NCBI RefSeq assembly: GCF_039525035.1
Contig: NZ_BAAAHE010000007.1
Span: 62,001-126,000 of the forward strand
Source: Sporichthya brevicatena
Lineage (GTDB): Bacteria; Actinomycetota; Actinomycetes; Sporichthyales; Sporichthyaceae
Direction: 5' to 3'
DNA length: 64,000 bases
In this document: piece by piece, positions 1 to 64,000 of the stretch
How positions within the stretch are numbered: position 1 is the stretch's first letter
Layout of the letters: the number at the start of each line of letters is the position of its first letter
Program-made: the position numbers and the translations under genes
The notes under the pieces: model-generated
The model's database searches: none
What the model saw: the letters and a program-made list of their open reading frames with translations, nothing else
Told to the model about the DNA's origin: nothing

Positions 1-92
1 TCGGCCTGGCGACGGCCGGCTGCCGCCCACAGGTCCATGACGTGGAACGGCGGGACGTTCGCCCGCGTCGCGATCTGGAACCGGCTCGTCAC
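1..92 (-). CDS. PLP-dependent aminotransferase, N-terminal fragment (runs off left edge)
   Basis: Only about 30 codons are inside the window. The frame opens with GTG at 92 and reads MTSRFQIATRANVPPFHV followed by MDLWAAAGRRQA. This resembles the N-terminus of class I/II aminotransferases of the aspartate aminotransferase type, where a V-M-D-x-x-x-A-A segment precedes the first strand. The GTG overlaps the TGA stop of the upstream membrane-protein gene (GTGA, 89-92), so the two are probably translationally coupled. The product would be a cytosolic PLP enzyme transferring amino groups; substrate unknown. The assignment rests on N-terminal resemblance only. Confidence 0.55.
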   Translation of the reverse strand, partial: MTSRFQIATRANVPPFHVMDLWAAAGRRQA

Positions 93-859
93 CCGGCCAC
101 GGTAGCCCGCGGGGCGGTCGGTCGAGTCTCCCGGTTGACGTACCGGATCAGGTAGAACGACAGCGTCATGATCCAGGCGAAGAAGTAGATCATCGGGATC
201 CCGAGGCCGATGATGCCGTTCCACGCGAACGGGCCGGTCTTGAAGAAGATGATGAACCCGGTCGGGACCAGCGCCGCCGACGTGGCGAAGCAGAGGTAGC
301 CCGCCCACCGCGGGAAGACCGGAGTGCTGCGACGGTCGCGCAGGATCGCCCACCCCTGCGCGATCAGCAACAGGTCGAAGATCGGGTACGGCATCACGAA
401 GCAGAACCACGCGATGTCGTAGAGGGACTGCGTGACGTACGGCGGGATGTCGCCCGCGCGGAACGCCATGATTCCGAAGAACATCGGCGACAGCGCGAGG
501 ATCGCCGCGCACCCGCCGCCGCACACCAGCTGAACCCACGTCAGCGCGGGATGCGCGCCGTCGGTGTCCCGCAGCTCGAGTGCCACGCCGACGACGAACG
601 TCGCGAACAGACCGAAGCCGAGAATCATGAAGATCACGCCGACGCGGATCGCCGTCTGGTTGCCCGCGATGTCGGCCGCGATCTGCTCGGCCGAGTCGTC
701 GGGGCTGGGGAAGGGGAGCCAGCGCGCGCACCCGAGGAACCCGATCGCGAACAGCACCGTGCACGCGATCCCGCTCCAGGCGAGCGCGAGGCGCGCCCCG
801 CGGTTGAGGTCGGCCGCCGTCGGCGGGGCTGCGGGCGGGGTTGCGGTGTCGAGCGCCAT
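89..859 (-). CDS. Polytopic membrane protein of unknown function
   Basis: A 256-residue protein with a proline/alanine-rich N-terminus followed by about six hydrophobic segments, near residues 25-45, 70-95, 108-130, 145-170, 185-208 and 215-240. It is therefore an integral inner-membrane protein. I see no catalytic motif and do not recognise the family. It is transcribed away from the TetR gene at 934, and the 74-bp gap holds a perfect palindrome, which suggests direct control by that regulator. It overlaps the start of the downstream aminotransferase by 4 nt. Small-molecule export or sensing would fit a TetR-paired membrane protein, but this is inference. Confidence 0.75.
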   Translation of the reverse strand: MALDTATPPAAPPTAADLNRGARLALAWSGIACTVLFAIGFLGCARWLPFPSPDDSAEQIAADIAGNQTAIRVGVIFMILGFGLFATFVVGVALELRDTDGAHPALTWVQLVCGGGCAAILALSPMFFGIMAFRAGDIPPYVTQSLYDIAWFCFVMPYPIFDLLLIAQGWAILRDRRSTPVFPRWAGYLCFATSAALVPTGFIIFFKTGPFAWNGIIGLGIPMIYFFAWIMTLSFYLIRYVNRETRPTAPRATVAG

Positions 860-891
860 GGCCGGCCTCCGGGGTGAGATCTGAACAGACT

Positions 892-904
892 GTATGACTC
901 ATAC
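892..904. promoter_or_regulatory. Palindromic TetR-type operator between divergent genes
   Basis: GTATGACTCATAC is a perfect 13-bp palindrome with one central base. A second, overlapping imperfect dyad, CATACGCTATG, follows at 900-910. It lies between the membrane-protein gene (start 859) and the TetR gene (start 934), the classic position for an autoregulatory operator. Its sequence is unrelated to the GTCAAC/GTTGAC operator found across the rest of the window. Confidence 0.6.
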
Positions 905-933
905 GCTATGTTCGGAACGACTACGATGTCCAG

Positions 934-1569
934 ATGAAGCGGGCACCGACCGAGAGCGTCCAGGCGGCCGCCGGGCGCCGGCGACGCGAGGCGTCGACGG
1001 CCGAGATCCTCGCCGCGACCCGGCGGCTGCTGTCGGCCGGCGACCCGATGGCGTCCCTGACGGTCGAGCGGATCCTCGCCGAGGCCGGCGTCTCCCGGGC
1101 GACGTTCTACGCCTGCTTCCCCGACAAGCACGCCGTGGTCGGCCGCCTCGCCCAGGAGTCCCTCGCGTGGCGCGAGGAGGTGTCGAGCGAGGGCCTCGCC
1201 GACCCCACGGTGACGCGCGAGCAGCTCGAGACCCTGATGCGCGCGGTCGTCGGGCACTGGCGGGCCAACCGTCCCGTGCTGGCCGCGATCGTCGAGCTCG
1301 CCGAGCACGATCCGGCGATGCGCGCGGCCTGGCGGTCCGCCGTCGAGGAGATCGCATCCCAAACTGCAAGCCACCTGAGAGTTCGCTGGACGGACAGTGC
1401 TGATGCCCCGTCAGATATCGACGGAGTGGCGACGGCGCTCACCTGGATGTTCGAGCGCTGCGCGCACCAATTGGCGGTCGACGACGCCGGTGCGGAGACG
1501 GTTTCGCTCGCTCTCACCGAGATTCTGTGGCGCACCGTGACGTGGCGGGCCCCGCGGCGTGCGCGCTGA
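934..1569 (+). CDS. TetR/AcrR family transcriptional regulator
   Basis: A 211-residue protein with a TetR-type helix-turn-helix at about residues 20-65. It contains STAEILAATRRLLSAG and then the recognition segment VERILAEAGVSRATFYACF. The C-terminal 140 residues are a helical ligand-binding/dimerisation domain without recognisable ligand motifs. It is divergent from the membrane protein at 89-859 and probably represses it and itself through the palindrome at 892-904. It is not similar by eye to the two catabolic-type TetR proteins at 23.0 and 55.3 kb. The inducer is unknown. Confidence 0.88.
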   Translation: MKRAPTESVQAAAGRRRREASTAEILAATRRLLSAGDPMASLTVERILAEAGVSRATFYACFPDKHAVVGRLAQESLAWREEVSSEGLADPTVTREQLETLMRAVVGHWRANRPVLAAIVELAEHDPAMRAAWRSAVEEIASQTASHLRVRWTDSADAPSDIDGVATALTWMFERCAHQLAVDDAGAETVSLALTEILWRTVTWRAPRRAR

Positions 1570-1727
1570 CGTGGCGCTCCTCACTTCGCTCACGCTGCGT
1601 GCAAATTTCGTCGCACAAAGACAGCCATTCGGCGGACACAAAACCCGACGCTTACTCCGGTAACGTCCTCCGCGGTGTGACCGGCCCTGACGCCCCGGGT
1701 CGCGACAGCACCACAGGAGGCTTCGGG

Positions 1728-3176
1728 ATGGATACGGCGCAGCCGGTGCTGCGACCGATCGAGGGCCCCGACGCCGCCGCGCGGTGTCGAGCCCTGGTCG
1801 CCGAGGAGCTCGTCGGGCTCCCGGAGGACCTCGTCGCCGACGCCCAGCTCGTTCTCACCGAGCTCGTCACCAACGCCCAGCTGCACGGCGAACCGCCGAT
1901 CCTGGTCGGCATCACCGTCCTCGGGGGCGGCGCCGCGCGCGTCCAGGTCTCGGACGCGGGCCGACGTCGACTCGTCCTGCCGGCTCAGAGCGACGACGCG
2001 ATGACCGGTCGCGGACTGACCGTCGTCGCCGCGCTGGCCGAGTCGTGGGGGGTGGACCCGGACGAGGACGGCGGCAAGATCGTCTGGGCGGTGTTGCGTC
2101 CTGGCTCCGCGAACCGGCCCGAGCCGCCCGAGGTCGACCTCGACGCGTTCCTCGACGCCTGGGAGGACGAGGCCGAGGAGACCTTCACCGTCTCCCTCGG
2201 GGCCGTGCCGACCCGCCTGCTGCTGGAGGCCAAGCAGCACATCGACAACGTCGTCCGCGAGCTCACGCTGGCCCGCGGTGAGGCGGCCGCGCCGCTGCCG
2301 CCGGACCTCGACGCACTCGTCGACGTCGTCACCTCCGACTTCGCCCACGCGCGGACCGCGCTCAAGGAGCAGGCCGCCGCGGCGGCCGCGTGCGGGACCC
2401 GGCACACCGACCTGGTCGTCGCCCTGCCGCTGACGGCGATCGAGGCGGGCGAGCGGTACCTCGCCGCGCTCGAGCAGGTCGATCAGTACGCCCGCAGCGC
2501 GCGGATCCTCAACCTCGAGACGCCGGCGGTGCACCAGCTCTTCCGGCGCTGGTACGTGGGTGGACTGATCTCCCAGCTCCGCGCCTACGCGCGCGGGGAG
2601 CAGCCCGAGGAGCCGGTGCCGTTCGCGGAGGTGCTCGTCCAGGAGGTCGAGGACCTCTCCGTGCTGCGCGAGGCGGCCGCGCGGCTCGACCTGCTGCAGC
2701 GCGTCAACGCCGCCCTCGCCGAGGTGTCTGACGCCGAGGACATGGCGCGGTCCGTCATCGCTGCCGCGGTGCGCGAGCTCGGAGCCCTCGTCGCCCGGGT
2801 CTACGTGGGCGAGGGTGACCGGCTGCGTGCCCTCGGTCAGGACGTGGCGCCCGAGGCCGGGTCGCCGGCCTATGACGAGGTCCCGGTCAACGCCGGCATC
2901 CCGTCGGCGATCGTCTACCGCACCGGTCGGCCGATCGTCGTGCACTCCCTGGCCGAGCTGGCCGAGCGGTACCCGCCGCTGCGCGGGCTGTTCCCGACCG
3001 AGCGTGCGCTGCACGTCGTCCCCCTCCAGGTCGGCGACCGTCGCCTCGGGGTCCTCGGCATGGCCTTCCCGCCCAGCAGCCGTTACGACGCCCCCGCGCA
3101 GACCCGGTACGTCCGCGCGCTCGCCGACGTCCTCGCCCAGAGCCTGGTACGCATCCGGACGGCCGAGAGCGGGTAG
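1728..3176 (+). CDS. Anti-sigma-type ATPase domain fused to a GAF domain
   Basis: The start is set by ATG 1728 with CAGGAGG 7 nt upstream; the frame is open further upstream but has no comparable ribosome site. The product is 482 residues. Residues about 10-120 form a HATPase_c_2 (RsbW-like) domain with N-box ELVTNAQLHG (N49), a V-S-D-A-G motif and a G-R-G-L motif. Residues about 125-320 are helical with no family I recognise. Residues about 330-480 look like a GAF sensor domain. It is probably a cytosolic partner-switching regulator of a stress sigma factor or phosphatase. A matching domain occurs at the C-terminus of the large kinase at 3436-7128. Confidence 0.75.
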   Translation: MDTAQPVLRPIEGPDAAARCRALVAEELVGLPEDLVADAQLVLTELVTNAQLHGEPPILVGITVLGGGAARVQVSDAGRRRLVLPAQSDDAMTGRGLTVVAALAESWGVDPDEDGGKIVWAVLRPGSANRPEPPEVDLDAFLDAWEDEAEETFTVSLGAVPTRLLLEAKQHIDNVVRELTLARGEAAAPLPPDLDALVDVVTSDFAHARTALKEQAAAAAACGTRHTDLVVALPLTAIEAGERYLAALEQVDQYARSARILNLETPAVHQLFRRWYVGGLISQLRAYARGEQPEEPVPFAEVLVQEVEDLSVLREAAARLDLLQRVNAALAEVSDAEDMARSVIAAAVRELGALVARVYVGEGDRLRALGQDVAPEAGSPAYDEVPVNAGIPSAIVYRTGRPIVVHSLAELAERYPPLRGLFPTERALHVVPLQVGDRRLGVLGMAFPPSSRYDAPAQTRYVRALADVLAQSLVRIRTAESG

Positions 3177-3186
3177 CTCCCGCTCC

Positions 3187-3399
3187 ATGGCGAAGAAGAC
3201 GTTCCGCAAGGGCGACAAGGTGACCTGGCAGTCCCACGGCGGCAGCGCCACCGGGGTCGTGCTCCGGAAGATCACCTCCGACACCGAGGCCGCGGGCCGT
3301 ACCGTCCGCGCGTCCCGGGGCAACCCGCAGTACCTCGTGCGGAGCGAGTCCGGCAGCGGCGAGGCGGTCCACAAGCCGTCGGCGTTGAAGCGTGCCTGA
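3187..3399 (+). CDS. Small DUF2945 / hypervirulence-associated TUDOR-like protein
   Basis: A 70-residue basic protein starting MAKKTFRKGDKVTWQSHGGS, then a G-V-V-L-R-K-I strand, an R-A-S-x-x-x-P-Q-Y-L-V strand and a C-terminal H-K-P-S-A-L-K. This is the pattern of the small DUF2945 (HVA1 TUDOR-like) family, with usual length 60-75 residues. It starts 10 nt after the upstream stop and is probably cotranscribed with it. The biochemical role of the family is not established. Confidence 0.72.
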   Translation: MAKKTFRKGDKVTWQSHGGSATGVVLRKITSDTEAAGRTVRASRGNPQYLVRSESGSGEAVHKPSALKRA

Positions 3400-3435
3400 C
3401 ATCCCGTCAGATCAATGGTCGGACGGGTGAGCCGG

Positions 3436-6400
3436 TCAGCTCCGCCGCAGCGACACGACGCACCACACGCACTTGCCGTTCGGGGTCGGCCGAACGCCCC
3501 ACCGCTCGGCGAGGTGCGTGACGAGCAGCAGTCCGCGACCGTGCTCGTGCTCCAGGCCCGAGCGCAGACGCCGCGGCAGCACGGTCGCCTCGTCGCTGAC
3601 CTCGATCATCACCGCGTCGCGAGCCAGCCGCAGCCGCAGGTCGACCTCTCCCTGACCGTGCGTCAGAGCGTTGGCGGTCAGCTCGTTGGTCAACAGCGTG
3701 ATGTCGTCGATCGTCGAGCCGCCGATGCCCCACTCGGTGAGGGTGCCGATGACGAACTCGCGCACGGCGCCGATCCGGCCGAGATCCGCGGGCACCGGCA
3801 GGATCGCGGACCGCAATGCGGAGTCGGTGTGCGGTACGCGGGCGATCAGGATCGCGATGTCGTCGTCCGGGCCGTCCGGCAGCATCCGCTCGACCAGGGC
3901 CGGCGGGCCGTGGCTGAGGTCCTCCGGCAGGTCACGCAGCCCGGCGGCGAGGGAATCGACGCCGAGGTCGATGTCGCGGGTCCGGCGCTCCACCAGGCCG
4001 TCCGTGTAGAGGACCAGGGTGTCGCCGGCCTGCAGCTCGACGGACTCGCCCGTCAGCGCGATCGGACCGCTGCCCATCGGCGGACCGGCGCCCTCCGACA
4101 GCACGCGGACCCGACGGCCCGGCGAGGCGAGCAGCGGCGGCAGGTGCCCCGCGTTCGCGAACGACAGCGTCCGCTCGACCGGGTCGAACACGGCGTAGAC
4201 GCAGGTGACGATCTGGTCCTCGCCGAGCTCGCGCACCGCGCCGTCGACGAGCTCGAGAATGTCCGCCGGTGGGAGGTCGAGGCGCGCGTAGGCGCGGATC
4301 GCCGAGCGGAGCTGGCCCATGACCGCCGCGGCGCGCACCCCGCGGCCCATCACGTCGCCGATGACCAGCGCCGTCCGTCCCGCCCCGAGCTCGATGACGT
4401 CGTACCAGTCACCGCCGACCTGGGTGCCCTCCACGCCGGCGCGGTAGAACGCGGCGACCTGGAGGTAGTCGGGGTCGAAGTCCAGACCCGGCAGCAAGCT
4501 GGCCTGCAGCTCCTCGGCGATCCGGTGCTCGCGGACCGCGGCCTCGCGCTCCGCGGCGTCCGCCGCGGCCTGCTCGACGGCCTGCGCGTGTTCCTCGACG
4601 TCCTGGATCGAGCCCAGCAGCCGCACGGGGATGCCGTCGGCATCGCGCTCCATCTCGCCGTCGACCTTCATCCGCACGGCGGAACCGTCGGCGCGGCGGA
4701 ACGTCGCCTCGATCGAGATCGGCGCCCCGAACCGGCCCGCGGTGAGGGCATCCACGACCTGCTGCCGGGACTCCGGCAGCAGGTAGGTCTCCGCCGCGGT
4801 CCGGACGTCGAGACCGTCGACGTCCTCGTTCCGTACGCCGAGCATGCGAGCGAACTGGGGCGACGTGGTGATCTGATAGGTCTTCAGATCGACCGCCCAG
4901 GAGCCGACCCGGGCCAGTCGCTGAGCCTGGTCGAGCAGCGCGCGGCTGTCCTCGAGGGCGGCCCGTTCGCGCGTCGCGCGCTTGAGCTCGAGGTTCGCAC
5001 GGACGCGAGCGAGCAACTCGCGCGCGGTGAACGGCTTGGTCAGGTAGTCGTCCGCACCGGCCTCGATCCCGTCGGTGACGCCGTCCTCGCCGGCTCGCGC
5101 GGAGATCATGATGACCGGCAGATCGGCGGTCGCCGGGTTCGCGCGCAACTGCGTGACCAGACCGAAGCCGTCCAGCTCCGGCATCATCACGTCGGTGAGC
5201 ACCAGGTCGGGCAGTGCGGTCGCCACGTGCTCCAAGGCGTCCGCGCCGTCGACGGCGAGGTCGACCGTGTAGGTCCCGCCGAGCAGCGACGCGAGATAGG
5301 CGCGCATGTCGGCGTTGTCGTCGACCACCAGGATCCGGCCGTGCAAGTCCTCGCCCTCGGCCGGTACCGGGGTCGTCGTCGTGGGGCCGACCCAGCGCGC
5401 GGCCTCGTCGAGGAAGCGGCGCACGTCGGTGCGGATCTGCGGGTCGGTGAGCTCGTCCTCCGCCGGTGGCGCCTCGGCCGGTGCGACCGGGATACGCACC
5501 GTGAACACGGACCCCACGCCGGGGGCGCTCTCCAGATCGACGGTGCCGCCCAGCAGCTCCACCAGTTCGGTCACCAGGGCGAGACCGATCCCGGAGCCCT
5601 CGTGGGAACGCGAGCGCGCGCCCTCGACCCGCGTGAACCGGTCGAAGAGGCGAGCCTGGTCGGCGGGCTCGATCCCGATCCCGGTGTCGCGGACGGAGAG
5701 TTCGAGAGCCTGCCCGCCGTCGGAGGCCGGCATGTGCAGGGTGACCGCGATGCCGCCGGTGAAGGTGAACTTCACGGCGTTCGACAGCAGGTTCAGGACG
5801 ATCTTCGCCCACATGTCCCGGTCCATCGGGACCGGCCGCTCCAGCGGGGCCAGGTCGATGTCGAGGGCCAGGCCCGCCGCGAGCGCGACCGAGTCGAACA
5901 TCCGCACCAGGTCGGCCGTGTAGGCGGCGATGTCGAGTGGTTCGAGGGTCGGGGTCACGCGCCCGGCCTCGAGCCGGGAGAAGTCGAGGAGTGTGTTCAC
6001 CAGGCCGAGCAGGCGCTCGGCGTTCCGCAGGGCGACCTCGACGCGGTCGCGATGAGCCGAGGCCAGGGGGTGCACCGTGTCGCCGAGCGCGTCCCCGAGC
6101 GGGCCGAGCATGAGCGTCAACGGGGTCCGGAGCTCGTGGCTGATGTTCGTGAAGAACTGGGTCTTCGCGCGGTCGAGCTCGGCCAGCTCCTCCGCGCGGC
6201 GGCGCTGCTGCGCGTAGATCGTGCCGACGTTCAGGGCGCCACTGATCTGCCGGGCCACCACGTGCAGGAAACCGCGGTAGTGGTCGTCGAACGGGCGGTG
6301 CGGCGTCAGCCCGACGACGAGCCAGCCGTGGGGCGCGGACCCGGCGGTCGTCAGTGGCAGCACCTTCATCCGCGTCGGAGGGTCGGGGGGACCGCCCGGG

Positions 6401-7128
6401 GCCAGCGTCCCGAACTTCTCGGGCAGGTCCAGGACGACCGGGTCCCGCTCGGGCAGCGGGATCTCCACCGCGGGTTCCTCGGTGAGACCGACCAGGGCGT
6501 CGAGGCGCGCCTCGGGCGCTTTCTCGCCGACCGCCGTGTAGAGCGCCGCGAAGGGGAAGTCGAAGCGGTTGCGGTCGAGTGCGCCCGCCACCGCCGTCCG
6601 GATCTCGGCGACGTCGAGCAGGCCGGCGGTCGCGGCCCCGAGGTCGCGCAGGGTGGCCATGCGCCGGGTGGCGATGACGCGGGCGGTGTCCTCGCTGACG
6701 ACGCACAGCATCCCGGCGACGGCGCCCTGGTCGTCGGCGAGCGGGCTGTAGGAGAAGGTGTGGTAGGTCTCCTCGGGATAGCCCGAGCGCTCCAGGTAGA
6801 GCAGCAGCCCCTCGTCCCAGGTGGCCTCGCCGGTGGCGATGACGCTCTCGATCCGGGGCCCGATCTCGGGCCAGATCTCCGCCCAGACCTCCCGGGCCGG
6901 CCGCCCGAGAGCCCACGGGTACTTCGCGCCGAGCGTGTCGCGCCGGTACGCGTCGTTGCAGAAGAAGGTGAGCTCCGGCCCCCACGCCATCCACATCGAG
7001 AAGCGGGATCCGAGCATTGTTCGGACCGCGGTCTGCAGGCTCTGCGGCCACGTCTCCGGGGGGCCGAGCGGGGTCTGCACCCACGGCACGGCCGCAAGAT
7101 CGCGCTGCAGCCGGGGCACGTCGTTCAT
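3436..7128 (-). CDS. Hybrid sensor kinase / response regulator / PP2C phosphatase / anti-sigma ATPase
   Basis: The chosen start is ATG 7128, preceded by CGGAG; a TTG 78 nt upstream is possible. The product is 1230 residues. Domain order is: a PAS-like sensor (about 15-150), a GAF-like region (160-310), HisKA with NISHELRTPLTLM (phospho-acceptor His about 331), HATPase_c with N-box NLLSNAVKF and DTGIGI, and a receiver with VVDD and LTDVMMPELDG (phospho-Asp about 646). Then come PAS (725-850), a SpoIIE/PP2C phosphatase with GGDWYD, IGDVMGRG and DGPDDDIAIL (870-1100), and a C-terminal RsbW-like ATPase with NELTANALTHG (1110-1230). It is soluble; no membrane segment was seen. It probably couples an internal signal to dephosphorylation of an anti-anti-sigma factor. 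No STAS-domain target is in the window. Confidence 0.9.
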   Translation of the reverse strand: MNDVPRLQRDLAAVPWVQTPLGPPETWPQSLQTAVRTMLGSRFSMWMAWGPELTFFCNDAYRRDTLGAKYPWALGRPAREVWAEIWPEIGPRIESVIATGEATWDEGLLLYLERSGYPEETYHTFSYSPLADDQGAVAGMLCVVSEDTARVIATRRMATLRDLGAATAGLLDVAEIRTAVAGALDRNRFDFPFAALYTAVGEKAPEARLDALVGLTEEPAVEIPLPERDPVVLDLPEKFGTLAPGGPPDPPTRMKVLPLTTAGSAPHGWLVVGLTPHRPFDDHYRGFLHVVARQISGALNVGTIYAQQRRRAEELAELDRAKTQFFTNISHELRTPLTLMLGPLGDALGDTVHPLASAHRDRVEVALRNAERLLGLVNTLLDFSRLEAGRVTPTLEPLDIAAYTADLVRMFDSVALAAGLALDIDLAPLERPVPMDRDMWAKIVLNLLSNAVKFTFTGGIAVTLHMPASDGGQALELSVRDTGIGIEPADQARLFDRFTRVEGARSRSHEGSGIGLALVTELVELLGGTVDLESAPGVGSVFTVRIPVAPAEAPPAEDELTDPQIRTDVRRFLDEAARWVGPTTTTPVPAEGEDLHGRILVVDDNADMRAYLASLLGGTYTVDLAVDGADALEHVATALPDLVLTDVMMPELDGFGLVTQLRANPATADLPVIMISARAGEDGVTDGIEAGADDYLTKPFTARELLARVRANLELKRATRERAALEDSRALLDQAQRLARVGSWAVDLKTYQITTSPQFARMLGVRNEDVDGLDVRTAAETYLLPESRQQVVDALTAGRFGAPISIEATFRRADGSAVRMKVDGEMERDADGIPVRLLGSIQDVEEHAQAVEQAAADAAEREAAVREHRIAEELQASLLPGLDFDPDYLQVAAFYRAGVEGTQVGGDWYDVIELGAGRTALVIGDVMGRGVRAAAVMGQLRSAIRAYARLDLPPADILELVDGAVRELGEDQIVTCVYAVFDPVERTLSFANAGHLPPLLASPGRRVRVLSEGAGPPMGSGPIALTGESVELQAGDTLVLYTDGLVERRTRDIDLGVDSLAAGLRDLPEDLSHGPPALVERMLPDGPDDDIAILIARVPHTDSALRSAILPVPADLGRIGAVREFVIGTLTEWGIGGSTIDDITLLTNELTANALTHGQGEVDLRLRLARDAVMIEVSDEATVLPRRLRSGLEHEHGRGLLLVTHLAERWGVRPTPNGKCVWCVVSLRRS

Positions 7129-7301
7129 CGGCAAGCGATCTCCGGGCCTGAGGCCGGTCGGGTCGACCGGCTCTGGAGTGTCGCCGAGGCGTGACCTCGC
7201 TCGCAAGTGCGCCCCCCGCCCGGCACGAAGTCGGGAATCGCTATACGGTTGCTTGACATTGGATAGTGGAAGTCAAGGTCCCCGACCGGATGGAGATGGA
7301 C

Positions 7302-7958
7302 ATGGGCCTGCGTATCGGTGACACCGCCCCCGACTTCGAGGTCGAGAGCACCCACGGCACCATCAAGTTCCACGAGTGGATCGGCGACTCCTGGGCGGTG
7401 CTGTTCTCCCACCCGAAGGACTTCACTCCGGTCTGCACCACCGAACTCGGCTACATGGCGCGCATCAAGCCGGAGTTCGACAAGCGGAACACCAAGATCA
7501 TCGGCATCTCCGTCGACTCCACCGAGGACCACGAGGGTTGGGCCCGGGACATCGAGGAGACCCAGGGCACCGCGCCGAACTACCCGTTGATCGGCGACAA
7601 GGACTACGTCGTCGCCAAGGCCTACGGGATGCTCCCGGCCGAGACCGAGGGTGAGGCCAAGGGCCGCACCGCGGCCGACAACTTCACCGTGCGCAACGTC
7701 TTCGTCATCGGCCCGGACAAGAAGATCAAGCTGATCCTCGTGTACCCGATGACCACCGGCCGCAACTTCGACGAGGTCCTGCGGGTCATCGACTCCCTGC
7801 AGTTGACCGCGAACCACAAGGTCGCGACCCCGGCGCAGTGGCAGCCCGGTGACGACGTCATCATCGCCGGTTCGGTGAACAACGAGCAGGCGAAGGAGAT
7901 CTTCGGCACCTGGAAGGAGCCGAAGCCCTACATCCGCATCGTGCCGCAGCCGCAGTAG
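7302..7958 (+). CDS. 1-Cys peroxiredoxin (Prx6 / AhpE-like)
   Basis: Start ATG 7302 is chosen because GGAG lies 6 nt upstream and the family begins just before G-L-R-I-G-D-x-A-P-D-F; ATGs at 7290 and 7296 are alternatives. The product is 218 residues, normal for the family. The peroxidatic Cys is C45 in HPKDFTPVCTTELG. The C-terminal half carries YPMTTGRNFDEVLRVIDSLQ, typical of Prx6-type proteins, and no resolving Cys in the 2-Cys position is evident. It is cytosolic and reduces hydrogen peroxide and organic hydroperoxides. It is divergent from the kinase and stands alone. Confidence 0.95.
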   Translation: MGLRIGDTAPDFEVESTHGTIKFHEWIGDSWAVLFSHPKDFTPVCTTELGYMARIKPEFDKRNTKIIGISVDSTEDHEGWARDIEETQGTAPNYPLIGDKDYVVAKAYGMLPAETEGEAKGRTAADNFTVRNVFVIGPDKKIKLILVYPMTTGRNFDEVLRVIDSLQLTANHKVATPAQWQPGDDVIIAGSVNNEQAKEIFGTWKEPKPYIRIVPQPQ

Positions 7959-7978
7959 GCGATCCACGCAACGGACCG

Positions 7979-8545
7979 TCAGGGACGGAACGTCGCCGCG
8001 AGGGCCAAGCTGTCGCGGCGCACGTTCGGTTCTGACGGGGTGTCATCCGGCTCGGCCGGTTGTTCCTCGAGGATCTCCTCGCCGCGCCGCTTGAAGAACG
8101 CGAAGCCCGGGATCCCGAGCACCGCGCGGCGCACGTCGTCCATGACGTGCAGCAGTTCGTTGATGTCCGGCCCGACCCGGTCGAGCGTGCCGAGGATCGG
8201 GAGGACGTCCTCCCGCAGTGACCGGGTGAGGGTCGGCAGCTCGTCCACGAGCCGAATCGCGGCCTCGACCTCCGCGGCCGAGAGCCCCTTCGCGAACTTC
8301 TCCAGCAGGGGCAGGATCCGCTGCAGTTCCGGCTGCACCTGGGCGACCATCCCGGCGGCGTCCTGTGTCACGGCGTGCGCGGAACCGACGGTCGCTGCCG
8401 CGTCGGCGGTCGTGGCCGCCGCGGCCGCCACGACGATCCGCGTCTGCGCGAGCAGGTCCTCCGCGTCCTCGACCAGACGGACGACGCGACCGGGCAGCCC
8501 CACCGCGATGCGGAGGGCGCGAGCCGGCGTCTCGAGGAGCTGCAC
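7979..8545 (-). CDS. Hypothetical helical (apolipoprotein-like) protein
   Basis: A 188-residue protein starting at GTG 8545. The sequence is long amphipathic helix, rich in Ala, Leu, Val and Glu (for example RVVRLVEDAEDLLAQTRIVV and LLEKFAKGLSAAEVEAAIRL), with no Cys and a disordered acidic tail E-E-Q-P-A-E-P-D-D-T-P-S-E-P. Similar small helical proteins are common in actinobacteria and have no assigned function. The start codon lies 33 nt beyond the stop of the SDR gene at 8579, on the same strand, so the two are probably cotranscribed. I do not recognise the family. Confidence 0.65.
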   Translation of the reverse strand: MQLLETPARALRIAVGLPGRVVRLVEDAEDLLAQTRIVVAAAAATTADAAATVGSAHAVTQDAAGMVAQVQPELQRILPLLEKFAKGLSAAEVEAAIRLVDELPTLTRSLREDVLPILGTLDRVGPDINELLHVMDDVRRAVLGIPGFAFFKRRGEEILEEQPAEPDDTPSEPNVRRDSLALAATFRP

Positions 8546-8578
8546 GCCTGCCGACTGCCCAACGGTGGCGTCCGGAAA

Positions 8579-9373
8579 CTAGGCCGGCGGCTCGACCGGG
8601 TCCAGGCGCAGGTCGCGGGGGAGGTCCGGTGCCTTCGACCCGTCGAGCAGACGGGGACCGGGGATGCCGGCGAACGCGTAGTCGACCGGGTCGCGGCCCG
8701 GTTGCAGCACCGTCACCAGCGCCTGGGACCGGCCGGTGACGAGGTCCGCGAGCGCAGCCGCGATCTGGTCGGCCGTCAGCAGCGGGAACGCGGCCGCCTC
8801 GAACTGCTGCTGGGCGGTCCCGAGCAACGGCGTCTCCACGAACCCGGGGCAGACGGCGTGGATCCGTACCCCGTCGGCCGCGAGCCCCGCCGCGGTGCTG
8901 CGGACCAGCCCGATCACCGCGTGCTTGGTCATCGCGTAGACCGGGTCGGCCGGGACGCCCATCAGCCCCGCCAGCGAGGCGGTCACCGTCACCACCCCGG
9001 GCCGGGCGAGGTGGGGGAGCATCGTCCGCAGCCCGTAGACCACCCCGTCGACGTTCACCCGCATCAGCCGGGCGTACCGGTCGAGGTCGAGGGTCGCGAG
9101 ATCCGTCCCCCCGCCCGCGATCCCGGCGTTGAGCACGAGCGCGCTGAGCCGGCGACCGTTGTGCTCCAGGTTCGCCGCGACCTGCTCCCACGCCGCGAGG
9201 TCGGTGACGTCGAGGACCTGCGCCGTCCCCCCGATCTCCGCCGCGACCACCTCCGCCTTCGGGTCGACGTCCCCGATCACGACCTCGTACCCTTCGGCCG
9301 CCAACCGCTCCGCCGTCGCCCTCCCGATCCCCGACGCCCCACCGGTGACCAGCGCTGTCCCTCGCGTCTCCAT
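8579..9373 (-). CDS. Short-chain dehydrogenase/reductase
   Basis: Start ATG 9373 (METRGTALVTGGASGIG) is preceded by CGGGAG at good spacing; the open frame extends upstream without a better site. The product is 264 residues. The cofactor motif is TGGASGIG (about 9-16), an acidic residue follows the second strand (I-G-D-V-D, favouring NAD), then N-A-G, an S in S-L-A-G and the catalytic Y-A-M-T-K. It is a cytosolic NAD(P)-dependent oxidoreductase of unknown substrate. It has no operator of the window-wide type upstream and appears to belong to region 1. Confidence 0.9.
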   Translation of the reverse strand: METRGTALVTGGASGIGRATAERLAAEGYEVVIGDVDPKAEVVAAEIGGTAQVLDVTDLAAWEQVAANLEHNGRRLSALVLNAGIAGGGTDLATLDLDRYARLMRVNVDGVVYGLRTMLPHLARPGVVTVTASLAGLMGVPADPVYAMTKHAVIGLVRSTAAGLAADGVRIHAVCPGFVETPLLGTAQQQFEAAAFPLLTADQIAAALADLVTGRSQALVTVLQPGRDPVDYAFAGIPGPRLLDGSKAPDLPRDLRLDPVEPPA

Positions 9374-9397
9374 GGCCCGATTCTCCCGCCCGGCGGC

Positions 9398-9482
9398 CCC
9401 AGTGAGCGACAGGGTTGAAACGGGTGCAGTGCCTTGGCGCCCGAACAGCGCCTCAGGTGTTGCAACGTTGTCGCTCACTGGG
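9398..9482. repeat. 14-bp inverted repeat enclosing a structured 57-nt loop
   Basis: CCCAGTGAGCGACA (9398-9411) and its exact complement TGTCGCTCACTGGG (9469-9482) bracket 57 nt. The loop contains smaller dyads: GGCGC/GCGCC around CCGAACA, and the 8-bp palindrome GTTGCAAC. The whole could fold into a branched stem. It sits between the divergent SDR (start 9373) and hydrolase (start 9562), immediately before the operator at 9503. Possible identities are a dispersed repeat or a structured leader; a simple terminator is less likely because both neighbours point away. Confidence 0.5.
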
Positions 9483-9502
9483 GGCGGGGCTGCCGCCGCT
9501 CC

Positions 9503-9520
9503 GTCAACACGGGTGTAGAC
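9503..9520. promoter_or_regulatory. Window-wide operator, site 1 (hydrolase)
   Basis: GTCAACACGGGTGTAGAC matches the palindrome GTCAACRCNNGYGTTGAC with one mismatch (TAGAC for TTGAC). It lies 41 bp before the hydrolase start at 9562 and is the leftmost copy of the motif in the window. No clear -10 box was seen at the usual distance. Confidence 0.75.
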
Positions 9521-9561
9521 CCACCTGGTGGAATGTGAAACGAGTAGGGAAGAATTACTGC

Positions 9562-10494
9562 GTGCTTCCCATTCTTTCTTTCTTCCGCAAGGCGACGGTG
9601 TCGACGGCCGAGGTGCCGATCTCGGTCCGGGTGGCGGGGTCGGGGCCGGGGTTGCTGCTGCTCCACGGGTTCCCGCAGACCGGGGCGATGTGGCACCGGA
9701 TCGCGCCGGCGCTCTCGACGGACTACACGGTCGTGGTCGCGGACCTGCGAGGTTACGGGGGGAGCGGGAAGCCCGACGGTAAACCCGGGGGCGAGCTGTA
9801 CTCCAAGCGTGCGATGGCGCAGGACATGGTCGAGGTGATGGAGGCGCTCGGGTTCGGGACCTTCACCGTCGTCGGCCACGACCGCGGGGGACGGGTGGCG
9901 CACCGGATGGCGCTCGACCACGCGGAGCGGATCGAGCAGATCGCGGTGCTCGACATTCTCCCGACGCACACGGTCTTCCGGAACACGAACGAGGACCTGG
10001 CGCGGTCGTACTACCACTGGTTCTTCCTGAGCCAGCCGTACGACCTGCCCGAGCGGATGATCGGTGCCGACCCGGAGTTCTACCTGCGGTGGTGCCTGCG
10101 TTCGTGGAGCACCGACATGCAGGCGTTCAGCCAGCCGGCGCTCGACGAGTACGTCGCGGCGTTCTCCGACCCGGCGACGATCCACGCCGCGTGCGAGGAC
10201 TACCGCGCCGGCGCGGGGATCGACCTGGAGCACGACGAGGCCGACCTCGACACGAAGATCACCGCCCCGCTGCTCGCGCTCTGGGGCGAGCACGGCTACG
10301 TCGGGCGCAAGCACGACGTCGTCGCCGAGTGGCAGAAGAAGGCCGTGGACGTCCGCGGCGAGGCACTGCCGAGCGCGCACTTCCTCCCCGAGGAGGCGCC
10401 GGTGGAGACCTACGCCGCGCTGCGCCGGTTCCTCACCCTCAAGGGCGCGGAGATGCCCGGCCGGCACGACAAGGAACCGCCGATCACCCTGTGA
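9562..10494 (+). CDS. Alpha/beta hydrolase, fluoroacetate dehalogenase-like
   Basis: Start GTG 9562 is chosen because GGGAAG lies 9 nt upstream and the operator at 9503 is outside the gene; the frame is open further upstream. The product is 310 residues. Motifs are LLLHGFPQT (oxyanion HG), the nucleophile Asp in VVGHDRGGRVAHR, an HW pair in SYYHWFFL, and a C-terminal catalytic His in SAHFLPEEAP. The D-R-x-x-R plus H-W pattern is that of fluoroacetate/haloacetate dehalogenases and related epoxide hydrolases. It is cytosolic and hydrolyses a C-halogen, epoxide or ester bond; the true substrate here is unknown. The upstream operator places it in the catabolic set. Confidence 0.85.
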   Translation: MLPILSFFRKATVSTAEVPISVRVAGSGPGLLLLHGFPQTGAMWHRIAPALSTDYTVVVADLRGYGGSGKPDGKPGGELYSKRAMAQDMVEVMEALGFGTFTVVGHDRGGRVAHRMALDHAERIEQIAVLDILPTHTVFRNTNEDLARSYYHWFFLSQPYDLPERMIGADPEFYLRWCLRSWSTDMQAFSQPALDEYVAAFSDPATIHAACEDYRAGAGIDLEHDEADLDTKITAPLLALWGEHGYVGRKHDVVAEWQKKAVDVRGEALPSAHFLPEEAPVETYAALRRFLTLKGAEMPGRHDKEPPITL

Positions 10495-10511
10495 CACAGG
10501 CAAATCGCCAA

Positions 10512-10551
10512 CGAGAACGGCCCCCGGAGCGAACTCCGGGGGCCGTTCTCG
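10512..10551. terminator. Bidirectional intrinsic terminator hairpin
   Basis: CGAGAACGGCCCCCGGAG, loop CGAA, then the exact complement: a perfect 18-bp stem with a tetraloop. It lies between the hydrolase stop (10494) and the convergent amidohydrolase stop (10571), so it can terminate both transcripts. It has no strong U-tract, as is usual in actinobacteria. Confidence 0.85.
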
Positions 10552-10570
10552 TGGTCGGTGCGACGTGCGA

Positions 10571-11788
10571 TCAGTCGACCGGGATGCCGTACAGGTTGGC
10601 GGCGTTGGTCGACATGACCTTGCGGATCACGTCGGGACCCCAGGGCTCGAGCACCTTGAGGGCGTGCTCGACCGGTGAGGGGTAGAGGCAGGTCGGGTGC
10701 GGGAAGTCCGACTCGAACAGGACGTTGTCGAACCCGATGAAGTCGAGGACGCGCGACGGGGCGGCCTCCTCGAACCAGAAGCAGCCGTACACGGAGCGGC
10801 GGAACAGCTCCTTCGCCGTGGGCTGCTCCCAGACGCGGCCGTCGAGCGAGGTCTCCAGCAGCTGGTAGTCCAGACGCTCGAGGACGTAGGGGATCCAGCC
10901 GATGCCCGACTCCACCGAGACGAACTTCAGTTCCGGCCACCGGACGAGCAGGTCCGAGGTCAGCAGGTTCGCGAGCATCTTCGCGTTGTTCATCTCGAGC
11001 AGCACGCAGCCGATCACGTGCGTGCGGATCGGGTCCTGACCCGGCCACACCCCGGAGGTGAAGGCCTCGCGGTCGAACTCCGAGCTGCCGACGTGGAAGT
11101 TGATCGGGATGCTCAGCGCGGTGCAGAGCTCCCACATCGGGTCCCAGTGCTTGTCGATGATCGGCGGCAGGCCCGCGGCGTGCGGGGCGCTGCTCATCGT
11201 GATGCCGGTGAGCTTGAGCTCTTCCTTGCAGCGCTGGATCTCCTTGAGCGCGGCGTCGAGGTCCCAGAACGGCACCAGGGCCTGCGGGTAGAGCCGGCCA
11301 CCGGACGTCGCCTGCATCTCGCCGCACGCGTCGTTGTAGATCTTGAGGATCTCCAGCGCCAGTTCCTGGTTCGCGTGCTTGATCAGCTTGTGGGCGCCGA
11401 ACCCGACGACGTTCGGGTAGATGATGTGCGCCCAGACGCCCTGGCGGTCCATCTCCTCCATCCGCGCGACCGGGTCGTACGACGCGGGGTGGATCTCGTG
11501 GATCGGCATCGTGCCGTTCTGGATGTCCCAGTCCAGCAGCGCGGACTTGGTGCCGTCCTTACGGATGACGCTCGCCGAACCCGCGGACGAGAACAGCAGG
11601 TCGTCGCCGTTGAACTTCCAGCACTGGCCGCCCATGCCGTTGTCGGCGATGTGGGGAACCTGCGTCCGGAACTTCGCCGGCACGCGGGACGTCCACAGGT
11701 CGTGGGGCTCCGAGTAGTGGGTGTCCGCGTCGATGACCTTGAGCCCGGCAAGCTCTTCCGGGAAGCCGGGGAAACGGTCCAGCAGCAT
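10571..11788 (-). CDS. Amidohydrolase-2 family metal-dependent hydrolase
   Basis: Start ATG 11788 with GGAGGAG upstream; 405 residues. This is a TIM-barrel metal hydrolase or decarboxylase of the ACMSD-like amidohydrolase_2 family. Visible metal-site motifs are IDADTHYSEP near the N-terminus, INFHVGSS (strand 5 His) and FESDFPHP (Asp) near the C-terminus. Such enzymes hydrolyse C-C or C-N bonds or decarboxylate cyclic intermediates. It is cytosolic. It is divergent from another member at 11928, and one operator lies between them. It is more distant from the other four family members in the window than they are within their pairs. Confidence 0.9.
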   Translation of the reverse strand: MLLDRFPGFPEELAGLKVIDADTHYSEPHDLWTSRVPAKFRTQVPHIADNGMGGQCWKFNGDDLLFSSAGSASVIRKDGTKSALLDWDIQNGTMPIHEIHPASYDPVARMEEMDRQGVWAHIIYPNVVGFGAHKLIKHANQELALEILKIYNDACGEMQATSGGRLYPQALVPFWDLDAALKEIQRCKEELKLTGITMSSAPHAAGLPPIIDKHWDPMWELCTALSIPINFHVGSSEFDREAFTSGVWPGQDPIRTHVIGCVLLEMNNAKMLANLLTSDLLVRWPELKFVSVESGIGWIPYVLERLDYQLLETSLDGRVWEQPTAKELFRRSVYGCFWFEEAAPSRVLDFIGFDNVLFESDFPHPTCLYPSPVEHALKVLEPWGPDVIRKVMSTNAANLYGIPVD

Positions 11789-11840
11789 GCGTGGGTCTCC
11801 TCCCTGATTGCTCGAGAACGTAGCAGCGGATCCGCTCTCA

Positions 11841-11858
11841 ATCAACCTCGGTGTTGAC
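11841..11858. promoter_or_regulatory. Window-wide operator, site 2, with back-to-back promoters
   Basis: ATCAACCTCGGTGTTGAC. The right arm gives a plus-strand -35 TTGACT (11854-11859) with TACGGT 18 bp on. The left arm, read on the minus strand, gives -35 TTGATT with TACGTT 17 bp on. One palindrome thus covers the -35 boxes of both divergent amidohydrolase genes. A further perfect dyad AGCGGATCCGCT (11825-11836) lies in the minus-strand spacer. Confidence 0.82.
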
Positions 11859-11927
11859 TGGCTCCATTTCCAGCGTCTACGGTTATTTCGCTGTCATTGC
11901 GCCCCCGTCGATCCCGGGAGTTCTTCC

Positions 11928-13256
11928 GTGTCCTCCACCTTCCCGACCAACGCAGAACTGAATTCCGGCCCCGGCGAGCGGGCGATCATCATTTCCTCGG
12001 ACGGTCACGCGACCGCGCCGATGAAGGACTACGCGGCCTACATCCCGGCGGCGTACCAGGAGGACTTCGCAGAGTTCTGCGTCGAGTTCGAGAAGGTCGG
12101 TGCCCGCACCACGGACCCGGCCAGCCTCCGGAACCGCATGGACGAGTACCTCGTCGAGGAGTGGATCGAGACCGTCATCGAGCCCGGCCGCCTCGAGGGC
12201 CAGGGTGACCCGCACAAGCGCGTCAAGGAGCTCAACCACGAGGGCATCGCCGGGGAGATCCTCTTCCCCGACTTCGGCCTGCCGTGGGAGCTGCACCCGC
12301 CGCTCAAGGCGGCGCTGATCGGCTACAAGCGCAGCCCGGAGAAGGTCGAGATCGCGAACAAGGCGCACAACCGCTGGCTCGCGGACTTCTGCTCCGCGTA
12401 CCCCGACCGCTTCGGCGGGCTCGCCGTCGTCAGCTTCGCCGACGTCGACGACACGATCGCGGAGATCCGCTGGGCCAAGGAGAACGGCCTGATCGGCATC
12501 GCGCTGCCGAGCCTGGACGAGTCGACGCCGTTCTTCCACTCCCGGCACGACCCGATCTGGGAGGTGCTGCAGGAGCTGGAGATGCCGATCAACAGCCACA
12601 CGGCGATCTCCTCGATCAGCACCCACATGGCCACCGGGACGCTGATGGCGGTTCCGCACCCGGCGTGCGCAGTACCGATGATGACCGCGCAGGCGTTCTT
12701 CTCGACGCAGCAGATCCTCACGCACATGATCTGGGGCGGGGTGTTCGAGCGTTTCCCGGGGCTGAACCTGGTGATGACCGAGCAGGGCTCGGGCTGGGTG
12801 ATCAGCGCCCTGCAGTCGATGGACTACACGTGGGAGAAGTCCTACCTGCGCCGCGACGTCCGCGAGGTCGTGAAGGAGAAGCCGTCGTTCTACTTCCAGC
12901 GCCAGTGCCACATGGGCAGCTCGCTGTTCTCCCGCGCCGAGGCGATCGCACGTCACGAGATCGGCATCGACAAGATCCAGATCGGCATGGACTACCCGCA
13001 CCACGAGGGCACGTGGGGCGCGGGGCCGGGCACGCTCGACTGGCTGCGGTCCACCCTCGGTGCCGCCGGCGCCTCGCCCGAGGACGCGCGCAAGATGCTG
13101 AGTGAGAACGCCGCCAAGCTCTGGGGCTTCGACCTGGACAAGCTCCGGCCGGTCGCCGACGAGATCGGCCTCAAGATGGACGCGCTGCTCACCCCGAACG
13201 ACTACGACTTCTTCCCCCGGGGTGACGTGCACAAGCCGCTGGCCACGGCGTTCTGA
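11928..13256 (+). CDS. Amidohydrolase-2 family metal-dependent hydrolase (paralog of 56825-58135)
   Basis: Start GTG 11928 is supported by GGGAG 8 nt upstream; 442 residues. It carries the metal-site motifs IISSDGHA at the N-terminus, INSHTAISS in the middle and GMDYPHHEGTWGAGPG toward the C-terminus. The same motifs and most of the sequence recur in the protein at 56825. The predicted role is a cytosolic hydrolase or decarboxylase acting on a ring-opened or cyclic acyl intermediate. It starts an operon with an acyl-CoA ligase (33 nt downstream) and an SDR. Expression is under the operator at 11841. Confidence 0.9.
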   Translation: MSSTFPTNAELNSGPGERAIIISSDGHATAPMKDYAAYIPAAYQEDFAEFCVEFEKVGARTTDPASLRNRMDEYLVEEWIETVIEPGRLEGQGDPHKRVKELNHEGIAGEILFPDFGLPWELHPPLKAALIGYKRSPEKVEIANKAHNRWLADFCSAYPDRFGGLAVVSFADVDDTIAEIRWAKENGLIGIALPSLDESTPFFHSRHDPIWEVLQELEMPINSHTAISSISTHMATGTLMAVPHPACAVPMMTAQAFFSTQQILTHMIWGGVFERFPGLNLVMTEQGSGWVISALQSMDYTWEKSYLRRDVREVVKEKPSFYFQRQCHMGSSLFSRAEAIARHEIGIDKIQIGMDYPHHEGTWGAGPGTLDWLRSTLGAAGASPEDARKMLSENAAKLWGFDLDKLRPVADEIGLKMDALLTPNDYDFFPRGDVHKPLATAF

Positions 13257-13288
13257 TTTCGCTCATCCGAGGCGAGGAGACCTGACGC

Positions 13289-14827
13289 ATGATCAACATC
13301 GGCCGGCTCGCGACGACGACCGCGATCAGCGCCCCCGACCGCGAGGCACTGATCGCGCCGGAGGTCGGCGTCCGCCGCACCTTCGGTGAACTCGCGACCC
13401 GCACGGATCTCCTCGCCAAGGCGATGGTCGGGACGCTGGACGCCGGGCAAGGGCAGCGCGTCGCCGCGCTGTCGCGGAACTGCGTCGAGCTCATGGAGCT
13501 CTACCTGGCGACGGCGAAGGCCGGTGCGCTGCTGTTCCCGTTGAACTGGCGCTTCTCGCCGGCGCAGGTGACCCAGGCGCTTGCGGACTCGACCCCGTCG
13601 GTCGTGTTCTACGCGAGCGAGTTCGCCGACGTGGTCGAGCAGGTGCGCGGCACGGTGGATGTGGCGCAGTGGATCGAGTGGAACCCCGGCTCGTCGTCGG
13701 AGTACGAGGACGTGCTCGCGAAGGCGAACTCCGACGTGGCGCTGCCCGACCCGGACTCGCTGCTCCACGAGCCGTACCTGGCGATCTCCACCGGTGGCAC
13801 CACGGGCATCCCGAAGAGCGCGGTCCACACGCAGTACTCCTACGGGGCCTGCACCCTGGACTACCTGTCCGCCGCCCGGATCAACGCCGACGACAAGTAC
13901 CTGATGCTGGGTCAGCTCTTCCACGTCGTCGGCTACATGAGCCTGGCCTACCTGGCGATGGGTCGGCCGGTCGTCATCGCCGAGTTCGACGCCGACGCCT
14001 GCCTCGACATCATCGAGGCCGAGCAGGTCACCGGCTTCTTCGCGATCGCGACGATGCTGCCCCGGCTCGTGAACGCAGCCCGCGAGCGGAAGTTCAAGGC
14101 CACTTCGGTCCGCCAGGTCGAGTACGGCGGCGCCCCGACGGCGGAAGAGGTCATCCGCGACGCCGTCGAGGTCTTCGGCTGCGACATGATGCAGGCCTGG
14201 GGCATGACCGAGTTCGGTCCCGGCACCTACCTGAGCCCCAGTTCGCACCGGCGGGCCCTGTCCGGCGAGAACCCGGAGCTGCTCAAGGCGTGCGGCACCC
14301 CGGCGCTGTTCAGCGAGCTCGCGATCCTCGACGAGGACGGCAACCTCGTGCCGAAGGACGGCGTCACGATGGGCGAGTTGTGCCACCGCGGCCCGAACAA
14401 CATGGTCGGGTACTGGAACCAGCCCGAGGAGACCGCCGAGACGATCCGGGACGGCTGGATCCACACCGGTGACGGCGCGGCGTGGACCCCCGACGGCCAC
14501 GTGTTCATCCTCGACCGCATCAAGAGCATGATCATCTCCGGCGGGGAGAACATCTTCCCCTCGGAGATCGAGCGGACCCTCGGCAACCACCCCGGCATCG
14601 CGGAGGTCGTCGTCGTCGGCGTCCCGCACCCGGACTGGGGCGAGGTCGTCAAGGCCGTCGTCGTCCAGCGGGCCGGTGCGAACCTCAGCGCCGACGACGT
14701 CCGCGACTACGTGGGCGCCGAACTGGCCTCGTACAAGAAACCCCGGATCGTCGAGTTCGTCGCGGAGCTGCCGATGACGCCGACCGGCAAGGTCAACCGC
14801 GCTCTGCTGAAGCAGTCGCAGTCGTGA
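13289..14827 (+). CDS. Acyl-CoA ligase (AMP-forming, ANL superfamily)
   Basis: A 512-residue enzyme, start ATG 13289 with GAGGAG upstream. Adenylation motifs are in order: the P-loop [55 protein letters not shown] and the C-terminal catalytic Lys in [11 protein letters not shown]. It activates a carboxylic acid to its CoA thioester through an acyl-adenylate. The position between an amidohydrolase and an SDR suggests a pathway acid rather than a common fatty acid. It overlaps the next gene by 4 nt (GTGA). Confidence 0.93.
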
Positions 14828-15636
14828 CCGCGACGCTGGGCCTCGAAGGCAGGCGCGCCCTCGTCATCGGCGGCGCCGGACCCGGCAACGGTGGCGCGAC
14901 CTCGCGGGCGCTCGCCGCGCACGGGGCGGCGGTCGCGATCGCGGACTTCGCCGGCGACAAGGCCGAGGCTCTCGCGGCCGAGCTCAGCGGCACCGGCGCC
15001 AAGTGCGTCGGTCTGTCGGTCGACGTCCGCGACGCCGCGGCCCTGGAGCGCGTCGTCGCCGACACGGTCGCGGCGCTGGGCGGCATCGACGTCCTCGTGA
15101 CGGTCGTCGGCGGCCAGACGCTGTTCGCGCCCTGGGTCCGGCTCGACGAGATGACCGACGAGAACTGGGACCTCATCCAGTGGATGAACCTGGGGTACGT
15201 CCGCAAGGTCGTCCAGGCCGCCCTGCGTCAGATGCTGAGTCAGGGGACCGGCGGCTCGATCGTGTCGATCGGCTCGATCGCCGGGGCCGTCTCCAGCCCC
15301 TACGCCGCGTCGTACGGCGCCGCGAAGGCCGGGCTCGCGAATCTCGCGACTTCCGTCGCGCTCGAATACGCCCGCGACGACATCCGCATGAACATCGTGG
15401 CGATCGGTGTGGTCATTTCCGACGCCGCCAAGGCGGTCAACAGCGCGGCTCTCGGAATGGCGGATTCGATCCCGCTCGGGCGTCTCGGAACGCCCGAGGA
15501 AGCCGCGAACGCCGTGGCGTTCCTGGCCTCACCCGCATCGAGTTACATCACCGGCCAGACGCTCCGGTTGGACGGCGGCGTGACCAGTCGCTTCCCGCTC
15601 CGCGTCCCGTCCGCCCCACCGCACGCCGCCGGCTGA
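14824..15636 (+). CDS. Short-chain dehydrogenase/reductase (paralog of 56009-56821)
   Basis: Start GTG 14824 overlaps the ligase stop; 270 residues. It begins [14 protein letters not shown] with the glycine motif [10 protein letters not shown], a slightly unusual P-G-N variant. It carries D-V at the end of a nucleotide-binding strand, the catalytic Ser in S-I-G-S-I-A-G and Y-G-A-A-K. The closely similar protein at 56009 shares the variant glycine motif and the C-terminal SxRFPLRVP ending. It is probably a cytosolic NAD(P)-dependent hydroxyacyl or ring-alcohol dehydrogenase and is the last gene of its operon. Confidence 0.9.
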
Positions 15637-15717
15637 AGCCCAGCTCAGCAGCGGTTCGGGTGCCACCGGACGGTCTCATGGAGATCGCTCGTGGCGGCTC
15701 GTTTCTGCGCCTCGGTG

Positions 15718-15750
15718 ATCTACACGCGTGTTGTCTACGCGGGTGTTGAC
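15718..15750 (+). promoter_or_regulatory. Window-wide operator doublet, sites 3 and 4 (15-bp offset)
   Basis: ATCTACACGCGTGTTGTC (15718-15735) and GTCTACGCGGGTGTTGAC (15733-15750) overlap by 3 bp. The right arm of the second supplies -35 TTGACG (15746-15751), followed after exactly 17 bp by -10 TACGCT (15769-15774). It drives the aldehyde dehydrogenase/transporter operon beginning at 15802. Confidence 0.82.
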
Positions 15751-15801
15751 GAGGGCTCCGGCTGTGGCTACGCTCACACCAATTCCGATTTGGGGACATA
15801 A

Positions 15802-17286
15802 ATGTCTGAGACCACTTTTGATCCGGCTGCACTTCGCCATCTGAACGAGTTCTTCGTCGGTGGCAGCTGGATTCCGGCTGCGACGGACGAGCGCGCCGCG
15901 GTGGTCAACCCCAGCAACGAGGATGTTCTCGCCTACGTCGCCGAGCCCTCGACCCGCGACGTCGACCTCGCCGTCGAGGCCGCGCGCCGGGCCTTCGACG
16001 ACGGCCCCTGGCCGACGATGACGGTCGCGGCCCGCATCGCGCACGTCCGCCGGTTCACCGAGGCCCTGATGAAGCGGTCCGCCGAGATCGGCGACGCCTG
16101 GGGCCTGGAGTGCGGCCCGACCGCCCCGTTCCGCGACGCGATCAACAACCTGGTCGCGCCGACCGTCTACTCCGACGCCTTCGCGCTCGCCGAGTCGCTG
16201 CCCGAGTTCGAGCGCCGCGACGGGTTCGCCGGCCCGGTCGAGATCCACCGCGAGCCGTACGGCGTCGCGGTCTCGATCCTGACCTACAACGGCCCGATGT
16301 CCTACGTCGGCATGAAGGTGCTGCCCGCGCTGCTCACCGGCAACGTCGTCATCGTCAAGCTGCCCGTCGAGACCCGGCTGACCGGCCAGCTCTTCGCCGA
16401 GGCCGCCGAGGAGGCCGACCTCCCGCCGGGCGTGCTGAGCCTGCTCGCCGCCGACCGCGAGGCCAGCTCCTACCTCGTCTCGCACCCGGGCGTCGACGTC
16501 GTCAGCTTCACCGGCGGCACTGAGGTCGGTTCGAAGGTGCTGCACGGCACCGCCGACCGGATCGTCAAGACCATGCTCGAGCTCGGCGGCAAGTCCGCGG
16601 GGATCGTCGCCCCGGACGTCTCCACCGAGGACCTGCTCCCGATGGTGCTGCCCGGGCTGCTGCCGTTCCAGGGCCAGGTCTGCGTCGCGCTCACCCGCCT
16701 CCTCGTGCCGCCCGCGCGCCGCGACGAGATCGCCGGTGCGCTCGCGCAGGTGTTCGGCTCGCTGAAGATCGGCGACGCGATGGACCCGGGCACCGAGTTC
16801 GGCCCGGTCGCGGTCGCCCGCACCCGTGACCGCTGCGAGAAGTTCGTCGCCGACGCCGTCGCCGAGGGCGCGACGGTCGTGGCCGGCGGCAAGCGTCCCG
16901 CGCACCTCGACCGCGGCTGGTACTACGAGCCGACGCTGCTGGTCGACGTCGACAACGGCATGCAGATCGCGCAGGAGGAGGTCTTCGGTCCGGTCTTCAC
17001 CGTGCTCACGTACGACGACATGGACGACGCGGTGAAGATCGCGAACGACTCCCCGTACGGCCTGACCGGTGCGATCTTCACGCACGACGCCGAACTCGCC
17101 CGCAACGTCGGCCGCCGCGTGCGCGCCGGCTCGTTCACCCGCAACTCCACCGGCGGCGTGCTCGGCCAACCGTTCGGCGGGTACAAGCGCTCCGGCCTCG
17201 GCCGCGAGATGGGTCTTGAGGGCTACCTCGAATGGACCCAGACCAAGGTCATGAAGATCGACACGACGGCCAACTACCTCGCCTGA
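15802..17286 (+). CDS. Aldehyde dehydrogenase (NAD(P)-dependent)
   Basis: A 494-residue ALDH-superfamily enzyme with GGGGA before the ATG. Visible are FVGGSWIPAA, the Rossmann glycine region FTGGTEVGS, the catalytic Glu in LELGGKSA, the catalytic Cys in FQGQVCVALTR, EEVFGPVF and the C-terminal FGGYKRSGLGRE. It oxidises an aldehyde to a carboxylic acid or acyl-CoA in the cytosol. It leads an operon that continues into the surface protein and importer genes up to 23049, so its substrate is likely related to the imported compound. A second, less similar ALDH is at 30576. Confidence 0.93.
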   Translation: MSETTFDPAALRHLNEFFVGGSWIPAATDERAAVVNPSNEDVLAYVAEPSTRDVDLAVEAARRAFDDGPWPTMTVAARIAHVRRFTEALMKRSAEIGDAWGLECGPTAPFRDAINNLVAPTVYSDAFALAESLPEFERRDGFAGPVEIHREPYGVAVSILTYNGPMSYVGMKVLPALLTGNVVIVKLPVETRLTGQLFAEAAEEADLPPGVLSLLAADREASSYLVSHPGVDVVSFTGGTEVGSKVLHGTADRIVKTMLELGGKSAGIVAPDVSTEDLLPMVLPGLLPFQGQVCVALTRLLVPPARRDEIAGALAQVFGSLKIGDAMDPGTEFGPVAVARTRDRCEKFVADAVAEGATVVAGGKRPAHLDRGWYYEPTLLVDVDNGMQIAQEEVFGPVFTVLTYDDMDDAVKIANDSPYGLTGAIFTHDAELARNVGRRVRAGSFTRNSTGGVLGQPFGGYKRSGLGREMGLEGYLEWTQTKVMKIDTTANYLA

Positions 17287-17348
17287 GCCACCCGTTCCGG
17301 CGAGCCCGGCCAGTCCGTCTGCCCCCACATCCGAGAGGTCGACCCCCG

Positions 17349-18740
17349 ATGAGCAACCGTTCCGTGCGTCGACGGCGGGCGCTGTGCGCCACCGGCGCGT
17401 TCGCGATCCTGGCCGGCGCACCGCTCGTGTGGTCCGGGCACGCCACGGCGGCCGGCACGTTCGACGCCACCGCGGCCGCGTACGGCTTCGACTACCTCAT
17501 GGAGAACGCCTCCATCGCGGCCGGAGTCTCGCCGCAGTTCGCGGGTCCGGTCGCGCAGGCGGCACTGACCTCGCTGCCGTCGGGCACCTCGTTCGCGTCG
17601 CTGCCCTACCCGGGTGAGGTCGCCGCGGGTGTGCCCGGCCTGATCCCGAGTATCGTGCAGGGCCTGCCGCAGACGCCGGCCTACCCGTTCATGGTCACCT
17701 CGGGCCTGGGACAGGGCAAGCAGGAGATCAACCAGCCCGGCATCTCGATGCGCGCCCAGACCGAGGAGACCGACGCGAGTTCGCACGCGGTCTTCGGGAC
17801 CGAGGGCAGTGGGTCGGTGTCCGACGCGGTCGTGCGCGTCAGCGGCGAGCGGGTCAGTGCTGACGCCGTCGCGCGGCACGCGGCGCTCTCGATCGGCGAC
17901 CAGGGCGAGATCGGCCAGGTCATCTCGAAGGCCTCGGTGCTCCGCGGCTACGACGGCAAGGTGACGAAGACGTCGAGCCTGTCGATCAGCGGCATCCGCT
18001 TCCCGGGCCTGGAGTTCACGGTCCCGGCGAACAGCCCGGCGCCGGCGCCGGTGCCGAACACCCCGCCGTTCCCGCAGATCCCATTGCCGTTCGCGGGCAT
18101 GACCTTCCACGCCCCGACCTTCGGCTTCTACGACGGCCAGTTCACCGTGCAACTGCCGGGCGCGGGCCCGCAGCAGTACGCGGTCGACAACGCCGCCGTC
18201 GAGAAGGCGTTCGAGGCGCAGGGCATGCGCATCAGTTACATCAAGGCCGTCGAGACCCCGACCGGCATCACCGGCGCGACCTTCACGCTGCACTGGAAGG
18301 CGCCGGCCCCGCCGGACAACCCGCTGTACACGGGCCCCACCGACTTCACGCTGGTCTTCGGCCGCGCGAACGCCTCGATCAGCAGCGAGGGCAGCACCGC
18401 GTTCTCGCCGGTACCGGGTTCCACGGACGGGGCGCTCGGCGGCTCGGCGGCTCCGGGCGTCGACGGCGCCGGGACCGGCGGTGTCCTGCCCGGCGCGGTC
18501 GACGGTGCCGGACTGCTGCCCGGCGGCCTCGACGGTGCGGGCGCTCTCGCCGGAACTGACGCGATGTCAGGCGGCGTGCCGACCGCGAACCTCGTGCCCG
18601 CCGCGGACCGGGTTCAGGCCGCGACCACCACGTTGAGCATCGACGCCCTGTCGAACCTCTACTGGGTCCTGGTGGCGGCCGGTGTGATCGCCACATTCTC
18701 CATTCCGACTCTCCGACTCTTGGGAGCGCGATCTCGATGA
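17349..18740 (+). CDS. Secreted, membrane-anchored surface protein of unknown function
   Basis: Start ATG 17349; 463 residues. The N-terminus has a basic stretch (SNRSVRRRRALCATGAF) and a hydrophobic core ending near A-T-A-A, a signal peptide. Residues about 35-365 form the exported domain. A Gly/Ala/Pro-rich spacer with repeated D-G-A-G units (about 370-425) leads to a C-terminal transmembrane helix (LYWVLVAAGVIATF) and the basic tail R-L-L-G-A-R-S-R. No LPXTG motif is present, so anchoring is by the helix. It lies in an operon with two small membrane proteins, a permease and a binding protein (4-nt overlap downstream), suggesting a role in capturing the imported substrate. I do not recognise the family. 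Confidence 0.8.
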   Translation: MSNRSVRRRRALCATGAFAILAGAPLVWSGHATAAGTFDATAAAYGFDYLMENASIAAGVSPQFAGPVAQAALTSLPSGTSFASLPYPGEVAAGVPGLIPSIVQGLPQTPAYPFMVTSGLGQGKQEINQPGISMRAQTEETDASSHAVFGTEGSGSVSDAVVRVSGERVSADAVARHAALSIGDQGEIGQVISKASVLRGYDGKVTKTSSLSISGIRFPGLEFTVPANSPAPAPVPNTPPFPQIPLPFAGMTFHAPTFGFYDGQFTVQLPGAGPQQYAVDNAAVEKAFEAQGMRISYIKAVETPTGITGATFTLHWKAPAPPDNPLYTGPTDFTLVFGRANASISSEGSTAFSPVPGSTDGALGGSAAPGVDGAGTGGVLPGAVDGAGLLPGGLDGAGALAGTDAMSGGVPTANLVPAADRVQAATTTLSIDALSNLYWVLVAAGVIATFSIPTLRLLGARSR

Positions 18741-19165
18741 ACCCGATGACATTCGTGCGCGCACAGTGGGACCGGGTGGGCGCCTGGGTCTGCATCGCCG
18801 GTGGAGCGATCGTGCTGCTCCTGGGCTGGTGGGGGATCAGTGGCACCACCAGCGTCGGGCGACAGCTGCCCTACATCATCTCCGGTGGTCTGTTCGGCGT
18901 CTTTCTGCTCGGCCTCGGCGGCCTGCTCTGGGTCTCGGCCGACCTGCGTGACGAGTGGCGCGAACTGTGGAGCATCCGCGACGCGCTCGTGAAGATCGCG
19001 GCGGGGCAGGGCGGCAACGTCGAGAACTCGGCCTTCGCCCTGACGCCGGAGGAGCACGAGGAGGCGGCCGCGGTGCTGGCGGGTGGTCAGCTGCACCCGG
19101 TCTCCGCGTCGAACGGCTCGTCCTCTTCCCACCGTCGCCGCAGCACGGCGGTGAACGAGGCATGA
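18737..19165 (+). CDS. Small membrane protein with two TM helices
   Basis: A 142-residue protein. Its ATG overlaps the previous stop (ATGA). Hydrophobic helices are near residues 15-33 and 44-66, followed by a cytoplasmic-looking helical and polar tail of about 75 residues ending in S-S-H-R-R-R-S. No known domain is recognised. The tight overlaps with the surface protein and with the next gene suggest these three form a complex with the permease. Confidence 0.75.
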   Translation: MNPMTFVRAQWDRVGAWVCIAGGAIVLLLGWWGISGTTSVGRQLPYIISGGLFGVFLLGLGGLLWVSADLRDEWRELWSIRDALVKIAAGQGGNVENSAFALTPEEHEEAAAVLAGGQLHPVSASNGSSSSHRRRSTAVNEA

Positions 19166-19605
19166 GCTGGGTGCTCGACGGCCCGTGGCAACGCCGCGAG
19201 GTCGTCTGGCCGAGCGTGCGCATCGGCGCCGGCCTGCTCGGGATCTGGGTCGCCTACTTCGGGTGCAGCGGCACGCTGGAGTGGACCGACCAGACCGTCT
19301 GGATGGCGGTCGGCAGCATCGCGCTGATCGTGTCGCTCTCGGGTGTGGCGGGCTGGATCCGGGTCGGGCTGCGGAACCTGCGTCACCTCGAGCGCCTCAT
19401 GCTCGGCACCGCCCGCGCGCAGTTCGCCGGGGCGGCGGGTGCGATCCGCGCCGACGTCGCGGCGGAGAGCCGGTCGAGCGCCCTCGTCACCGTCCCGGGT
19501 ACCACCCTCGTCCATCGCGCCGACTGCCTGTTGGTGGCCGGCAAGGCCGTGGCGGCCGCGCCCTCGCAGGCCGGCCTCGACCAGTGCGGGATGTGTGAGC
19601 CGTGA
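19162..19605 (+). CDS. Small membrane protein with C-terminal H-x3-C...C-x2-C motif
   Basis: Start ATG 19162 overlaps the previous stop; 147 residues. Two TM helices are near residues 18-36 and 46-66, followed by an amphipathic helix. The C-terminal 40 residues contain VHRADCLLVAG, then GLDQCGMCEP. His, Cys and a Cys-x2-Cys pair at this spacing resemble the small Zn-binding motif of the Ada N-terminal domain and related minidomains, placed here on the cytoplasmic side. It overlaps the permease start (GTGA). The function is unknown; a metal- or redox-sensitive gate or assembly factor for the importer is conceivable. Confidence 0.72.
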   Translation: MSWVLDGPWQRREVVWPSVRIGAGLLGIWVAYFGCSGTLEWTDQTVWMAVGSIALIVSLSGVAGWIRVGLRNLRHLERLMLGTARAQFAGAAGAIRADVAAESRSSALVTVPGTTLVHRADCLLVAGKAVAAAPSQAGLDQCGMCEP

Positions 19606-21542
19606 GCGAGTACGTGACCTTCCTGGTCATCGGCGTCACCGTCGGCACCGTCTACGGCCTGTCGGCGATGGGCCTGGTGCTGACCTACAAGACGACCGGT
19701 GTCTTCAACTTCGGCCACGGCGCGATCGGCGCCGGCGCGGCCGTCATCTTCTACAAGCTGCGCGACGACGGCGGGCTGCCGCCGTGGATCGCGGCCTTCC
19801 TCGCGATCGTCATCTTCGGCATCGTCGTCGGCGCCGCGTTCGAACCGATCGCCCGGCGCCTCGCGCAGGTGTCCACGACGTACAAGGTCGTGGCGACGGT
19901 CGGGCTGATCGTCGCGGTGCAGGCGCTCGTGCAGCTCATCTACGGCGTCGTTCCGATGTCGGTGAGCCCGGCCCTGTCGCAGAAGCGGGCCTTCACGCTC
20001 TCCGGTGTTCAGGTCACCTACGAGCAGGTCCTGGTCACGGTCTTCGGTGTCGTGTCGGCGATCGCCCTGTACGCGTTCTTCCGCGCGACGCGAACGGGAC
20101 GTGCGATGCGCGCGGTCGTCGACAACCCCGAGCTGCTCGACATGACCGGTGTCTCGCCGACGAAGGTCCGGCGCACCGCGTGGATGATCGGCTGCGGGTT
20201 CGCCGCCGTCTCCGGCGTCCTGCTCGCCTCGCAGCAGCAGCAGCTCGACGTCACCCTGCTCTCGCTGCTCGTGGTCCAGGCGCTCGGTGCTGCCGCGATC
20301 GGCGCGTTCACCAACCTCCCGATGAGCTTCGCCGGCGGCATCATCGTCGGCGTCGTGCAGGCGCTGATCTCCAAGGAGGCCAGCAGCAACGTCTCGCTGC
20401 AGGGTCTCGACACCAACGCGCCGTTCATCATCCTGTTCCTCCTGCTCCTCCTCATCCCGAAGAAGCGGCTCGTCGAGCTCGGCCAGACCGTGAAGGCGCG
20501 CAGCTCGGTGCGCGAGCCGCTGCCGGTTCAGTTCCGCTCCTCCGCGGCCGTCGTCGTGCTGGCCGGCGCGTGCGTCGTCCCGTTCGTCGTCGAGGAGAAG
20601 CTGGTCACCTGGAACGTCGCGCTCTCGCAGGTGCTGCTGTTCCTCTCCCTCGGTCTGCTGGTTCGGACGTCGGGTCAGATCTCGCTGTGCCAGATGGGCT
20701 TCTTCGCCATCGGCGCCGCGGCATTCGGGCACGCGCTCGGCAGCGGCACCCCGTGGCTGATGGCGGTCCTGTGGGCCGGCGCGGTCGCGATCCCCGTCGG
20801 TGCGCTGATCGCGATCCCGGCCATCCGGCTCTCCGGTCTGTACCTCGCGCTCGCGACGCTCGGCTTCGGCGTCCTGCTCGCGAACTACTTCTACCCGCGC
20901 AGCTACTTCTTCGGCAGCCGCGTCGGTCTGCAGACCGGGCGACCGGGCTGGTTCGAGAGCGACAAGGCCTACTACTTCCTGCTGCTGGGGATCGCGATCG
21001 CGGGCATCGTGCTCGTCGCGCTCATCGAGCGGGCGCGCCTCGGCCGCCTGCTGCGCGGCATGGCGGACTCCCCGGTCGGCCTGACGACGCTCGGCCTGTC
21101 GGCCAACGTCACGCTGGTCCTGGTGTTCTGCCTGTCGGCGTCCATGGCGGCGATGTCCGGTGCGCTCAACGCCTCGGTCTTCGGCGGAATCACGCAGGAC
21201 TCGTACTCCTACGTGTACTCGCTGATCTTCCTCTCCGTGCTGGTCATCTCCGGCACGTCGACGATCGTCGCGGCGATCGTCGCCCCCCTGCTCTCGGTCG
21301 TGGCCCCGGTGTACATCGACAACCCGGACGCCGCGCTGTACCTGCAACTCGGGTACGGCGTCGCGGCGATCGCCACGGCGATGCTCGCGGAGGGCGGTGG
21401 GTCGGCCCTGCTCGGCCAACTCACCCGCAACCGCGGCCCCGAGGGTGCCGCCCCCGCACGCTCCCTGCGTCGCTTCGGCGACGCCACCCCGAACCTGACC
21501 GGTTCCCGTCTCCAGGAGGTCCGTTCCCATGCGAACGCCTAG
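19602..21542 (+). CDS. Fused branched-chain-type ABC permease (LivH-LivM)
   Basis: A 646-residue protein starting at GTG 19602. The N-terminal half (about 1-290) is LivH-like: GTVYGLSAMGLVLTYKTTGVFNFGHGA, where the F-N-F-G-H-G signature is diagnostic, plus the A-D-N-P-like segment VVDNPELLDMTGVS. The C-terminal half (about 310-610) is LivM-like with SLGLLVRTSGQISLCQMGFF, ALATLGFGVLLAN and a MADSPVGLTTLGLS loop. These are usually two proteins; here one chain carries both inner-membrane channels. The last 14 nt overlap the binding-protein gene. ATPase subunits are missing locally and are probably those at 45927 and 46788. Confidence 0.92.
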   Translation: MSEYVTFLVIGVTVGTVYGLSAMGLVLTYKTTGVFNFGHGAIGAGAAVIFYKLRDDGGLPPWIAAFLAIVIFGIVVGAAFEPIARRLAQVSTTYKVVATVGLIVAVQALVQLIYGVVPMSVSPALSQKRAFTLSGVQVTYEQVLVTVFGVVSAIALYAFFRATRTGRAMRAVVDNPELLDMTGVSPTKVRRTAWMIGCGFAAVSGVLLASQQQQLDVTLLSLLVVQALGAAAIGAFTNLPMSFAGGIIVGVVQALISKEASSNVSLQGLDTNAPFIILFLLLLLIPKKRLVELGQTVKARSSVREPLPVQFRSSAAVVVLAGACVVPFVVEEKLVTWNVALSQVLLFLSLGLLVRTSGQISLCQMGFFAIGAAAFGHALGSGTPWLMAVLWAGAVAIPVGALIAIPAIRLSGLYLALATLGFGVLLANYFYPRSYFFGSRVGLQTGRPGWFESDKAYYFLLLGIAIAGIVLVALIERARLGRLLRGMADSPVGLTTLGLSANVTLVLVFCLSASMAAMSGALNASVFGGITQDSYSYVYSLIFLSVLVISGTSTIVAAIVAPLLSVVAPVYIDNPDAALYLQLGYGVAAIATAMLAEGGGSALLGQLTRNRGPEGAAPARSLRRFGDATPNLTGSRLQEVRSHANA

Positions 21543-23049
21543 TCCGTTCCGATCGACACGGGCTCGCACGGGCCCGTCCGCCGGACGCATCGCAGCGGTC
21601 GCCGTGGCCGTCGGTCTCGTCCTCGCCGGGTGCGGTTCGCGGGTCGACGAAGAGGTCGCGGAGGCCGCGCCGGCCGGGGTCACCTCCGACGTCGGCACCG
21701 GCGCCGTGACTCCCGGCACCGACCCGGCCGGCGGAGTCGTGCCTGGTGCCGGCGCCGGCGCCGTGCCGGGTGCGGTCGCCCCGGGCACCACGACGACGAA
21801 CACCGCGCCGAACGCCGCCGCCGGTGGGAACACCGCGACGACGAACAACTCGTCCGGGACCAAGGGCAACACGGCCGGGACCAAGTCGTCGGGTGGCAAC
21901 ACCGCGCAGACCCCCGTCGCGGCCGGCTGCAAGCAGCAGGGCCCGCCGGTCGTGATCGGTCAGGTCGGCACGTTCAGCGGCCTCGTCGGGGCGAACTTCG
22001 CCGGCGCCATCAAGACCTCGTACGTGTGGGTCAACTACATGAACGCCAAGGGCGGCCTCGGCTGCCACCCGATCCGGTTCATCCAGATCGACGACCAGTC
22101 GAACCCGGCGCTGAGCCAGGCCGCGGTCGAACGCCTGGTCTCCAAGGAAGGCGCGATCGCGATCTTCGCGGCCTTCGTGCCGCTGGACGTCGCGGGCTTC
22201 CAGGCCGGACTGAACAAGATGAAGGTCGCGGCGATCGGCGGTGACCAGGCCGCGCCGGAGTGGAACTCCAACCAGTACATGTACCCGGTCGGTGGGACGC
22301 CGCGCGCCGGCATCGCGGGCTCGGTCCAGCAGGCCGCCGAGGCCGGCGGCAAGAAGATCGCCGTCCTGTACTGCGTCGAGGCATCGCCGTGCGGGTCGAA
22401 CTTCAACGACACGATCATCAAGGACGGCTACGCGAAGAAGTTCGGCATGGAGGTCGTGTACTCCGGGTCGGTCTCGATCACGCAGCCCGACTACACCGCG
22501 CAGTGCCAGAACGCGAAGAACGCGGGTGCCGACGTCGTGGCCTGGGGCCTCGACCGTGCGGGTCTGCAGCGAGCCGCGAAGTCCTGCGCAGCCATCGGGT
22601 ACTTCCCGAAGCTGCCGTTGATCGCGCTGCAGGGGAGCTTCGACCCGAAGGACCCGAACCTCCGTAAGTCCGGGGCGTTCCTGTCCAGCCTGTCGTTCCC
22701 GTACCTGATCAACAACACGCCGGCGACGAAGGCGTACCACGAGGCGATGCAGAAGTACGCCCCCGGCGCGGCGGTCGACACCTCCGGTTCGGGCACCTGG
22801 GCCGCCGGTCAGATGCTCGCGAAGATCGTCGAGAAGCTCGGGCCCGAGGCGCAGACGCGGCCGCTGACGAAGGAGGACATCTTCGTCGGCGCGGGCAAGA
22901 TCAAGAACGAGACGCTCGACGGGATCATCCCGGCCACGACGTACAAGGCCACCGGACCCCAGCCGGAGAACCTCTGCTACTTCGGGATCCGGTTCAACTC
23001 CGACGGCACGTTCAACGCGCCGAAGGGTCTGAAACCGACCTGCCTGTAG
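21529..23049 (+). CDS. ABC importer substrate-binding lipoprotein (Peripla_BP_6)
   Basis: A 506-residue protein. A signal peptide with lipobox L-V-L-A-G-C predicts lipid anchoring on the outer face of the membrane. A roughly 100-residue low-complexity linker rich in Thr, Asn, Gly and Ala follows. The type I periplasmic-binding fold runs from VVIGQVGTFSGLVGANFAGA (about 142) through EASPCGSNFNDTI and YTAQCQNAKNAGADVVAWG to the C-terminus. The family binds amino acids, amides and aromatic or cyclic acids; the ligand here is unknown. The start overlaps the permease. The stop TAG abuts the convergent TetR stop (TAGCTA), with no terminator between them. Confidence 0.92.
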   Translation: MRTPSPFRSTRARTGPSAGRIAAVAVAVGLVLAGCGSRVDEEVAEAAPAGVTSDVGTGAVTPGTDPAGGVVPGAGAGAVPGAVAPGTTTTNTAPNAAAGGNTATTNNSSGTKGNTAGTKSSGGNTAQTPVAAGCKQQGPPVVIGQVGTFSGLVGANFAGAIKTSYVWVNYMNAKGGLGCHPIRFIQIDDQSNPALSQAAVERLVSKEGAIAIFAAFVPLDVAGFQAGLNKMKVAAIGGDQAAPEWNSNQYMYPVGGTPRAGIAGSVQQAAEAGGKKIAVLYCVEASPCGSNFNDTIIKDGYAKKFGMEVVYSGSVSITQPDYTAQCQNAKNAGADVVAWGLDRAGLQRAAKSCAAIGYFPKLPLIALQGSFDPKDPNLRKSGAFLSSLSFPYLINNTPATKAYHEAMQKYAPGAAVDTSGSGTWAAGQMLAKIVEKLGPEAQTRPLTKEDIFVGAGKIKNETLDGIIPATTYKATGPQPENLCYFGIRFNSDGTFNAPKGLKPTCL

Positions 23050-23727
23050 CTACTGCTTCCCCTTCGCGGTCCCCGCGGCCTCCTCGGCCCCGGGGACCGC
23101 GAAGCCGGAGAGGAAGATGCGCGCGAACCCGTCGGCGATCTCCTCCGGCGGGACGGGGTAGGTCGGGCGGTACCAGCGGTACATCCAGTTGACCGTGCCG
23201 AAGAGCGCCATCGAGGCCACGTTGATCGGGATGTCGTCGCGCAGCGTCCCTTCCTCCTGGCCCTGGCGGAGGATCGAGCGGACCAGCGCCTCGTACTGGC
23301 GTGTCTCCTCGATGACGTCGATCGCCCATTCGCTGTCCTGGCGGGCGATGCGCCCGAGGTCCTCGATGTAGACGTTCATGTGGGGGTAGTTCTCCGCGTA
23401 GGAGATCACCATCGACTCGATCAGCGCGCGGATCTTCGCCGGCGTCGTGTCCTTGCTCTTGCGGATGGCGTGCGCGGCCTCCATGTCGCGGGCGAGGGCC
23501 TCGCGCACGATCTCCTGCAGCAGTTCTTCCTTGCTGCCGAAGTAGTAGTAGATGGAGGCGCGCTCGGTGCCGAGGGCTTGCGCGACGTCCTTCAGCGTGG
23601 CCTCGTACCCCTTGTCCCGGAACACGTGCGCCGCGGCGCGGACGATCTCCTTGCGACGTGCGATGTAGGCCGCACTGCCCTCTTCCATCGCGGCCTGGCG
23701 CCGCGCCTCAATTCCACTGCTCGCCAT
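23050..23727 (-). CDS. TetR-family regulator (candidate repressor of the window-wide operator)
   Basis: A 225-residue protein with an N-terminal HTH at about 25-70: ARRKEIVRAAAHVFRDKGYE, TLKDVAQALGTERASIYYYF. It has a KstR-type look (Y-Y-Y-F-G-S-K-E-E-L-L). The C-terminal ligand domain ends NWMYRWYRPTYPVPPEEIAD. A close paralog is at 55293, sharing the unusual YRWYRPTYPV segment (HRWYRPTYPV there). It lies 30 nt downstream of an amidohydrolase in an operon controlled by the operators at 24618-24656, so it is probably autoregulated. In catabolic TetR proteins of this group the inducer is often an acyl-CoA; here that is inference. Confidence 0.9.
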   Translation of the reverse strand: MASSGIEARRQAAMEEGSAAYIARRKEIVRAAAHVFRDKGYEATLKDVAQALGTERASIYYYFGSKEELLQEIVREALARDMEAAHAIRKSKDTTPAKIRALIESMVISYAENYPHMNVYIEDLGRIARQDSEWAIDVIEETRQYEALVRSILRQGQEEGTLRDDIPINVASMALFGTVNWMYRWYRPTYPVPPEEIADGFARIFLSGFAVPGAEEAAGTAKGKQ

Positions 23728-23757
23728 GGCGCGAATTATCGCATCATGGACGGTGAA

Positions 23758-24585
23758 TTAGGAGAAGAAGAGGGCCTCGGCGTTCCCGGCGACGTACTTC
23801 TGGAGCTTCTCCGCGTCCCGGAACTCCAGATTCACCACTTCCCCCAGGCAACGCTCGTGTGTAAGGAGTGGGTAGTCGCTCGCGAACATGACGCGATCTG
23901 CGCCCCGGGTGTTGGCGTACTGCAGGATCGCGGGCGGAATGTGCTTCGGGGCAATGGCCGAGGTCATGTAGGACACGTTGGGCCACTTGACCATCAGCTT
24001 CACGCAGACGTCGACCCACGGCTCCCCGCCGTGGGCGAGGACGATCTTCAGGTCGGGGAAGAACGCGCAGACGTCGTCGACCGGCAGCGGGTCCTGGTAC
24101 TTGCTCGGAACCTGCGGCCCGGGAAAGCCGACGTTGAGGCTGACGGGGATCCCCAACTCCACACATTTGGCGTACACGGGGTAGTACGCGGCCTCGTTGT
24201 AGGCCAGTTGCGTCTGCAGTCCCATCATGCGGATCAGGCGGTAATTGTCCTGTGCCACAAGGTCTTCGACGAGGCGGACCGCGGCCATGCCGTCCCGTGG
24301 ATCGACGACGTGGGAGAGCGCGAACCGGTCCGGATGGGTGTCGCGGGCCTTCACGCACCACTCCCGGTCGTCACCGAAGAACCCGGAGCAGAGCACGCCC
24401 TTCGCGACGCCGGCGGCGTCCATCTCGTCGATCAGCTGCTCGAGCGTGGTGCCGCGTTCGAGGCGCTCGGCGAGGTCGGGGAACAGGTACGAGACGTCGC
24501 CGGCGGTGGCACCGAGATTGGGGTTGATCCAGGCGTCCACGACACCGGTCGGCGGGGGGAAGTGGGGAGCGCGCGTCGCTGTCAT
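23758..24585 (-). CDS. Amidohydrolase-2 family protein with altered N-terminal metal site
   Basis: A 275-residue TIM-barrel protein of the ACMSD-like family, shorter than the other type in this window. Conserved are VLAHGGEPW (strand 6 His) and FASDYPLLTHERC (strand 8 Asp). The usual N-terminal H-x-H is replaced by V-V-D-A-W-I-N-P-N, and the strand 5 His region reads SLNVGFPGP. It may therefore use a reduced metal site or act without metal. The paralog at 54438 has the same changes. It is the first gene of an operon with the TetR gene at 23050. The start is about 9 nt from the predicted -10 box, so the message is nearly leaderless. Confidence 0.87.
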   Translation of the reverse strand: MTATRAPHFPPPTGVVDAWINPNLGATAGDVSYLFPDLAERLERGTTLEQLIDEMDAAGVAKGVLCSGFFGDDREWCVKARDTHPDRFALSHVVDPRDGMAAVRLVEDLVAQDNYRLIRMMGLQTQLAYNEAAYYPVYAKCVELGIPVSLNVGFPGPQVPSKYQDPLPVDDVCAFFPDLKIVLAHGGEPWVDVCVKLMVKWPNVSYMTSAIAPKHIPPAILQYANTRGADRVMFASDYPLLTHERCLGEVVNLEFRDAEKLQKYVAGNAEALFFS

Positions 24586-24617
24586 CGCCTCTCAGCCTAG
24601 CCCCGCGGCTCGCCGCG

Positions 24618-24656
24618 ATCAACGCCGACGTAGGCATTTTCAACACGTGAGTTGAC
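24618..24656. promoter_or_regulatory. Window-wide operator doublet, sites 5 and 5b (21-bp offset), divergent promoters
   Basis: TTCAACACGTGAGTTGAC (24639-24656) is strong; ATCAACGCCGACGTAGGC (24618-24635) is a degenerate second copy exactly 21 bp away. The plus promoter is -35 TTGACA (24652-24657), 17 bp, -10 CAATCT (24675-24680). The minus promoter is -35 TTGATC from the left arm of the degenerate site, 17 bp, -10 TAGGCT (24595-24600). Each site overlaps the -35 of one promoter. Confidence 0.8.
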
Positions 24657-24724
24657 AGGGAATTGCTTTCGAGGCAATCTCTGGGAAGACAACTCATCTC
24701 GATCGTGCTCCCACGGAGGGCCGC

Positions 24725-25879
24725 ATGAAGTTCCACCTGATCCAGCCGGGCATGATCGGGCGTCAGCACGAGATCAAGCAGGGCATGGCGGGCCAGAACA
24801 AGGAGCTCTACCAGCGTTATCTGGAGGAGATCCGCGGCTACATCCGGCTCGCGGACGAGCTCGGGTACGCCTCCTACGGGCACAACGAGCACCACCTGCA
24901 GATCGAGGGCTTCGAGATCACGAACCACCCGGGCATGTTCAGCCTGTTCGTGGGTCTGCACTCGAAGCGGATGCGCGTCTCGACCCTCGGTTACGTGCTC
25001 ACCACGCACAACCCGGTCCGCGCCGCCGAGGAGATCGCGACGCTCGACCACATGCTGCAGGGCCGCCTCAACGTCGGGTTCACCCGCGGCTACCAGTCGC
25101 GCTGGGTCGGCTCGTACGCCGCCGTGCCGGGTGCGAACGCGACGACGCCGCAGGACGCCAAGGCGCGCGGCGAGGTCGACACGATGAACCGCGAGATCTT
25201 CGAAGAGTGCGTCGGCATCGTGAAGAAGGCCTGGCTGAACTCGACCTTCTCGCACAAGGGCAAGTACTGGCAGTTCCCGCCGGAGACCGGCCTGACCGGC
25301 CACCCCGCGTACGAGAAGTACGGCGCGGGCATGGGCCCGGACGGGATGGTCCAGGAGATCGGCATCGCGCCGCGTTGCTACCAGGACCCGCACCCGCCGC
25401 TGTACGGCGCGTTCGCGCACTCGATGCGCACGATCGACATGTGGGCCCGCGAGGGCGGCAAGCCGATCGTCATGGCGAACCAGATGGACTTCTGCGAGAA
25501 GCTCTGGGACCGCTACATCGCCACCGCGGCCGAGGCCGGCCGTGAGGTCAAGCGCGAGGACGCGGCGGCGTGGGGCGGTGTCCTGATGCTGGGCAACAAC
25601 CCCGACCGGCTGCAGGAGATCAAGGCCGAGCACGACTGGTACTGGAACGAGTTCTTCCTCCCCTTCGGCCAGGGCTACGCCAACTGCCTGATCGGCAACG
25701 CCGACCAGATCTCCTACGCGATCGAGGACGCCCACAAGCGCCTGGGCTTCAACGAGATGTGGCTCCAGTTCGGCCAGGGTCACCTCGACCCCGAGGAGAA
25801 CGAGGAAGAGCTGCAGATGTTCATCGACAAGGTTGCGCCGCGGTTCTCGACCAAGGACGCGGATGGGACTTGGGTCTGA
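24725..25879 (+). CDS. LLM-class flavin-dependent oxidoreductase (near-twin of 53140-54294)
   Basis: A 384-residue luciferase-like monooxygenase with MKFHLIQPGMIG, YASYGHNEHHL, STLGYVLTTHNPVRAAEEIATLDHM and LNVGFTRGYQSR, all typical of the bacterial-luciferase TIM barrel that binds FMN or F420. It has the same length as the protein at 53140, with most residues identical by eye. The likely reaction is oxygen insertion (Baeyer-Villiger or hydroxylation) or F420-linked dehydrogenation of a pathway ketone, in the cytosol. The last codons overlap the crotonase gene. The promoter is the one described at 24618-24680. Confidence 0.92.
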   Translation: MKFHLIQPGMIGRQHEIKQGMAGQNKELYQRYLEEIRGYIRLADELGYASYGHNEHHLQIEGFEITNHPGMFSLFVGLHSKRMRVSTLGYVLTTHNPVRAAEEIATLDHMLQGRLNVGFTRGYQSRWVGSYAAVPGANATTPQDAKARGEVDTMNREIFEECVGIVKKAWLNSTFSHKGKYWQFPPETGLTGHPAYEKYGAGMGPDGMVQEIGIAPRCYQDPHPPLYGAFAHSMRTIDMWAREGGKPIVMANQMDFCEKLWDRYIATAAEAGREVKREDAAAWGGVLMLGNNPDRLQEIKAEHDWYWNEFFLPFGQGYANCLIGNADQISYAIEDAHKRLGFNEMWLQFGQGHLDPEENEEELQMFIDKVAPRFSTKDADGTWV

Positions 25880-26489
25880 TCAGGACGCCCGTGGCGTCCT
25901 GACCCTCACCTTCGACGATCCCCGCACGCGCAACGCGCTGAGCCTGGACGTCCTGAGCAATCTCCTCGACCGGCTGTACCTGGTCGGGCGGGACTGCCGG
26001 GTCGTCGTGCTCACCGGAGCCGGCACGACGTTCAGCTCCGGCGCGGATCGCGGCGAGGTCGCCGACCCCGCCAACGTCGAGCGGGCGGGCAAGCTGGTCC
26101 TCGACCTGCTTGCCCGCCTCGACTCGCTCGAGGTCCCGGTCGTCGCCCGCGTCAACGGCGCGGCGTTCGGCGCCGGTCTCGCCCTCGTGGCGGCCGCGGA
26201 CATCGCGGTCGCCGTCGACGGTGCCCGCTTCGGCTTCCCCGAGGTCCGGTTCGGCATGGTCGCCGAGCCCGCGATCGCAGCGTGCCGGCGGCGGGTGTCC
26301 GAGGGTGCGCTGCTGGACCTGTTCCTCACGGGCCGTCAGTTCGACGCGTCCGAGGCGGCGGAACTCGGGCTCGTCGCCCACACCGCGGCGCCCGAGCTGC
26401 TCGACGGGGCGGTGGAGTCGGTGGTCGCGGACCTCCTGCTCGGCGACCGGGCCGCGATTGCCGCGAGCCGGCGGCTGATCCGGGCCTGA
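25863..26489 (+). CDS. Enoyl-CoA hydratase/isomerase family protein (short)
   Basis: Start ATG 25863 lies inside the 3' end of the LLM gene; 208 residues versus about 255 for typical crotonases. It contains VLTGAGTTFSSGADRGE (first oxyanion loop), NGAAFGAGLALVAAADIAVA (second oxyanion glycine) and ARFGFPEVRFGMVAEPAI with the Glu of the P-E motif. The C-terminal trimerisation helices after the A-S-R-R-L motif are missing, so it is naturally short or has lost its tail. The predicted reaction is hydration or isomerisation of an enoyl-CoA in the side-chain or ring beta-oxidation of the pathway. Confidence 0.85.
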   Translation: MGLGSDQDARGVLTLTFDDPRTRNALSLDVLSNLLDRLYLVGRDCRVVVLTGAGTTFSSGADRGEVADPANVERAGKLVLDLLARLDSLEVPVVARVNGAAFGAGLALVAAADIAVAVDGARFGFPEVRFGMVAEPAIAACRRRVSEGALLDLFLTGRQFDASEAAELGLVAHTAAPELLDGAVESVVADLLLGDRAAIAASRRLIRA

Positions 26490-26515
26490 CGCTCCGGGCC
26501 CTCCGGACCCGGTCC

Positions 26516-27898
26516 TCAGCGGGTGGCGAGCAGCGGCTCGGTCAGCGGCCGCAGGTCGGGCTGCTTCTCCAGCGTCGTGACACGGGTGAGGAAGTCCTCG
26601 ACCCCGTCCGCGTCGAGGCGGCCGTCGGCGAGATGGCCGGCGACGCAACCGCGGAACTTGGTGACCAGCTCGTCGGTCGACATCGGGTCGGCGAGGCTCC
26701 CGCGCAGCGTCAGCTGCTCGCGGTCGAGCGTGCGCCCGTCGCGCAGGCGCACGGAGACGCGGGCGCCGTGCTGCGGCAGGTTCGTCACCGCGTGGACGCG
26801 GATGCGGTCGCGGTGCGCGGTCAGCCGCTCGAGTGCGGCGTCGGTGAAGGTGTCGACGGTGACGGCGCGGTCGATCAGGGCGGCGGCCACGTTGTACGCG
26901 AGGCAGAACTTGCCCTCCAGGGGCGAACGCGGCCAGTCGTAGACCAACACCTCGGAGAGGTTGCGGGCCTCGATCTCGACGTCGACCGAGTCGACGTCAG
27001 CCGGATCCACGCCTTCGTCGGCGAGCAGGCCGAGCAGTGCGCCGATCGCGTGGTGGTTCGCGCCGCAGCAGGGGTAGGCCTTGAAGACCAGGCCCTCCTC
27101 GACGGCGAAGCCGTCGCCGAGGTCGGTGACGATCCGGCTCAGGTCGCCCTCGCCGCGGCAGAGCACGTCGTGCCAGCCGAAGCGCTGCTCCAGGATCTCG
27201 GTGCTCGCGGTGAATCCGGACGCGGCGAGCAGTGCCGACTCGACCGCGGTCCGGTTGGCGACACCGGCGTGCAGCGGCTTGGTCATCGTGCCGAAATTGG
27301 CGCGCAGGCCACCGGCCTGGGAGGCCGCGATGCCCACCGCGGAGGCGATGCTGTGCGCATTCAGGCCGAGCAGACGGCCGCACGCGGCAGCGCCGCCGAG
27401 GGCCGCGTACACGCCGGGTTTGTGGTAGCCGGCGGCGTACGGGCCGAGGCGGGTGTCGGGGTACATCGACGTCAGGCGCGAGGCCAGTTCGTACCCGAGG
27501 ACGAGCGCGTCGAGGAAGGTGCTGCCGTCCGCGCCGACGTGCTCGGCGAGCGCGAGCACCCCCGGCAGGATCGCGACGCTGACGTGCCCGACGCCGATCC
27601 CGATGTCGTCGAAGTCGAGAGCGTGCCCGGCGGTCCCGTTCGCCAGGCCGGCGAGGGCGGGGGAGACGCGTCCGCGGCCCGCCCCGATCAGGGCCGCGGC
27701 ACCGGCCGCGCCGGAGGCGACGGCGTAGTCGGCGGCCAGGCGGCCCGCGGTCTCGTCGGCACCGGCGACGACGCAGCCGGTCAGGTCGAGCACGGCGTGC
27801 TTGAGGACGTCCACCGCGCGTGCGGAGGCCACGCCCGCGGGGGCGCCGGCGACGAACTCGGCCAGGATGCGGGTCGCGCCGTCGGCGTTATCGGTCAC
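26516..27898 (-). CDS. MmgE/PrpD family protein (2-methylcitrate dehydratase-like)
   Basis: The GTG at 27898 is chosen because the -10 box TACGCT (complement of 27905-27910) lies only 6 nt upstream, implying a leaderless message; 460 residues. It shows NGTAGHALDFDD, HVSVAILPGVLALAEHVGA, GYHKPGVYAALGGAAACGRL and FKAYPCCGANHHAIGALLGL, all features of the MmgE/PrpD fold. Family members dehydrate or isomerise tricarboxylates, and many in catabolic clusters have unknown reactions. It is convergent with the crotonase (26-bp gap) and divergent from the thiolase at 28006 across one operator. Confidence 0.9.
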   Translation of the reverse strand: MTDNADGATRILAEFVAGAPAGVASARAVDVLKHAVLDLTGCVVAGADETAGRLAADYAVASGAAGAAALIGAGRGRVSPALAGLANGTAGHALDFDDIGIGVGHVSVAILPGVLALAEHVGADGSTFLDALVLGYELASRLTSMYPDTRLGPYAAGYHKPGVYAALGGAAACGRLLGLNAHSIASAVGIAASQAGGLRANFGTMTKPLHAGVANRTAVESALLAASGFTASTEILEQRFGWHDVLCRGEGDLSRIVTDLGDGFAVEEGLVFKAYPCCGANHHAIGALLGLLADEGVDPADVDSVDVEIEARNLSEVLVYDWPRSPLEGKFCLAYNVAAALIDRAVTVDTFTDAALERLTAHRDRIRVHAVTNLPQHGARVSVRLRDGRTLDREQLTLRGSLADPMSTDELVTKFRGCVAGHLADGRLDADGVEDFLTRVTTLEKQPDLRPLTEPLLATR

Positions 27899-27929
27899 CT
27901 CGGAAGCGTACGGCGGAATTCGGAAGCTG

Positions 27930-27947
27930 GTCAACACGAGAGTTGAC
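27930..27947. promoter_or_regulatory. Window-wide operator, site 6, with back-to-back promoters
   Basis: GTCAACACGAGAGTTGAC has perfect 6-bp arms GTCAAC/GTTGAC. Plus promoter: -35 TTGACT (27943-27948), 17 bp, -10 TAGCCT (27966-27971), toward the thiolase. Minus promoter: -35 TTGACC, 18 bp, -10 TACGCT, toward MmgE/PrpD. Confidence 0.85.
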
Positions 27948-28005
27948 TGGCGCCCCGATCGCATTTAGCCTCGAAAGGTCCGTCGGGTCGTGAAGGAGCG
28001 TCAGC

Positions 28006-29151
28006 ATGCCGCGTCGGCTCGGTGGCCAGGTCGCCATCGTCGGCCTGGGGCACACGCTCCAGGGTGAGCTTCCCGGCCGGTCGGTCTCGTCGATCGCCGT
28101 CGAGGCCGCGGCGGCCGCGCTCGCCGACGCCGGGATCGACCGCAAGGACCTCGACGGCCTCATCGCGTGCAAGTCCGTCCAGGGCGGCGGCGGTGACGTG
28201 GCGACGGGCAAGTTGCTGGGCGTCAACCTCCCGTACGTCCAGACCCTCGACTACGGGACCTGCAACTTCTCCCTGCATCTCGCGGTGATGGCGATCCTGT
28301 CGGGGATGGCCGAGACCGTCCTGCTCACCTACGGCGCGAACGCCCGGAGCGGGAAGTTCGACTTCGGGGCGCCCGTCTACGGTGTCGACATGGCCGAGGC
28401 CAACGGCCTCGTGCACATCGCCGGCCGCGCCGGCCTGGCCCTGCAACGGCACAAGGCGATCTACGGCACGACCGACGAGCAGTTCGGCATGCTCGCCGTC
28501 GGTCAGCGGCAGTGGGCGCAGCGCAACCCGAACGCCATCTTCCGTACGCCGATGACGATGGACGACTACCTCGCCCAGCCGTACATGGTCGCGCCGCTGC
28601 GCCGGGCCGACGTCACGATGATCAGCGACGGCGGCGTCGCCTTCGTCGTCACGACGGCCGAGCGGGCGCGGGACCTGCCGAATCGACCCGTCTACGTCGC
28701 CGGCATCGCCGAGCACGCGGGCGTGCGTGGCGAGCACAACCCGGAGAACCTGCTCCGTCCCTGGCTGCGCGACGCGGCCGGGGCCATCTGGGCGAACACC
28801 GGGCTCGGGCCCGACGACATCGATGCGCTCTACATCCAGGACCCCACCGCGCTGTGGTCCCTGCAGATGTTGGAGTACTACGGCTTCTGCGGCGTCGGCG
28901 AGGGCGGGCCGTTCCTCGCCGAGGGGCACACCCTGCCCGGCGGCCGACTTCCCCTGAACACCCACGGCGGCCAGCTGTCCGAGAGCTACAGCTGGGGTTG
29001 GATGCACCTGGTCGAGGCGGTCCGCCAACTGCGCGGACAGGCGGGCGAGCGTCAGCTCGACGATCCGCGCCTGGCCCTCTACTGCTCCAGCCACGGCTTC
29101 GTGAAGGCCGCCGCGTCCGTGCTCTCCACCGACCCGGAGGTGGCGGCGTGA
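28006..29151 (+). CDS. Thiolase-superfamily protein, Ltp2/SCP-x-like (probable acyl-CoA aldolase or thiolase)
   Basis: A 381-residue protein with GAAGGAG before the ATG. It has VAIVGLGHT, a Cys in L-D-Y-G-T-C-N-F-S-L (C86), the N-T-H-G-G loop and Y-C-S-S-H-G-F near the C-terminus. This is the lipid-transfer/SCP-x branch of thiolases. The next gene, overlapping by 4 nt, is a DUF35 zinc-ribbon protein. That pairing is known from Ltp2-ChsH2 (retro-aldol removal of a steroid side chain) and from BbsAB-type thiolases. I infer a two-subunit enzyme cleaving a C-C bond of a 3-hydroxy- or 3-oxoacyl-CoA. It is cytosolic and controlled by the operator at 27930. Confidence 0.88.
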   Translation: MPRRLGGQVAIVGLGHTLQGELPGRSVSSIAVEAAAAALADAGIDRKDLDGLIACKSVQGGGGDVATGKLLGVNLPYVQTLDYGTCNFSLHLAVMAILSGMAETVLLTYGANARSGKFDFGAPVYGVDMAEANGLVHIAGRAGLALQRHKAIYGTTDEQFGMLAVGQRQWAQRNPNAIFRTPMTMDDYLAQPYMVAPLRRADVTMISDGGVAFVVTTAERARDLPNRPVYVAGIAEHAGVRGEHNPENLLRPWLRDAAGAIWANTGLGPDDIDALYIQDPTALWSLQMLEYYGFCGVGEGGPFLAEGHTLPGGRLPLNTHGGQLSESYSWGWMHLVEAVRQLRGQAGERQLDDPRLALYCSSHGFVKAAASVLSTDPEVAA

Positions 29152-29570
29152 CGCCGAACTCAGTTGCGACGAACGAAGATCCCCTGACCGCGCCGTTCTG
29201 GGCGGCCGCGCGGGACGGTCGTTTGGTGGTCCAGCGGTGCCGCGAGTGCCAGGTGCTGCGGTGGCCGCCGCTCGACGGCTGCCCGGAGTGCCTGCATCCC
29301 GAGGCCGAGTGGACCGAGATCCGTCCCCACGGTGAGGTCTGGAGCTTCGTCGTCTACCTGCGGGCGTTCTCGAAGGAGCTCGCCGAGGACGTCCCCTACA
29401 CGGTCGCGATGGTGAAGCTCGACGACGGCCCGTACATGGTCGGCCGGCTCGAGACGGAGGAGCCTCTCACGGTCGGGGACCGGGTCGAGGCCGCCTTCGT
29501 GAACGGCCAGGTCCGGTGGCGCCGTACCTCCTCGGTGCTCTCCGCGGGCGCCCGGGGCGAGTACCAGTGA
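29148..29570 (+). CDS. DUF35 zinc-ribbon/OB-fold protein, partner of the thiolase
   Basis: A 140-residue protein starting at GTG 29148 inside the thiolase stop. The rubredoxin-like zinc ribbon uses C31, C34, C45 and C48 (CRECQVLRWPPLDGCPEC). It is followed by an OB fold with the W-S-F-V-V-Y and P-Y-T-V-A-M-V strands. DUF35 proteins bind acyl-CoA and are obligate partners of Ltp2-type aldolases and of some thiolases and HMG-CoA synthases. It overlaps the next gene (GTGA at 29567), so the three are translationally coupled. Confidence 0.92.
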   Translation: MTPNSVATNEDPLTAPFWAAARDGRLVVQRCRECQVLRWPPLDGCPECLHPEAEWTEIRPHGEVWSFVVYLRAFSKELAEDVPYTVAMVKLDDGPYMVGRLETEEPLTVGDRVEAAFVNGQVRWRRTSSVLSAGARGEYQ

Positions 29571-30493
29571 CGGTGCCTCAGTTCGGCGTCAAGCTGCCGG
29601 GCCTCGTTCCCGCCTACGCGCCGACCCTGCGCGACGTCCCGGACCTCGTCGTCGAGTTCGAACGGCTCGGCTTCGACGACGTGATGGACGGCGAGCACAT
29701 CATGTTCGCGCCGGTCATGCACCACCCCGGCGGCTCGGGGAACATGGTCCACGGCCGGGACACGCAGCACTCCGACCGCTGCGACTCGATGCTGATGTTC
29801 GCGACCTGCGCGGCGCGCACGACGCGGATCCGGTTCGTCTCCGGCATCCTGCTCGCGGCTGCGCACAACTTTGCGATCCTCGCCCGCCAGGCGGCGACGC
29901 TCGACCAGCTCTCGGCCGGCCGCTTCACCCTCGGGGTGGGTGCGGGCTGGTACGCCGACGAGTTCGCGGCGATGGGCATCCCGCCCGCGGAGCGCGGCCG
30001 GCGGTTGGAGGAGATCCTCCGCGCATGCCGGGAGCTCTGGTCGCCGGGCCTGTCGCGATTCGAGAGCGAGCACATCTCCTTCTCCGGGGTGATCACCGAG
30101 CCGGCGCCGTTCACGCCGGGTGGGCCCCCGGTCTGGTGGGCGGGCGACGCCTCCCACCGGGTGACCGCGCGGCGGGTCGTCACGCTCGGCCACGGCTGGC
30201 TCGCGCGCGAGGCCGCGCCCGAGTCCGAGATCGAGGCCTCGGCCGCCGGCATCCGCGCCGCCTGCGAGCAGTACGGCCGCGACCCGGCGACCGTCGGCAT
30301 GCGGGTGTCGCTGACCGCCACCGAGGACTGGAACAAGGCGCAGAGCTTCGACGAACTCGTCGAAGCCTCCGTGGCTCGCGTCCGGCGGCTCGTCCCGCTC
30401 GGAATCACCAATTTCAATGTTCCTTTGAATTACTACGGCCTCGATCTGGATCAGCTCGGCCAATTGCTGAAAGCGCTCAGAGAAGCGGCCTGA
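29567..30493 (+). CDS. LLM-class oxidoreductase, probably F420-dependent
   Basis: A 308-residue protein; GTG 29567 overlaps the DUF35 stop. Motifs are QFGVKLPGLVP, FDDVMDGEHIMF, RIRFVSGILLAAAH, ARQAATLDQLSAGRFTLGVG and GWYADEFAAMG, the luciferase-like barrel in its F420-type subfamily. It is shorter than, and not closely related to, the 384-residue pair at 24725 and 53140. It likely oxidises or reduces a pathway intermediate in the cytosol and is the last gene of the thiolase operon. Confidence 0.9.
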   Translation: MTVPQFGVKLPGLVPAYAPTLRDVPDLVVEFERLGFDDVMDGEHIMFAPVMHHPGGSGNMVHGRDTQHSDRCDSMLMFATCAARTTRIRFVSGILLAAAHNFAILARQAATLDQLSAGRFTLGVGAGWYADEFAAMGIPPAERGRRLEEILRACRELWSPGLSRFESEHISFSGVITEPAPFTPGGPPVWWAGDASHRVTARRVVTLGHGWLAREAAPESEIEASAAGIRAACEQYGRDPATVGMRVSLTATEDWNKAQSFDELVEASVARVRRLVPLGITNFNVPLNYYGLDLDQLGQLLKALREAA

Positions 30494-30507
30494 TTCCCCG
30501 GCGTGTA

Positions 30508-30525
30508 GTCAACAGTGGAGTTGAC
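30508..30525 (+). promoter_or_regulatory. Window-wide operator, site 7
   Basis: GTCAACAGTGGAGTTGAC has perfect 6-bp arms. The right arm gives -35 TTGACA (30521-30526), with CACAGT 17 bp on (30544-30549) as a plausible -10, driving the operon that starts at 30576. Confidence 0.82.
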
Positions 30526-30575
30526 AGCACGGGTGACGGCTGCCACAGTCGTCCGTACGCGCGTGAGGAGTTTGC

Positions 30576-32042
30576 ATGTTCGTCCGGAGCAACCAGTTTC
30601 TCGGGGGCCGGTGGGTACCGGCGGCAGGCGACGGGGTCCTCGACGTCGTGTCGCCCACGACCGAGGAGGTCGTCGGGCGGGTCCCCGTGGCCACCCAGGG
30701 TGAGGTCGACGAGGCGGTCGCGGCCGCCCGGGCCGCCTTCGACTCCGGACCCTGGCCGCGCCTGAGCCTCGACGAGCGGGCGCAGGTGCTCCGCAGGTTC
30801 GTCGAGTGTCTGGACGCGAAGCGCGCCCGCGCGATCGACCTGCAGATCCTGGAGATGGGCGCGACCCGGACGTTCAACACCGTCACGATGGCGTCGGTCC
30901 GGCCCTTCCTGGAGGCCGCGATCGCCGACGCCGGGCGCATCAACGTCCGCGACGTGCGTGACGGCGCGGTCGGCAAGGTCCTTGTCCTGCGCGAGCCCGT
31001 CGGCGTCACCGCTGCGGTCACCCCGTGGAACGCCCCGGTGATGGTCGTCCTGTCGAAGGTGCTCCCCTCGCTGCTCATGGGCTGCCCGATCGTCGTCAAG
31101 CCGGCGCCCGAGTCGCCGCTCTCCTGCTACGTCCTCGCCGAGGCGGCCATCGAGGCCGGCCTTCCGCCGGGCGTCCTCAGCATCGTCAACGGCGGGGTCG
31201 AGGTGGGCGCCTACCTCGTCGGCCACCCGGACGTCGACCTCGTCACCTTCACCGGCAGCGTCGGCGGTGGCAAGGCGATCGCCGAGACCTGCGCGCGGCT
31301 GCTCCGGCCGGTCACCCTCGAGCTCGGTGGCAAGTCCGCGGCGCTCGTCGCCGAGGGCGTCGACATGCGCCCGTACCTGCAGTCGCTCGTCGACTCCTCG
31401 CTGCGCAACAGCGGGCAGATGTGCATCTCCACCAACCGGGTGCTGGTCCACACCTCGCAGCGGGACGAACTCGTCGCGCAGCTGATCGAGTACGTCTCGA
31501 CGCTCAAGGTCGGGCACCCCGACGACGCCGACACCTACTTCGGCCCGCTGTGCTCGCAGCGGCAGCGCGACATCGTCGAGAGCTTCATCTCGGCAGGCGT
31601 CGAGGACGGGGCGAAGCTCGTCCACGGCGGTGGCCGGCCGGAGGGCCTCGACCGCGGTTGGTTCGTCGAGCCGACGATCTTCGTCGACGTACGCAACGAC
31701 ATGCGCATCGCGCAGGAGGAGATCTTCGGGCCGGTCCTGTCCGTCATCTCCTACACGGACGACGACGAGGCGATCGCGATCGCCAACGACAGCCGCTTCG
31801 GTCTCGGCGGCACGGTCTTCGCCCCGACCACCGAGCACGCCATCGCACTCGCGAGCCGGATCGTCACCGGCACCTGCGCCGTCAACGGCGGCCCGCCCTC
31901 CGGTGGCGGGGGCCCCTTCGGTGGCCGCAAGGAGTCGGGCCTCGGGCGTGAGCGCAGCGTCGAGGGCCTGGAGTTCTTCCTCGCCACCAAGTCGGTCGCG
32001 CTGCCGGCCGGCTACGAGCCGACCGAGGCGGTGAGCGCCTGA
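30576..32042 (+). CDS. Aldehyde dehydrogenase
   Basis: A 488-residue ALDH with GTGAGGAG before the ATG. Visible are FLGGRWVPAAGD, TPWNAPVMVVLSKVLPSLL, FTGSVGGGKA (cofactor glycine), LELGGKSAALVA (catalytic Glu), NSGQMCISTNRV (catalytic Cys) and EEIFGPVLSVISY. It is a cytosolic NAD(P)-dependent oxidation of an aldehyde. It heads an operon with a Rieske protein, P450, ferredoxin and SDR, consistent with stepwise oxidation of a methyl or hydroxymethyl group started by the P450. It overlaps the Rieske gene by one base (TGATG). Confidence 0.93.
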   Translation: MFVRSNQFLGGRWVPAAGDGVLDVVSPTTEEVVGRVPVATQGEVDEAVAAARAAFDSGPWPRLSLDERAQVLRRFVECLDAKRARAIDLQILEMGATRTFNTVTMASVRPFLEAAIADAGRINVRDVRDGAVGKVLVLREPVGVTAAVTPWNAPVMVVLSKVLPSLLMGCPIVVKPAPESPLSCYVLAEAAIEAGLPPGVLSIVNGGVEVGAYLVGHPDVDLVTFTGSVGGGKAIAETCARLLRPVTLELGGKSAALVAEGVDMRPYLQSLVDSSLRNSGQMCISTNRVLVHTSQRDELVAQLIEYVSTLKVGHPDDADTYFGPLCSQRQRDIVESFISAGVEDGAKLVHGGGRPEGLDRGWFVEPTIFVDVRNDMRIAQEEIFGPVLSVISYTDDDEAIAIANDSRFGLGGTVFAPTTEHAIALASRIVTGTCAVNGGPPSGGGGPFGGRKESGLGRERSVEGLEFFLATKSVALPAGYEPTEAVSA

Positions 32043-32353
32043 TGCGGTGCCGCGTCGCCAGCCTCGGTGAGCTCGAGCCCGGATCGCTCCGCCGGGTCGA
32101 ACCGGAGGGCACGGCCATCTGTCTCGTGCGCCTGAACGACGGTGGCGTGTTCGCCATCGGCGACGAGTGCAGCCACGAGGACATCGAACTCTCCGACGGC
32201 GACCTCGACGGTGACGAGGTGATGTGCCCCGCCCACGGCTCGTGCTTCGACGTCCGCACTGGCAAGCCCAGCGGTCTTCCCGCCACAGCCCCCGTCCCGA
32301 CCTACCCCGTGCACATCGACGGGGACGAGGTCTTCGTCGAGATCGGTGACTGA
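32042..32353 (+). CDS. Rieske-type [2Fe-2S] ferredoxin
   Basis: A 103-residue protein with the two Rieske loops C43-S-H45 (DECSHEDIEL) and C62-P-A-H65 (MCPAHGSCFD), which ligate one [2Fe-2S] cluster through two Cys and two His. The length fits a stand-alone electron carrier, not an oxygenase alpha subunit; none is in the window. It is likely to deliver electrons to the P450 just downstream or to an oxygenase elsewhere. Confidence 0.93.
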   Translation: MRCRVASLGELEPGSLRRVEPEGTAICLVRLNDGGVFAIGDECSHEDIELSDGDLDGDEVMCPAHGSCFDVRTGKPSGLPATAPVPTYPVHIDGDEVFVEIGD

Positions 32354-32354
32354 G

Positions 32355-33695
32355 ATGACTGAGACAGCGTCAGAGACCCGACCCGCCGCTCCGGTCGAGC
32401 ACGAGTTGATCGACGGGGCCGGCGGCTCCTGTGGGTGCCCGTTCGCCACCGTCAACCAGCTGCCCGACGTCTCGAAGCTGATGCGGACCAAGGGCGCGGT
32501 CGCGCACAAGCCCGAGTTGTTCGCCGGTGTGAAGGCGGACCCGGTCAACGGCGAGATCAACGTCCGGGAGTTCCTCGGCGCCTCGTTCATGTTCAACGAG
32601 GGCGACTCGCACCGCAGCCGGCGCAAGCTGCTCAACCCGCTCGTCCGGGTGGACGCTCTGTCGGGCATCCGGGAGGAGATCATCCTTCCCGAGGCCGACC
32701 GGCTGCTGGAGGAGCGGCGCCGCACGGCCGACGCCGACGGGCTCGTCCGCATGGACCTCGTCGACTTCCTCGAGCGGGTCTTCCTCCACTTCACCGCACG
32801 TCTGATCGGCCTGACGGACATGGAGCGCAACGAGCGGATCGAGCTCATGCGCAGCTTCGCCGGGCCGATCGCCGCGGGCATGAGCTCGGCGTACCTTGCG
32901 GACCGGACGGCCGTGAACAAGATGGCGCTGGAGGCCAAGAGCCGCTACGCCGCCGAGTTCGTCCACCCGTCGCTGGAGTGGCACCGCGAACAGCGCAAGC
33001 GCATCGACGCGGGCGAGATCTCCGAGGACGACATCCCGAACAGCCTGCTGAAGATGGTCGCGGCCGGGCTGCACCCCGACTGGGAGAAGGACGAGGACGT
33101 CGTCGTCGAGTCCGGCCTGCTCTTCGCCGCGTCGGTCGGCACCAGCACGCAGTCGATCGTGCACACCCTCGACCTGCTGCAGGGCTGGTTCGCCGAGCAC
33201 CCCGAGGACCTCGCGGACGCCACCGACTCCACGTTCCTGCTCAACGCGCTGTGCGAGGTCATCCGCATGCGCGCGCCGTTCTCGCCCTACACGACGCGGC
33301 TCGCGCTGACCGACAACGAACTGTCCGACGGCACGAAGATCCACGCCGGCCAGGAGCTCCACATCGAGTGGGTGCGGGCCAACCGCGACACCGAGGTGTT
33401 CGGTGAGGACGCGAACCGCTTCAACCCGCGGCGTCCGGAGCCGAAGAACGGCGTCAACCGCTACGGCCTCGGCTTCGGCATGGGCACGCACCAGTGCTAC
33501 GGCCTGCGTGTCGTCGTCGGCAACGACGGCAAGGGCGGCGCGCACGTCGAACTGCTGCGCAAGCTGATGGCCGCCGGTATCCGACCCGACCCGGAGAACC
33601 CGCCGACGTCGTTGAAGAAGGACATGAACAAGTTCTCCGTCGAGGACATCCCGCGGTACACGGCGTACCCCGTCCTGCTGACCCCCGAGGCCTGA
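32355..33695 (+). CDS. Cytochrome P450 (paralog of 50608-51864)
   Basis: ATG 32355 is used; GTG 32346, overlapping the Rieske stop, is an alternative. The product is about 446 residues. The I-helix is [12 protein letters not shown] with G-T-S-T in place of the common acid-Thr pair. The K-helix is E-V-I-R-M-R (E-x-x-R), and the heme-binding segment is [14 protein letters not shown], with Cys as the iron ligand. Both P450s of this subtype share the [10 protein letters not shown] signature and the [12 protein letters not shown] segment. It is a soluble monooxygenase hydroxylating a pathway substrate. It is followed at once by its probable redox partner. Confidence 0.93.
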
Positions 33696-34016
33696 ATGCC
33701 CAAGCTCACCGTTCAGCGCCCGAGCGGCGTCGAGGAGGTTCTCGACGTCCCCGCGGGGGACTCGGTCATGGAGGCGGCCACCGCGGCCGGGGTCTCCGAG
33801 ATCGAGGCGATCTGCGGCGGCGACATGATCTGCTCCACCTGTCACGTCTACGTCGTCGACGGTCCGGTGGACGCGCTCCCGCCGGTCAGCGACGAGGAGG
33901 ACGAGGCCCTCGGCTTCGTCAAGGCCCCCCGGGAGCCCGGGAGCCGGCTGTCCTGCCAGTTGCCGATGTCCGACGCCGTCGACGGTCTCGTGGTGCGGGT
34001 GGCCCCGACGCAGTAG
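33696..34016 (+). CDS. Adrenodoxin-type [2Fe-2S] ferredoxin
   Basis: A 106-residue protein whose ATG directly follows the P450 stop. Cluster ligands are C40, C46, C49 ([17 protein letters not shown]) and C87 (RLSCQLP), the C-x5-C-x2-C...C pattern of vertebrate-type ferredoxins that serve P450s. No ferredoxin reductase gene is seen in the window, so a reductase elsewhere must supply electrons. Confidence 0.95.
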
Positions 34017-34021
34017 CGTCC

Positions 34022-34948
34022 GTGTTCGTGGGAACGAACAGGTGGTCCGAGGCCGACGTGCCGGACCAGACCGGACGGGTCGCAGTCGTCACCGGCGCCA
34101 ACACGGGCCTGGGCTTCGAGACCGCGCGGGTGCTCGCGCAGCGGGGTGCGAGCGTCGTGCTCGCGGTCCGCAGTCTCGACAAGGGGAAGCAGGCGGCGGA
34201 CCGGATAGCCGCGGCGGTGCCCGGCGCCGACGTGACGGTGCAGGAACTGGACCTCGCGTCGCTCGCGTCGGTCCGTGCGGCGGCGGCGGAGCTCGCCGCC
34301 GCGTACCCGCGGATCGACCTGCTGATCAACAACGCCGGCGTCATGTACACGCCGTACGCCAGGACCGCCGACGGCTTCGAGATGCAGTTCGGCACCAACC
34401 ACCTGGGGCACTTCGCGTTGACCGGCCTGCTGCTGCCGCCGCTGACCGCGACGCCGGGCTCGCGCGTGGTGACGGTCAGCAGCATCGGGCACCGGCTCCG
34501 GGCGAAGATCAACTTCGACGACCTGCAGTGGGAGCGCAAGTACCACAAGGTCGGCGCCTACGGGCAGTCGAAGCTCGCCAACCTGATGTTCACCTTCGCA
34601 CTCGACCGGCGGCTGGTCGCGGCCGGCGTCCCCACCCGCGCCCTGGCCTCCCACCCCGGCGGCGCGCAGACCGACCTCGCCCGCCACATGCCGAAGCCTG
34701 CCCAGTTCTTGGTGAAGGCCCTCGGCCCCGTCGCGGCGCAGTCCGCCCTGCGCGGCGCTCTTCCGTCGCTGCGGGCCGCCACCGACCCGGCCGCCCAGGG
34801 CGGGGAGTACTACGGCCCCGGCGGCTTCGGCGAGATGCGCGGTCTCCCCAAGGTCGTCGGATCGAGCGCGCAGTCGAAGGACGAGACTCTTCAGGAGCGA
34901 CTCTGGACCGTCTCCGAGGAACTGACGGGCGTCACGTACCCGCTGTGA
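34022..34948 (+). CDS. Short-chain dehydrogenase, retinol dehydrogenase-like
   Basis: GTG 34022 is favoured over GTG 34028; neither has a clear ribosome site, and the frame is open upstream through the ferredoxin gene. The product is 308 residues. It has [27 protein letters not shown], a Ser in TVSSIGHRL and Y-G-Q-S-K (catalytic Tyr/Lys). The extended C-terminus is typical of the retinol/WW-domain oxidoreductase branch, which acts on hydrophobic alcohols. Its 3' end overlaps the convergent ligase gene by 17 nt. Confidence 0.9.
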
Positions 34949-36437
34949 GCACCTGGTCCCGCAGGAGGCGCTTGGACACCTTGCCGGTCGGGGTCAGCGG
35001 GAGCTGATCCGCCGTCAGGACCCAGGTGCGGCGGGGGACCTTGTAGGTGGAGATCCGCTCGCGGGCCCAGTCGACGACCTCCTTGGCGAGGCGGTCGTGC
35101 TCGTCGGTGGTGCTGACGAGAACGGCGCCGACGTCCTGGTCGCCCGTCTCGGTCTCGACGCCGAAGACGAAGGCCTGGTCGACCTCGGCGTGCTGGACCA
35201 GCAATGCCTCGACCTCGGCCGGGGAGATGTTGATGCCCTTGGACTTGATCATCTCGTAGCTGCGGCCGACGTAGTGCAGTCGGCCCGCGTCGTCGAACCA
35301 GCCGAGGTCGCCGGTGCGGAACCAGCCGTCCGGGCCGAAGGCGGCCGTGTTCTGCTCGGGGGCGTCGAGGTACCCGGGAGTGATCGTGCCGCGGATCTGG
35401 ATGTGCCCAGTCGTCCCGGCCGGCGCGGGCGTGCCGTCGTCGCCGACGATCCGCACCTCCTGCGTCGGCAGCGGCGTCCCCTGCGTGGTCATCCGGATCT
35501 CGGGCGGGTCGGAGTACGACGTGATCGTCGAGTGACCGTGACCCTCCGTCAGGCCGTACGCGTTACAGACGTCGGTGACGCCCAGCTTTTCGATCGCGAT
35601 ACGCAGGTCCTCGGGGGTCGCGTTGGCCGTGCCGGTGCGCAGCGTCGAGACGTCCCGGTGCGCGAGGTCGGGGTGGGCCGCCAGGGCACGGGTCACCGGG
35701 GCGACGCCGTAGTAGACCGTGCACCGCTCGCGCTCGATGAACTCCAGCGCCGCGGCCGGTTCGAACCGCTCCTGCACGCACAGCGTCGCGCCGTGGACCA
35801 GCGCGTTGGGCAGGGCGTTCGAGCAGCCGAAGACGAAGAACAGCGGAAGGGCGAACCAGAACCGGTCGCCGTCGCGGACGCCCTGGCGCTCCCCGACGGC
35901 CCGGGCGGTGCGGACCATGCCACCCTGCGTGAGCGGCACGGCCTTCGGCTCGGCCGACGATCCGCTGGTGAACAGCAGCAGGGCGAGGTCGGTCTCGCCG
36001 GCCGGCGCCGACCGCAACGTCTCGCATGCACTGGAGATGTCATCTCCAGTGCATGCGGTGGAGATGACATCTCCATCGGGGCCGCCGAAGGAGTCGTAGT
36101 TCTCCGGGGTCAGAACCACGCGCGGCGTCGCGCGCGCCAGCACCGCGTCGAGCTCGGCGGGCTTGTACCAGGTGTTCAGGGGCAGGGCGCAGGCTCCGGC
36201 GGCGTGCGCGCCCAGCAGGCCGACGACCCAGCGCAGGCCGTTCGGCAGGCAGAGGCCGACCCGATCGCTCGGTTGCACGCCGGCGGCACGAAGCCGGGCG
36301 GCCAACGCCGCGGCGCGGACCGCGACCTCGCCGTAGGTCGCCCGGCCGTCCTCGGCCACGACGAACTCGCGGTCGGGGTGCGCCGCGGCGACGGCGGCCA
36401 GCACCTCCGGAGTCGTGACGCCGGGGACGGGGAACAC
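34932..36437 (-). CDS. Acyl-CoA ligase (AMP-forming) with an in-frame palindromic insert
   Basis: A 501-residue ANL enzyme starting at GTG 36437. The -10 box TACCCT is only 6 nt upstream, so the message is probably leaderless. Motifs are [18 protein letters not shown] (P-loop), [41 protein letters not shown] and [10 protein letters not shown]. Just before the P-loop, the segment [16 protein letters not shown] is encoded by a nested palindrome (36024-36075) and looks like an insertion tolerated in a surface loop. It activates a carboxylate to acyl-CoA and is divergent from the CoA transferase at 36506. Confidence 0.9.
36024..36075. repeat. Nested palindromic element inside a coding sequence
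   Basis: GCATGCACTGGAGATG (36024-36039), one base, then its exact complement (36041-36056) makes a 33-bp near-continuous palindrome. It is followed by TGGAGATG-A-CATCTCCA (36059-36075), a second palindrome repeating the same TGGAGATG core. The element lies in frame in the ligase gene at 34932-36437, in a linker before the P-loop. Confidence 0.85.
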
Positions 36438-36454
36438 TGCCCCAGGGTAGCCGA

Positions 36455-36472
36455 ATCAGCACATGTGTTGAC
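36455..36472. promoter_or_regulatory. Window-wide operator, site 8
   Basis: ATCAGCACATGTGTTGAC has one mismatch in the left arm. The plus promoter reads TTGACA (36468-36473), with GACTCT 18 bp on, ending 8 nt before the CoA transferase ATG at 36506. On the minus strand, TACCCT lies 6 nt before the ligase GTG at 36437. Confidence 0.75.
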
Positions 36473-36505
36473 AGCCTGCGGCGAAAACTGGGACTCTCGC
36501 GGGAA

Positions 36506-37744
36506 ATGGATTCCGCCATCCTTCGGGACCTCATTCGGCCCGGCGATCTCGTCGTCGCGGGTCAGACGCTGGGCGAGCCGACCGCGCTGATCGCCGAGGT
36601 CTTCACCGCCGTCGGAGACGTGCCGGGCGTACGGATGTTCGCCGGGATGAGCCTGACCAACGTCTTTCCCGAGGCTCCGCCGGGATTCGGACTGTGCTCG
36701 TTCGTCGGCATGCCCCCGTTCTCGGGACTGATCGCGGACGGACGGTTGGACCTCATCCCGACGCACATGTCGGCGCTGCCGCGGTTGTTCGCCGCCGGCC
36801 CGCTGAAGGCCGACGTCGTGCTCGTCGCCGTCAGCCCGCCCGACGCCGAGGGGTTCTGCAGCCTCGGAGTGGTCTCGGACTACCTCTGGCCGGCCGTGCA
36901 CTCGGCGCGCGTCGTGATCGCCGAGATCAACGACTCGATCCCGGTCGTCGCGGGCGACACACGCCTGCACATCGACACCTTCGCGGCGACGATGAAGGTC
37001 TCGCGCCCGTTGCCGGAGTACCGAGCTGAGGCTCCGTCAGCCCTGGAGCAAGAGATCGCCCGCCACGTCGCCGGGTTCGTCCGGGACCGCAGCTGCGTCC
37101 AGGTCGGCATCGGCAAACTCGCGGAGGCGGTGCTGCTGGCGGTCGCCGACCGCCGCGACCTGTCGATTCACTCCGGGATGATCGGTGACACCGGCCTGGC
37201 GTTGATGCGGGACGGGGTCGTCACGAACCGCTTCAAGGAGATCGACGAGGGCCGCACCGTTGCGGGGTCGATCCTGGGTTCGGCGCGGGGTGTCGCCCTC
37301 GCGGCCGGCGAGTCGCGGCTGGACCTGCGCTCGGTCTCGTACACGCACGACCCCGGCGTCGTCGGTTCGATCAGCAACTTCGTCTGCGTGAACTCCGCTC
37401 TCGAGGTCGACCTGTTCGGACAGGTCAACTCCGAGGTGGCCGGCAATCGGTACGTCGGCGCGGTCGGGGGAGCGGTGGACTTCCTCCGTGCCGCCGTGGG
37501 TTCGCCGGGTGGGCGCGCGATCGTCGCGCTGCCGGCCACCGCGTCGCGGGGCCGGTCGCGGCTGGTGCCGAAGGTGGCACGTGTGACGGCGGCCGGCGCC
37601 GACGTCGACGTGGTGGTGACGGAGTACGGCGTCGCCGACCTGCGCGGAGTGAGCGCGAGCGAACGGGCGCGACGGATCGTCGCCGTCGCCGCCCCGGAGC
37701 ACCGGGAAATGTTGACCAAAGCCGCTGCGGAGGCCGGACTGTGA
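36506..37744 (+). CDS. CoA transferase / acetyl-CoA hydrolase family protein
   Basis: A 412-residue protein of the acetyl-CoA hydrolase/4-hydroxybutyrate CoA-transferase family. It has VVAGQTLGEP and ADVVLVAVSPPDAEGFCSLG in the N-terminal domain and SIHSGMIGDTGLALM, VCVNSALEVDLFGQVNSE and DVVVTEYGVADLRG in the C-terminal domain. The Glu of the S-A-L-E-V-D-L-x-G-Q-V-N motif is the expected CoA-thioester-forming residue. It transfers CoA between a pathway acid and acetyl- or succinyl-CoA. It overlaps the SMP-30-like gene by 4 nt (GTGA). Confidence 0.9.
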   Translation: MDSAILRDLIRPGDLVVAGQTLGEPTALIAEVFTAVGDVPGVRMFAGMSLTNVFPEAPPGFGLCSFVGMPPFSGLIADGRLDLIPTHMSALPRLFAAGPLKADVVLVAVSPPDAEGFCSLGVVSDYLWPAVHSARVVIAEINDSIPVVAGDTRLHIDTFAATMKVSRPLPEYRAEAPSALEQEIARHVAGFVRDRSCVQVGIGKLAEAVLLAVADRRDLSIHSGMIGDTGLALMRDGVVTNRFKEIDEGRTVAGSILGSARGVALAAGESRLDLRSVSYTHDPGVVGSISNFVCVNSALEVDLFGQVNSEVAGNRYVGAVGGAVDFLRAAVGSPGGRAIVALPATASRGRSRLVPKVARVTAAGADVDVVVTEYGVADLRGVSASERARRIVAVAAPEHREMLTKAAAEAGL

Positions 37745-38574
37745 CGACCACCCTGACCCGACTCGCCTCGGGATTCGTTCTGCTCGAGGCCGCCCGGTGG
37801 CTGCCGGCGCACGGCCTCGTGTTCTCGGACATGCTCGGCGGTGGCGTGTACGCGCTGCGGGACGACGCGCCGACCCCGTTGGTCGAGCACCGCAAGGGCA
37901 TCGGCGGTCTGGTGCCGCACGCGGACGGCGGCCTGGTCGTCAGCGGTCGCAACGTGACGCACAAGCGGGCGGACGGGACCGGCGTCGTGCTGCTGGAGAC
38001 CGCGGCGGACGAGCAGTTCTTCAACGACCTCACGGCGGACCCGGCCGGCCGCCTCTACATCGGGTCGGTGCCGAAGGACCACGAGAACGGGCTCGGCCGC
38101 CTCTACCGGGTCCAGACCGACGGTGCGGTCGATGTGCTCGCCGAGGACGTGCGCATCACCAACGGCCTGGCCGCGGACCCGACGGGCACGGCGTTGTTCC
38201 ACGTCGACAGCCCGCGGAAGGTCATCTGGCGGTACGCGCTGCCGAGCGGTGAGCGGACCGACTTCGTCTCCACCGAGGCGTACCCCGGTGTGCCCGACGG
38301 GATCGCGCTCGCGGCGGACGGCACCCTGTTCGTCGCGTTGGCCGGCGGCGCGCTGGTCGTCGCCTACGACCCGGTCGGCGCCGTGATCGCCGAGATCGAG
38401 GTGCCGGCGCGGCTGGTGACCTCGGTCTGCCTCGGTGGCCCGGACCTGCGGACGCTCTTCGTGCTGACCGGGGTGAACGAGGAGTATCCCGACGCGGCGG
38501 GCGGATCGGTGTTCGCGATGCCGGCCCCCACGGCGGGTCTGCCGGCGCCGGCGGCGGCCGTCCGCCTGGCGTGA
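37741..38574 (+). CDS. SMP-30/gluconolactonase-like beta-propeller lactonase
   Basis: A 277-residue protein starting at GTG 37741. It has the SMP-30 metal-site pattern: Glu in VLLEAARWLP, Asn in ITNGLAADPTG and Asp in VPDGIALAADG, with repeated short strands such as G-L-V-V-S-G-R-N. Family members are Ca- or Zn-dependent lactonases or hydrolases with a six-bladed propeller. In this set it could open a lactone made by a Baeyer-Villiger-type oxidoreductase (LLM proteins); that is inference. No signal peptide, so it is cytosolic. Confidence 0.85.
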   Translation: MTTTLTRLASGFVLLEAARWLPAHGLVFSDMLGGGVYALRDDAPTPLVEHRKGIGGLVPHADGGLVVSGRNVTHKRADGTGVVLLETAADEQFFNDLTADPAGRLYIGSVPKDHENGLGRLYRVQTDGAVDVLAEDVRITNGLAADPTGTALFHVDSPRKVIWRYALPSGERTDFVSTEAYPGVPDGIALAADGTLFVALAGGALVVAYDPVGAVIAEIEVPARLVTSVCLGGPDLRTLFVLTGVNEEYPDAAGGSVFAMPAPTAGLPAPAAAVRLA

Positions 38575-38593
38575 CCCGGTAATCCGGGCTACA

Positions 38594-38611
38594 CTCAACA
38601 CCAGTGTTGAC
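38594..38611 (+). promoter_or_regulatory. Window-wide operator, site 9
   Basis: CTCAACACCAGTGTTGAC contains the perfect dyad TCAACAC-CA-GTGTTGA. It lies 20 bp after the lactonase stop and 47 bp before the apparent start of the double CoA transferase. The right arm gives -35 TTGACT (38607-38612); a T/A-rich GTATTT follows at about 15 bp. Confidence 0.8.
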
Positions 38612-38658
38612 TGACACGCCGAATTCGTATTTCTGCGCGCGTTAGGCGGTGACCGGCG

Positions 38659-41205
38659 ATTCCCGATCCCACTCCGGGCATTCTCGACGGCGTTCGGGTC
38701 GTCGAGATCGCCGACGAGCTCGCCGCTCACGCCGGGCTCCTGCTGGCCGGCCTCGGGGCCGACGTCGTCAAGGTCGAACCGCCGGACGGCAGCGTCACGC
38801 GCCGGATCGGCCCGTTCGCCGGTGAACCGTCGCCCGACACCTCGCTGTTCTTCTGGCAGCACAACCGGGGCAAGCGGTCAATCGTGCTCGACCCCGACGG
38901 GGATCTGACGATCCTTCAGGATCTGGTCGGCACGGCTGACGTCCTGCTGCTGGCGGGTCGCGACGCGGCCCCCTTCGCGGCGGAACTTGACGTCGACGCC
39001 CTGCGCGCGCGATTCCCCGACCTGATCGTCGCTCGCATGACGCCGTTCGGCGACGACGGTCCATGGGCGGGTTTCGTCGGGTCGGACCTCGTGCACCTGG
39101 CCCTCGGCGGCCCGGTCATGAACTGCGGCTACGACCCGCGGCCCGACGGCTTCTACGACCTTCCGCCGATCGCACCCGCGGCTTGGCAGTCCTACGTCAT
39201 CGCCGGCGAGCAGCTCGTCATCGGTGTCCTCGCGGCGCTGGTCCACGCGCAGCGCACCGGCGCCGGGCAGGAACTCTCGCTCGCGGTGCACGAGGCCGTC
39301 GCGAAGAGCACCGAGCTCGACCTCATGAACTGGGTCATGCGCCGTGCGCCGCTGAACCGGCAGACCTGCCGGCACGCGGCGGAGAAGGTGTCGAACGTCC
39401 CGACCATCGCGCAGACCAAGGACGGCCGCTGGATCGTCACCATGGCGATGGGTGCGAAGAACGAGAAGCAGATCCTCGACTTCCTCGCCGCCAAGGGCAT
39501 GCCGACCGACCTCGGCGACGACACGAGCACCGAGACCGGACGCAACATCCCCGGCAGCTCCGCGGTCAGCGACCGGTCGGCGCGGGTGATGGATCTCGTC
39601 GCGCGCTTCGTGCGCAAGTACACCTACGAGGACTTCCCCTGGCTCGAGGCGCAGGACGCGGGCGTCGTCTGCTCGCCGCTGCGGAAGCCGCACGAGAACG
39701 CCACCGACGAGCACTGGCGCGCCCGCGGTTCCTTCGCGGAGGTCGAGCACCCCGAGCAGGGCCGCAGCCACACCTACGCCGTCAGCAAGTGGCTCTCGAC
39801 CGAGCCGGCCTGGACCGTCGGTCGCCGCGCCCCGCTGCTGGGCGAGGACACCCGGACGATCGTCGCCGAACTTGCGACCCGGACGACGGGCGTCCGAACC
39901 CGTGCTCGCGCCGACGTCCGGGTCTTCGGGCGTCACGAGCTCTCCGTGCACGGCAAGCCGTTCCCGCTCGCGGGTGTGCGAATCTTCGACTTCTCCTGGT
40001 TCCTCGCCTCCGCCGGCGGGACGCGGTTCCTGACCGCCCTCGGGGCCGAGTGCATCAAGGTCGAGTGGAAGGCGAACCCGGACACCCGCATCGCGGCCAT
40101 GGCGCCGGTCGGCGGCCGGGCGGCGCGCGACGCCGCGACCGCGCCGCTGCCCGGAGTCACCGATCCCGACATGGGTGGCCAGTTCAACAACAAGAACCCG
40201 GGCAAGCGCGGGCTCTCGCTGAACGTCCGTCACCCGGAGGGGCTGGCGATCGCGCGGAAGCTGATCGCGATCTCCGACATCGTGGCCGAGGGCTTCTCGC
40301 CGGGCGTGCTCGAGCGCTGGGGCCTGGGTTACGAGATCCTCCGCGAGATCAAGCCGGACATCATCTACGCGCAGCAGTCCGGGATGGGCACCGACGGCAG
40401 TTACGGCCGCCTGCGCGCGGTCGGCCCGGTGGCGGCCGCGCTCTCCGGTGTCTCGGAGATGTCGGGCCTGCCCGAGCCGGCCATGCCGGCGGGTTGGGGC
40501 TACTCCTACCTCGACTGGATCGGCGCCTACAGCTTCGCGACAGCCATGCTCGCCGCGCTGCACTACCGCGACCGCACCGGCCGGGGGCAGTGGATCGACG
40601 CGTCGCAGACGGAGTCCGGTCTCTACGTCGCCGGTGGCGCCGTGCTGCAGCACTCGGTCACCGGCCGACCTTGGGTCCGGACCGGCAACGCGTCCGTCAC
40701 CGGTGACGTCGCCCCGCACGGGATCTACCGTTGCGCCGGCACCGACCGCTGGCTCGCGATCGCCTGCCAGACCGAGGAGCAGTGGCGCGCTCTCGCGGCT
40801 GAGCTCGGTCTGCCCAAGGATCTGACGCTGGCTCAGCGTCTCGCGTCGCCCGATCTCGACCACCAGATCACGGCGTGGACCTCGACCCGCGAGCCCTACG
40901 CGGCGATGGAGCGGCTCCAGTCGCTCGGCATCCCGGCGGGTGTCTGCCAGACCGCCGGGGACCGGTGCGACACCGACCCGCAGTTGGCGCACCTGAACTG
41001 GCTGACCGAGGTGACCGGGACGAAGATCGGCACCTGGCCGCTCGCCGAGTTCCCGGTCCGCCTGTCGGAGACACCGGCCCACATCGGCGGGCCGATCGAC
41101 CGCGGCGCCCCGGGTTACGGCGAGGACAACGAGTGGGTGCTGGGCGAACTGCTCGGCATGTCGTCGTCCGAGATCGCGCGGCTCGCGGAGGACGGCGTCA
41201 TCTAA
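38659..41205 (+). CDS. Double CaiB/BaiF (family III) CoA transferase with no canonical start codon
   Basis: Two family III CoA-transferase modules in one chain of about 848 residues. The conserved N-terminus (GILDGVRVVEIADEL, GLGADVVKVEPPDG) reads in frame from just after a TGA at 38650-38652, but no ATG, GTG or TTG precedes it. The first such codon is GTG 38884, inside the fold. ATT 38659 has AGGCGG 9 nt upstream and is my best start. A one-base frameshift from GTG 38649 within T-T-C-C-C is the alternative. The second module carries the expected catalytic Asp in YSYLDWIGAY; the aligned position in the first module (AWQSYVIAG) is Tyr. It acts in cytosolic CoA transfer to pathway acids. Confidence 0.85.
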   Translation: MPDPTPGILDGVRVVEIADELAAHAGLLLAGLGADVVKVEPPDGSVTRRIGPFAGEPSPDTSLFFWQHNRGKRSIVLDPDGDLTILQDLVGTADVLLLAGRDAAPFAAELDVDALRARFPDLIVARMTPFGDDGPWAGFVGSDLVHLALGGPVMNCGYDPRPDGFYDLPPIAPAAWQSYVIAGEQLVIGVLAALVHAQRTGAGQELSLAVHEAVAKSTELDLMNWVMRRAPLNRQTCRHAAEKVSNVPTIAQTKDGRWIVTMAMGAKNEKQILDFLAAKGMPTDLGDDTSTETGRNIPGSSAVSDRSARVMDLVARFVRKYTYEDFPWLEAQDAGVVCSPLRKPHENATDEHWRARGSFAEVEHPEQGRSHTYAVSKWLSTEPAWTVGRRAPLLGEDTRTIVAELATRTTGVRTRARADVRVFGRHELSVHGKPFPLAGVRIFDFSWFLASAGGTRFLTALGAECIKVEWKANPDTRIAAMAPVGGRAARDAATAPLPGVTDPDMGGQFNNKNPGKRGLSLNVRHPEGLAIARKLIAISDIVAEGFSPGVLERWGLGYEILREIKPDIIYAQQSGMGTDGSYGRLRAVGPVAAALSGVSEMSGLPEPAMPAGWGYSYLDWIGAYSFATAMLAALHYRDRTGRGQWIDASQTESGLYVAGGAVLQHSVTGRPWVRTGNASVTGDVAPHGIYRCAGTDRWLAIACQTEEQWRALAAELGLPKDLTLAQRLASPDLDHQITAWTSTREPYAAMERLQSLGIPAGVCQTAGDRCDTDPQLAHLNWLTEVTGTKIGTWPLAEFPVRLSETPAHIGGPIDRGAPGYGEDNEWVLGELLGMSSSEIARLAEDGVI

Positions 41206-41702
41206 GCCGCGGGCAGACGCCGCAGGATCTCCTGCAACATCCCGGTGTGCTGGTCCAGGGTCGCGGTGTGTTGGTCGAGCGTGGCGGTGTGGCGGTCCAG
41301 GGTCGCGGTGTGTTGGTCGAGCGTGGCGGTGTGGCGGTCCAGGGTCGCGGTGTGTTGGTCGAGCGTGGCGGTGTGTTGGTCGAGCGTCGCGGTGTGGTCG
41401 TTGGACGTGAAGGCGAGCATCGCGAGCGCGGATCGGAGCTCCTGGAGTTGCTCGAAGCAGCTGTCCAGCCGTGCCGACTGCGCGATCAGCACGGCCGCGT
41501 GATCACGCAGCTCCTCGCGGATCTCGTCGACCGACGCACTCAACTGCGCGAGCTGTGACTGCACGCCGGCGATCTCGTCGTGGACACGGGCGAACTCGCC
41601 CCGAACATCGGCGTTCCGGGCACGCAACGAGACCACCTGAGCCTCCAGCGCGCTGACGCGCGCTTCCAGCTCGTGGTACTCGTCTCCGGTCATGTTCGTC
41701 AT
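41202..41702 (-). CDS. Coiled-coil protein with tandem heptapeptide repeats
   Basis: A 166-residue soluble protein, almost entirely coiled coil. Residues about 10-95 are an irregular helix (EYHELEARVSALEAQVVSLR and following). Then come seven near-perfect HTATLD(Q/R) heptads, a degenerate eighth (HTGMLQE) and a short tail. The heptads are encoded by a 21-bp tandem repeat. It has a single Cys in the irregular helix. It overlaps the double CoA transferase by 4 nt at the 3' end. No known domain; possibly a structural or oligomerising factor. It has no window-wide operator upstream. Confidence 0.8.
   Translation of the reverse strand: MTNMTGDEYHELEARVSALEAQVVSLRARNADVRGEFARVHDEIAGVQSQLAQLSASVDEIREELRDHAAVLIAQSARLDSCFEQLQELRSALAMLAFTSNDHTATLDQHTATLDQHTATLDRHTATLDQHTATLDRHTATLDQHTATLDQHTGMLQEILRRLPAA
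41243..41399. repeat. 21-bp tandem repeats encoding heptads
   Basis: About seven and a half copies of a 21-bp unit (core GGTCGCGGTGTGTTGGTCGA, alternating with GTGGCGGTGTGGCGGTCCA). They run without spacers inside the coiled-coil gene. Each unit encodes one coil heptad, so copy number can change without breaking the frame. Confidence 0.9.
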
Positions 41703-41796
41703 TGTGTGACCCCCTCGCGCGGGACGCTACCCCGATTGCCCGGGCAAGGGATGTCTCGATCGCGGGCATGTGGACAAGTGCGGGCCCGGCGCGGGG

Positions 41797-42627
41797 TCAG
41801 GGAGCCGACACACGCTCGCGAGGTGGCGTCGCCGACGGCGTCGAACCGATCGGGGCGAACCCCTCGGCCGGCATCAGGCGCATCGTCGTGTGCATCATCG
41901 CGATCGCGATACCCATGGTGAGGATCGTGATCGCGTAGACGACACCCTGGTCCGGGTCGGCGCTGTGGATGTAGGTCCACAGCACGAGCGGGATCATGAC
42001 GAGGCCGAGGACCATCGCGACGGCCGGCAGGAAGAACGCCGGCACGAACTGCTCCCGCGTCGGCAGCGACCGCCGGATACGGGCCGCGCCCACGCCGATC
42101 GTGAGCACGATGAAGGTGTTGAGCAGCGGGATCCACGTCGGGAAGTCGCCGACCATGAAGGCGGCCGGGCCGTAGTACGTGTAGACCTCCATGACGTTGA
42201 TCATGAAGAGCTCGGCGGCGAGCAGGTAGACCGCCGCCCCCGCGCACACCGGGACCAGGCGCCGGCGTGACCAGCCGGACTCGACCAGGCGCCAGAACGT
42301 CAGACCCATCCCGCCGTAGAACGCGGTGTAGCTGAAGAACGTCCAGACCGGGAAGGGGTTCTCGAACGCGGTGTAGAACGTGTCCTGCCCCGGTGCGTAG
42401 TACCAGAGGTTGGCGAGCGTGTCCGGCATCGGCTCGATGAGTGCACAGAAGGTCGAGCCGAGGGCGACGATCAGCGGGACGGGCGTCCGGTACTTCCGCG
42501 AGAGCCGGAACGCGGAGGCGTAGACGGCAACGACGGCCACCGCGATCGCGATGTTCATGACCGTCTGTCCGGTCTCGTTGACCGGCTGGTTGAGGATCTC
42601 CTCGGGTGGCAGGGGGAACATCTGCAT
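41797..42627 (-). CDS. AveC-like integral membrane protein (paralog of 49787-50632)
   Basis: A 276-residue protein with about seven TM segments, ATG 42627 after GGAG. It carries a conserved loop G-S-T-F-C-A-L-I-E-P-M-P-D and then L-W-Y-Y, followed by a W-x-F-F-S-Y-x-x-F-Y-G-G helix, a YTYYGPAAF segment and R-I-R-R-S-L-P-T. These resemble the AveC family, whose founding member acts as a spirocyclase/dehydratase in avermectin biosynthesis. The catalytic role in other clusters is not established. It is 27 nt downstream of a P450 in one operon; the paralog at 49787 also lies next to P450 genes, suggesting joint action on a membrane-soluble substrate. Confidence 0.72.
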   Translation of the reverse strand: MQMFPLPPEEILNQPVNETGQTVMNIAIAVAVVAVYASAFRLSRKYRTPVPLIVALGSTFCALIEPMPDTLANLWYYAPGQDTFYTAFENPFPVWTFFSYTAFYGGMGLTFWRLVESGWSRRRLVPVCAGAAVYLLAAELFMINVMEVYTYYGPAAFMVGDFPTWIPLLNTFIVLTIGVGAARIRRSLPTREQFVPAFFLPAVAMVLGLVMIPLVLWTYIHSADPDQGVVYAITILTMGIAIAMMHTTMRLMPAEGFAPIGSTPSATPPRERVSAP

Positions 42628-42654
42628 GCGGCGGGCTCCGGGCTCTCGGTCAGC

Positions 42655-43824
42655 TCAGCTGGACTGCGGCGTGGTCCATCGACAGTTCAGCGATCGGTAG
42701 CTCCGGCTGGTTCCGTACCGGGCCACCGCGGCGTCGGGAGCGGTCAGTTCCAGGCCGGGCAGACGCTCGACGACCTGCTCGAGCACCACCTTGAGCTCGA
42801 GCCGGGCCAGGGGTGCGCCGACGCACCGGTGGATGCCCTGGCCGAAGCCGACGTGCCGGTTGCTGTCGCGACCGAGTTTGAACTCCTCCGGGTCGTCGAA
42901 CTCCTCCGGGTCGCGGTTGGCGCTGCCGTAGAGCAGCATGACCGTCGAGCCCTCCGGAAGCGTGGTGTCGCGAACCGTGATGTCCTCGCGGACCGTGCGG
43001 CCCATTCCCGGCAGCGGCGCGACCAGGCGCACCGCCTCCTCGGCGGCGCCGGGGATCAGCGCAGGGTTGGCCCGCAGCTGCTCCTGCAGGGCGGGGTCAC
43101 GGGCGAGGTAGTACAGGAGCCCGCCGATCGCGCCGACGGTGGTCTCGTGGCCGGCGCCCAGCAGCAGGAAGGCCATCGAGACCTGGTCCTCGAAGCTGAG
43201 CGGCTCACCGTCGATCTGGAGCGTCGCGATGTCGGTCATCATGTCGTCGCGCGGGTTCTGTGCCCGGTCGGTGAGCTGGCCGGCGAGGTAGCCGACGAAC
43301 TCCTGCGACGCCGCCTGGGCCGCGGCGGGGTCCTCCGCCGCGGCGTAGCCGACGAGGCGGCTCATCTGGTCGCGGAAGGTGTGCCAGTCCGAGTCGGGCA
43401 GGCCCATCAGCAGGGCCATGACCAGTGGCGGCACCGGTTCGGCGAGCTCGGCGGCGAGGTCGCCCTCGCCGGCGTCGACGAACCCGTCGATCAGGGTGTC
43501 GACGATCTTGCGGACCGACTCCTCCAGCTTCGCCATCCGGCCGGGGGAGAGCCACTGCTGCATCGGGCGCCGGTAGCGGCCGTGCTCGGGCTCGTCCTGC
43601 TCCAGGCAGATCTGGGGTGGGATGGGGAGCTTGGGGATGGTGATGCCGTCCGCGGAGCTGAAGACCTCGGGATTCCGGGCCGCCGCGCTGACGTCGGCGT
43701 AGGTGCTGAGGATGTAGAACCCGCCGAAGTCGTCCACGCGCGCGACGGGGCAGCCCTCGCGTAGCGTGGCGTAGTAGGGGCCAGGCTCTTGGGCTACCTC
43801 GGGGTCCCGCATTTCGAAACGCAC
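42655..43824 (-). CDS. Cytochrome P450 (related to 51882-53099)
   Basis: Start GTG 43824 has GAGG upstream; ATG 43812 is an alternative without one. The product is 389 residues. The I-helix is LLLGAGHETTVGA (acid-Thr pair E-T-T), the K-helix is E-E-A-V-R-L and the heme segment is VGFGQGIHRCVGAPLARLE. It is a class I soluble P450 of the common actinobacterial type, unlike the G-T-H-Q-C-Y-G pair. It is the first gene of a P450-AveC operon whose promoter (TTGACT, 18 bp, TACTTT) starts in the operator at 43887. Confidence 0.93.
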   Translation of the reverse strand: MRFEMRDPEVAQEPGPYYATLREGCPVARVDDFGGFYILSTYADVSAAARNPEVFSSADGITIPKLPIPPQICLEQDEPEHGRYRRPMQQWLSPGRMAKLEESVRKIVDTLIDGFVDAGEGDLAAELAEPVPPLVMALLMGLPDSDWHTFRDQMSRLVGYAAAEDPAAAQAASQEFVGYLAGQLTDRAQNPRDDMMTDIATLQIDGEPLSFEDQVSMAFLLLGAGHETTVGAIGGLLYYLARDPALQEQLRANPALIPGAAEEAVRLVAPLPGMGRTVREDITVRDTTLPEGSTVMLLYGSANRDPEEFDDPEEFKLGRDSNRHVGFGQGIHRCVGAPLARLELKVVLEQVVERLPGLELTAPDAAVARYGTSRSYRSLNCRWTTPQSS

Positions 43825-43886
43825 AGCGCACCTCGGAATCGATTGTTTTCGGGGTCCGGGAAAAGTAGTGCGCGCACGTAGACCCA

Positions 43887-43922
43887 GTCAACACGGGTGT
43901 TGTATTCAACGTGCGTGTCGAC
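43887..43922. promoter_or_regulatory. Window-wide operator doublet, sites 10 and 11 (abutting), divergent promoters
   Basis: GTCAACACGGGTGTTGTA (43887-43904) abuts TTCAACGTGCGTGTCGAC (43905-43922). Plus promoter: TTGTAT (43900-43905), 17 bp, TACGCT (43923-43928). Minus promoter: TTGACT, 18 bp, TACTTT toward the P450. The second site is the weaker match. Confidence 0.8.
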
Positions 43923-43964
43923 TACGCTCGAGGCCCACGAAGGTGTGCGAGGAGGCCCGGCGTC

Positions 43965-44795
43965 GTGTCCGACATGCAGTTGAAGGTCCGCAAGGTGACC
44001 ATCGACTTCAGTGACGCCAAGATCCATTGGAACCCCACGGGTCCTGAGTTCAGTCACGTGTTCAACGCGTTCTCGTCGCTCGCCCCGGAGCTCGAACCGT
44101 TCCTGATCAAGGTCATGCGCGAGGCCAAGACCCGCGTGCCCGCCGCCGAGCAGGCGCTGCTCGCCGACATCGACCTGTTCAACTCGCAGGAAGCGCGGCA
44201 TTACCGAATGCATGCGCAATTCAACAAGGTTCTCTACCGGGCCGGATATGACCTCGCCGAGGCCGAGAAGAAGCTGAAAGCGGATTACCAGCGATTTCTC
44301 GAGAAGAAGGGCCCGAAGTTCTGCCTGGCCTACTCGGAGGGCTTCGAGACCCTCGGGCCGGCGCTGTCCGGGTTCTTCTTCGACCGCTCACCCCACCTCA
44401 TGCAGCAGTGGGACGAGCCGACGACCTTCCTCTGGCTCTGGCACGTCGCCGAGGAGTACGAGCACCGCGCCGTGGTCAACGGGACCTACAAGTTGCTCTA
44501 CGACGACCACTGGTACCGGCTCTACGGCCTCTGGTACGCCCTGATCCACATCTTCGCGTACGTGCTGAAGAACTCGAACCGCATGATCAAGTACGACCTC
44601 GCCACCGGGCGGGTGCAGGGCAAGCTGCGCAGCCGCTACCGCCAGGTGCGGTCGCTGCTCGGTCTGCTGCGTTACGCCGGACCGCGCATCGCCAAGGTGC
44701 ACCGGCGCTCCTACGACCCGACGACGTTCCCGCCGATGGAGGGCGCGATGTTCATCCTGCGCCAGGCCTCCGAACGTTACGTCGTCGCCGACTGA
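43965..44795 (+). CDS. PF10118-like predicted metal-dependent hydrolase (ferritin-like)
   Basis: Start GTG 43965 is chosen because GGAGG lies 9 nt upstream; 276 residues. It contains KVTIDFSDAKIHWNPTGPEF, the helix D-L-F-N-S-Q-E-A-R-H-Y-R-M-H and WLWHVAEEYEHRAV. The repeated E/H-x-x-H and E-E-x-E-H motifs suggest a di-metal helical bundle. This matches the predicted metal-dependent hydrolase family PF10118, common beside lipid and steroid genes; its reaction is unproven. It heads an operon with an alcohol dehydrogenase and the two importer ATPases. Confidence 0.85.
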   Translation: MSDMQLKVRKVTIDFSDAKIHWNPTGPEFSHVFNAFSSLAPELEPFLIKVMREAKTRVPAAEQALLADIDLFNSQEARHYRMHAQFNKVLYRAGYDLAEAEKKLKADYQRFLEKKGPKFCLAYSEGFETLGPALSGFFFDRSPHLMQQWDEPTTFLWLWHVAEEYEHRAVVNGTYKLLYDDHWYRLYGLWYALIHIFAYVLKNSNRMIKYDLATGRVQGKLRSRYRQVRSLLGLLRYAGPRIAKVHRRSYDPTTFPPMEGAMFILRQASERYVVAD

Positions 44796-44838
44796 CCCCC
44801 ACCGAGCTCCTGGGCACACCCGGAAGGACCCTCACCGC

Positions 44839-45930
44839 ATGAAGGCTGCAGTTTTCGTCGGCGTCAACGAGCCGGTCTCGATCGAGGACGTGACCCCGCT
44901 CGACCCGGGCCCGAACGACGTGGTGGTCCGCCTGGGCGCCTCGGGGGTGTGCCACTCGGACCTGTCGTTCGTGGACGGCACGCTGGGCTTCCCGCCGCCG
45001 GTGATCCTCGGTCACGAGGGTGCGGGCACCGTCGAGGCCGTCGGCTCGGCCGTGAGCCGGGTCAAGGTCGGTGACCGGGTGATCGCCTCGTTCGTGACGA
45101 CGTGCGGTGAGTGCTGGTTCTGCCAGCACGAGCAGCCTTTCGTGTGCTCGAACCTGATTGCTGGTCAGATGGCGCCGCACGGGGCGCGGCCCAACGGTGA
45201 CGCGGTGACCGCGGTCGGTGGTCTGGGCACGATGGCCGAGTTCATGACGGTCAACGAGAGCGTGCTCGTGCCGGTGCAGACCGACCTGCCGATGGAGCAG
45301 CTGGCGCTGATCGGGTGCGGCGTCACGACCGGTGTGGGCGCGGCGCTGGTGACCGCCGACGTCCAGGCCGGTTCCACGGTCGCGGTCGTCGGCTGCGGCG
45401 GTGTGGGTCTGTCGGTGATCCAGGGCGCCCGGATCGCGGGTGCGGAACGGATCATCGCGGTCGACCCGAATCCGCTCAAGCGTGAGGCCGCCGCCGCTCG
45501 GGGGGCGACGGACTCGGTCGACCCCACCGGCGTGGACCCGATCGAGGCGGTGCGTGAGCTCACGGGCGGGCGCGGTGCGGACTACGCCTTCGAGGTCGTC
45601 GGCCGGCCCGAGACGGTGGCGCAGACTGTCGAACTGACCCGACCGAACGGCACCGCGGTCGTCATCGGCGCGATGAGCCCGACGGAGTTCATCTCGATCC
45701 ACGGACTGGGCTTCATCTACGGCGCCAAGCACATCGTGGCCAGCTTCAGCGGCTCGGCGATCCCGTCGCGCGACTTCCCGCGCTACGTCAAGCTCGCCGA
45801 GGAGGGCAAGCTCGACCTCGCGGGCATGATCAGCCGGCGCTACTCCCTCGACCAGGTCAACGAGGCCCTCGACGCCACCGCGAAGGGCGAGGTGCTCCGG
45901 GCGATGATCAACTTCGACGGCGCGTCGTGA
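44839..45930 (+). CDS. Zinc-dependent alcohol dehydrogenase (MDR superfamily)
   Basis: A 363-residue MDR enzyme. Catalytic zinc ligands are C38 (SGVCHSDL) and H59 with E60 (LGHEGAG). The structural zinc loop uses C89, C92, C95 and C103 (CGECWFCQHEQPFVC). The NAD motif is VVGCGGVGLSVI, followed by the acidic strand end A-V-D-P-N. It oxidises primary or secondary alcohols of the pathway in the cytosol. This subgroup often accompanies mycofactocin systems, which fits the SDR at 63135 but is not proof. Its stop overlaps the ATPase start (GTGA). Confidence 0.93.
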   Translation: MKAAVFVGVNEPVSIEDVTPLDPGPNDVVVRLGASGVCHSDLSFVDGTLGFPPPVILGHEGAGTVEAVGSAVSRVKVGDRVIASFVTTCGECWFCQHEQPFVCSNLIAGQMAPHGARPNGDAVTAVGGLGTMAEFMTVNESVLVPVQTDLPMEQLALIGCGVTTGVGAALVTADVQAGSTVAVVGCGGVGLSVIQGARIAGAERIIAVDPNPLKREAAAARGATDSVDPTGVDPIEAVRELTGGRGADYAFEVVGRPETVAQTVELTRPNGTAVVIGAMSPTEFISIHGLGFIYGAKHIVASFSGSAIPSRDFPRYVKLAEEGKLDLAGMISRRYSLDQVNEALDATAKGEVLRAMINFDGAS

Positions 45931-46757
45931 ACGCCCGCTCGAACGAGGGCCCGCCCGTCGACGGCCTCGCCGTCGAGGGTGTCGTCGTCCGCTTCGGTGG
46001 GCTGGTCGCGGTGGACGGGCAGACGCTGCAGGCGCCGCGGGGCCGGATCACCGGCCTGATCGGGCCGAACGGTGCGGGCAAGACCACGACGTTCAACGCG
46101 TGCACGGGTCTGGTCCGGCCGAGCGAGGGCAAGGTCTACCTGTTCGGTGAGGACGTCACGCAGGCGCCGCCGCAGGCGCGCGCCCGTAAGGGCCTGGGCC
46201 GTACGTTCCAGCGCATGGAGCTCTTCGACACCCTGACGGTGCGGGAGAACGTCAAGCTCGGCCGTGAGGCCGCAATGGCGGGGAAGAACCCGCTCAAGCA
46301 CATCCGCGCCACCGCGAGCCAGACGAACCGCCTGCGCAAGCTGACCGAGAGCTCGCTGGAGATGTGCGGCATCGGGCACCTCGCCGGCCGCCGTCCGGCC
46401 GATCTGAGTACCGGTCAGCGTCGGCTGGTCGAGCTTGCCCGCTGCATCGCGGGCGAGTTCCCGATCATGCTGCTCGACGAGCCCTCGTCCGGTCTGGACG
46501 GCAAGGAGACCGAGGCGTTCGGCAAGATCCTGCGGGACGTGGTCGCCGAGCGGAACGTCGGGATCCTCATCGTCGAGCACGACATGGCCCTGGTCATGTC
46601 GACGTGCAACTACATCCACGTCCTCGACTTCGGCAAGCCGATCTTCGAGGGCACGCCCGCGGAGGTCGCGGCCTCGCCCGTGGTCCGCGCCGCGTATCTG
46701 GGCAGCGAGGCCGAGGGCCTCGCCTCCGCCGACGACGACCTGGTCACCCTGCACTGA
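45927..46757 (+). CDS. ABC importer ATPase, LivG-like
   Basis: A 276-residue nucleotide-binding subunit from GTG 45927. Walker A is GPNGAGKTT, the signature loop is LSTGQRRLVELAR and Walker B is MLLDEPSSGLD. The R-T-F-Q-R-M-E-L-F-D Q-loop and the long insertion with F-N-A-C-T-G are typical of LivG in branched-chain-type importers. It probably energises the fused permease at 19602 together with the LivF-like protein downstream; no other permease is in the window. Confidence 0.93.
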   Translation: MNARSNEGPPVDGLAVEGVVVRFGGLVAVDGQTLQAPRGRITGLIGPNGAGKTTTFNACTGLVRPSEGKVYLFGEDVTQAPPQARARKGLGRTFQRMELFDTLTVRENVKLGREAAMAGKNPLKHIRATASQTNRLRKLTESSLEMCGIGHLAGRRPADLSTGQRRLVELARCIAGEFPIMLLDEPSSGLDGKETEAFGKILRDVVAERNVGILIVEHDMALVMSTCNYIHVLDFGKPIFEGTPAEVAASPVVRAAYLGSEAEGLASADDDLVTLH

Positions 46758-46787
46758 GTCCCCTGCACCGGAAGTAAGGACTGGCCG

Positions 46788-47483
46788 ATGTTCGAGCTGC
46801 GCAACATCTCCGCGGGGTACTCCGGCACGCAGGTGCTGCGCGGGGTGAACCTGAAGATCCCCGCCTCCAGCGTCGTCGCCCTGCTCGGGCCGAACGGGGC
46901 CGGCAAGACCACGCTGCTCCGCGTCGCGACCGGGCTGCTCAAACCGACGAGCGGACAGCTGCTCATCGACGGTGAGGACGTCACCGGCGCGGCTCCGCAC
47001 AAGCTGGTCGAGAAGGGCGTCTGCCACGTCCCCGAGGGCCGCGGGGTGTTCCGCTCGCTCTCGGTGCGGGACAACCTGCTGCTGCAGGCCGTCAAGGGCG
47101 ACCAGTCCGAGGCGCTCAACCGCGCGGTCACGGCGTTCCCGCGCCTCGGTGAGCGGATGGCGCAGACGGCCGGGACGATGTCCGGCGGTGAGCAGCAGAT
47201 GCTCGCGCTCGCCCGCGCCTACATCCAGAAGCCGCGGTTCATCCTGCTCGACGAGGTCTCGATGGGCCTCGCGCCGAAGGTCGTCGACGAGATCTTCGCG
47301 TTCCTGGAGATGCTCGCCCGTGAGGGGGCGTCACTGCTGCTGGTCGAACAGTACGTGACCCGCGCTCTTGCGGCGGCGGACTTCGTCTTCCTGCTCAACC
47401 GCGGCTCGGTCGCTTTCGCCGGCCAGCCCGCCGAGATCGACGCCGAGGAGCTCGCCGAGCGGTACGTGGGCGCCGGCCACTGA
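46788..47483 (+). CDS. ABC importer ATPase, LivF-like
   Basis: A 231-residue ATPase, the usual LivF length. Walker A is GPNGAGKTT, the PEGRGVFRSLSVRDNL segment is diagnostic of LivF, the signature is MSGGEQQMLALARA and Walker B is FILLDEVSMGL. In the S-M-G-L position a Val-Ser pair replaces the common Pro-Ser. It lies 30 nt after LivG in the same operon. With LivG it would form the heterodimeric motor of the importer. The gene ends 19 nt from the convergent MmgE/PrpD stop. Confidence 0.93.
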   Translation: MFELRNISAGYSGTQVLRGVNLKIPASSVVALLGPNGAGKTTLLRVATGLLKPTSGQLLIDGEDVTGAAPHKLVEKGVCHVPEGRGVFRSLSVRDNLLLQAVKGDQSEALNRAVTAFPRLGERMAQTAGTMSGGEQQMLALARAYIQKPRFILLDEVSMGLAPKVVDEIFAFLEMLAREGASLLLVEQYVTRALAAADFVFLLNRGSVAFAGQPAEIDAEELAERYVGAGH

Positions 47484-47502
47484 CTGGCGCCCCGCGCCCG
47501 GT

Positions 47503-48909
47503 CTAACGGGTGGGACCGAGCAGCGCGGCGCTGAGGTCGCGCACCGAGTGCTGCTCCAGGTTCAGCACCAGGTCGACGATGCGGTCGGTCGCCTCGGCGC
47601 CCAGCGGGGCCAGGGTGCGCCGGGCCATGGTGATCCGGTCCACCAGCGCCGGCTGGGTGGACTGCAGGTTCGGTACGACCTTGGTCAGCGTCCGGCCGTC
47701 GCGCAGCCGCACCGTCAGGGTCTGGTCGGCGAAGCCACGGACGTTCGCGGTGTTGTCGACGGTGATCGTGACGCGCTCCCGCGCCGCGACGTACCGCGGG
47801 TCCTGGGCCGAGGAGTCGTAGAACGCGTCCGTGTACGGGAGCTCCGGGATGCCGCCGACCAGGAGACCGGCCACGCCCTGGCGAATACTGAACTTCGCCT
47901 GCTCGCCGTTCTGCGGGTCGCGGTAGGGCGCGATGCGGTCGGCGAACGTCGGCACGAGGACGTCGATCGACTCGATGTCGTCGGGGGAGAGGTCGTGCTC
48001 GCGCAGGATCTCGATCGTGCCGTGGATGCTCTGGTGCGTGAGACCGCAGGAGCCGTACCGCTTCGGCGCGATGCGTGCCTGAACGAAGAAGAGCTCGCCG
48101 TCGAGGTCGGCGGTCAGCGCGTCCGGGTCGTACGGGCGGTTGCCACCCGCGGCGTACTGCTCGCCCCACGAGTAGTCGCCGTCGAGGAAGTCCGCGCAGC
48201 CGGTGAAGCCCTGGCGGGCGACCTGCGCGGCGAAGACGCCGGTACGCGCGGGCACGCCCGCCTCGTGCACGTGCGCCATGGTCCCGCAACCGCGGGTGCT
48301 GCCGTTGCCGAGCGGCAGCGCGACGCCCAGGCAGTGCTGCATCTGTTCCGTCGTCAGGCCGAGCAGGCGACCCGCGGTGACGCCCGCGCCACCCGGACCC
48401 ACGAGCGAGATGCCCATGAACCCGCGGTCGCAGGCGCCGATGCCGGCCACGCCGAGGCGGCCCTGCATCTCGACGCCGGCGATGACCGCGGTGAGGAAGT
48501 CGCGTCCTGAGCTGCCCTCCAGCTCACCGACCGCCAGCGCCGTCGCGATCGGCGGGATCAGGCAGGTCCCGGGCAGCGCGCCGTAGGACTCGAGCTCGTC
48601 GGCGTGCGCGAGGGAGGCGTTGACGTACGCGGCTTCCGCGGCTGACGTGCGGAACCCCGACCCGACGACCACCGACTGCGGCGCCGCACCGAGCTCGCGC
48701 GCGTAGTTCACCAGGAGCCGGCTCACCGGCTGGGGGAGCGCGTGCACCATGTGCCCGACGCACTCGAGGGTGAAGATCTTCAGGGACTCGATCGCGTCGG
48801 CCGGGATGTCGGAGAACTGCAGACCGACCAGGTGCTCGCTGAGGGTCCGGGTGATCCCGCCCTCGCGGGTGGGGTTGCGCTCGGTCACGGTCGTCGCTGG
48901 GGCGTTCAT
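47503..48909 (-). CDS. MmgE/PrpD family protein (paralog of 61262-62644)
   Basis: A 468-residue protein with SLKIFTLECVGHMVHALPQP, NASLAHADELESYGALPG, GACDRGFMGISLVGPGGAG, GLTHQSIHGTIEIL and GEQAKFSIRQGVAGLL. These MmgE/PrpD features match the protein at 61262 almost line for line, while the one at 26516 is more distant. The reaction is probably a dehydration or isomerisation of a carboxylated intermediate; substrate unknown. It follows the SDR at 48920 by 10 nt in the same operon. Confidence 0.9.
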   Translation of the reverse strand: MNAPATTVTERNPTREGGITRTLSEHLVGLQFSDIPADAIESLKIFTLECVGHMVHALPQPVSRLLVNYARELGAAPQSVVVGSGFRTSAAEAAYVNASLAHADELESYGALPGTCLIPPIATALAVGELEGSSGRDFLTAVIAGVEMQGRLGVAGIGACDRGFMGISLVGPGGAGVTAGRLLGLTTEQMQHCLGVALPLGNGSTRGCGTMAHVHEAGVPARTGVFAAQVARQGFTGCADFLDGDYSWGEQYAAGGNRPYDPDALTADLDGELFFVQARIAPKRYGSCGLTHQSIHGTIEILREHDLSPDDIESIDVLVPTFADRIAPYRDPQNGEQAKFSIRQGVAGLLVGGIPELPYTDAFYDSSAQDPRYVAARERVTITVDNTANVRGFADQTLTVRLRDGRTLTKVVPNLQSTQPALVDRITMARRTLAPLGAEATDRIVDLVLNLEQHSVRDLSAALLGPTR

Positions 48910-48919
48910 TCCAGTCCTC

Positions 48920-49675
48920 TCAGAAGATCGTGTAACCGCCGTCGACGAAGACCTCGTTGCCGGTGTGGAACGTGAGCTTCGGGTCGGCGAGGAAGGCGGC
49001 CACCTCGTGGAACTCCTCGGGATCCGCCCAGCGGCGTACCGGGGTCCGCGACGTCGTGGCCTTCATGAAGGCCTCGTTGGCCTGCAGGTCGACGTTCATC
49101 CCGGTGCGGGTCCAGCCCGGGATGAGGATGTTGCAGCGCACGCGGTGGCGCGCGAGTTCGACGGCGAGGGTGCGTCCCAGCCCCGCGAGCCCGCACTTCG
49201 ACGCCGCGTAGGCGGCGTTGCCGGCGGCGCCGTATCGCACGATCGTCGAGGAGACGACGATGATCGAGCCGCCCTGACCCTGGCTCACGAACTGGCGCGC
49301 GGCCTCGCGCGTGCAGAGAAATCCGCCGTCGAGGTTCACGGCCAGGACCCGGCGCCACTCGTCGAGCGAGGTGTCGATCAGGGGAGTGGCAGCGTGGATG
49401 CCGGCGTTGGCGACGAAGCACCCGAGCGGACCGAGCTCGGCGACGGTCTGCTTCATCGCGGCCTCGATGTCGGCCTCGTCGCTGACGTCGCCGGCGATGG
49501 CGATCGCCTTGCCGCCGTGACGGGAGATCTCCTCGACGGCGGCGGCGTTGCGCTCGGCGTTGCGGGCCCAGATCGCGACGTTCCCGCCGGCCTTGGCGAT
49601 GCCCACCGCGAGGCCGAGCCCGAGGCCGCCGTTGCCGCCCGTGACGACGGCGGTCAGACCCGTCAAACTGCGCAT
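48920..49675 (-). CDS. Short-chain dehydrogenase/reductase
   Basis: A 251-residue SDR: VVTGGNGGLGLGLA (cofactor glycines), FVANAGIH, a Ser in VVSSTIVRYG, the catalytic Y-A-A-S-K, and a C-terminal GNEVFVDGGYTIF typical of classical SDRs. The predicted -10 TAACCT (complement of 49682-49687) is 6 nt before the ATG, pointing to a leaderless message. It heads an operon with MmgE/PrpD and is divergent from the AveC-like gene. Confidence 0.92.
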   Translation of the reverse strand: MRSLTGLTAVVTGGNGGLGLGLAVGIAKAGGNVAIWARNAERNAAAVEEISRHGGKAIAIAGDVSDEADIEAAMKQTVAELGPLGCFVANAGIHAATPLIDTSLDEWRRVLAVNLDGGFLCTREAARQFVSQGQGGSIIVVSSTIVRYGAAGNAAYAASKCGLAGLGRTLAVELARHRVRCNILIPGWTRTGMNVDLQANEAFMKATTSRTPVRRWADPEEFHEVAAFLADPKLTFHTGNEVFVDGGYTIF

Positions 49676-49685
49676 GACCTGAGGT

Positions 49686-49724
49686 TACAACACGCGCGTT
49701 GACAATTCCAACGCTTGCGTTGAC
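49686..49724. promoter_or_regulatory. Window-wide operator doublet, sites 12 and 13 (21-bp offset), divergent promoters
   Basis: TACAACACGCGCGTTGAC (49686-49703) and TCCAACGCTTGCGTTGAC (49707-49724). Plus promoter: TTGACG (49720-49725), 18 bp, TACGTT (49744-49749). Minus promoter: TTGGAA from the second site, 18 bp, TAACCT. The first site fills the minus-strand spacer. Confidence 0.83.
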
Positions 49725-49786
49725 GGCTCCGTCGGGGCGGGAGTACGTTCGTCAGGACGTGACGTCTCCCGGAACAGGACGCCCTG

Positions 49787-50632
49787 ATGCAGGCTTTCCC
49801 GGTCCCACCGCAAGAGATCTACGAGACGCCCACGAACACGACCGCGGCGGCCATCATGATGGTCGTCATCGGCGTCAGTTTCGTGGGTCTGTACGCCGGC
49901 GTCTTCGCGCTGCAGCGTCGGCACGGGACCTGGGTCCCCCTCGCCATCGCCCTCGGCGCGACCTTCTGTGCCTTCCTCGAACCGCTGCCCGACGTCGTGG
50001 CCAACCTCTGGTACTACGAGGCCGAGCAGAAGTCGATCTACAGCTCGTACGAGAACTCAATGCCGATCTGGGTCTTCTTCTCCTACGCGGTCTACTACGG
50101 CGGCATCGGCCTCACCCTGTGGTGGCTGATCGAGCAGGGCTGGACGCGGCGCAAGATCGCGATCGTCCTGGCCGGTCCGCTCTACCTGTACCTCGCCGGT
50201 GGCGAGCTGTTCTTCATGCACGTGATGGAGCAGTACACCTACTACGGCCCCGGTGCGTTCAAGTTGGCGGACTACCCCATGTGGATCCCGCTGATGAACC
50301 TCACGATCGTGCTGTGGGTCGGCGCCGGCGCGGCACGGATCCGGCGTTCCCTGCCGACGGGTGATCAACTGATCCCGGCGTTCCTGCTCCCCGGCTTCGC
50401 CATGACGGTGGGTCTGATCTTCCTGCCCTGCCTGACGTGGACCGTCATCCACTCCGCCGACCCCTCGCAGGGCCTGGTCTACGCGGCGACGCTCGGGACC
50501 ATCGCGCTGGAGATCGGTGCGATGTATGCGGCGATGCGCCTGTTCCCGGCGGAGGGCTTCACGCCGCTGGCGCCGAAGCCCGCCGCCGGCGCTCCGGTGA
50601 CGGCTCCTCAGACGGAGAGCGTCACCGGGTAG
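49787..50632 (+). CDS. AveC-like integral membrane protein (paralog of 41797-42627)
   Basis: A 281-residue protein with about seven TM helices. It shares the loop G-A-T-F-C-A-F-L-E-P-L-P-D, L-W-Y-Y, WVFFSYAVYYGGIGLT, EQYTYYGPGAFKLADYPMWI and A-R-I-R-R-S-L-P-T with the protein at 41797, as well as the M-x-x-F-P-x-P-P-x-E-I start. It is AveC-like, with no proven reaction outside avermectin biosynthesis. It is alone on the plus strand, and its 3' end overlaps the convergent P450 gene by 25 nt. The two AveC-like genes each neighbour a P450, so a shared substrate is likely. Confidence 0.72.
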   Translation: MQAFPVPPQEIYETPTNTTAAAIMMVVIGVSFVGLYAGVFALQRRHGTWVPLAIALGATFCAFLEPLPDVVANLWYYEAEQKSIYSSYENSMPIWVFFSYAVYYGGIGLTLWWLIEQGWTRRKIAIVLAGPLYLYLAGGELFFMHVMEQYTYYGPGAFKLADYPMWIPLMNLTIVLWVGAGAARIRRSLPTGDQLIPAFLLPGFAMTVGLIFLPCLTWTVIHSADPSQGLVYAATLGTIALEIGAMYAAMRLFPAEGFTPLAPKPAAGAPVTAPQTESVTG

Positions 50633-51864
50633 GTGAGATATCGCGGGATGTCCGCGATGGCGAACTTGCTCATGTCCTTGATGAGCGATGTCGGCGGGTT
50701 GTCCGGGTCGGGCCGGACACCCGCCGACATCAGTTTGCGGAGCAGCTCGACGTGCGCGCCGCCCTTGCCGTCGTTGCCGACGACAACCCGCAGGCCGTAG
50801 CACTGGTGCGTCCCCATGCCGAAGCCGACGCCGTACCGCGCGAGGCTCCCCTCGGGCGACGGCCGGCGGGGGTTGAAGTCGTGGGGGGCGCCGAAGGCGT
50901 CGGGATCGCGGTTGGCCGCCATCAGCTCGACGTGCAGCTCCTGGCCGGCGCAGATCTCGGTGCCGTCGGAGAGGACGTGGTCCTCCAACGCGCGGCGCGT
51001 GTTGTACGGGGAGAACGGGGCGCGCAGCCGGATCGTCTCGCAGAGCGCGTTGAGCAGGAACGTGGGGTCGGTGGCCTCCGCCTGGTCCTCCGGGTGCGCC
51101 GCGAACCACGTGTGGAGCAGATCGACCGTGTGCACCACCGACTGCGTGCTCGTCCCGACGGAGGCGGCGAACAGCATGGACGACTCGACGACGACGTTGT
51201 CGTCGTCGTCCCAACAGGGGTCGAGGCCCGCGGCGGCCATCTTGAGGAAGCTGTTCGGTACCTCGTCGTCGTGGACCTCGCCGGCGTCGATCCGACGGCG
51301 CATCTCGCGGTGCCAGGTCAGGGACGGCAGCAGGATCTCGTCCCGGTAGCGCGCCTTGGCGGCGAGGGCTTGGGCGTTGATCGCGGTGCGATCGGCGAGA
51401 TAGGCCGAACTCGTACCCGCCGCGATCGGGCCCGCCAGGGACCGGAACAATGCGATGCGCTCGTCGGTCAGGTCGGTCAGGCCGATCAACCCGGCGGTGA
51501 AGTGGATGAAGACGCGTTCGAGGAACTCGACGAGGTCGAGGGACACGGTTCCGCCGGCGTCCGGTCGCATCGACGCCAGCAACCGGTCCGCCTCGGGAAG
51601 GATGATGTCCTCCCGGATGCCGGCCAGTGCGTCGGTCCGGACGAGCGGGTTCAGCAGCTTGCGGCGCTGCCGGTGTGATTCGCCCTCGGAGAAGATGAAC
51701 GACGCGGCGAGGAACTCGCGCACGTTGATCTCACCGTTGACCGGGTCCTCGGCCACGTTGGCGAACAGCTCGGGCTCGTTCGCCAACGCGGACTTGGACC
51801 GCAGGAGCTTCGTGACGTCCGCCAGCCGGGTCACTCGGGCATAAGGGCACTGTTCGACGGACAT
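50608..51864 (-). CDS. Cytochrome P450 (paralog of 32355-33695)
   Basis: A 418-residue P450: I-helix [19 protein letters not shown]-helix and heme segment [14 protein letters not shown]. It is similar along its whole length to the P450 at 32355 but lacks that protein's first 25 or so residues and has no ferredoxin gene beside it. It lies 17 nt after another P450 in an operon headed by a LLM oxidoreductase. It likely performs a parallel hydroxylation on a related substrate. Confidence 0.93.
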   Translation of the reverse strand: MSVEQCPYARVTRLADVTKLLRSKSALANEPELFANVAEDPVNGEINVREFLAASFIFSEGESHRQRRKLLNPLVRTDALAGIREDIILPEADRLLASMRPDAGGTVSLDLVEFLERVFIHFTAGLIGLTDLTDERIALFRSLAGPIAAGTSSAYLADRTAINAQALAAKARYRDEILLPSLTWHREMRRRIDAGEVHDDEVPNSFLKMAAAGLDPCWDDDDNVVVESSMLFAASVGTSTQSVVHTVDLLHTWFAAHPEDQAEATDPTFLLNALCETIRLRAPFSPYNTRRALEDHVLSDGTEICAGQELHVELMAANRDPDAFGAPHDFNPRRPSPEGSLARYGVGFGMGTHQCYGLRVVVGNDGKGGAHVELLRKLMSAGVRPDPDNPPTSLIKDMSKFAIADIPRYLTYPVTLSV

Positions 51865-51881
51865 CGAGCTCCTTGAAGGTC

Positions 51882-53099
51882 TTACGGGATGTCAGCTGCC
51901 TTGCCGGGGGTGAAGGTCACGGGCAGCGTCGCGACCGAGCGCACGCCCTGGACGTTGCGGAACGTCACGCCGTCGGTGTCGACGACGTAGTCCGGGATCG
52001 CGCCCAGGACCTCGTCGACGACGATGCTCATCTCGAGCCGCGCGAGGCCGGCGCCCTGGCACTTGTGGATGCCCGTGCTGAACGCGACGTGGCGGTTGCG
52101 CTCACGGCGGATGTCGAACGTGTCCGGGTCGGTGAACGCGGCGTCGTCGAGGTTCGCGGACGCGTAGATGACCACGACGCGGTCGCCCGCGTGAATCTGG
52201 GCGCCGCCGAGCTCGGTGTCCTGCGTCGCCACGCGGGAGAGGTGGAGGACGGGCGAGTCGATGCGCAGGCCCTCCTCGATCGCGCCACGCAGCAGCGTGC
52301 GGTCGGCGATCAGGGCGTCGCGCTGGTCGGGGTTGAGGCCGAGACGGTAGAGCAGGTACGTCACGCCGCCGACGGTGGTCTCGTGCCCGGCGATGAGGAA
52401 GAAGAAGGCCAGGCCCAGCTCCTCCTCGGGCGTGAGCGGCCGGCCGTCCATCGTGGACTGGACCAGGTCGGTCAGCAGATCGTCCTGCGGCTCGGTCTTG
52501 CGGGCCTGCAGGTGCTTCATCAGGTAGCCGACGAGCTCGCCACCGATGGCGGCGTTCTCGTCCGCCAATTCCGGCCGCTCGGCCGTGTAGAGCATCCGGT
52601 CGGTGATCTCGACGAACCAGCCGGCGTCCGACTGCGGGAAGCCCATCATCTCGGCGATGACGTTGGCGGGGACGTGAACGGCGAGGTCCTTCGCCAGGTC
52701 GGCCCTGCCGGTCTCGACGAAAGACCGCAGCCGCTCGCGGGTGACCGCCCGGATCGAGGTCTCCAGTCGTGACAGCGCGCGCGAGGTGAAGAACGGGGCC
52801 GCCATGCGGCGATACTTCGCGTGCTCCGGCGGGTCAGCCTCGCTCGGGGGGAGCGGGTACGGGAACCCGGTCGGCGGGAACGGCGTGCCCTGCGTCGAGG
52901 TGTAGAGCTCGGGGCTCTCGACGACCTGGACCACATCGGCGTAACGGCTGACGACCCAGTGCCCGCCGTGATTGTCCGACCAGGTGGGTGGGCCCTTGCG
53001 CAGTTCGGCCCACACCGCCTGAGGGTCGGCCCGGACCCGCGGGTCGGAGAAGTCGAAGTTCTCCACCAGGGAGGAGACCGGGCACTTCGAAGTCGTCAT
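51882..53099 (-). CDS. Cytochrome P450
   Basis: A 405-residue P450: I-helix FFLIAGHETTVGG, K-helix E-E-G-L-R-I and heme segment VAFSTGIHKCQGAGLARLE. The usual G before the loop is S-T-G, and Q-G follows the Cys. The overall pattern is close to the P450 at 42655, and both are distinct from the G-T-H-Q-C-Y-G pair. It lies between the LLM gene (53140) and the second P450 (50608) in one operon, with the operator doublet at 54365-54403 upstream. Confidence 0.93.
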   Translation of the reverse strand: MTTSKCPVSSLVENFDFSDPRVRADPQAVWAELRKGPPTWSDNHGGHWVVSRYADVVQVVESPELYTSTQGTPFPPTGFPYPLPPSEADPPEHAKYRRMAAPFFTSRALSRLETSIRAVTRERLRSFVETGRADLAKDLAVHVPANVIAEMMGFPQSDAGWFVEITDRMLYTAERPELADENAAIGGELVGYLMKHLQARKTEPQDDLLTDLVQSTMDGRPLTPEEELGLAFFFLIAGHETTVGGVTYLLYRLGLNPDQRDALIADRTLLRGAIEEGLRIDSPVLHLSRVATQDTELGGAQIHAGDRVVVIYASANLDDAAFTDPDTFDIRRERNRHVAFSTGIHKCQGAGLARLEMSIVVDEVLGAIPDYVVDTDGVTFRNVQGVRSVATLPVTFTPGKAADIP

Positions 53100-53139
53100 G
53101 ACATTCCTCTCCGTCGAGGTTGTCCGGGTGGGGCGGCGG

Positions 53140-54294
53140 TCAGACCCAGGTGCCGTCGGGCGCCTTGGTGGAGAAGCGCGGCGCGACCTTCTCCATGAAC
53201 TCGTACAGCTCTTCCTCGTTCTCCTCGGGGTCCAGGTGACCCTGGCCGAACTGGAGCCACATCTCGCTGAAGCCCAGGCGCTTGTGGGCGTCCTCGATCT
53301 GACGCGACACCTCGTCGGCGTCGCCGATCAGGCAGTTGGCGTAGCCCTGGCCGAAGGGGAGGAAGAACTCGTGCCAGTACCAGTCGTGCTCGGCCTTCTT
53401 GTGCTCAAGCTTCTTCTTGTCGCTGCCGAGCATCAGCACACCGCCCCAGGCGGCCGCGTCCTCGCGCTGGACGTCGCGGCCCGCGGCGGCGGCGGTGTTC
53501 ATGTACCGCGTCCAGAGGGCCTCGCAGAACTCCATCTGGTTCGCCATCACGATCGGCTTGCCGCCCTCGCGGGCCCACATGTCGATCGTGCGCATCGAGT
53601 GCGCGAACGCGCCGTACAGCGGCGGGTGCGGGTCCTGGTAGCAGCGCGGCGCGATGCCGATCTCGTGCACCATGCCGTCCTCGCCCATGCCGGCGCCGTA
53701 CTTCTCGTAGGCGGGGTGCCCCGTGAGGCCGGTCTCCGGCGGGAACTGCCAGTACTTGCCCTTGTGCGAGAAGATCGAGTTGAGCCAGGCCTTCTTCACG
53801 ATGCCGACGCACTCTTCGAAGATCTCGCGGTTCATCGTGTCGACCTCGCCGCGCGCCTTGGCGTCCTGCGGGGTGGTCGCGTTCGCGCCGCGGACCGAGG
53901 CGTAGGAGCCGACCCAGCGGGACTGGTAGCCGCGGGTGAAGCCGACGTTGAGCCGACCGCCGAGCATGTGGTCCAGCGTTGCGATCTCCTCGGCCGCGCG
54001 GACCGGGTTGTGCGTGGTGAGCACGTAGCCGAGCGTCGACACGCGCATGCGCTGGGCGTGCATGCCGACGAAGAGGCTGAACATGCCCGGGTGGTTGGTG
54101 ACCTCGAACCCCTCCAGCTGGAGGTGGTGCTCGTTGTGGCCGTAGCTCGCGTAGCCGAGCTCGTCGGCCAGCTTCACGTAGCCGCGGATCTCTTCGAGGT
54201 AGCGCTGGTACAGGACCTTTTTCTGGCCCGCCATGCCCTGCTTGATCTCGTGCTGACGCCCGATCATGCCCGGCTGGATGAGGTGGAACTTCAT
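53140..54294 (-). CDS. LLM-class flavin-dependent oxidoreductase (near-twin of 24725-25879)
   Basis: Start ATG 54294 has GGAGG 7 nt upstream; 384 residues, the same length and mostly the same sequence as the protein at 24725. Shared segments include MKFHLIQPGMIGRQHEIKQG, GYASYGHNEHHLQ, TTHNPVRAAEEIATLDHM and DGTWV at the C-terminus. It is an FMN/F420 luciferase-like barrel; predicted oxygenation or dehydrogenation of a pathway ketone. It heads the LLM-P450-P450 operon and is divergent from an amidohydrolase/TetR operon, the mirror image of the 23-26 kb module. Confidence 0.93.
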   Translation of the reverse strand: MKFHLIQPGMIGRQHEIKQGMAGQKKVLYQRYLEEIRGYVKLADELGYASYGHNEHHLQLEGFEVTNHPGMFSLFVGMHAQRMRVSTLGYVLTTHNPVRAAEEIATLDHMLGGRLNVGFTRGYQSRWVGSYASVRGANATTPQDAKARGEVDTMNREIFEECVGIVKKAWLNSIFSHKGKYWQFPPETGLTGHPAYEKYGAGMGEDGMVHEIGIAPRCYQDPHPPLYGAFAHSMRTIDMWAREGGKPIVMANQMEFCEALWTRYMNTAAAAGRDVQREDAAAWGGVLMLGSDKKKLEHKKAEHDWYWHEFFLPFGQGYANCLIGDADEVSRQIEDAHKRLGFSEMWLQFGQGHLDPEENEEELYEFMEKVAPRFSTKAPDGTWV

Positions 54295-54364
54295 GTCGGA
54301 CCTCCGATGGCCGCGGCGGGATGGGGGTGGTTGACGTCCACGATGCTCCCGGCGGAACCGCGCT

Positions 54365-54403
54365 GTCAACTCTCGCGTTGAAAAATCCCACGCACGCGTT
54401 GAT
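54365..54403. promoter_or_regulatory. Window-wide operator doublet, sites 14 and 15 (21-bp offset), divergent promoters
   Basis: GTCAACTCTCGCGTTGAA (54365-54382) and TCCCACGCACGCGTTGAT (54386-54403). Plus promoter: TTGATT (54399-54404), 18 bp, TAGCCT (54423-54428), 9 nt before the ATG at 54438. Minus promoter: TTGACA from the left arm, 18 bp, CATCGT. The geometry is the same as at 24618-24656. Confidence 0.82.
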
Positions 54404-54437
54404 TGGGTCCGGCGGAGACGGTTAGCCTCGGGGGACC

Positions 54438-55262
54438 ATGACGACATCGGAACCCCTCCCGCTGCCCTCCGGGGTGGTCGACGCGTGGATCAACCCGAAT
54501 CTGGGCGCCCTGACCAACGCCGCCACCGCGTTGTTCCCCGACCTGGCCGCGCGCATGGAGCGCGGGACCACCCTCGAGCAGTTGATCGACGAGATGGACG
54601 CGGCCGGGGTCGCGAAGGGCGTCCTCTGCTCGGGTTACGCCGGCGACGGGGACCGCGAGTGGTGCGTCAGGGCGCGGGACCGGTACCCCGAGCGGTTCGC
54701 ACTCTCGCACGTCGTCGACCCTCGGGAGGGGATGGCGGCGGTCCGTCTCGTCGAGGAGTTGGTCACCGGGGAGGGGCACCGGCTGATCCGGCTGCTCGGG
54801 CTCCAGACCCAGCTGTACTACAACGACCCGGCGTACTACCCGATCTACGCGAAGTGCGTCGAGCTCGGCGTGCCGGTCAGTGTCAACGTCGGGTTCCCCG
54901 GACCGCACGTCCCGAGCAAATACCAGGACCCGCTGCCGGTCGACGACGTCTGTGCGTTCTTCCCCGACCTGAAGATCGTGCTCGCGCACGGCGGCGAGCC
55001 GTGGGTCGACGTCTGCGTGAAGCTGATGGTGAAGTGGCCGAACGTGTCCTGGATGAGTTCGGCGATCGCCCCGAAGCACATCCCGGCGGCGATCCTGCAG
55101 TACGCGAACACCCGGGGGGCCGACCGGATCATGTGGGCAAGTGACTACCCGTTGCTCACTCACGAACGATGTCTGGCCGAGGCGGTGCGGCTGCCGTTCC
55201 GGGACGCGGCGAAGCTCGAGAGGTTCCTCTCACTCAACGCCTCGGCGATGTTCTTCGCCTGA
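54438..55262 (+). CDS. Amidohydrolase-2 family protein with altered N-terminal metal site (paralog of 23758)
   Basis: A 274-residue protein that aligns end to end with that at 23758: G-V-V-D-A-W-I-N-P-N-L-G-A, RGTTLEQLIDEMDAAGVAKG, VSVNVGFPGPHVPSKYQDPL, VLAHGGEPWVDVCVKLMVKW and WASDYPLLTHERCL. The strand 6 His and strand 8 Asp are kept, while the N-terminal H-x-H is D-A-W-I-N in both copies. Keeping the same change in two diverged paralogs argues for a functional variant rather than decay. It is followed by the TetR gene after 30 nt, exactly as in the other module. Confidence 0.88.
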   Translation: MTTSEPLPLPSGVVDAWINPNLGALTNAATALFPDLAARMERGTTLEQLIDEMDAAGVAKGVLCSGYAGDGDREWCVRARDRYPERFALSHVVDPREGMAAVRLVEELVTGEGHRLIRLLGLQTQLYYNDPAYYPIYAKCVELGVPVSVNVGFPGPHVPSKYQDPLPVDDVCAFFPDLKIVLAHGGEPWVDVCVKLMVKWPNVSWMSSAIAPKHIPAAILQYANTRGADRIMWASDYPLLTHERCLAEAVRLPFRDAAKLERFLSLNASAMFFA

Positions 55263-55292
55263 CCGTGACGAGCCGTGAGGTAACTTTCGACC

Positions 55293-55934
55293 ATGGGGCG
55301 TAGCGCAATCGAAGCCCGGCGTCGTGCCGCGCTGGAAGAGGGGAACGTCGGGTATCTCGCCCGTCGCCAGGAGATCATTCAGGCCGCGAAGAATGTCTTC
55401 CGTGAGCGTGGTTTCGAGGCGACCTTGCGCGACGTGGCCGAGGTTCTCGGCACCGACCGGGCCTCGCTCTACTACTACGTCGGCAGCAAGGACGAACTGC
55501 TGCAGGAGATCGTCCGCGAGGCGCTGGCCCGCGACATCGCGGCGGCCAAGGCCGTGCAGAAGAGTAAGGCGAGTACGCCGGACAAGATCCGTGAGCTGAT
55601 CCTGTCGATGGTGAAGTCCTACTCGGACAACTACCCCCACATGAACGTCAACACCGAGGACCTGCGGCGGTACTCGCACGAGAAGAGCGACTGGGCCGTC
55701 GAGGTCATCACGCAGACGCGTGAGTACGAGGCCATCGTGATGTCGATCCTCAACAAGGGGCGGACCGAGAAGACGCTGCGGCGCGACCTGCCCGTGAACG
55801 TCTCCGCGCTCGCGCTGTTCGGGATGATCAACTGGATGCACCGCTGGTACCGGCCGACCTACCCGGTCGCGCCGGAGGAGATCGCACGGACGTTCGCAGA
55901 GATCTATCTGTCGGGGTACGCCGCCACCGAATAA
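55293..55934 (+). CDS. TetR-family regulator (paralog of 23050-23727; candidate repressor)
   Basis: A 213-residue protein. The HTH region (RRQEIIQAAKNVFRERGFEA, TLRDVAEVLGTDRASLYYYV) differs from the paralog at only scattered positions in the recognition helix (T-D-R-A-S-L-Y-Y-Y against T-E-R-A-S-I-Y-Y-Y), so both may read the same operator. The C-terminal domain keeps NWMHRWYRPTYPVAPEEIA. Ligand-domain differences are larger, which would allow two inducers on one operator set. It is probably cotranscribed with the amidohydrolase under the doublet at 54365-54403, and thus autoregulated. Confidence 0.9.
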   Translation: MGRSAIEARRRAALEEGNVGYLARRQEIIQAAKNVFRERGFEATLRDVAEVLGTDRASLYYYVGSKDELLQEIVREALARDIAAAKAVQKSKASTPDKIRELILSMVKSYSDNYPHMNVNTEDLRRYSHEKSDWAVEVITQTREYEAIVMSILNKGRTEKTLRRDLPVNVSALALFGMINWMHRWYRPTYPVAPEEIARTFAEIYLSGYAATE

Positions 55935-55938
55935 CCGC

Positions 55939-55977
55939 GTCAACGCTGGTATGGAAATCTTCAACGCGTGCGTTGAC
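55939..55977 (+). promoter_or_regulatory. Window-wide operator doublet, sites 16 and 17 (21-bp offset)
   Basis: GTCAACGCTGGTATGGAA (55939-55956, right arm poor) and TTCAACGCGTGCGTTGAC (55960-55977). The right arm gives -35 TTGACG (55973-55978), 18 bp, -10 TAGCGT (55997-56002), ending 6 nt before the SDR ATG at 56009. This implies a leaderless message. Confidence 0.8.
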
Positions 55978-56008
55978 GAGAACTTCCGGGCGGGCGTAGC
56001 GTGGCGGC

Positions 56009-56821
56009 ATGACGACGTCGCTGGGGCTCGAAGGCAAGCGTGCTCTGATCATCGGGGGCGCCGGCCCCGGTAACGGCGGGGCCTCCACACGCGCTCTCGC
56101 TGCCGCCGGGGCGTCGGTGGCGATCGCGGACTACAACGAGGGGGCCGCGAAGACCCTCGCCGACGAGCTCGCGGCCACCGGGATCGCGGCGGTCGGCCTC
56201 GGCGTCGACGTCCGGAACGACGCGGACTCCGACGGCATCGTCGACCGCGCCGCTGCCGAACTGGGTGGGCTCGACGTGGTCGTCACCGTCGTCGGCGGGC
56301 ACACGCTGTTCGCGCCGTGGGCGCGACTCGGGGACACCCCCGACTCCGACTGGGACCTCATCCTGACGATGAACCTCGGCTACGTCATGCGCGTGACGCG
56401 CGCGGCCGTGCGTCTCCTCGAGGCGCAGGGGACCGGCGGCTCGATCGTCGCGGTCGGGTCCATCTCGGGCGAGGTCAGCAGCCCGTACGCCGCGGCCTAC
56501 GGCGCCGCGAAGGCCGGCGTGGTCAGCCTCGCGAAGTCGGTCGCGCTGGAGTACGCGCGCGACGGGATCCGCATGAACGTCGTCGCGCTCGGCGCGACCG
56601 TCTCCGACGCGAACCGCGAGCTGAGCGCGCAGGGGATCGCGATGCAGGACTCGATCCCCGTGGGCCGCTTCGGCAACAACGTCGAGATCGCCAACGCCGT
56701 CGTCTTTCTGGCGTCCCCGGCGTCGAGCTACATCACCGGCACAACGCTCTTCGTGGACGGGGGAGTGTCGCAGCGCTTCCCGCTCCGCGTTCCGAACGCA
56801 CCTACTCACGTGGCGGGCTGA
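56009..56821 (+). CDS. Short-chain dehydrogenase/reductase (paralog of 14824-15636)
   Basis: A 270-residue SDR, the same length as its paralog. It has [20 protein letters not shown] with the same P-G-N glycine motif, [19 protein letters not shown], a Ser in V-G-S-I-S-G, Y-G-A-A-K and the ending [16 protein letters not shown]. It is a cytosolic NAD(P)-dependent oxidoreductase. It is cotranscribed with the amidohydrolase at 56825, whose own paralog (11928) is in the operon of the SDR paralog, so this is a second duplicated gene pair with reversed gene order. Confidence 0.92.
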
Positions 56822-56824
56822 ATC

Positions 56825-58135
56825 ATGAGCGAGTTCACCAACGACGCAGAGCGCACCCTCATCGTTTCCTCCGACGGCCACGCGGTGGCCGTGATGCCGG
56901 AGTACGGGCAGTACATTCCGGCGTCCCATCGTGAGGACTTCGCCGAGTTCTGCGAGGTGTTCGCCCGGGAGGGCGCGCGCACCGTCGACCCGGCCAGCCT
57001 CCGCAACCGGCTCGACGAGGAACTCGTCGCCGACTGGATCGAGAACGTCATCGACCCCGGCCGCCTCGCCGGCCAGACCGACCCCCACCAGCGCGTCAAG
57101 GAGCTCGACGCGGAGGGCATCGCGGCCGAGGTGATCTTCCCGGACTTCGGCCTGCCCTGGGAGCTGCACCCGCCGCTGAAGGCCGCGATCATCGGGTACT
57201 CGCGCAGCCCGGAGAAGATCGAGATCGCGAACAAGGCGCACAACCGCTGGCTCGCGGACTTCTGCGCCGAGTACCCCGACCGTCTCGGTGGCCTGGCCGT
57301 CGTCAGCTTCGCCGACGTCGAGGACACCGTCGCCGAGATCCGCTGGGCCAAGGAGCATGGCCTCGTCGGCATCGTGCTGCCGACGCTGCCGGACACGACG
57401 CCGTTCTTCGATCGTGCCTTCGACCCGATCTGGGACGCGCTCGAGGAGCTCGAGATGCCGGCGGCGAGCCACACGGCGATCTCCGCGGTCACGACGTACA
57501 TGCCGACCGGGTCGCTGATGAAGGTTCCGCACCCCGCGTGCGCGGTGCCGATCATGACCGCGCAGGCCTACTTCTTCACCCAGCAGATCCTGAACCACAT
57601 GGTCTGGGGCGGCGTCTTCGAGCGCCACCCGAACCTGCGGCTGTCGCTGACCGAGCAGGGCACCGGCTGGGTCGTCAGCGCGCTGGCCGGCATGGACTAC
57701 TCGTGGGAGAGCAGCTACCTGCGACGCGACGTCCGCGAGATCGTGAAGCGCAAGCCGTCGGAGTACTTCGCCCGTCAGGTATTCCTCGGGTCGTCGCTGT
57801 TCTCCCGCGCCGAGGCCGAGGCCGAGGCGCGCCACGCCATCGGCGTCGACAAGATCTGCATCGGCATGGACTACCCGCACCACGAGGGCACCTGGGGCGC
57901 CGGGCCGGGCACCACCGAGTACCTGCGCGCGACCCTCGGCGCCGCCGGCGTCGCCCCCGCCGAGGCCCGCCGGATGCTCGGCGAGAACGCCGCCGACCTC
58001 TGGGGCTTCGACCGCTCCGCCCTTGCCGACATCGCGTCCCGCATCGGCCCCGACATGACCGAGCTCCTCACGCCCCCGACCGAGGACCACTTCCCCCGGG
58101 GCGACGTCCACAAGCCGCTCGCCACCGCCTTCTGA
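56825..58135 (+). CDS. Amidohydrolase-2 family metal-dependent hydrolase (paralog of 11928-13256)
   Basis: A 436-residue protein starting 3 nt after the SDR stop. Metal-site motifs are IVSSDGHAVAV, SHTAISAVTTYMPTG and IGMDYPHHEGTWGAG. It aligns throughout with the protein at 11928, including the C-terminal D-x-F-P-R-G-D-V-H-K-P-L-A-T-A-F. The predicted role is hydrolysis or decarboxylation of a cyclic or ring-opened intermediate in the cytosol. Its transcript ends at the hairpin at 58162-58217. Confidence 0.92.
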   Translation: MSEFTNDAERTLIVSSDGHAVAVMPEYGQYIPASHREDFAEFCEVFAREGARTVDPASLRNRLDEELVADWIENVIDPGRLAGQTDPHQRVKELDAEGIAAEVIFPDFGLPWELHPPLKAAIIGYSRSPEKIEIANKAHNRWLADFCAEYPDRLGGLAVVSFADVEDTVAEIRWAKEHGLVGIVLPTLPDTTPFFDRAFDPIWDALEELEMPAASHTAISAVTTYMPTGSLMKVPHPACAVPIMTAQAYFFTQQILNHMVWGGVFERHPNLRLSLTEQGTGWVVSALAGMDYSWESSYLRRDVREIVKRKPSEYFARQVFLGSSLFSRAEAEAEARHAIGVDKICIGMDYPHHEGTWGAGPGTTEYLRATLGAAGVAPAEARRMLGENAADLWGFDRSALADIASRIGPDMTELLTPPTEDHFPRGDVHKPLATAF

Positions 58136-58161
58136 CCGCGCCGGCCTGGGTCGGGCCGGTG

Positions 58162-58217
58162 TGAAAAAAAGGGTGACACCCCTTACTGCGCAGTAAGAGG
58201 TGTCACCCTTTCTTCAC
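58162..58217. terminator. Long hairpin, copy A of a repeated palindromic element (terminator-like)
   Basis: An almost perfect inverted repeat centred on CTGCGCAG, with arms AAGGGTGACACC(C/T)CTTACTG and an A-rich/T-rich outer part ending GTGAA/TTCAC. It lies between the amidohydrolase stop (58135) and the convergent AbiEi-like gene stop (58221), so it can end both transcripts. The same element recurs at 59363-59412 on the other side of that gene. Confidence 0.85.
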
Positions 58218-58220
58218 ACG

Positions 58221-59285
58221 TCAGGCGGCAGCCTTGGCGAACGCGGCGAGGAGCCGGGCGAGGAAGCCGGCCGGGTCGTCGCGGAGTTCCCGCCACGTCG
58301 TCCGGACGACGATGTAGCCGGCGCGGCGAAGGCGAGCCTCGCGGGCCTCCTGCCGACGCATCGCCTCGCGCGGGTCCCCGCACCAGGGGTCGGTGTACTT
58401 GAGGTAGCCGTCGACCTCGACGACGACGCGGAACGCGCGGAAGAACAGGTCGACCCGGCCGATCAGACCGAACGCGTCGAAGAGCTCGACCTGGAGTTCG
58501 GGGCGCGGGACCTGCTCCTCCTGCGCGCAGACCCAACGGGCGAGCGACTCGGCGGCCGACTCGGAGAGTCCGTCGGCGAACGCGAGGATGTCCAGCGCCT
58601 TCTGACCGTTCGTCCAGGCGGAGCAGAACGTTGCGACCGTCCGCAACTCGTCGCGGGGGACGCCGAGATGCAGTGCGCCGTCCGCGGCGATGAGGCCGTC
58701 GACCTCGGAGTCCTCGCGCATCAGGTCGACCGCGGTTCGGGCCGTCGTCGTCAGCGGGACGCCGCGGTCGACGACGACGTGCTCCGCCGGGAGCGTGGCC
58801 GGCCGGACCTCGACGCCGTTGCGCGACGTGCGGCGCCCGCGGTCGGCGCTGACCAGGTCGACGTGCCGAGGTCCTTCGCCGCGCCGAATCGCGGCGATCT
58901 CGGCGACGACCGCCCGGCTCTCCGGCGTCAGGTCCCGCAGGTCATCCACCTCTGCGGCGGCGGCCGCCGTGAGCGCCGGCGGTGCGAACGGAAGACCGTG
59001 GAGGAAGGCCGCGGTGCGATGTCCACCGACGAGGGTGGACGTCGGGGAGTCGGGGTTCCATCCCCGGATGAGCAGGGCGCCGGCGAGCTCGATGCGATGG
59101 CGTCCGCGGTCGTCTGCCTGGTCCCACCACCCCTGGAGGGTGTAGATGCCGTGCCGGAGTTCCCGCCAGATGCGGGAGGAGACCAGATCTCGGCGTTCGC
59201 GGGTGGCGACGCCGGCACGTTCGGCCTGGATCGCGCTGAAGACCAAGGCCTGGTTCTGGGCGAGGGTGAGGAGTCGTGGCTTCAT
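58221..59285 (-). CDS. AbiEi/DUF559-like protein (N-terminal antitoxin-like, C-terminal Vsr/endonuclease-like)
   Basis: A 354-residue protein. Residues about 1-60 look like the AbiEi-type winged-helix domain (R-R-D-L-V-S-S-R-I-W-R-E-L-R-H-G-I-Y-T). The middle has GGHRTAAFLHGLP and G-V-P-L-T-T-T-A-R-T-A-V-D-L. The C-terminal 100 residues contain Q-V-E-L-F-D-A-F-G-L-I-G-R-V-D-L-F and VVVEVDGYLKY, then R-R-A-G-Y-I-V-V-R-T-T-W-R-E-L, the DUF559/Vsr-like nuclease pattern with E, D and E/D residues. Such proteins are abundant in actinobacteria and tied to toxin-antitoxin or defence functions without firm proof. It has no toxin gene beside it, no window-wide operator, and hairpins on both sides. Confidence 0.8.
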   Translation of the reverse strand: MKPRLLTLAQNQALVFSAIQAERAGVATRERRDLVSSRIWRELRHGIYTLQGWWDQADDRGRHRIELAGALLIRGWNPDSPTSTLVGGHRTAAFLHGLPFAPPALTAAAAAEVDDLRDLTPESRAVVAEIAAIRRGEGPRHVDLVSADRGRRTSRNGVEVRPATLPAEHVVVDRGVPLTTTARTAVDLMREDSEVDGLIAADGALHLGVPRDELRTVATFCSAWTNGQKALDILAFADGLSESAAESLARWVCAQEEQVPRPELQVELFDAFGLIGRVDLFFRAFRVVVEVDGYLKYTDPWCGDPREAMRRQEAREARLRRAGYIVVRTTWRELRDDPAGFLARLLAAFAKAAA

Positions 59286-59362
59286 ACGCCGCAGTGTCGA
59301 CTCGCCGACCCACCGGTCCGGTCTTCCCTGTGGACGACTTCCGACGTGCGTGGCCTGTGGAA

Positions 59363-59412
59363 AAGAAAGGGTGACACCCCTTACTGCGTAGTAAGGGGTG
59401 TCACCCTTTCTT
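59363..59412. terminator. Long hairpin, copy B of the repeated palindromic element
   Basis: Perfect 23-bp arms (59363-59385 and 59390-59412), beginning AAGAAAGGGTGACACCCC, around the loop GCGT. It is nearly identical to copy A at 58162-58217. It lies upstream of the AbiEi-like gene and downstream of the DoxX gene (stop 59428), both on the minus strand. It can terminate the LLM-DoxX transcript before it reaches the AbiEi-like gene. Confidence 0.88.
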
Positions 59413-59427
59413 GACGGAGCGGGGGCG

Positions 59428-59994
59428 TCAGGAGGCCGAGGAGTCGGCGTCGGCGTCGGCGTCGGCGTCCTTGGTGACGGGGCGCCAGCTGGTGGCGAGG
59501 AGGGCGACGGCGCCGGCGACGCCGAGGACTCCGGCGATCAGGCCGCCGGTGCGGCCGACGAGGCCGGCGTCGGTCGGGTCGTCGTAGTCGATGATCCCGA
59601 ACGAGGAGTCCAGGGAGATGCCGCCGGGGCCGAGGATGCCGAGCGCGAGGGCGACGACGCCGATGACGAGGACGTACTCGTAACCGTCCCGGAAGATGAA
59701 GAAGCCGTTGGGGCGGTGGGCGGCCCAGCCGGCGACGCACATCGTGCCGATGACCGAGGCGCAGGCGAACGGGGTGAAGAACCCGAGGATTAGGGCGGCA
59801 CCCGCGGCGAGTTCGCCCCAGCCACTCATCAGGGCATGCGCCTTCGCGGGCTTGAACCCGAGCGAGGCGAACCAGCGGGCGGTGCCCTCGACCCCGCCGG
59901 CACCCCACAGGTGGTTCTTGCCGTGCAGAATCATGACGACGCCGAGGGTCACCCGGACGAGCAGCAGTGCGAAGTCGAACGCGCCTTCAGTCAT
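59428..59994 (-). CDS. DoxX family membrane protein
   Basis: Start ATG 59994 with GGGGAG upstream; 188 residues. Four TM segments lie near 6-24, 58-78, 80-92 and 105-125, with a further hydrophobic stretch near 145-165. DoxX signatures are ALLLVRVTLGVVMILHGKNH and a G-W-G-E-L-A-A-G-A-A-L-I-L-G-F helix. The C-terminus is a repetitive acidic tail A-D-A-D-A-D-A-D. The DoxX role varies (respiratory or redox membrane complexes). It is 25 nt downstream of a LLM oxidoreductase in the same operon. Confidence 0.88.
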   Translation of the reverse strand: MTEGAFDFALLLVRVTLGVVMILHGKNHLWGAGGVEGTARWFASLGFKPAKAHALMSGWGELAAGAALILGFFTPFACASVIGTMCVAGWAAHRPNGFFIFRDGYEYVLVIGVVALALGILGPGGISLDSSFGIIDYDDPTDAGLVGRTGGLIAGVLGVAGAVALLATSWRPVTKDADADADADSSAS

Positions 59995-60019
59995 GTCGGC
60001 ATTCTCCCCGTCGAGCGAA

Positions 60020-61108
60020 TCAGCTGAACGCGGGGATGACCTCTTCGCCGAACAGGCGGATCGAGTCCATGGTGTGCTCGTGCGGCATGTCCTTGTACTG
60101 CATGAAGCACAGCAGGCGGTCGACACCGATGGCCTCGTAGTGCTTGGCCATCTTGATGCAGCGCTCGGGGTCCCCGACGACGATCATGTCCTTGCTGTCG
60201 AGGTAGTCGTAGGTGAACTTGTCGTAGTCCACGCCGACGAAGCGCTGGTAGTGCTCGTAGGAGCTGCCGTCGCCCATGATCGGCAGCAGTGAGGTCAGCA
60301 GCTCGATCTGGTCGTGCTGGTACCGCATGACGCCGGCCTCGGCGCGCTCGCGCGCGAGCTCCATCGTCGGGGCGCAGTGGGTCATCGCGAAGACCGCGGT
60401 CTGGTTGTTGACGTACTTGCCGATCGGCGTCGCGTTCTTGATGGTGTCGCGGTAGAGCTGAATGCGACGTGCGAGCTCCTCGATCGACAGCGCGAGGGTG
60501 AACGAGAGGAGCCCGAGACCCAGACGGCCGGCGATCTCGTGCGACTCGGCGCTGGTGCACGACATCCACAGCGGCGGGTGCGGGGTCTGCAGCGGCTTGG
60601 GCACCATCGTGCGCGGCGGCTGGTTGAAGTACTTGCCCGAGTGCTCGACGACCGGCTCGGTCCAGGCCTTGAGGATGAGCTCGAGCGACTCCTCCCACAT
60701 GCCCCGCGTCTCCTTGGGGTCGATGTTGAAGCCGCCGAGCTCGGCGAGCGTCGCCGAGCGGCCGGTGCCGAACTCCAGCCGACCCTGCGAGAGCAGGTCG
60801 AGGGTCGCCGCCTGCTCGGCCGCGCGGATCGGGTGGTTGTACGGGTACGGCAGCAGCCGGACGCCGTGGCCGATGCGCATCGTCGTCGTGTTCGCGGCCG
60901 CCCAGGTGAGCAGCACCTCCGGCGCGGAGGCGTGGGAGAACGACTCCAGGAAGTGGTGCTCGACGGAGAAGATCGACTTGAAGCCCACCGACTCGGCGAA
61001 CTTGATCTGCTCCTGCATCTCCAGGAAGTGACGCGATTCGTCTTCGCGGGAAATTCCGAAAGGCATTTGCCACTCGTACAAGAGGCCGAATTCCACCGCG
61101 ATCTCCAT
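60020..61108 (-). CDS. LLM-class flavin-dependent oxidoreductase
   Basis: A 362-residue luciferase-like protein: AVEFGLLYEWQMP, FKSIFSVEHHFLESFSH, RIGHGVRLLPYPYNHPIRAA, TLDLLSQGRLEFGTGRSA and QTPHPPLWMSCTS. This branch (V-E-H-H-F-L, with Y-N-H-P-I-R-A-A) is FMN-dependent alkanal- or limonene-type in many actinobacteria and is distinct from the other LLM proteins here. It oxidises a pathway ketone or alkene in the cytosol. It is driven by a near-consensus promoter from the operator at 61167 (TTGACA, 17 bp, TACTTT). Confidence 0.92.
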   Translation of the reverse strand: MEIAVEFGLLYEWQMPFGISREDESRHFLEMQEQIKFAESVGFKSIFSVEHHFLESFSHASAPEVLLTWAAANTTTMRIGHGVRLLPYPYNHPIRAAEQAATLDLLSQGRLEFGTGRSATLAELGGFNIDPKETRGMWEESLELILKAWTEPVVEHSGKYFNQPPRTMVPKPLQTPHPPLWMSCTSAESHEIAGRLGLGLLSFTLALSIEELARRIQLYRDTIKNATPIGKYVNNQTAVFAMTHCAPTMELARERAEAGVMRYQHDQIELLTSLLPIMGDGSSYEHYQRFVGVDYDKFTYDYLDSKDMIVVGDPERCIKMAKHYEAIGVDRLLCFMQYKDMPHEHTMDSIRLFGEEVIPAFS

Positions 61109-61166
61109 CTACTCGATCTGGGAAACAGGTGCCGTGAGCTCAAAAGTAGGCCCACCCAACCCCTCT

Positions 61167-61229
61167 GTCAACTTCGACGTTGACGTTGTATTTGCTGGCT
61201 AGGCGGCCTCTGGCAACACGGGCGTTGAC
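61167..61229. promoter_or_regulatory. Window-wide operators, sites 18 and 19 (45-bp offset), divergent promoters
   Basis: GTCAACTTCGACGTTGAC (61167-61184, perfect arms) and GGCAACACGGGCGTTGAC (61212-61229). The minus promoter from site 18 is TTGACA, 17 bp, TACTTT. The plus promoter from site 19 is TTGACC (61225-61230), 17 bp, TACCGT (61248-61253), 8 nt before the ATG at 61262. Here each divergent promoter has its own operator. Confidence 0.85.
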
Positions 61230-61261
61230 CGCCCGGAAGCCCGCGACTACCGTTTGCGGGC

Positions 61262-62644
61262 ATGACTGCCTCCGTCGAAACCGAGCGCCGAAGCGACATC
61301 ACCACCACGCTCAGTGAGTACCTGGTCGGGCTGCAGTTCGCCGACCTGCCGGCTGAGGCGGTCGAGGTGGGGAAGATCTTCACGCTCGAATGCGTGGGCC
61401 ACATGGTCAACGCGCACCCGCAGCCGGTCAGCCGGATGCTCGTGCGGTACGCCCGGGACCTGGGCGCGACCGCGCAGGCGGCCGTTCTCGGCGGCGGATT
61501 TCGGACCTCGGTCGCCGAGGCCGCCTACGTCAACGGCTCCCTCGCGCACGCGGACGAGCTCGAGTCCTACGGCACGCTGCCCGGCAGTGGCCTGATCCCG
61601 CCGATCGCGGCCGGCCTCGCGGTCGGCGAGTTCCGCAACCGCAGCGGCCGGGACTACCTGACCGCGCTCGTCGCGGGCGTGGAGATGCAGGGCCGCCTGG
61701 GGACAGCCGGCATCGGTGCGTGTGACCGCGGTTTCATGGGGATCTCGCTGGTCGGCCCGGCCGGCGCCGCGGTGACCGCCGGCCGGCTGTACGACCTGAC
61801 GGTGGAGCAGATGCGGCACGCGCTGGGCACCGCCCTGCCGCTCGGCAACGGCAGCACCCGCGGCTGCGGCTCGATGGCGCACGTCCATGAGGCCGGGGTC
61901 CCGGCCCGCACGGGCGTCTTCGCCGCCCAGCTCGCCGCCGACGGTTTCACCGCCTGCGACAACTACCTGGACGGTGCCTACTCCTGGGGCGAGCAGTTCG
62001 CCGCCGGTGGCGCGCGCCCCTACGTCGAGGAGAAGTTGACGGAGGGTCTGGGTGAGTCCCTGTTCCTCCTCACCGCCGGCGTCGCGCCGAAGCAGTACGG
62101 CTCGTGCGGCCTCACGCACCAGACGATCCACGGCACGATCGACATCCTGCGTTCCGAGGGCATCGGTCCCGACGACATCGCGACCGTCGACCTGCACATC
62201 CCCGCCTGGGCGGACCGCATCGCACCCTACCGCGACCCGATCAACGGTGAGCAGGCGAAGTTCAGCATCCGGCACGGGGTGGCCGGACTGCTCGTCGAGG
62301 GCATCCCGGAGCTGCCGTACACCAGCGCGTTCACCGACGAGGCGTCGCGGGACCCGCGCTACGTGGCCGCTCGCGAGCGCGTCCGGATCCACGTCGACGA
62401 CAGCGCCAGCGTCCGCGCGTTCGCGGACCAGACCGTCGTCGTGACCACGCGGGACGGCCGGACGGTCACTCGCGTCGTCCCGAGCCTGACGGCCTCGCTG
62501 CCTTCCCTCGACGAACGCATCGCGATGGTGGAGCGCACCCTGCGCCGCCTCCCGGCGGAGAACGTCAAGCGCCTGATCGACGTCGTCCTGCACCTGGAGG
62601 ACCACGACCTCGCCGAGGTCGCCGAGCTCGCGCTCGGAGGCTGA
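61262..62644 (+). CDS. MmgE/PrpD family protein (paralog of 47503-48909)
   Basis: A 460-residue protein sharing EVGKIFTLECVGHMVNAHPQ, NGSLAHADELESYGTLPG, GACDRGFMGISLVGPAGAA, GLTHQTIHGTIDIL and GEQAKFSIRHGVAGLL with the protein at 47503. It is the MmgE/PrpD fold, a predicted dehydratase or isomerase of a carboxylated intermediate. The ATG is 8 nt after the -10 box, so the message is nearly leaderless. It ends 7 bp from the convergent SRPBCC gene. Confidence 0.92.
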   Translation: MTASVETERRSDITTTLSEYLVGLQFADLPAEAVEVGKIFTLECVGHMVNAHPQPVSRMLVRYARDLGATAQAAVLGGGFRTSVAEAAYVNGSLAHADELESYGTLPGSGLIPPIAAGLAVGEFRNRSGRDYLTALVAGVEMQGRLGTAGIGACDRGFMGISLVGPAGAAVTAGRLYDLTVEQMRHALGTALPLGNGSTRGCGSMAHVHEAGVPARTGVFAAQLAADGFTACDNYLDGAYSWGEQFAAGGARPYVEEKLTEGLGESLFLLTAGVAPKQYGSCGLTHQTIHGTIDILRSEGIGPDDIATVDLHIPAWADRIAPYRDPINGEQAKFSIRHGVAGLLVEGIPELPYTSAFTDEASRDPRYVAARERVRIHVDDSASVRAFADQTVVVTTRDGRTVTRVVPSLTASLPSLDERIAMVERTLRRLPAENVKRLIDVVLHLEDHDLAEVAELALGG

Positions 62645-62651
62645 CGCGCCC

Positions 62652-63083
62652 TCAGGTCCGTTCTGCGTGGGCGATCAACGCCGACGCCAGCCGGCTGACC
62701 CCGGCCTTGAGGAACGCCCGGACCGGACGCCCGCTGCCCGGCCAGGCCCGGTGGAAGGTCGTGGTCCACACGATGTCGGTGCCGCCGTCGGGGCGCGCGG
62801 TCAGGTGGACGTCGGCCCGGTGGTCGCGCATCGGGATCACCGAGCACACCGAGTAGGCGTGGTGCGCCGGTGCGGTCTCGGACAGCACCGCCTCCCGCAC
62901 CGTGACCGGCCCGATCCGCATCAGACGCACCGGCGGGTTCGCGCCCGGCTCCCAGTCGACGCGCTTCAGGCCGCGGAACCAGGTGGGCCACCCCGGGGCG
63001 TCGGAGAGCAGCGCGAACAGTCGCTCCGGGGGCGCGCTCGAGGTCCGGCGGATCTCGAAACTCAGAACGGATTGATCGGTCAC
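62652..63083 (-). CDS. SRPBCC (START/polyketide cyclase-like) small-ligand-binding protein
   Basis: GTG 63083 is the chosen start: it fits the fold (L-S-F-E-I-R-R-T-S-S-A-P-P-E-R-L-F as first strand and helix). A TAGTGT -10-like box lies 7 nt upstream, overlapping the operator, and there is no ribosome site, so it is probably leaderless. The product is 143 residues, a helix-grip fold with DAPGWPTWFRGLKRVDWEPG, a G-P-V-T-V-R-E strand and a long C-terminal helix ending A-L-I-A-H-A-E-R-T. It binds a hydrophobic ligand; it could be a cyclase, hydratase or carrier. Confidence 0.82.
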   Translation of the reverse strand: MTDQSVLSFEIRRTSSAPPERLFALLSDAPGWPTWFRGLKRVDWEPGANPPVRLMRIGPVTVREAVLSETAPAHHAYSVCSVIPMRDHRADVHLTARPDGGTDIVWTTTFHRAWPGSGRPVRAFLKAGVSRLASALIAHAERT

Positions 63084-63086
63084 GGA

Positions 63087-63104
63087 ATTAACACTAGCGT
63101 TGAC
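63087..63104. promoter_or_regulatory. Window-wide operator, site 20
   Basis: ATTAACACTAGCGTTGAC has one mismatch in the left arm (TTAAC). It lies only 3 bp upstream of the GTG of the SRPBCC gene and 30 bp before the SDR start at 63135. The right arm TTGACG would be a plus-strand -35, but no good -10 follows at 17-18 bp. Confidence 0.72.
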
Positions 63105-63134
63105 GGGAGCGGACGAACAGGAAGAGGGACGGTC

Positions 63135-63974
63135 ATGGGAGTTCTGGACGGTCAGGTCGCCATCGTCACCGGTGGTGCGCGCGGACAGGGGCGCTCCCAC
63201 GCGATCGCGCTCGCTCGGGAGGGTGCCGCCGTCGTCGTGGCCGACATCGCGGCCGACATGCCGACGATCGACTACCCGCTCGCGACGCCGGCCGAGCTGG
63301 AGGAGACGGTCCGGCTCGTCGAGAAGGAGGACCGGCGCGCGCTCGGTCTGCAGGCCGACCTGCGGAACACCGCCGCGGTCCAGGGCGTCGTCGACGCGAC
63401 GCTGGCCGAGTTCGGCCGGATCGACATCCTGGTCGCCAACCACGGCGTCATCAACTACGGGACGGTCGAGAACACCACCGACGAGATGTGGGAGACCGTT
63501 CTCGCCACGAACATCACGGGCTACTTCAAGATGATGCGCGCCGTGATCCCCACGATGCGCGCGCAGAACTACGGTCGCATCGTCTGCACCGCGTCGTTCG
63601 GTGCCCGCGGCGGGTTCCCGAACCTGCCGGCGTACACGGCGGCGAAGTGGGGCGTCATCGGCCTCGCGAAGGGCACGGCGCTCGAGGTCCAGAACAGCGG
63701 CATCACCATCAACGTCGTCGCCCCGGCGGCGGTCGGGACCGGGCTGTTCCTCAACCAGCCGACCTACAACCTGTTCTGCCCGGACATCGAGAACCCGACC
63801 CGCGACGACTTCGAGGCCCGCCTGGTCCAGAACAACGCCGGCCTGAACGGACGGCGGTACCTGGACCCCGAGCACGTCACGCGCGCCGTGATGTTCCACG
63901 TCACCGACGTCGACGGAGTTATGACGGGTCAGGTCACGGACGTCGGGCTGGGGGCCTCCGCCTTGCGGTGGTAA
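63135..63974 (+). CDS. Mycofactocin-coupled SDR family oxidoreductase
   Basis: A 279-residue SDR with GAGGGAC before the ATG. The glycine motif is VTGGARGQGRSHA, and a long insertion after the second strand reads ADMPTIDYPLATPAELEETV. This G-Q-G-R-S-H plus Y-P-L-A-T-P-x-x-L-x-E-T-V combination is characteristic of the mycofactocin-coupled SDR subfamily, which keeps NAD bound and passes electrons to the peptide-derived cofactor mycofactocin. Catalytic residues are a Ser in T-A-S-F-G and Y-T-A-A-K. It oxidises an alcohol of the pathway. No mycofactocin biosynthesis gene is in the window. Confidence 0.9.
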   Translation: MGVLDGQVAIVTGGARGQGRSHAIALAREGAAVVVADIAADMPTIDYPLATPAELEETVRLVEKEDRRALGLQADLRNTAAVQGVVDATLAEFGRIDILVANHGVINYGTVENTTDEMWETVLATNITGYFKMMRAVIPTMRAQNYGRIVCTASFGARGGFPNLPAYTAAKWGVIGLAKGTALEVQNSGITINVVAPAAVGTGLFLNQPTYNLFCPDIENPTRDDFEARLVQNNAGLNGRRYLDPEHVTRAVMFHVTDVDGVMTGQVTDVGLGASALRW

Positions 63975-64000
63975 CGGCCCTCACCGCCCTAGAATCCCCC

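Follow-up and report, generated by a model that had tools for sequence, protein, structure and literature searches.

Paired palindromes in frame in an acyl-CoA ligase gene of Sporichthya brevicatena probably belong to a genus-restricted, REP/BIME-like repeat family

The best-known palindromic repeats lying in frame within genes are those of Rickettsia and Wolbachia; elsewhere there are scattered cases among tagged REPs. The Rickettsia palindromic elements (for example RPE-1 to RPE-7) and the Wolbachia WPE are dispersed palindromes, some of which sit in frame in unrelated genes, where the peptides they encode are solvent-exposed or flexible and where orthologues share the site (PMC10969869, PMC3767692). 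REP/BIME sequences are palindromes of 20-40 bp, often clustered, which are found 3' of genes, where the neighbouring ORFs converge or run in one direction, and in a minority of cases within ORFs (PMC3733652). A survey of tagged REPs mentions untagged REP-like families, one of them in M. tuberculosis, and the word Actinobacteria does not appear in its text (PMC3733652).

We examined a palindromic element in a window of 64,000 nucleotides (the whole stretch of DNA that was analysed) from the actinobacterium S. brevicatena. A first-pass annotation had described a 33-bp near-perfect palindrome, together with a second palindrome of the same core, inserted in frame in an acyl-CoA ligase gene. Both palindromes are present in an intact 501-aa ORF that matches Pfam AMP-binding (E 1.5e-71) and AMP-binding_C, and the first turned out to be 35 bp long with perfect arms (Table 1). 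Core copy 1 forms the middle of this palindrome, and copies 1 and 2 start 27 bp (9 codons) apart. A scan of the window for the core, allowing up to 3 mismatches, returned 2 matches, a number reached by no shuffle; because only 0.07 were expected, the two ligase cores are not due to chance. As annotated, the extra peptide lies just before the P-loop, where it occupies a variable loop. The AlphaFold model of the window ligase has a mean pLDDT of 89.5, and its sole internal stretch below 50 is residues 120-124, within the inserted peptide, as would be predicted for a flexible loop. The codons GGA and GAT in the element each account for 4.4% of their synonymous set in this genome. We propose that the element probably comprises two units of a family of short palindromic repeats that is dispersed through the genome and confined to this genus, a family that is untagged, RAYT-less and REP/BIME-like and has RPE-type copies in coding sequence.

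Table 1. The ligase gene and the palindromic element inside it (positions in the window).
Feature	Position	Strand, arms or reading	Basis or remark
AMP-binding (ANL) acyl-CoA ligase-like gene, 501 aa, intact ORF	34932..36437	-	Pfam, orthologue and paralogue
35-bp perfect palindrome CGCATGCAC-TGGAGATGTCATCTCCA-GTGCATGCG	36023..36057	17-bp arms 100% complementary, 1-nt centre T	Hairpin in both strands' folds
Core copy 1, TGGAGATGTCATCTCCA on +	36032..36048	Read on - as T.GGA.GAT.GAC.ATC.TCC.A = GDDIS, residues 131-135	
Core copy 2, TGGAGATGACATCTCCA on +, 17 bp, centre A	36059..36075	Read on - as GDVIS, residues 122-126 (G122-D-V-I-S126)	
P-loop-type motif, ligase residues 153-165	35943..35981	-	Next conserved block past the element

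A genome-wide search for further copies, proposed with the annotation, gave 122 exact matches to the core in the 5.2-Mb genome (0 for a reversed-pattern control) and 60 in one congener, some within genes and some between them. A third congener lacks the exact core and gave one 2-mismatch match only. The core was not found in the family's other genomes or in the other actinobacteria sampled, and 2 of the 394 genomes in a sample of the class carry it. When the genomes of 84,980 species were scanned for the 17-mer, 66 stretches were returned, mostly singletons, and those examined have quite different flanks. Matches in Anaerostipes sp. 992a have one common set of flanks and represent one repeated sequence, and those in Nostoc are one homologous sequence. 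A phage origin was considered and set aside; 6 viral contigs carry the 17-mer, with a single copy in each. In this sampling the palindrome family is restricted to the genus. An Rfam search gave nothing but sub-threshold matches to human-type microRNAs, caused by the hairpin, and a literature search by sequence among open-access papers found no description of the palindrome. An ori/ter pattern was considered and set aside: few repeat clusters lie near the origin in the congener chromosome (3 of 42 within 0.5 Mb of dnaA, at 1.788 Mb), yet the chromosome-wide KS p is 0.38. In Thiobaca trueperi, the 17-mer lies inside a seemingly different dispersed repeat with shared flanks, ccgcgtccagcgcgatatgcg... 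(L197, L209, L210, L231, L232, L233).

The repeat unit is a 17-bp palindromic core, TGGAGATG[A/T]CATCTCCA, and positions -11 and +11 are usually C and G, respectively. It occurs as 43 single copies and in 62 arrays of 2-5 units, which have a period of 36-37 bp and a GC-rich spacer of weak consensus. The centre of the core is A/T in 105 cases and C/G in 0 across 526 kb of this genome, and 64 versus 2 in the congener. In single copies, pairing between the two flanks continues beyond the core to a greater extent than in shuffled flanks, through base pairs that differ between loci, and the strands fold as strong hairpins (z -5.5 to -9.3 against shuffles). The 8 nt beyond the core show no U-tract, holding 1.6 T where 1.55 would be random and where a second palindrome family, described below, has 4.9. 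Variant palindromes with AAGAGATG/CATCTCTT replacing TGGAGATG/CATCTCCA also occur, often as inverted pairs beside ordinary copies (L048, L061, L082, L091, L169).

To describe genomic context we used 162 exact cores, comprising 102 of the 122 in this genome and all 60 of the congener, with genes called by a custom codon-usage gene finder trained on these sequences rather than by a published caller. Though 91% of the DNA is coding, 119 of the 162 cores are intergenic and 43 (~27%) are in genes; counted by locus over both species, 27 loci are genic and 67 intergenic. Convergent regions hold 53 of the intergenic cores, tandem regions 62 and divergent regions 2 (2 were unassigned), for 5.8, 20.2 and 12.0 kb of available DNA, respectively. 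In tandem regions, cores are closer to the upstream stop (median 46.5 bp) than to the downstream start (110.5 bp). The family is found mainly in intergenic DNA, beside gene 3' ends.

Within genes, all 27 loci are frame-keeping. The 43 in-gene cores are read in two frames, as GD[D/V]IS (32) or EM[T/S]SP (11), with 0 in the third, and all 20 spacings between in-gene neighbours are multiples of 3, 15 of these being 36 bp. Between genes, neighbours are 37 bp apart in 49 of 78 cases and a multiple of 3 apart in 11. Arrayed copies are not independent in these frame and spacing counts, but the pattern holds across loci: within genes only frame-keeping copies survive. Among the host proteins are ANL ligases, a type 2 glycosyltransferase, a polyketide-synthase-like protein, ScpB, MurJ, TilS, FliO and MMPL transporters, and many of the elements are located between Pfam domains or at the ends of proteins. 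A second ANL ligase (L064), ~34% identical to the window ligase, has an element at the corresponding point, in the linker ahead of the P-loop. Both species share a palindrome in an MMPL transporter, where it entails no length change relative to two homologues (48-49% identity); clean insertion is therefore not the sole route by which the palindrome appears. The annotation's reading of an in-frame palindromic element in the ligase is supported, and it has to be widened for a family that lives mainly between genes and for the MMPL case.

Relatives of the ligase were compared over the segment of roughly 17 residues that the annotation had taken to be inserted. The in-genome paralogue (78% identical) is without it, and a ligase from a related genus (66% identical) has unrelated sequence at its place. 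In the congener's orthologue (92% identical) the same two-palindrome element occupies the corresponding position; there it is 9 nt shorter, and one of its centre bases is flipped. Orthologues with the same peptide in different codons, which would have spoken for ordinary protein sequence, were not seen; it is the DNA palindrome that is kept and the peptide that changes (GDVIS versus DDIS). Elsewhere, array copy number differs at orthologous loci (4 versus 1 in ScpB, 5 versus 2, and 3 versus 1), and several arrays, including one in TilS, have no counterpart in the congener. No clear target-site duplication was recognised by eye, and places without an array in the sister species show altered flanks, not precise empty sites.

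The constraint test covered 19 unique pairs of orthologous cores, of which 9 are intergenic and 10 in-gene; pairs of unequal copy number were left out. In the intergenic core arms, 1 of 144 positions had changed where flank divergence predicts ~9 (simulated P 0.00025), and in the in-gene arms 6 of 160 had changed against ~8 expected (P 0.27). Because of these arm-change counts, which are small numbers, the intergenic copies look maintained and the in-gene copies look like passengers. The intergenic conservation may reflect selection or ongoing homogenisation, and the test fits either. Centres are flipped between A and T in 4 of the 19 pairs, and flanks show A/T differences at 4 of 1922 positions.

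How does the family compare with described systems? Like RPEs, these are dispersed palindromes that insert in frame in unrelated genes (27 loci). Unlike RPEs, with units of ~100-150 bp, they have a 17-bp core and a 36-37 bp period; they also belong to another phylum, differ in sequence and live mainly at intergenic 3' ends. They share with REPs and REPINs a short, high-copy, palindromic form and a mostly extragenic position 3' of genes. Unlike tagged REPs, they have no unpaired end tag, with GTAG in 3 and CGTC in 33 of the 162 flanks, below the random values of 11 and 76, and unlike REPs their core is itself a full odd palindrome. Unlike RAYT-associated REPs, they occur in genomes with no RAYT-type transposase gene: Y1_Tnp (PF01797) had no match in this genome or the congener, control genomes did match, and a RAYT-type mobiliser was rejected on this absence from both carriers. 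As small non-coding inverted-repeat elements in many copies they recall MITEs, but neither a clear target-site duplication nor a parent insertion sequence was recognised, and array-less places in the sister species have altered flanks. With intrinsic terminators, as represented by the second palindrome family, they have in common hairpins at gene 3' ends and, in some cases, an intergenic place that the other family fills in the sister species, but they lack a U-tract and occur in arrays and in genes. The family resembles RPEs in genes and REP/BIME between genes, departs from RPEs in unit size and from REPs in tag and RAYT, and is best filed as an untagged short palindromic repeat variant (PMC10969869, PMC3733652, PMC3767692).

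We weighed these data against other explanations. Ordinary coding sequence, a low-complexity linker that is palindromic by chance, would fit the element's place in a variable linker and its translation in an open frame, but there is next to no chance that this is the right explanation: orthologues keep the palindrome in their DNA and differ in the peptide, the element uses the rare codons GGA and GAT, and the 122 copies in the genome, with about three quarters of those sampled being non-coding, refute such a linker outright. A more serious contender, though we consider it unlikely, is that the palindrome (17-23 bp) is the symmetric-dimer site of a DNA-binding protein, which might organise the nucleoid or chromosome or act as a global regulator, with cooperative arrays at ~3.5 helical turns and sites that arise by mutation or duplication and are then selected. 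Such a binder would account for constrained intergenic cores amid diverging flanks, for a 36-37 bp spacing held despite diverging spacers, and for the coding palindrome without length change in the MMPL transporter. The nearly invariant A/T centre also fits, and a dyad-symmetric binder would permit the flips at 4 of 19 orthologous centres. However, divergent promoter regions are nearly empty (2 of 119), which argues against a promoter regulator, and no strong ori/ter pattern was found (KS p 0.38). A binder has no need of flanks that covary as complementary pairs of differing sequence outside the core; moreover, in-gene cores drift as their flanks do, and whole arrays are missing from the sister species at several loci.

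More doubtful than a protein-binding site is the possibility that the palindromes are functional RNA hairpins at transcript 3' ends, selected for termination, processing or mRNA protection, with the in-gene copies as spill-over. Intergenic copies do adjoin stop codons and occupy convergent regions, the hairpins are long and stable with compensatory arm variation, and at several loci one species has the core family where the other has the U-tract-bearing second family. Against this, the T-rich tract beyond the core is missing (1.6 of 8, as random, against 4.9 in the second family), arrays of up to five units far exceed what a terminator needs, and the in-gene copies are not explained by such a role alone. 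Because there is no U-tract, a classical terminator role is not supported.

Under the REP/BIME-like reading that we prefer, a hairpin-forming unit would be copied to new sites by a putative copying machinery, and arrays would then expand and contract locally by whole units. Since neither a mobilising enzyme nor a target-site duplication was found, mobility is inferred from gain, loss and spread. New copies would persist chiefly beside gene 3' ends, where a transcribed hairpin may be harmless or useful, and copies landing in genes would be kept only if they add whole codons, in the two tolerated frames, in flexible linkers or at protein ends. In-gene copies would drift along with the coding DNA around them and intergenic cores would be maintained, and for that reason any host function would belong to the intergenic copies, presumably as an RNA or DNA hairpin at 3' ends. 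Coding copies are best read as tolerated passengers in flexible loops.

A bolder proposal, and the one among those still in play that we hold least probable, is a new class of self-propagating odd palindromes, spreading with no RAYT or known transposase (for example by hairpin-templated copying at replication) and also overwriting sequence without length change. The A/T centre flips would then mark repeated hairpin inversion, and the class would supply the genus with ready-made in-frame linker peptides.

An actinobacterial genus thus displays the in-gene palindrome phenomenon with a much shorter unit, at 27 sampled in-gene loci in two species. It offers a natural experiment: in two close species, one and the same unit is filtered to 36 bp within genes and held at 37 bp in intergenic DNA, so that the coding-insertion filter, and what spreads and keeps RAYT-less palindromes, become directly testable.

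The second palindrome family, about AAAGGGGTG[A/T]CACCCCTTT and often in inverted pairs, shares a TGWCA centre with the core family and is found in the window at 58165-58214 and 59363-59412. Exact GGGGTGTCACCCC cores number 43 in this genome, 59 in the congener and 3 in the third congener. The 78 placed copies lie in convergent regions (45), tandem regions (31) and genes (2), with 0 in divergent regions; they have a T-rich tract beyond the stem and look like bidirectional intrinsic terminators. At L069/L159, L129/L158 and L089/L156, the same intergenic place holds the core family in one species and the second family, or other mixtures of both, in the other.

Follow-up and report, generated by a model that had tools for sequence, protein, structure and literature searches.

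The analyses of the 64,000-nucleotide stretch of DNA studied here (the window) and of related genomes point to a so far undescribed partnership between the AbiEi-Vsr gene family and dispersed DNA repeats. An earlier description of repeats around DUF559 genes was not among the matches listed in a search of the open-access literature. The explanation that we favor, with modest confidence, is a gene-palindrome system in which the AbiEi-Vsr protein would recognize a cognate palindrome and would have spread it, the surviving copies serving as terminators; recognition, cutting and copying are steps that we infer.

Twin hairpins and the gene between them

Two near-identical palindromes in the window flank a single gene, as the initial annotation had described, and its coordinates, arms and sole open reading frame agreed with our own analysis. 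The features of the locus, with one further doublet from elsewhere in the window, were as follows.

58162 to 58217, no strand: hairpin 1, a doublet of two inverted GGTGWCACC units (58172–58180 and 58199–58207) with A/T tracts
58221 to 59285, minus strand: AbiEi-Vsr fusion gene, the sole open reading frame between the hairpins, 354 amino acids
59327 to 59335, no strand: first CCTGTGGA/TCCACAGG motif, upstream of the AbiEi-Vsr gene start
59354 to 59365, no strand: second CTGTGGAAAAG/CTTTTCCACAG motif, at the edge of hairpin 2 facing the AbiEi-Vsr gene
59363 to 59412, no strand: hairpin 2, a doublet of GGTGWCACC units (59370–59378 and 59397–59405)
36023 to 36075, no strand: doublet of a second dispersed palindrome, GGAGATGWCATCTCC, whose family brackets another AbiEi-Vsr paralogue of this genome, on contig C25

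Both palindromes topped the inverted-repeat list of the window. Each consists of two copies of an odd 9-bp palindrome (unit GGTGWCACC), GGTGACACC and GGTGTCACC, at a spacing of 27 nt and flanked by A and T tracts. Hairpin 1 (arms 58165–58189 and 58190–58214, 92% complementary) lies between the convergent stops of an amidohydrolase gene (plus strand, 58135) and the AbiEi-Vsr gene (minus strand, 58221). Hairpin 2 (arms 59363–59385 and 59390–59412, 100% complementary) lies between the stop of a DoxX gene (minus strand, 59428) and the start of the AbiEi-Vsr gene, and reads as the DoxX terminator. The unit GGTGACACC occurred six times in the window versus 0.86 expected from shuffles, and RNA folds of the four strands had z values of -6.2 to -10.3, well outside those of the shuffles. 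The TCCACAG or TCCACCG edge seen at hairpin 2 was also found at 20 of 84 strict doublets in the fetched loci, a few of which overlap. In a search for known RNA families the hairpin gave one match, to a microRNA family, which we took as chance (31 bits versus a gathering score of 88).

An AbiEi-like half and a Vsr-like nuclease

In its structure model (pLDDT 83.9), the window protein joins an AbiEi-like DNA-binding half to a nuclease that resembles Vsr and homing endonucleases and is of the DUF559 type. Residues 1–238 of the model were AbiEi-like, with a winged helix and a C-terminal domain (6y8q, Z 11.2, rmsd 5.1, 179 residues aligned), and also resembled Rv2827c (1zel, Z 9.2). Residues from about 238 to 354 resembled 3hrl (Z 12.8), I-Bth0305I (3r3p, Z 12.6) and Vsr (1cw0, Z 11.2); among the acidic residues of the putative nuclease, D279 and E290 were invariant and D292 nearly invariant in 16 sequences. 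In Pfam the window copy matched AbiEi_4 (E 0.09), DUF559 (E 0.025) and MTES_1575 (E 0.021), all below cut-off, while the defense library PADLOC identified it as AbiEi (E 4e-14), and AbiEi-Vsr paralogues exceeded the Pfam cut-offs for AbiEi_4 (e.g., L105, L107 and L097) and DUF559 (L098). The assignment of the gene as AbiEi/DUF559-like, made earlier from its sequence, is therefore weak in Pfam for the window copy and clear by PADLOC, by the paralogues and in the structure model. At the window locus no toxin gene (nucleotidyltransferase) was adjacent, the neighbors being the DoxX and amidohydrolase genes.

AbiEi-Vsr genes at two sister-species loci, L086:9085-10148 and L103:9042-10060, matched in two overlapping or adjacent frames, and may be broken genes or sequencing errors.

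A dispersed hairpin at gene ends

The pattern GGTGACACC-N4-22-GGTGTCACC occurred 109 times in this genome (G000, 5.23 Mb) and 82 times in one sister species (G001), and not at all in the third genome of the genus or in two genomes of a second genus; a reversed control pattern gave no matches. Across the class, 2 of 393 genomes had a closely related hairpin pattern and the other 391 had none, and the single unit AANGGGTGWCACCCNTT occurred 242 times in G000, 211 times in G001 and once in the other 391. On these counts the hairpin is a burst of one lineage. The pattern was matched neither in viral contigs nor in other sequenced genomes, collections from which records near the window were possibly absent. 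Inside called genes there were 5 of 116 motif matches in the fetched G000 DNA, a sample in which hairpin sites were over-represented. In the sister species, L102:10078-10150, L130:12207-12355 and L132:10537-10660 had three or four GGTGACACC units arrayed in tandem, repeating at intervals of about 32, 47 and 38 nt, respectively.

Genome-wide the hairpin is mostly at unrelated genes and, therefore, the two hairpins of the window prove nothing by themselves about the gene between them. One of two readings offered by the initial annotation was that the two hairpin copies moved this gene. We rejected private twin hairpins that moved the gene on three grounds: copies of the hairpin are spread over the whole genome, chance alone predicts close pairs (about 2.6 gaps as short as that of the window pair among 109 copies), and in the sister species the AbiEi-Vsr gene lies at the corresponding position with its two hairpins. 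Neither a target-site duplication nor a clean empty site was found, and the G003 orthologue of the amidohydrolase gene is in a different gene context.

To describe where the hairpins lie, the surroundings of 46 G000 copies and 26 G001 copies were fetched, with genes called by a home-made codon scorer trained on these genomes. The G000 copies comprised 30 between convergent genes, 14 between tandem genes, one between divergent genes and one within a called gene, and the G001 copies 18 convergent and 8 tandem, giving 48 convergent and 22 tandem among the 72. In 19 of the 22 tandem spacers the hairpin was closer to the stop than to the next start (median 28 nt). Most of 77 copies read CTTTYTTGAC on the right of the hairpin, with its mirror image on the left, so that the features of a bidirectional terminator were present: a stable GC-rich hairpin and a T tract (CTTTYTT) on both strands, just past stop codons. 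Because they lie just downstream of stops, mostly between convergent genes, the dispersed hairpins look like putative bidirectional terminators of uniform sequence, ordinary in their position and extraordinary in their uniformity. Uniform terminators (TUST) are known in M. tuberculosis. Bidirectional transcript ends are known in Streptomyces (PMC8269248).

Conservation between the two sister species

The orthologous spacer was located in the fetched sister DNA for 29 of the 44 G000 hairpin clusters, and 28 of the 29 kept at least one unit, a proportion to be read with the fact that for most of these sites the sister region had been picked as holding a hairpin. Ten sites picked by synteny alone (L038, L042, L046, L047, L048, L059, L060, L066, L067 and L068) all had units. 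The sole orthologous site with no unit in the sister species (L040 compared to L090) reflects either a deletion or an insertion. With 28 of the 29 sites common to both species, the comparison gives little sign of recent hairpin movement.

Differences between the species in 20 pairs of like architecture amounted to 7 of 640 positions in the arms, a figure lowered by the choice of G000 copies by exact match to 18 arm positions, 13 of 80 in the 4-nt loop and 57 of 320 in the outer stem; third codon positions differed by 12.4% in 29 gene pairs. At other sites the number and spacing of units varied, with two versus one at L060/L131 and one unit added at L047/L134, and at L042/L132 and L059/L130 four units faced four with unrelated spacers. 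Sites that keep their units yet differ in unit number and spacing suggest that the element is remodeled around sites and units that stay in place. A sister-species paralogue of the window gene, 82% identical, was bracketed by the GGTGWCACC unit in other arrangements.

Matched repeats around the AbiEi-Vsr family

Reading the flanks of the homologues revealed one repeat on both sides, gene after gene, and a different repeat for each subfamily. Bracketing was measured as the longest string common to the 350-nt upstream and 300-nt downstream flanks, with a threshold of 15 nt. The first scoring, with gene bounds from the caller, placed 12 of 21 AbiEi-Vsr genes at or above the threshold compared to 11 of 937 others; with corrected bounds this became 18 of 24 evaluable AbiEi-Vsr genes (three of the 27 in total had too little flank to score) versus 12 of 943 other genes. 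A strict scoring, which left out L140 (found by its flanks) and used controls separated by 50 nt or more from the neighboring gene on either side, gave 17 of 23 versus 4 of 251 (Fisher 1e-18), where the independent events are fewer than 23 because several of these genes are orthologue pairs of the sister species. The control totals of 937, 943, 956 and 251 differ by filter. Six of the 23 genes failed the 15-nt test; L108, a close G004 homologue, had a 14-nt match and no clear hairpin on inspection.

A scan for matched-flank genes brought up L140:3814-4719, which is an AbiEi gene (PADLOC E 3e-11) with a nuclease end (MTES_1575 E 1.5e-7, below cut-off). The homologue list had been incomplete, lacking both L140 and its G000 counterpart, and the orthologous region in G000 also has a called gene and the same repeat. 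L140 is a partly blind confirmation of the link between gene and repeat. Other matched-flank controls included L082, with another palindrome, L119, with a repeat that was not clearly palindromic, and L135, a tandem gene duplicate. In the last (L135:4925-5881) a glycine-rich repeat gene is duplicated, and the copies have a long terminator-like repeat in common.

The motif CTGTGGA/TCCACAG was found within 200 nt upstream of 25 of the 27 AbiEi-Vsr genes versus 27 of 956 controls, and in 17 of the 251 stricter controls. A named-genome scan of other actinobacteria, Intrasporangiaceae among them, yielded 19 loci, of which 16 were scored (a contig end truncated L181, and only short frames came from L198 and L199). 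Matches of at least 13 nt were found in 9 of the 16 (Fisher 1e-8) and of at least 15 nt in 7 (4e-9), a comparison weakened by its controls, the 943 genes of G000–G004, coming from other genomes. Examples were GGCGCCTGAGCAGAGAAAGG in Serinicoccus and a 32-nt string in L193, while L188, L189, L195 and L196 matched over just 9 or 10 nt; the TCCACAG motif was present in 9 of the 16 relatives.

The cassette-like pattern described for the window locus is supported in a different way, in that homologues in the family and the phylum carry their own matching repeat on both sides. The reading held out against that pattern, a plain widespread terminator, is consistent with the 109 copies, mostly at unrelated genes, but leaves a gene family with matched repeats unexplained.

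Gene-palindrome pairs

The subfamily repeats distinguished on inspection included GGGTGWCACCC, GGAGATGWCATCTCC, GCGGGATGACGTCCCGC, GCGCTTCACTCG, CTCATGCATGAG, GGCATGGATGCC and CACGAAAGCGC, among others. The GGTGWCACC palindrome was limited to the two genomes carrying a close gene. It was absent, as was GGAGATGWCATCTCC, from G002, G003 and G004, whose best homologues share 40 to 46% identity with the window protein. The 14-nt core of GGAGATGWCATCTCC had 143 forward matches in G000 and 70 in G001. CTCATGCATGAG brackets L101 and is common to the flanks of the related L106 and L113, the three coming from three species of the genus.

Palindrome and gene appear, on inspection, to diverge together, and the closest gene pairs do have a palindrome in common: the window gene and L102, L106 and L113, and L101 and L113. 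Over all gene pairs, the rank correlation between flank sharing and protein score was weak (rho 0.12) because the common TCCACAG motif and neighboring genes were also counted. For several subfamilies, copies of the cognate palindrome also lay at a distance from the genes; several other palindromes were, in the DNA sampled, confined to their own gene, so copying is either not general or was missed in that DNA.

In G003, a hairpin family CTGCCTGTC-N-GACAGGCAG had 37 copies, mostly of 46 nt with a variable middle and no T tracts (L107, L120, L121 and L123); all four fetched copies were at gene ends, and the AbiEi-Vsr gene of that genome is bracketed by a related repeat.

A uniform hairpin of G001, CCGAAGAAGTGG-N-CCACTTCTTCGG, was present in nine copies, including C1:1703761 and 2033398, and the four other genomes had no match to this pattern. 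A palindrome related to it was observed on both sides of a small gene, L082:3706-4284.

Proposed mechanism and alternatives

The gene-palindrome system would have two parts, a solitary AbiEi-Vsr gene with its cognate palindrome on both sides and about a hundred doublets of that palindrome scattered through the genome without a gene. The protein would recognize its own palindrome and cut it, whether in the form of a duplex, a cruciform or a single-strand hairpin; the cutting would lead to spread of the palindrome and occasionally of the gene too, in the way proposed for RAYTs and REPINs. Copies would be kept downstream of stops, where the hairpin and its A/T tracts would act as a bidirectional terminator, a use that would explain the lasting conservation of sites and arms after the burst.

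AbiEi and Rv2827c autoregulate by binding paired 23-bp inverted repeats in their own promoters (PMC7319586). Such binding makes recognition of the flanking palindrome plausible, and it equally feeds the alternative that the AbiEi half binds the palindrome only for repression of its own gene, and perhaps of others. Since AbiEi proteins bind inverted repeats for self-repression, the upstream repeat alone could be an operator; the dispersed copies would be further sites and the nuclease half would act elsewhere, in mismatch repair or defense. The AbiEi fold of the structure model and the conservation of TCCACAG upstream of starts are consistent with this alternative. However, the same repeat is also downstream of the AbiEi-Vsr stop, the dispersed copies are at 3' ends rather than promoters, and TCCACAG, which is common to all subfamilies, is a better candidate for a common operator. 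We regard a purely regulatory role as unlikely.

Plain uniform terminators, that is, bidirectional intrinsic terminators homogenized by gene conversion, with a gene that homologous recombination between copies brought in and that is functionally unconnected to them, would account for the 3'-end placement, the A/T tracts, the strong folds and the 109 copies, and short gaps between copies are expected by chance. They would leave unexplained why subfamily-specific matched repeats are found across genera at the AbiEi-Vsr family and at few other genes, and we consider this explanation quite improbable. A role in defense or addiction, with the nuclease attacking DNA, the chromosomal palindromes serving as decoys or self-marks and the bracketing copies protecting the gene's own locus, draws on the AbiEi family being in a defense library and on the Vsr-like fold, but with DoxX and amidohydrolase genes instead of a toxin partner beside the window copy and no match of the one hairpin pattern in viral contigs it seems very improbable.

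Comparison with known systems

REPINs are inverted REP doublets that form hairpins, occur with singlets and clusters, and are tied to RAYT genes (PMC3116915 and PMC3733652). By analogy, the gene-palindrome system would, somewhat probably, work like RAYT/REPIN with a different enzyme. The likenesses are a repeat-flanked gene, extragenic inverted hairpin doublets that are dispersed (109 strict doublets and 242 units), singlets, tandem arrays and lineage-specific amplification; the partner gene has its cognate repeat around it, as in RAYT/REPIN, for a different gene family. Unlike RAYT/REPIN, the gene is an AbiEi-Vsr fusion, the consensus has no GTAG tag, and there are A/T tracts as in terminators. 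The Y1 (HUH) tyrosine transposase PF01797 was found in none of five genomes of the order, in a search that was positive in 5 of 14 control genomes.

The AbiE type IV toxin-antitoxin protein AbiEi and Rv2827c are comparable in their two-domain DNA-binding fold and in the inverted repeats upstream, but the window locus has no adjacent toxin, the protein is fused to a nuclease, and the repeats are on both sides and dispersed. In its predicted C-terminal fold the window protein is like Vsr nucleases and I-Bth0305I; unlike these, the AbiEi-Vsr gene is alone between protein genes and is associated with palindromes.

DNA uptake sequences of Neisseria and Pasteurellaceae also form terminators (PMC1852404 and PMC2397512), and resemble the hairpin in being short uniform motifs with inverted pairs that form terminator hairpins at gene ends. 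They number about 2,000, and a motif of this kind would be expected in about a thousand copies or more and inside coding sequence as well, whereas the hairpin has about 240 units, is rare in the coding sequence of the fetched sample and is linked to a gene family. Stem-loop repeat families were common in a survey of 40 bacterial genomes (PMC2267715).

Broader implications and a further nuclease family

We tentatively extend the gene-palindrome reading to actinobacterial AbiEi-Vsr (DUF559-type) genes in general, which could be a palindrome-mobilizing class unrelated to RAYTs. Each subfamily would recognize, cut and copy its own palindrome, several such pairs would exist in parallel in one genome, and hosts would have taken the palindromes over as uniform bidirectional terminators. 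If true, this would provide a role for a common family of unknown function (solitary DUF559/AbiEi-like genes), an origin for many actinobacterial intergenic palindromes, and a second enzyme family with REP-like repeats, and so an independent test of repeat spread; it would also show selfish repeats turning into the terminators of a genome. Cognate pairs predict that each protein binds its cognate palindrome but none of those belonging to paralogues within that cell.

At L081:3486-5255 (minus strand), a DUF222-HNH gene (Pfam DUF222, E 1e-11) adjoins a GGTGWCACC doublet, a TTATCCACA motif and a GGAGATGACATC palindrome. The flanks at L076 and L134 were like that of this gene and, therefore, a second nuclease family, DUF222-HNH, may have a like arrangement.
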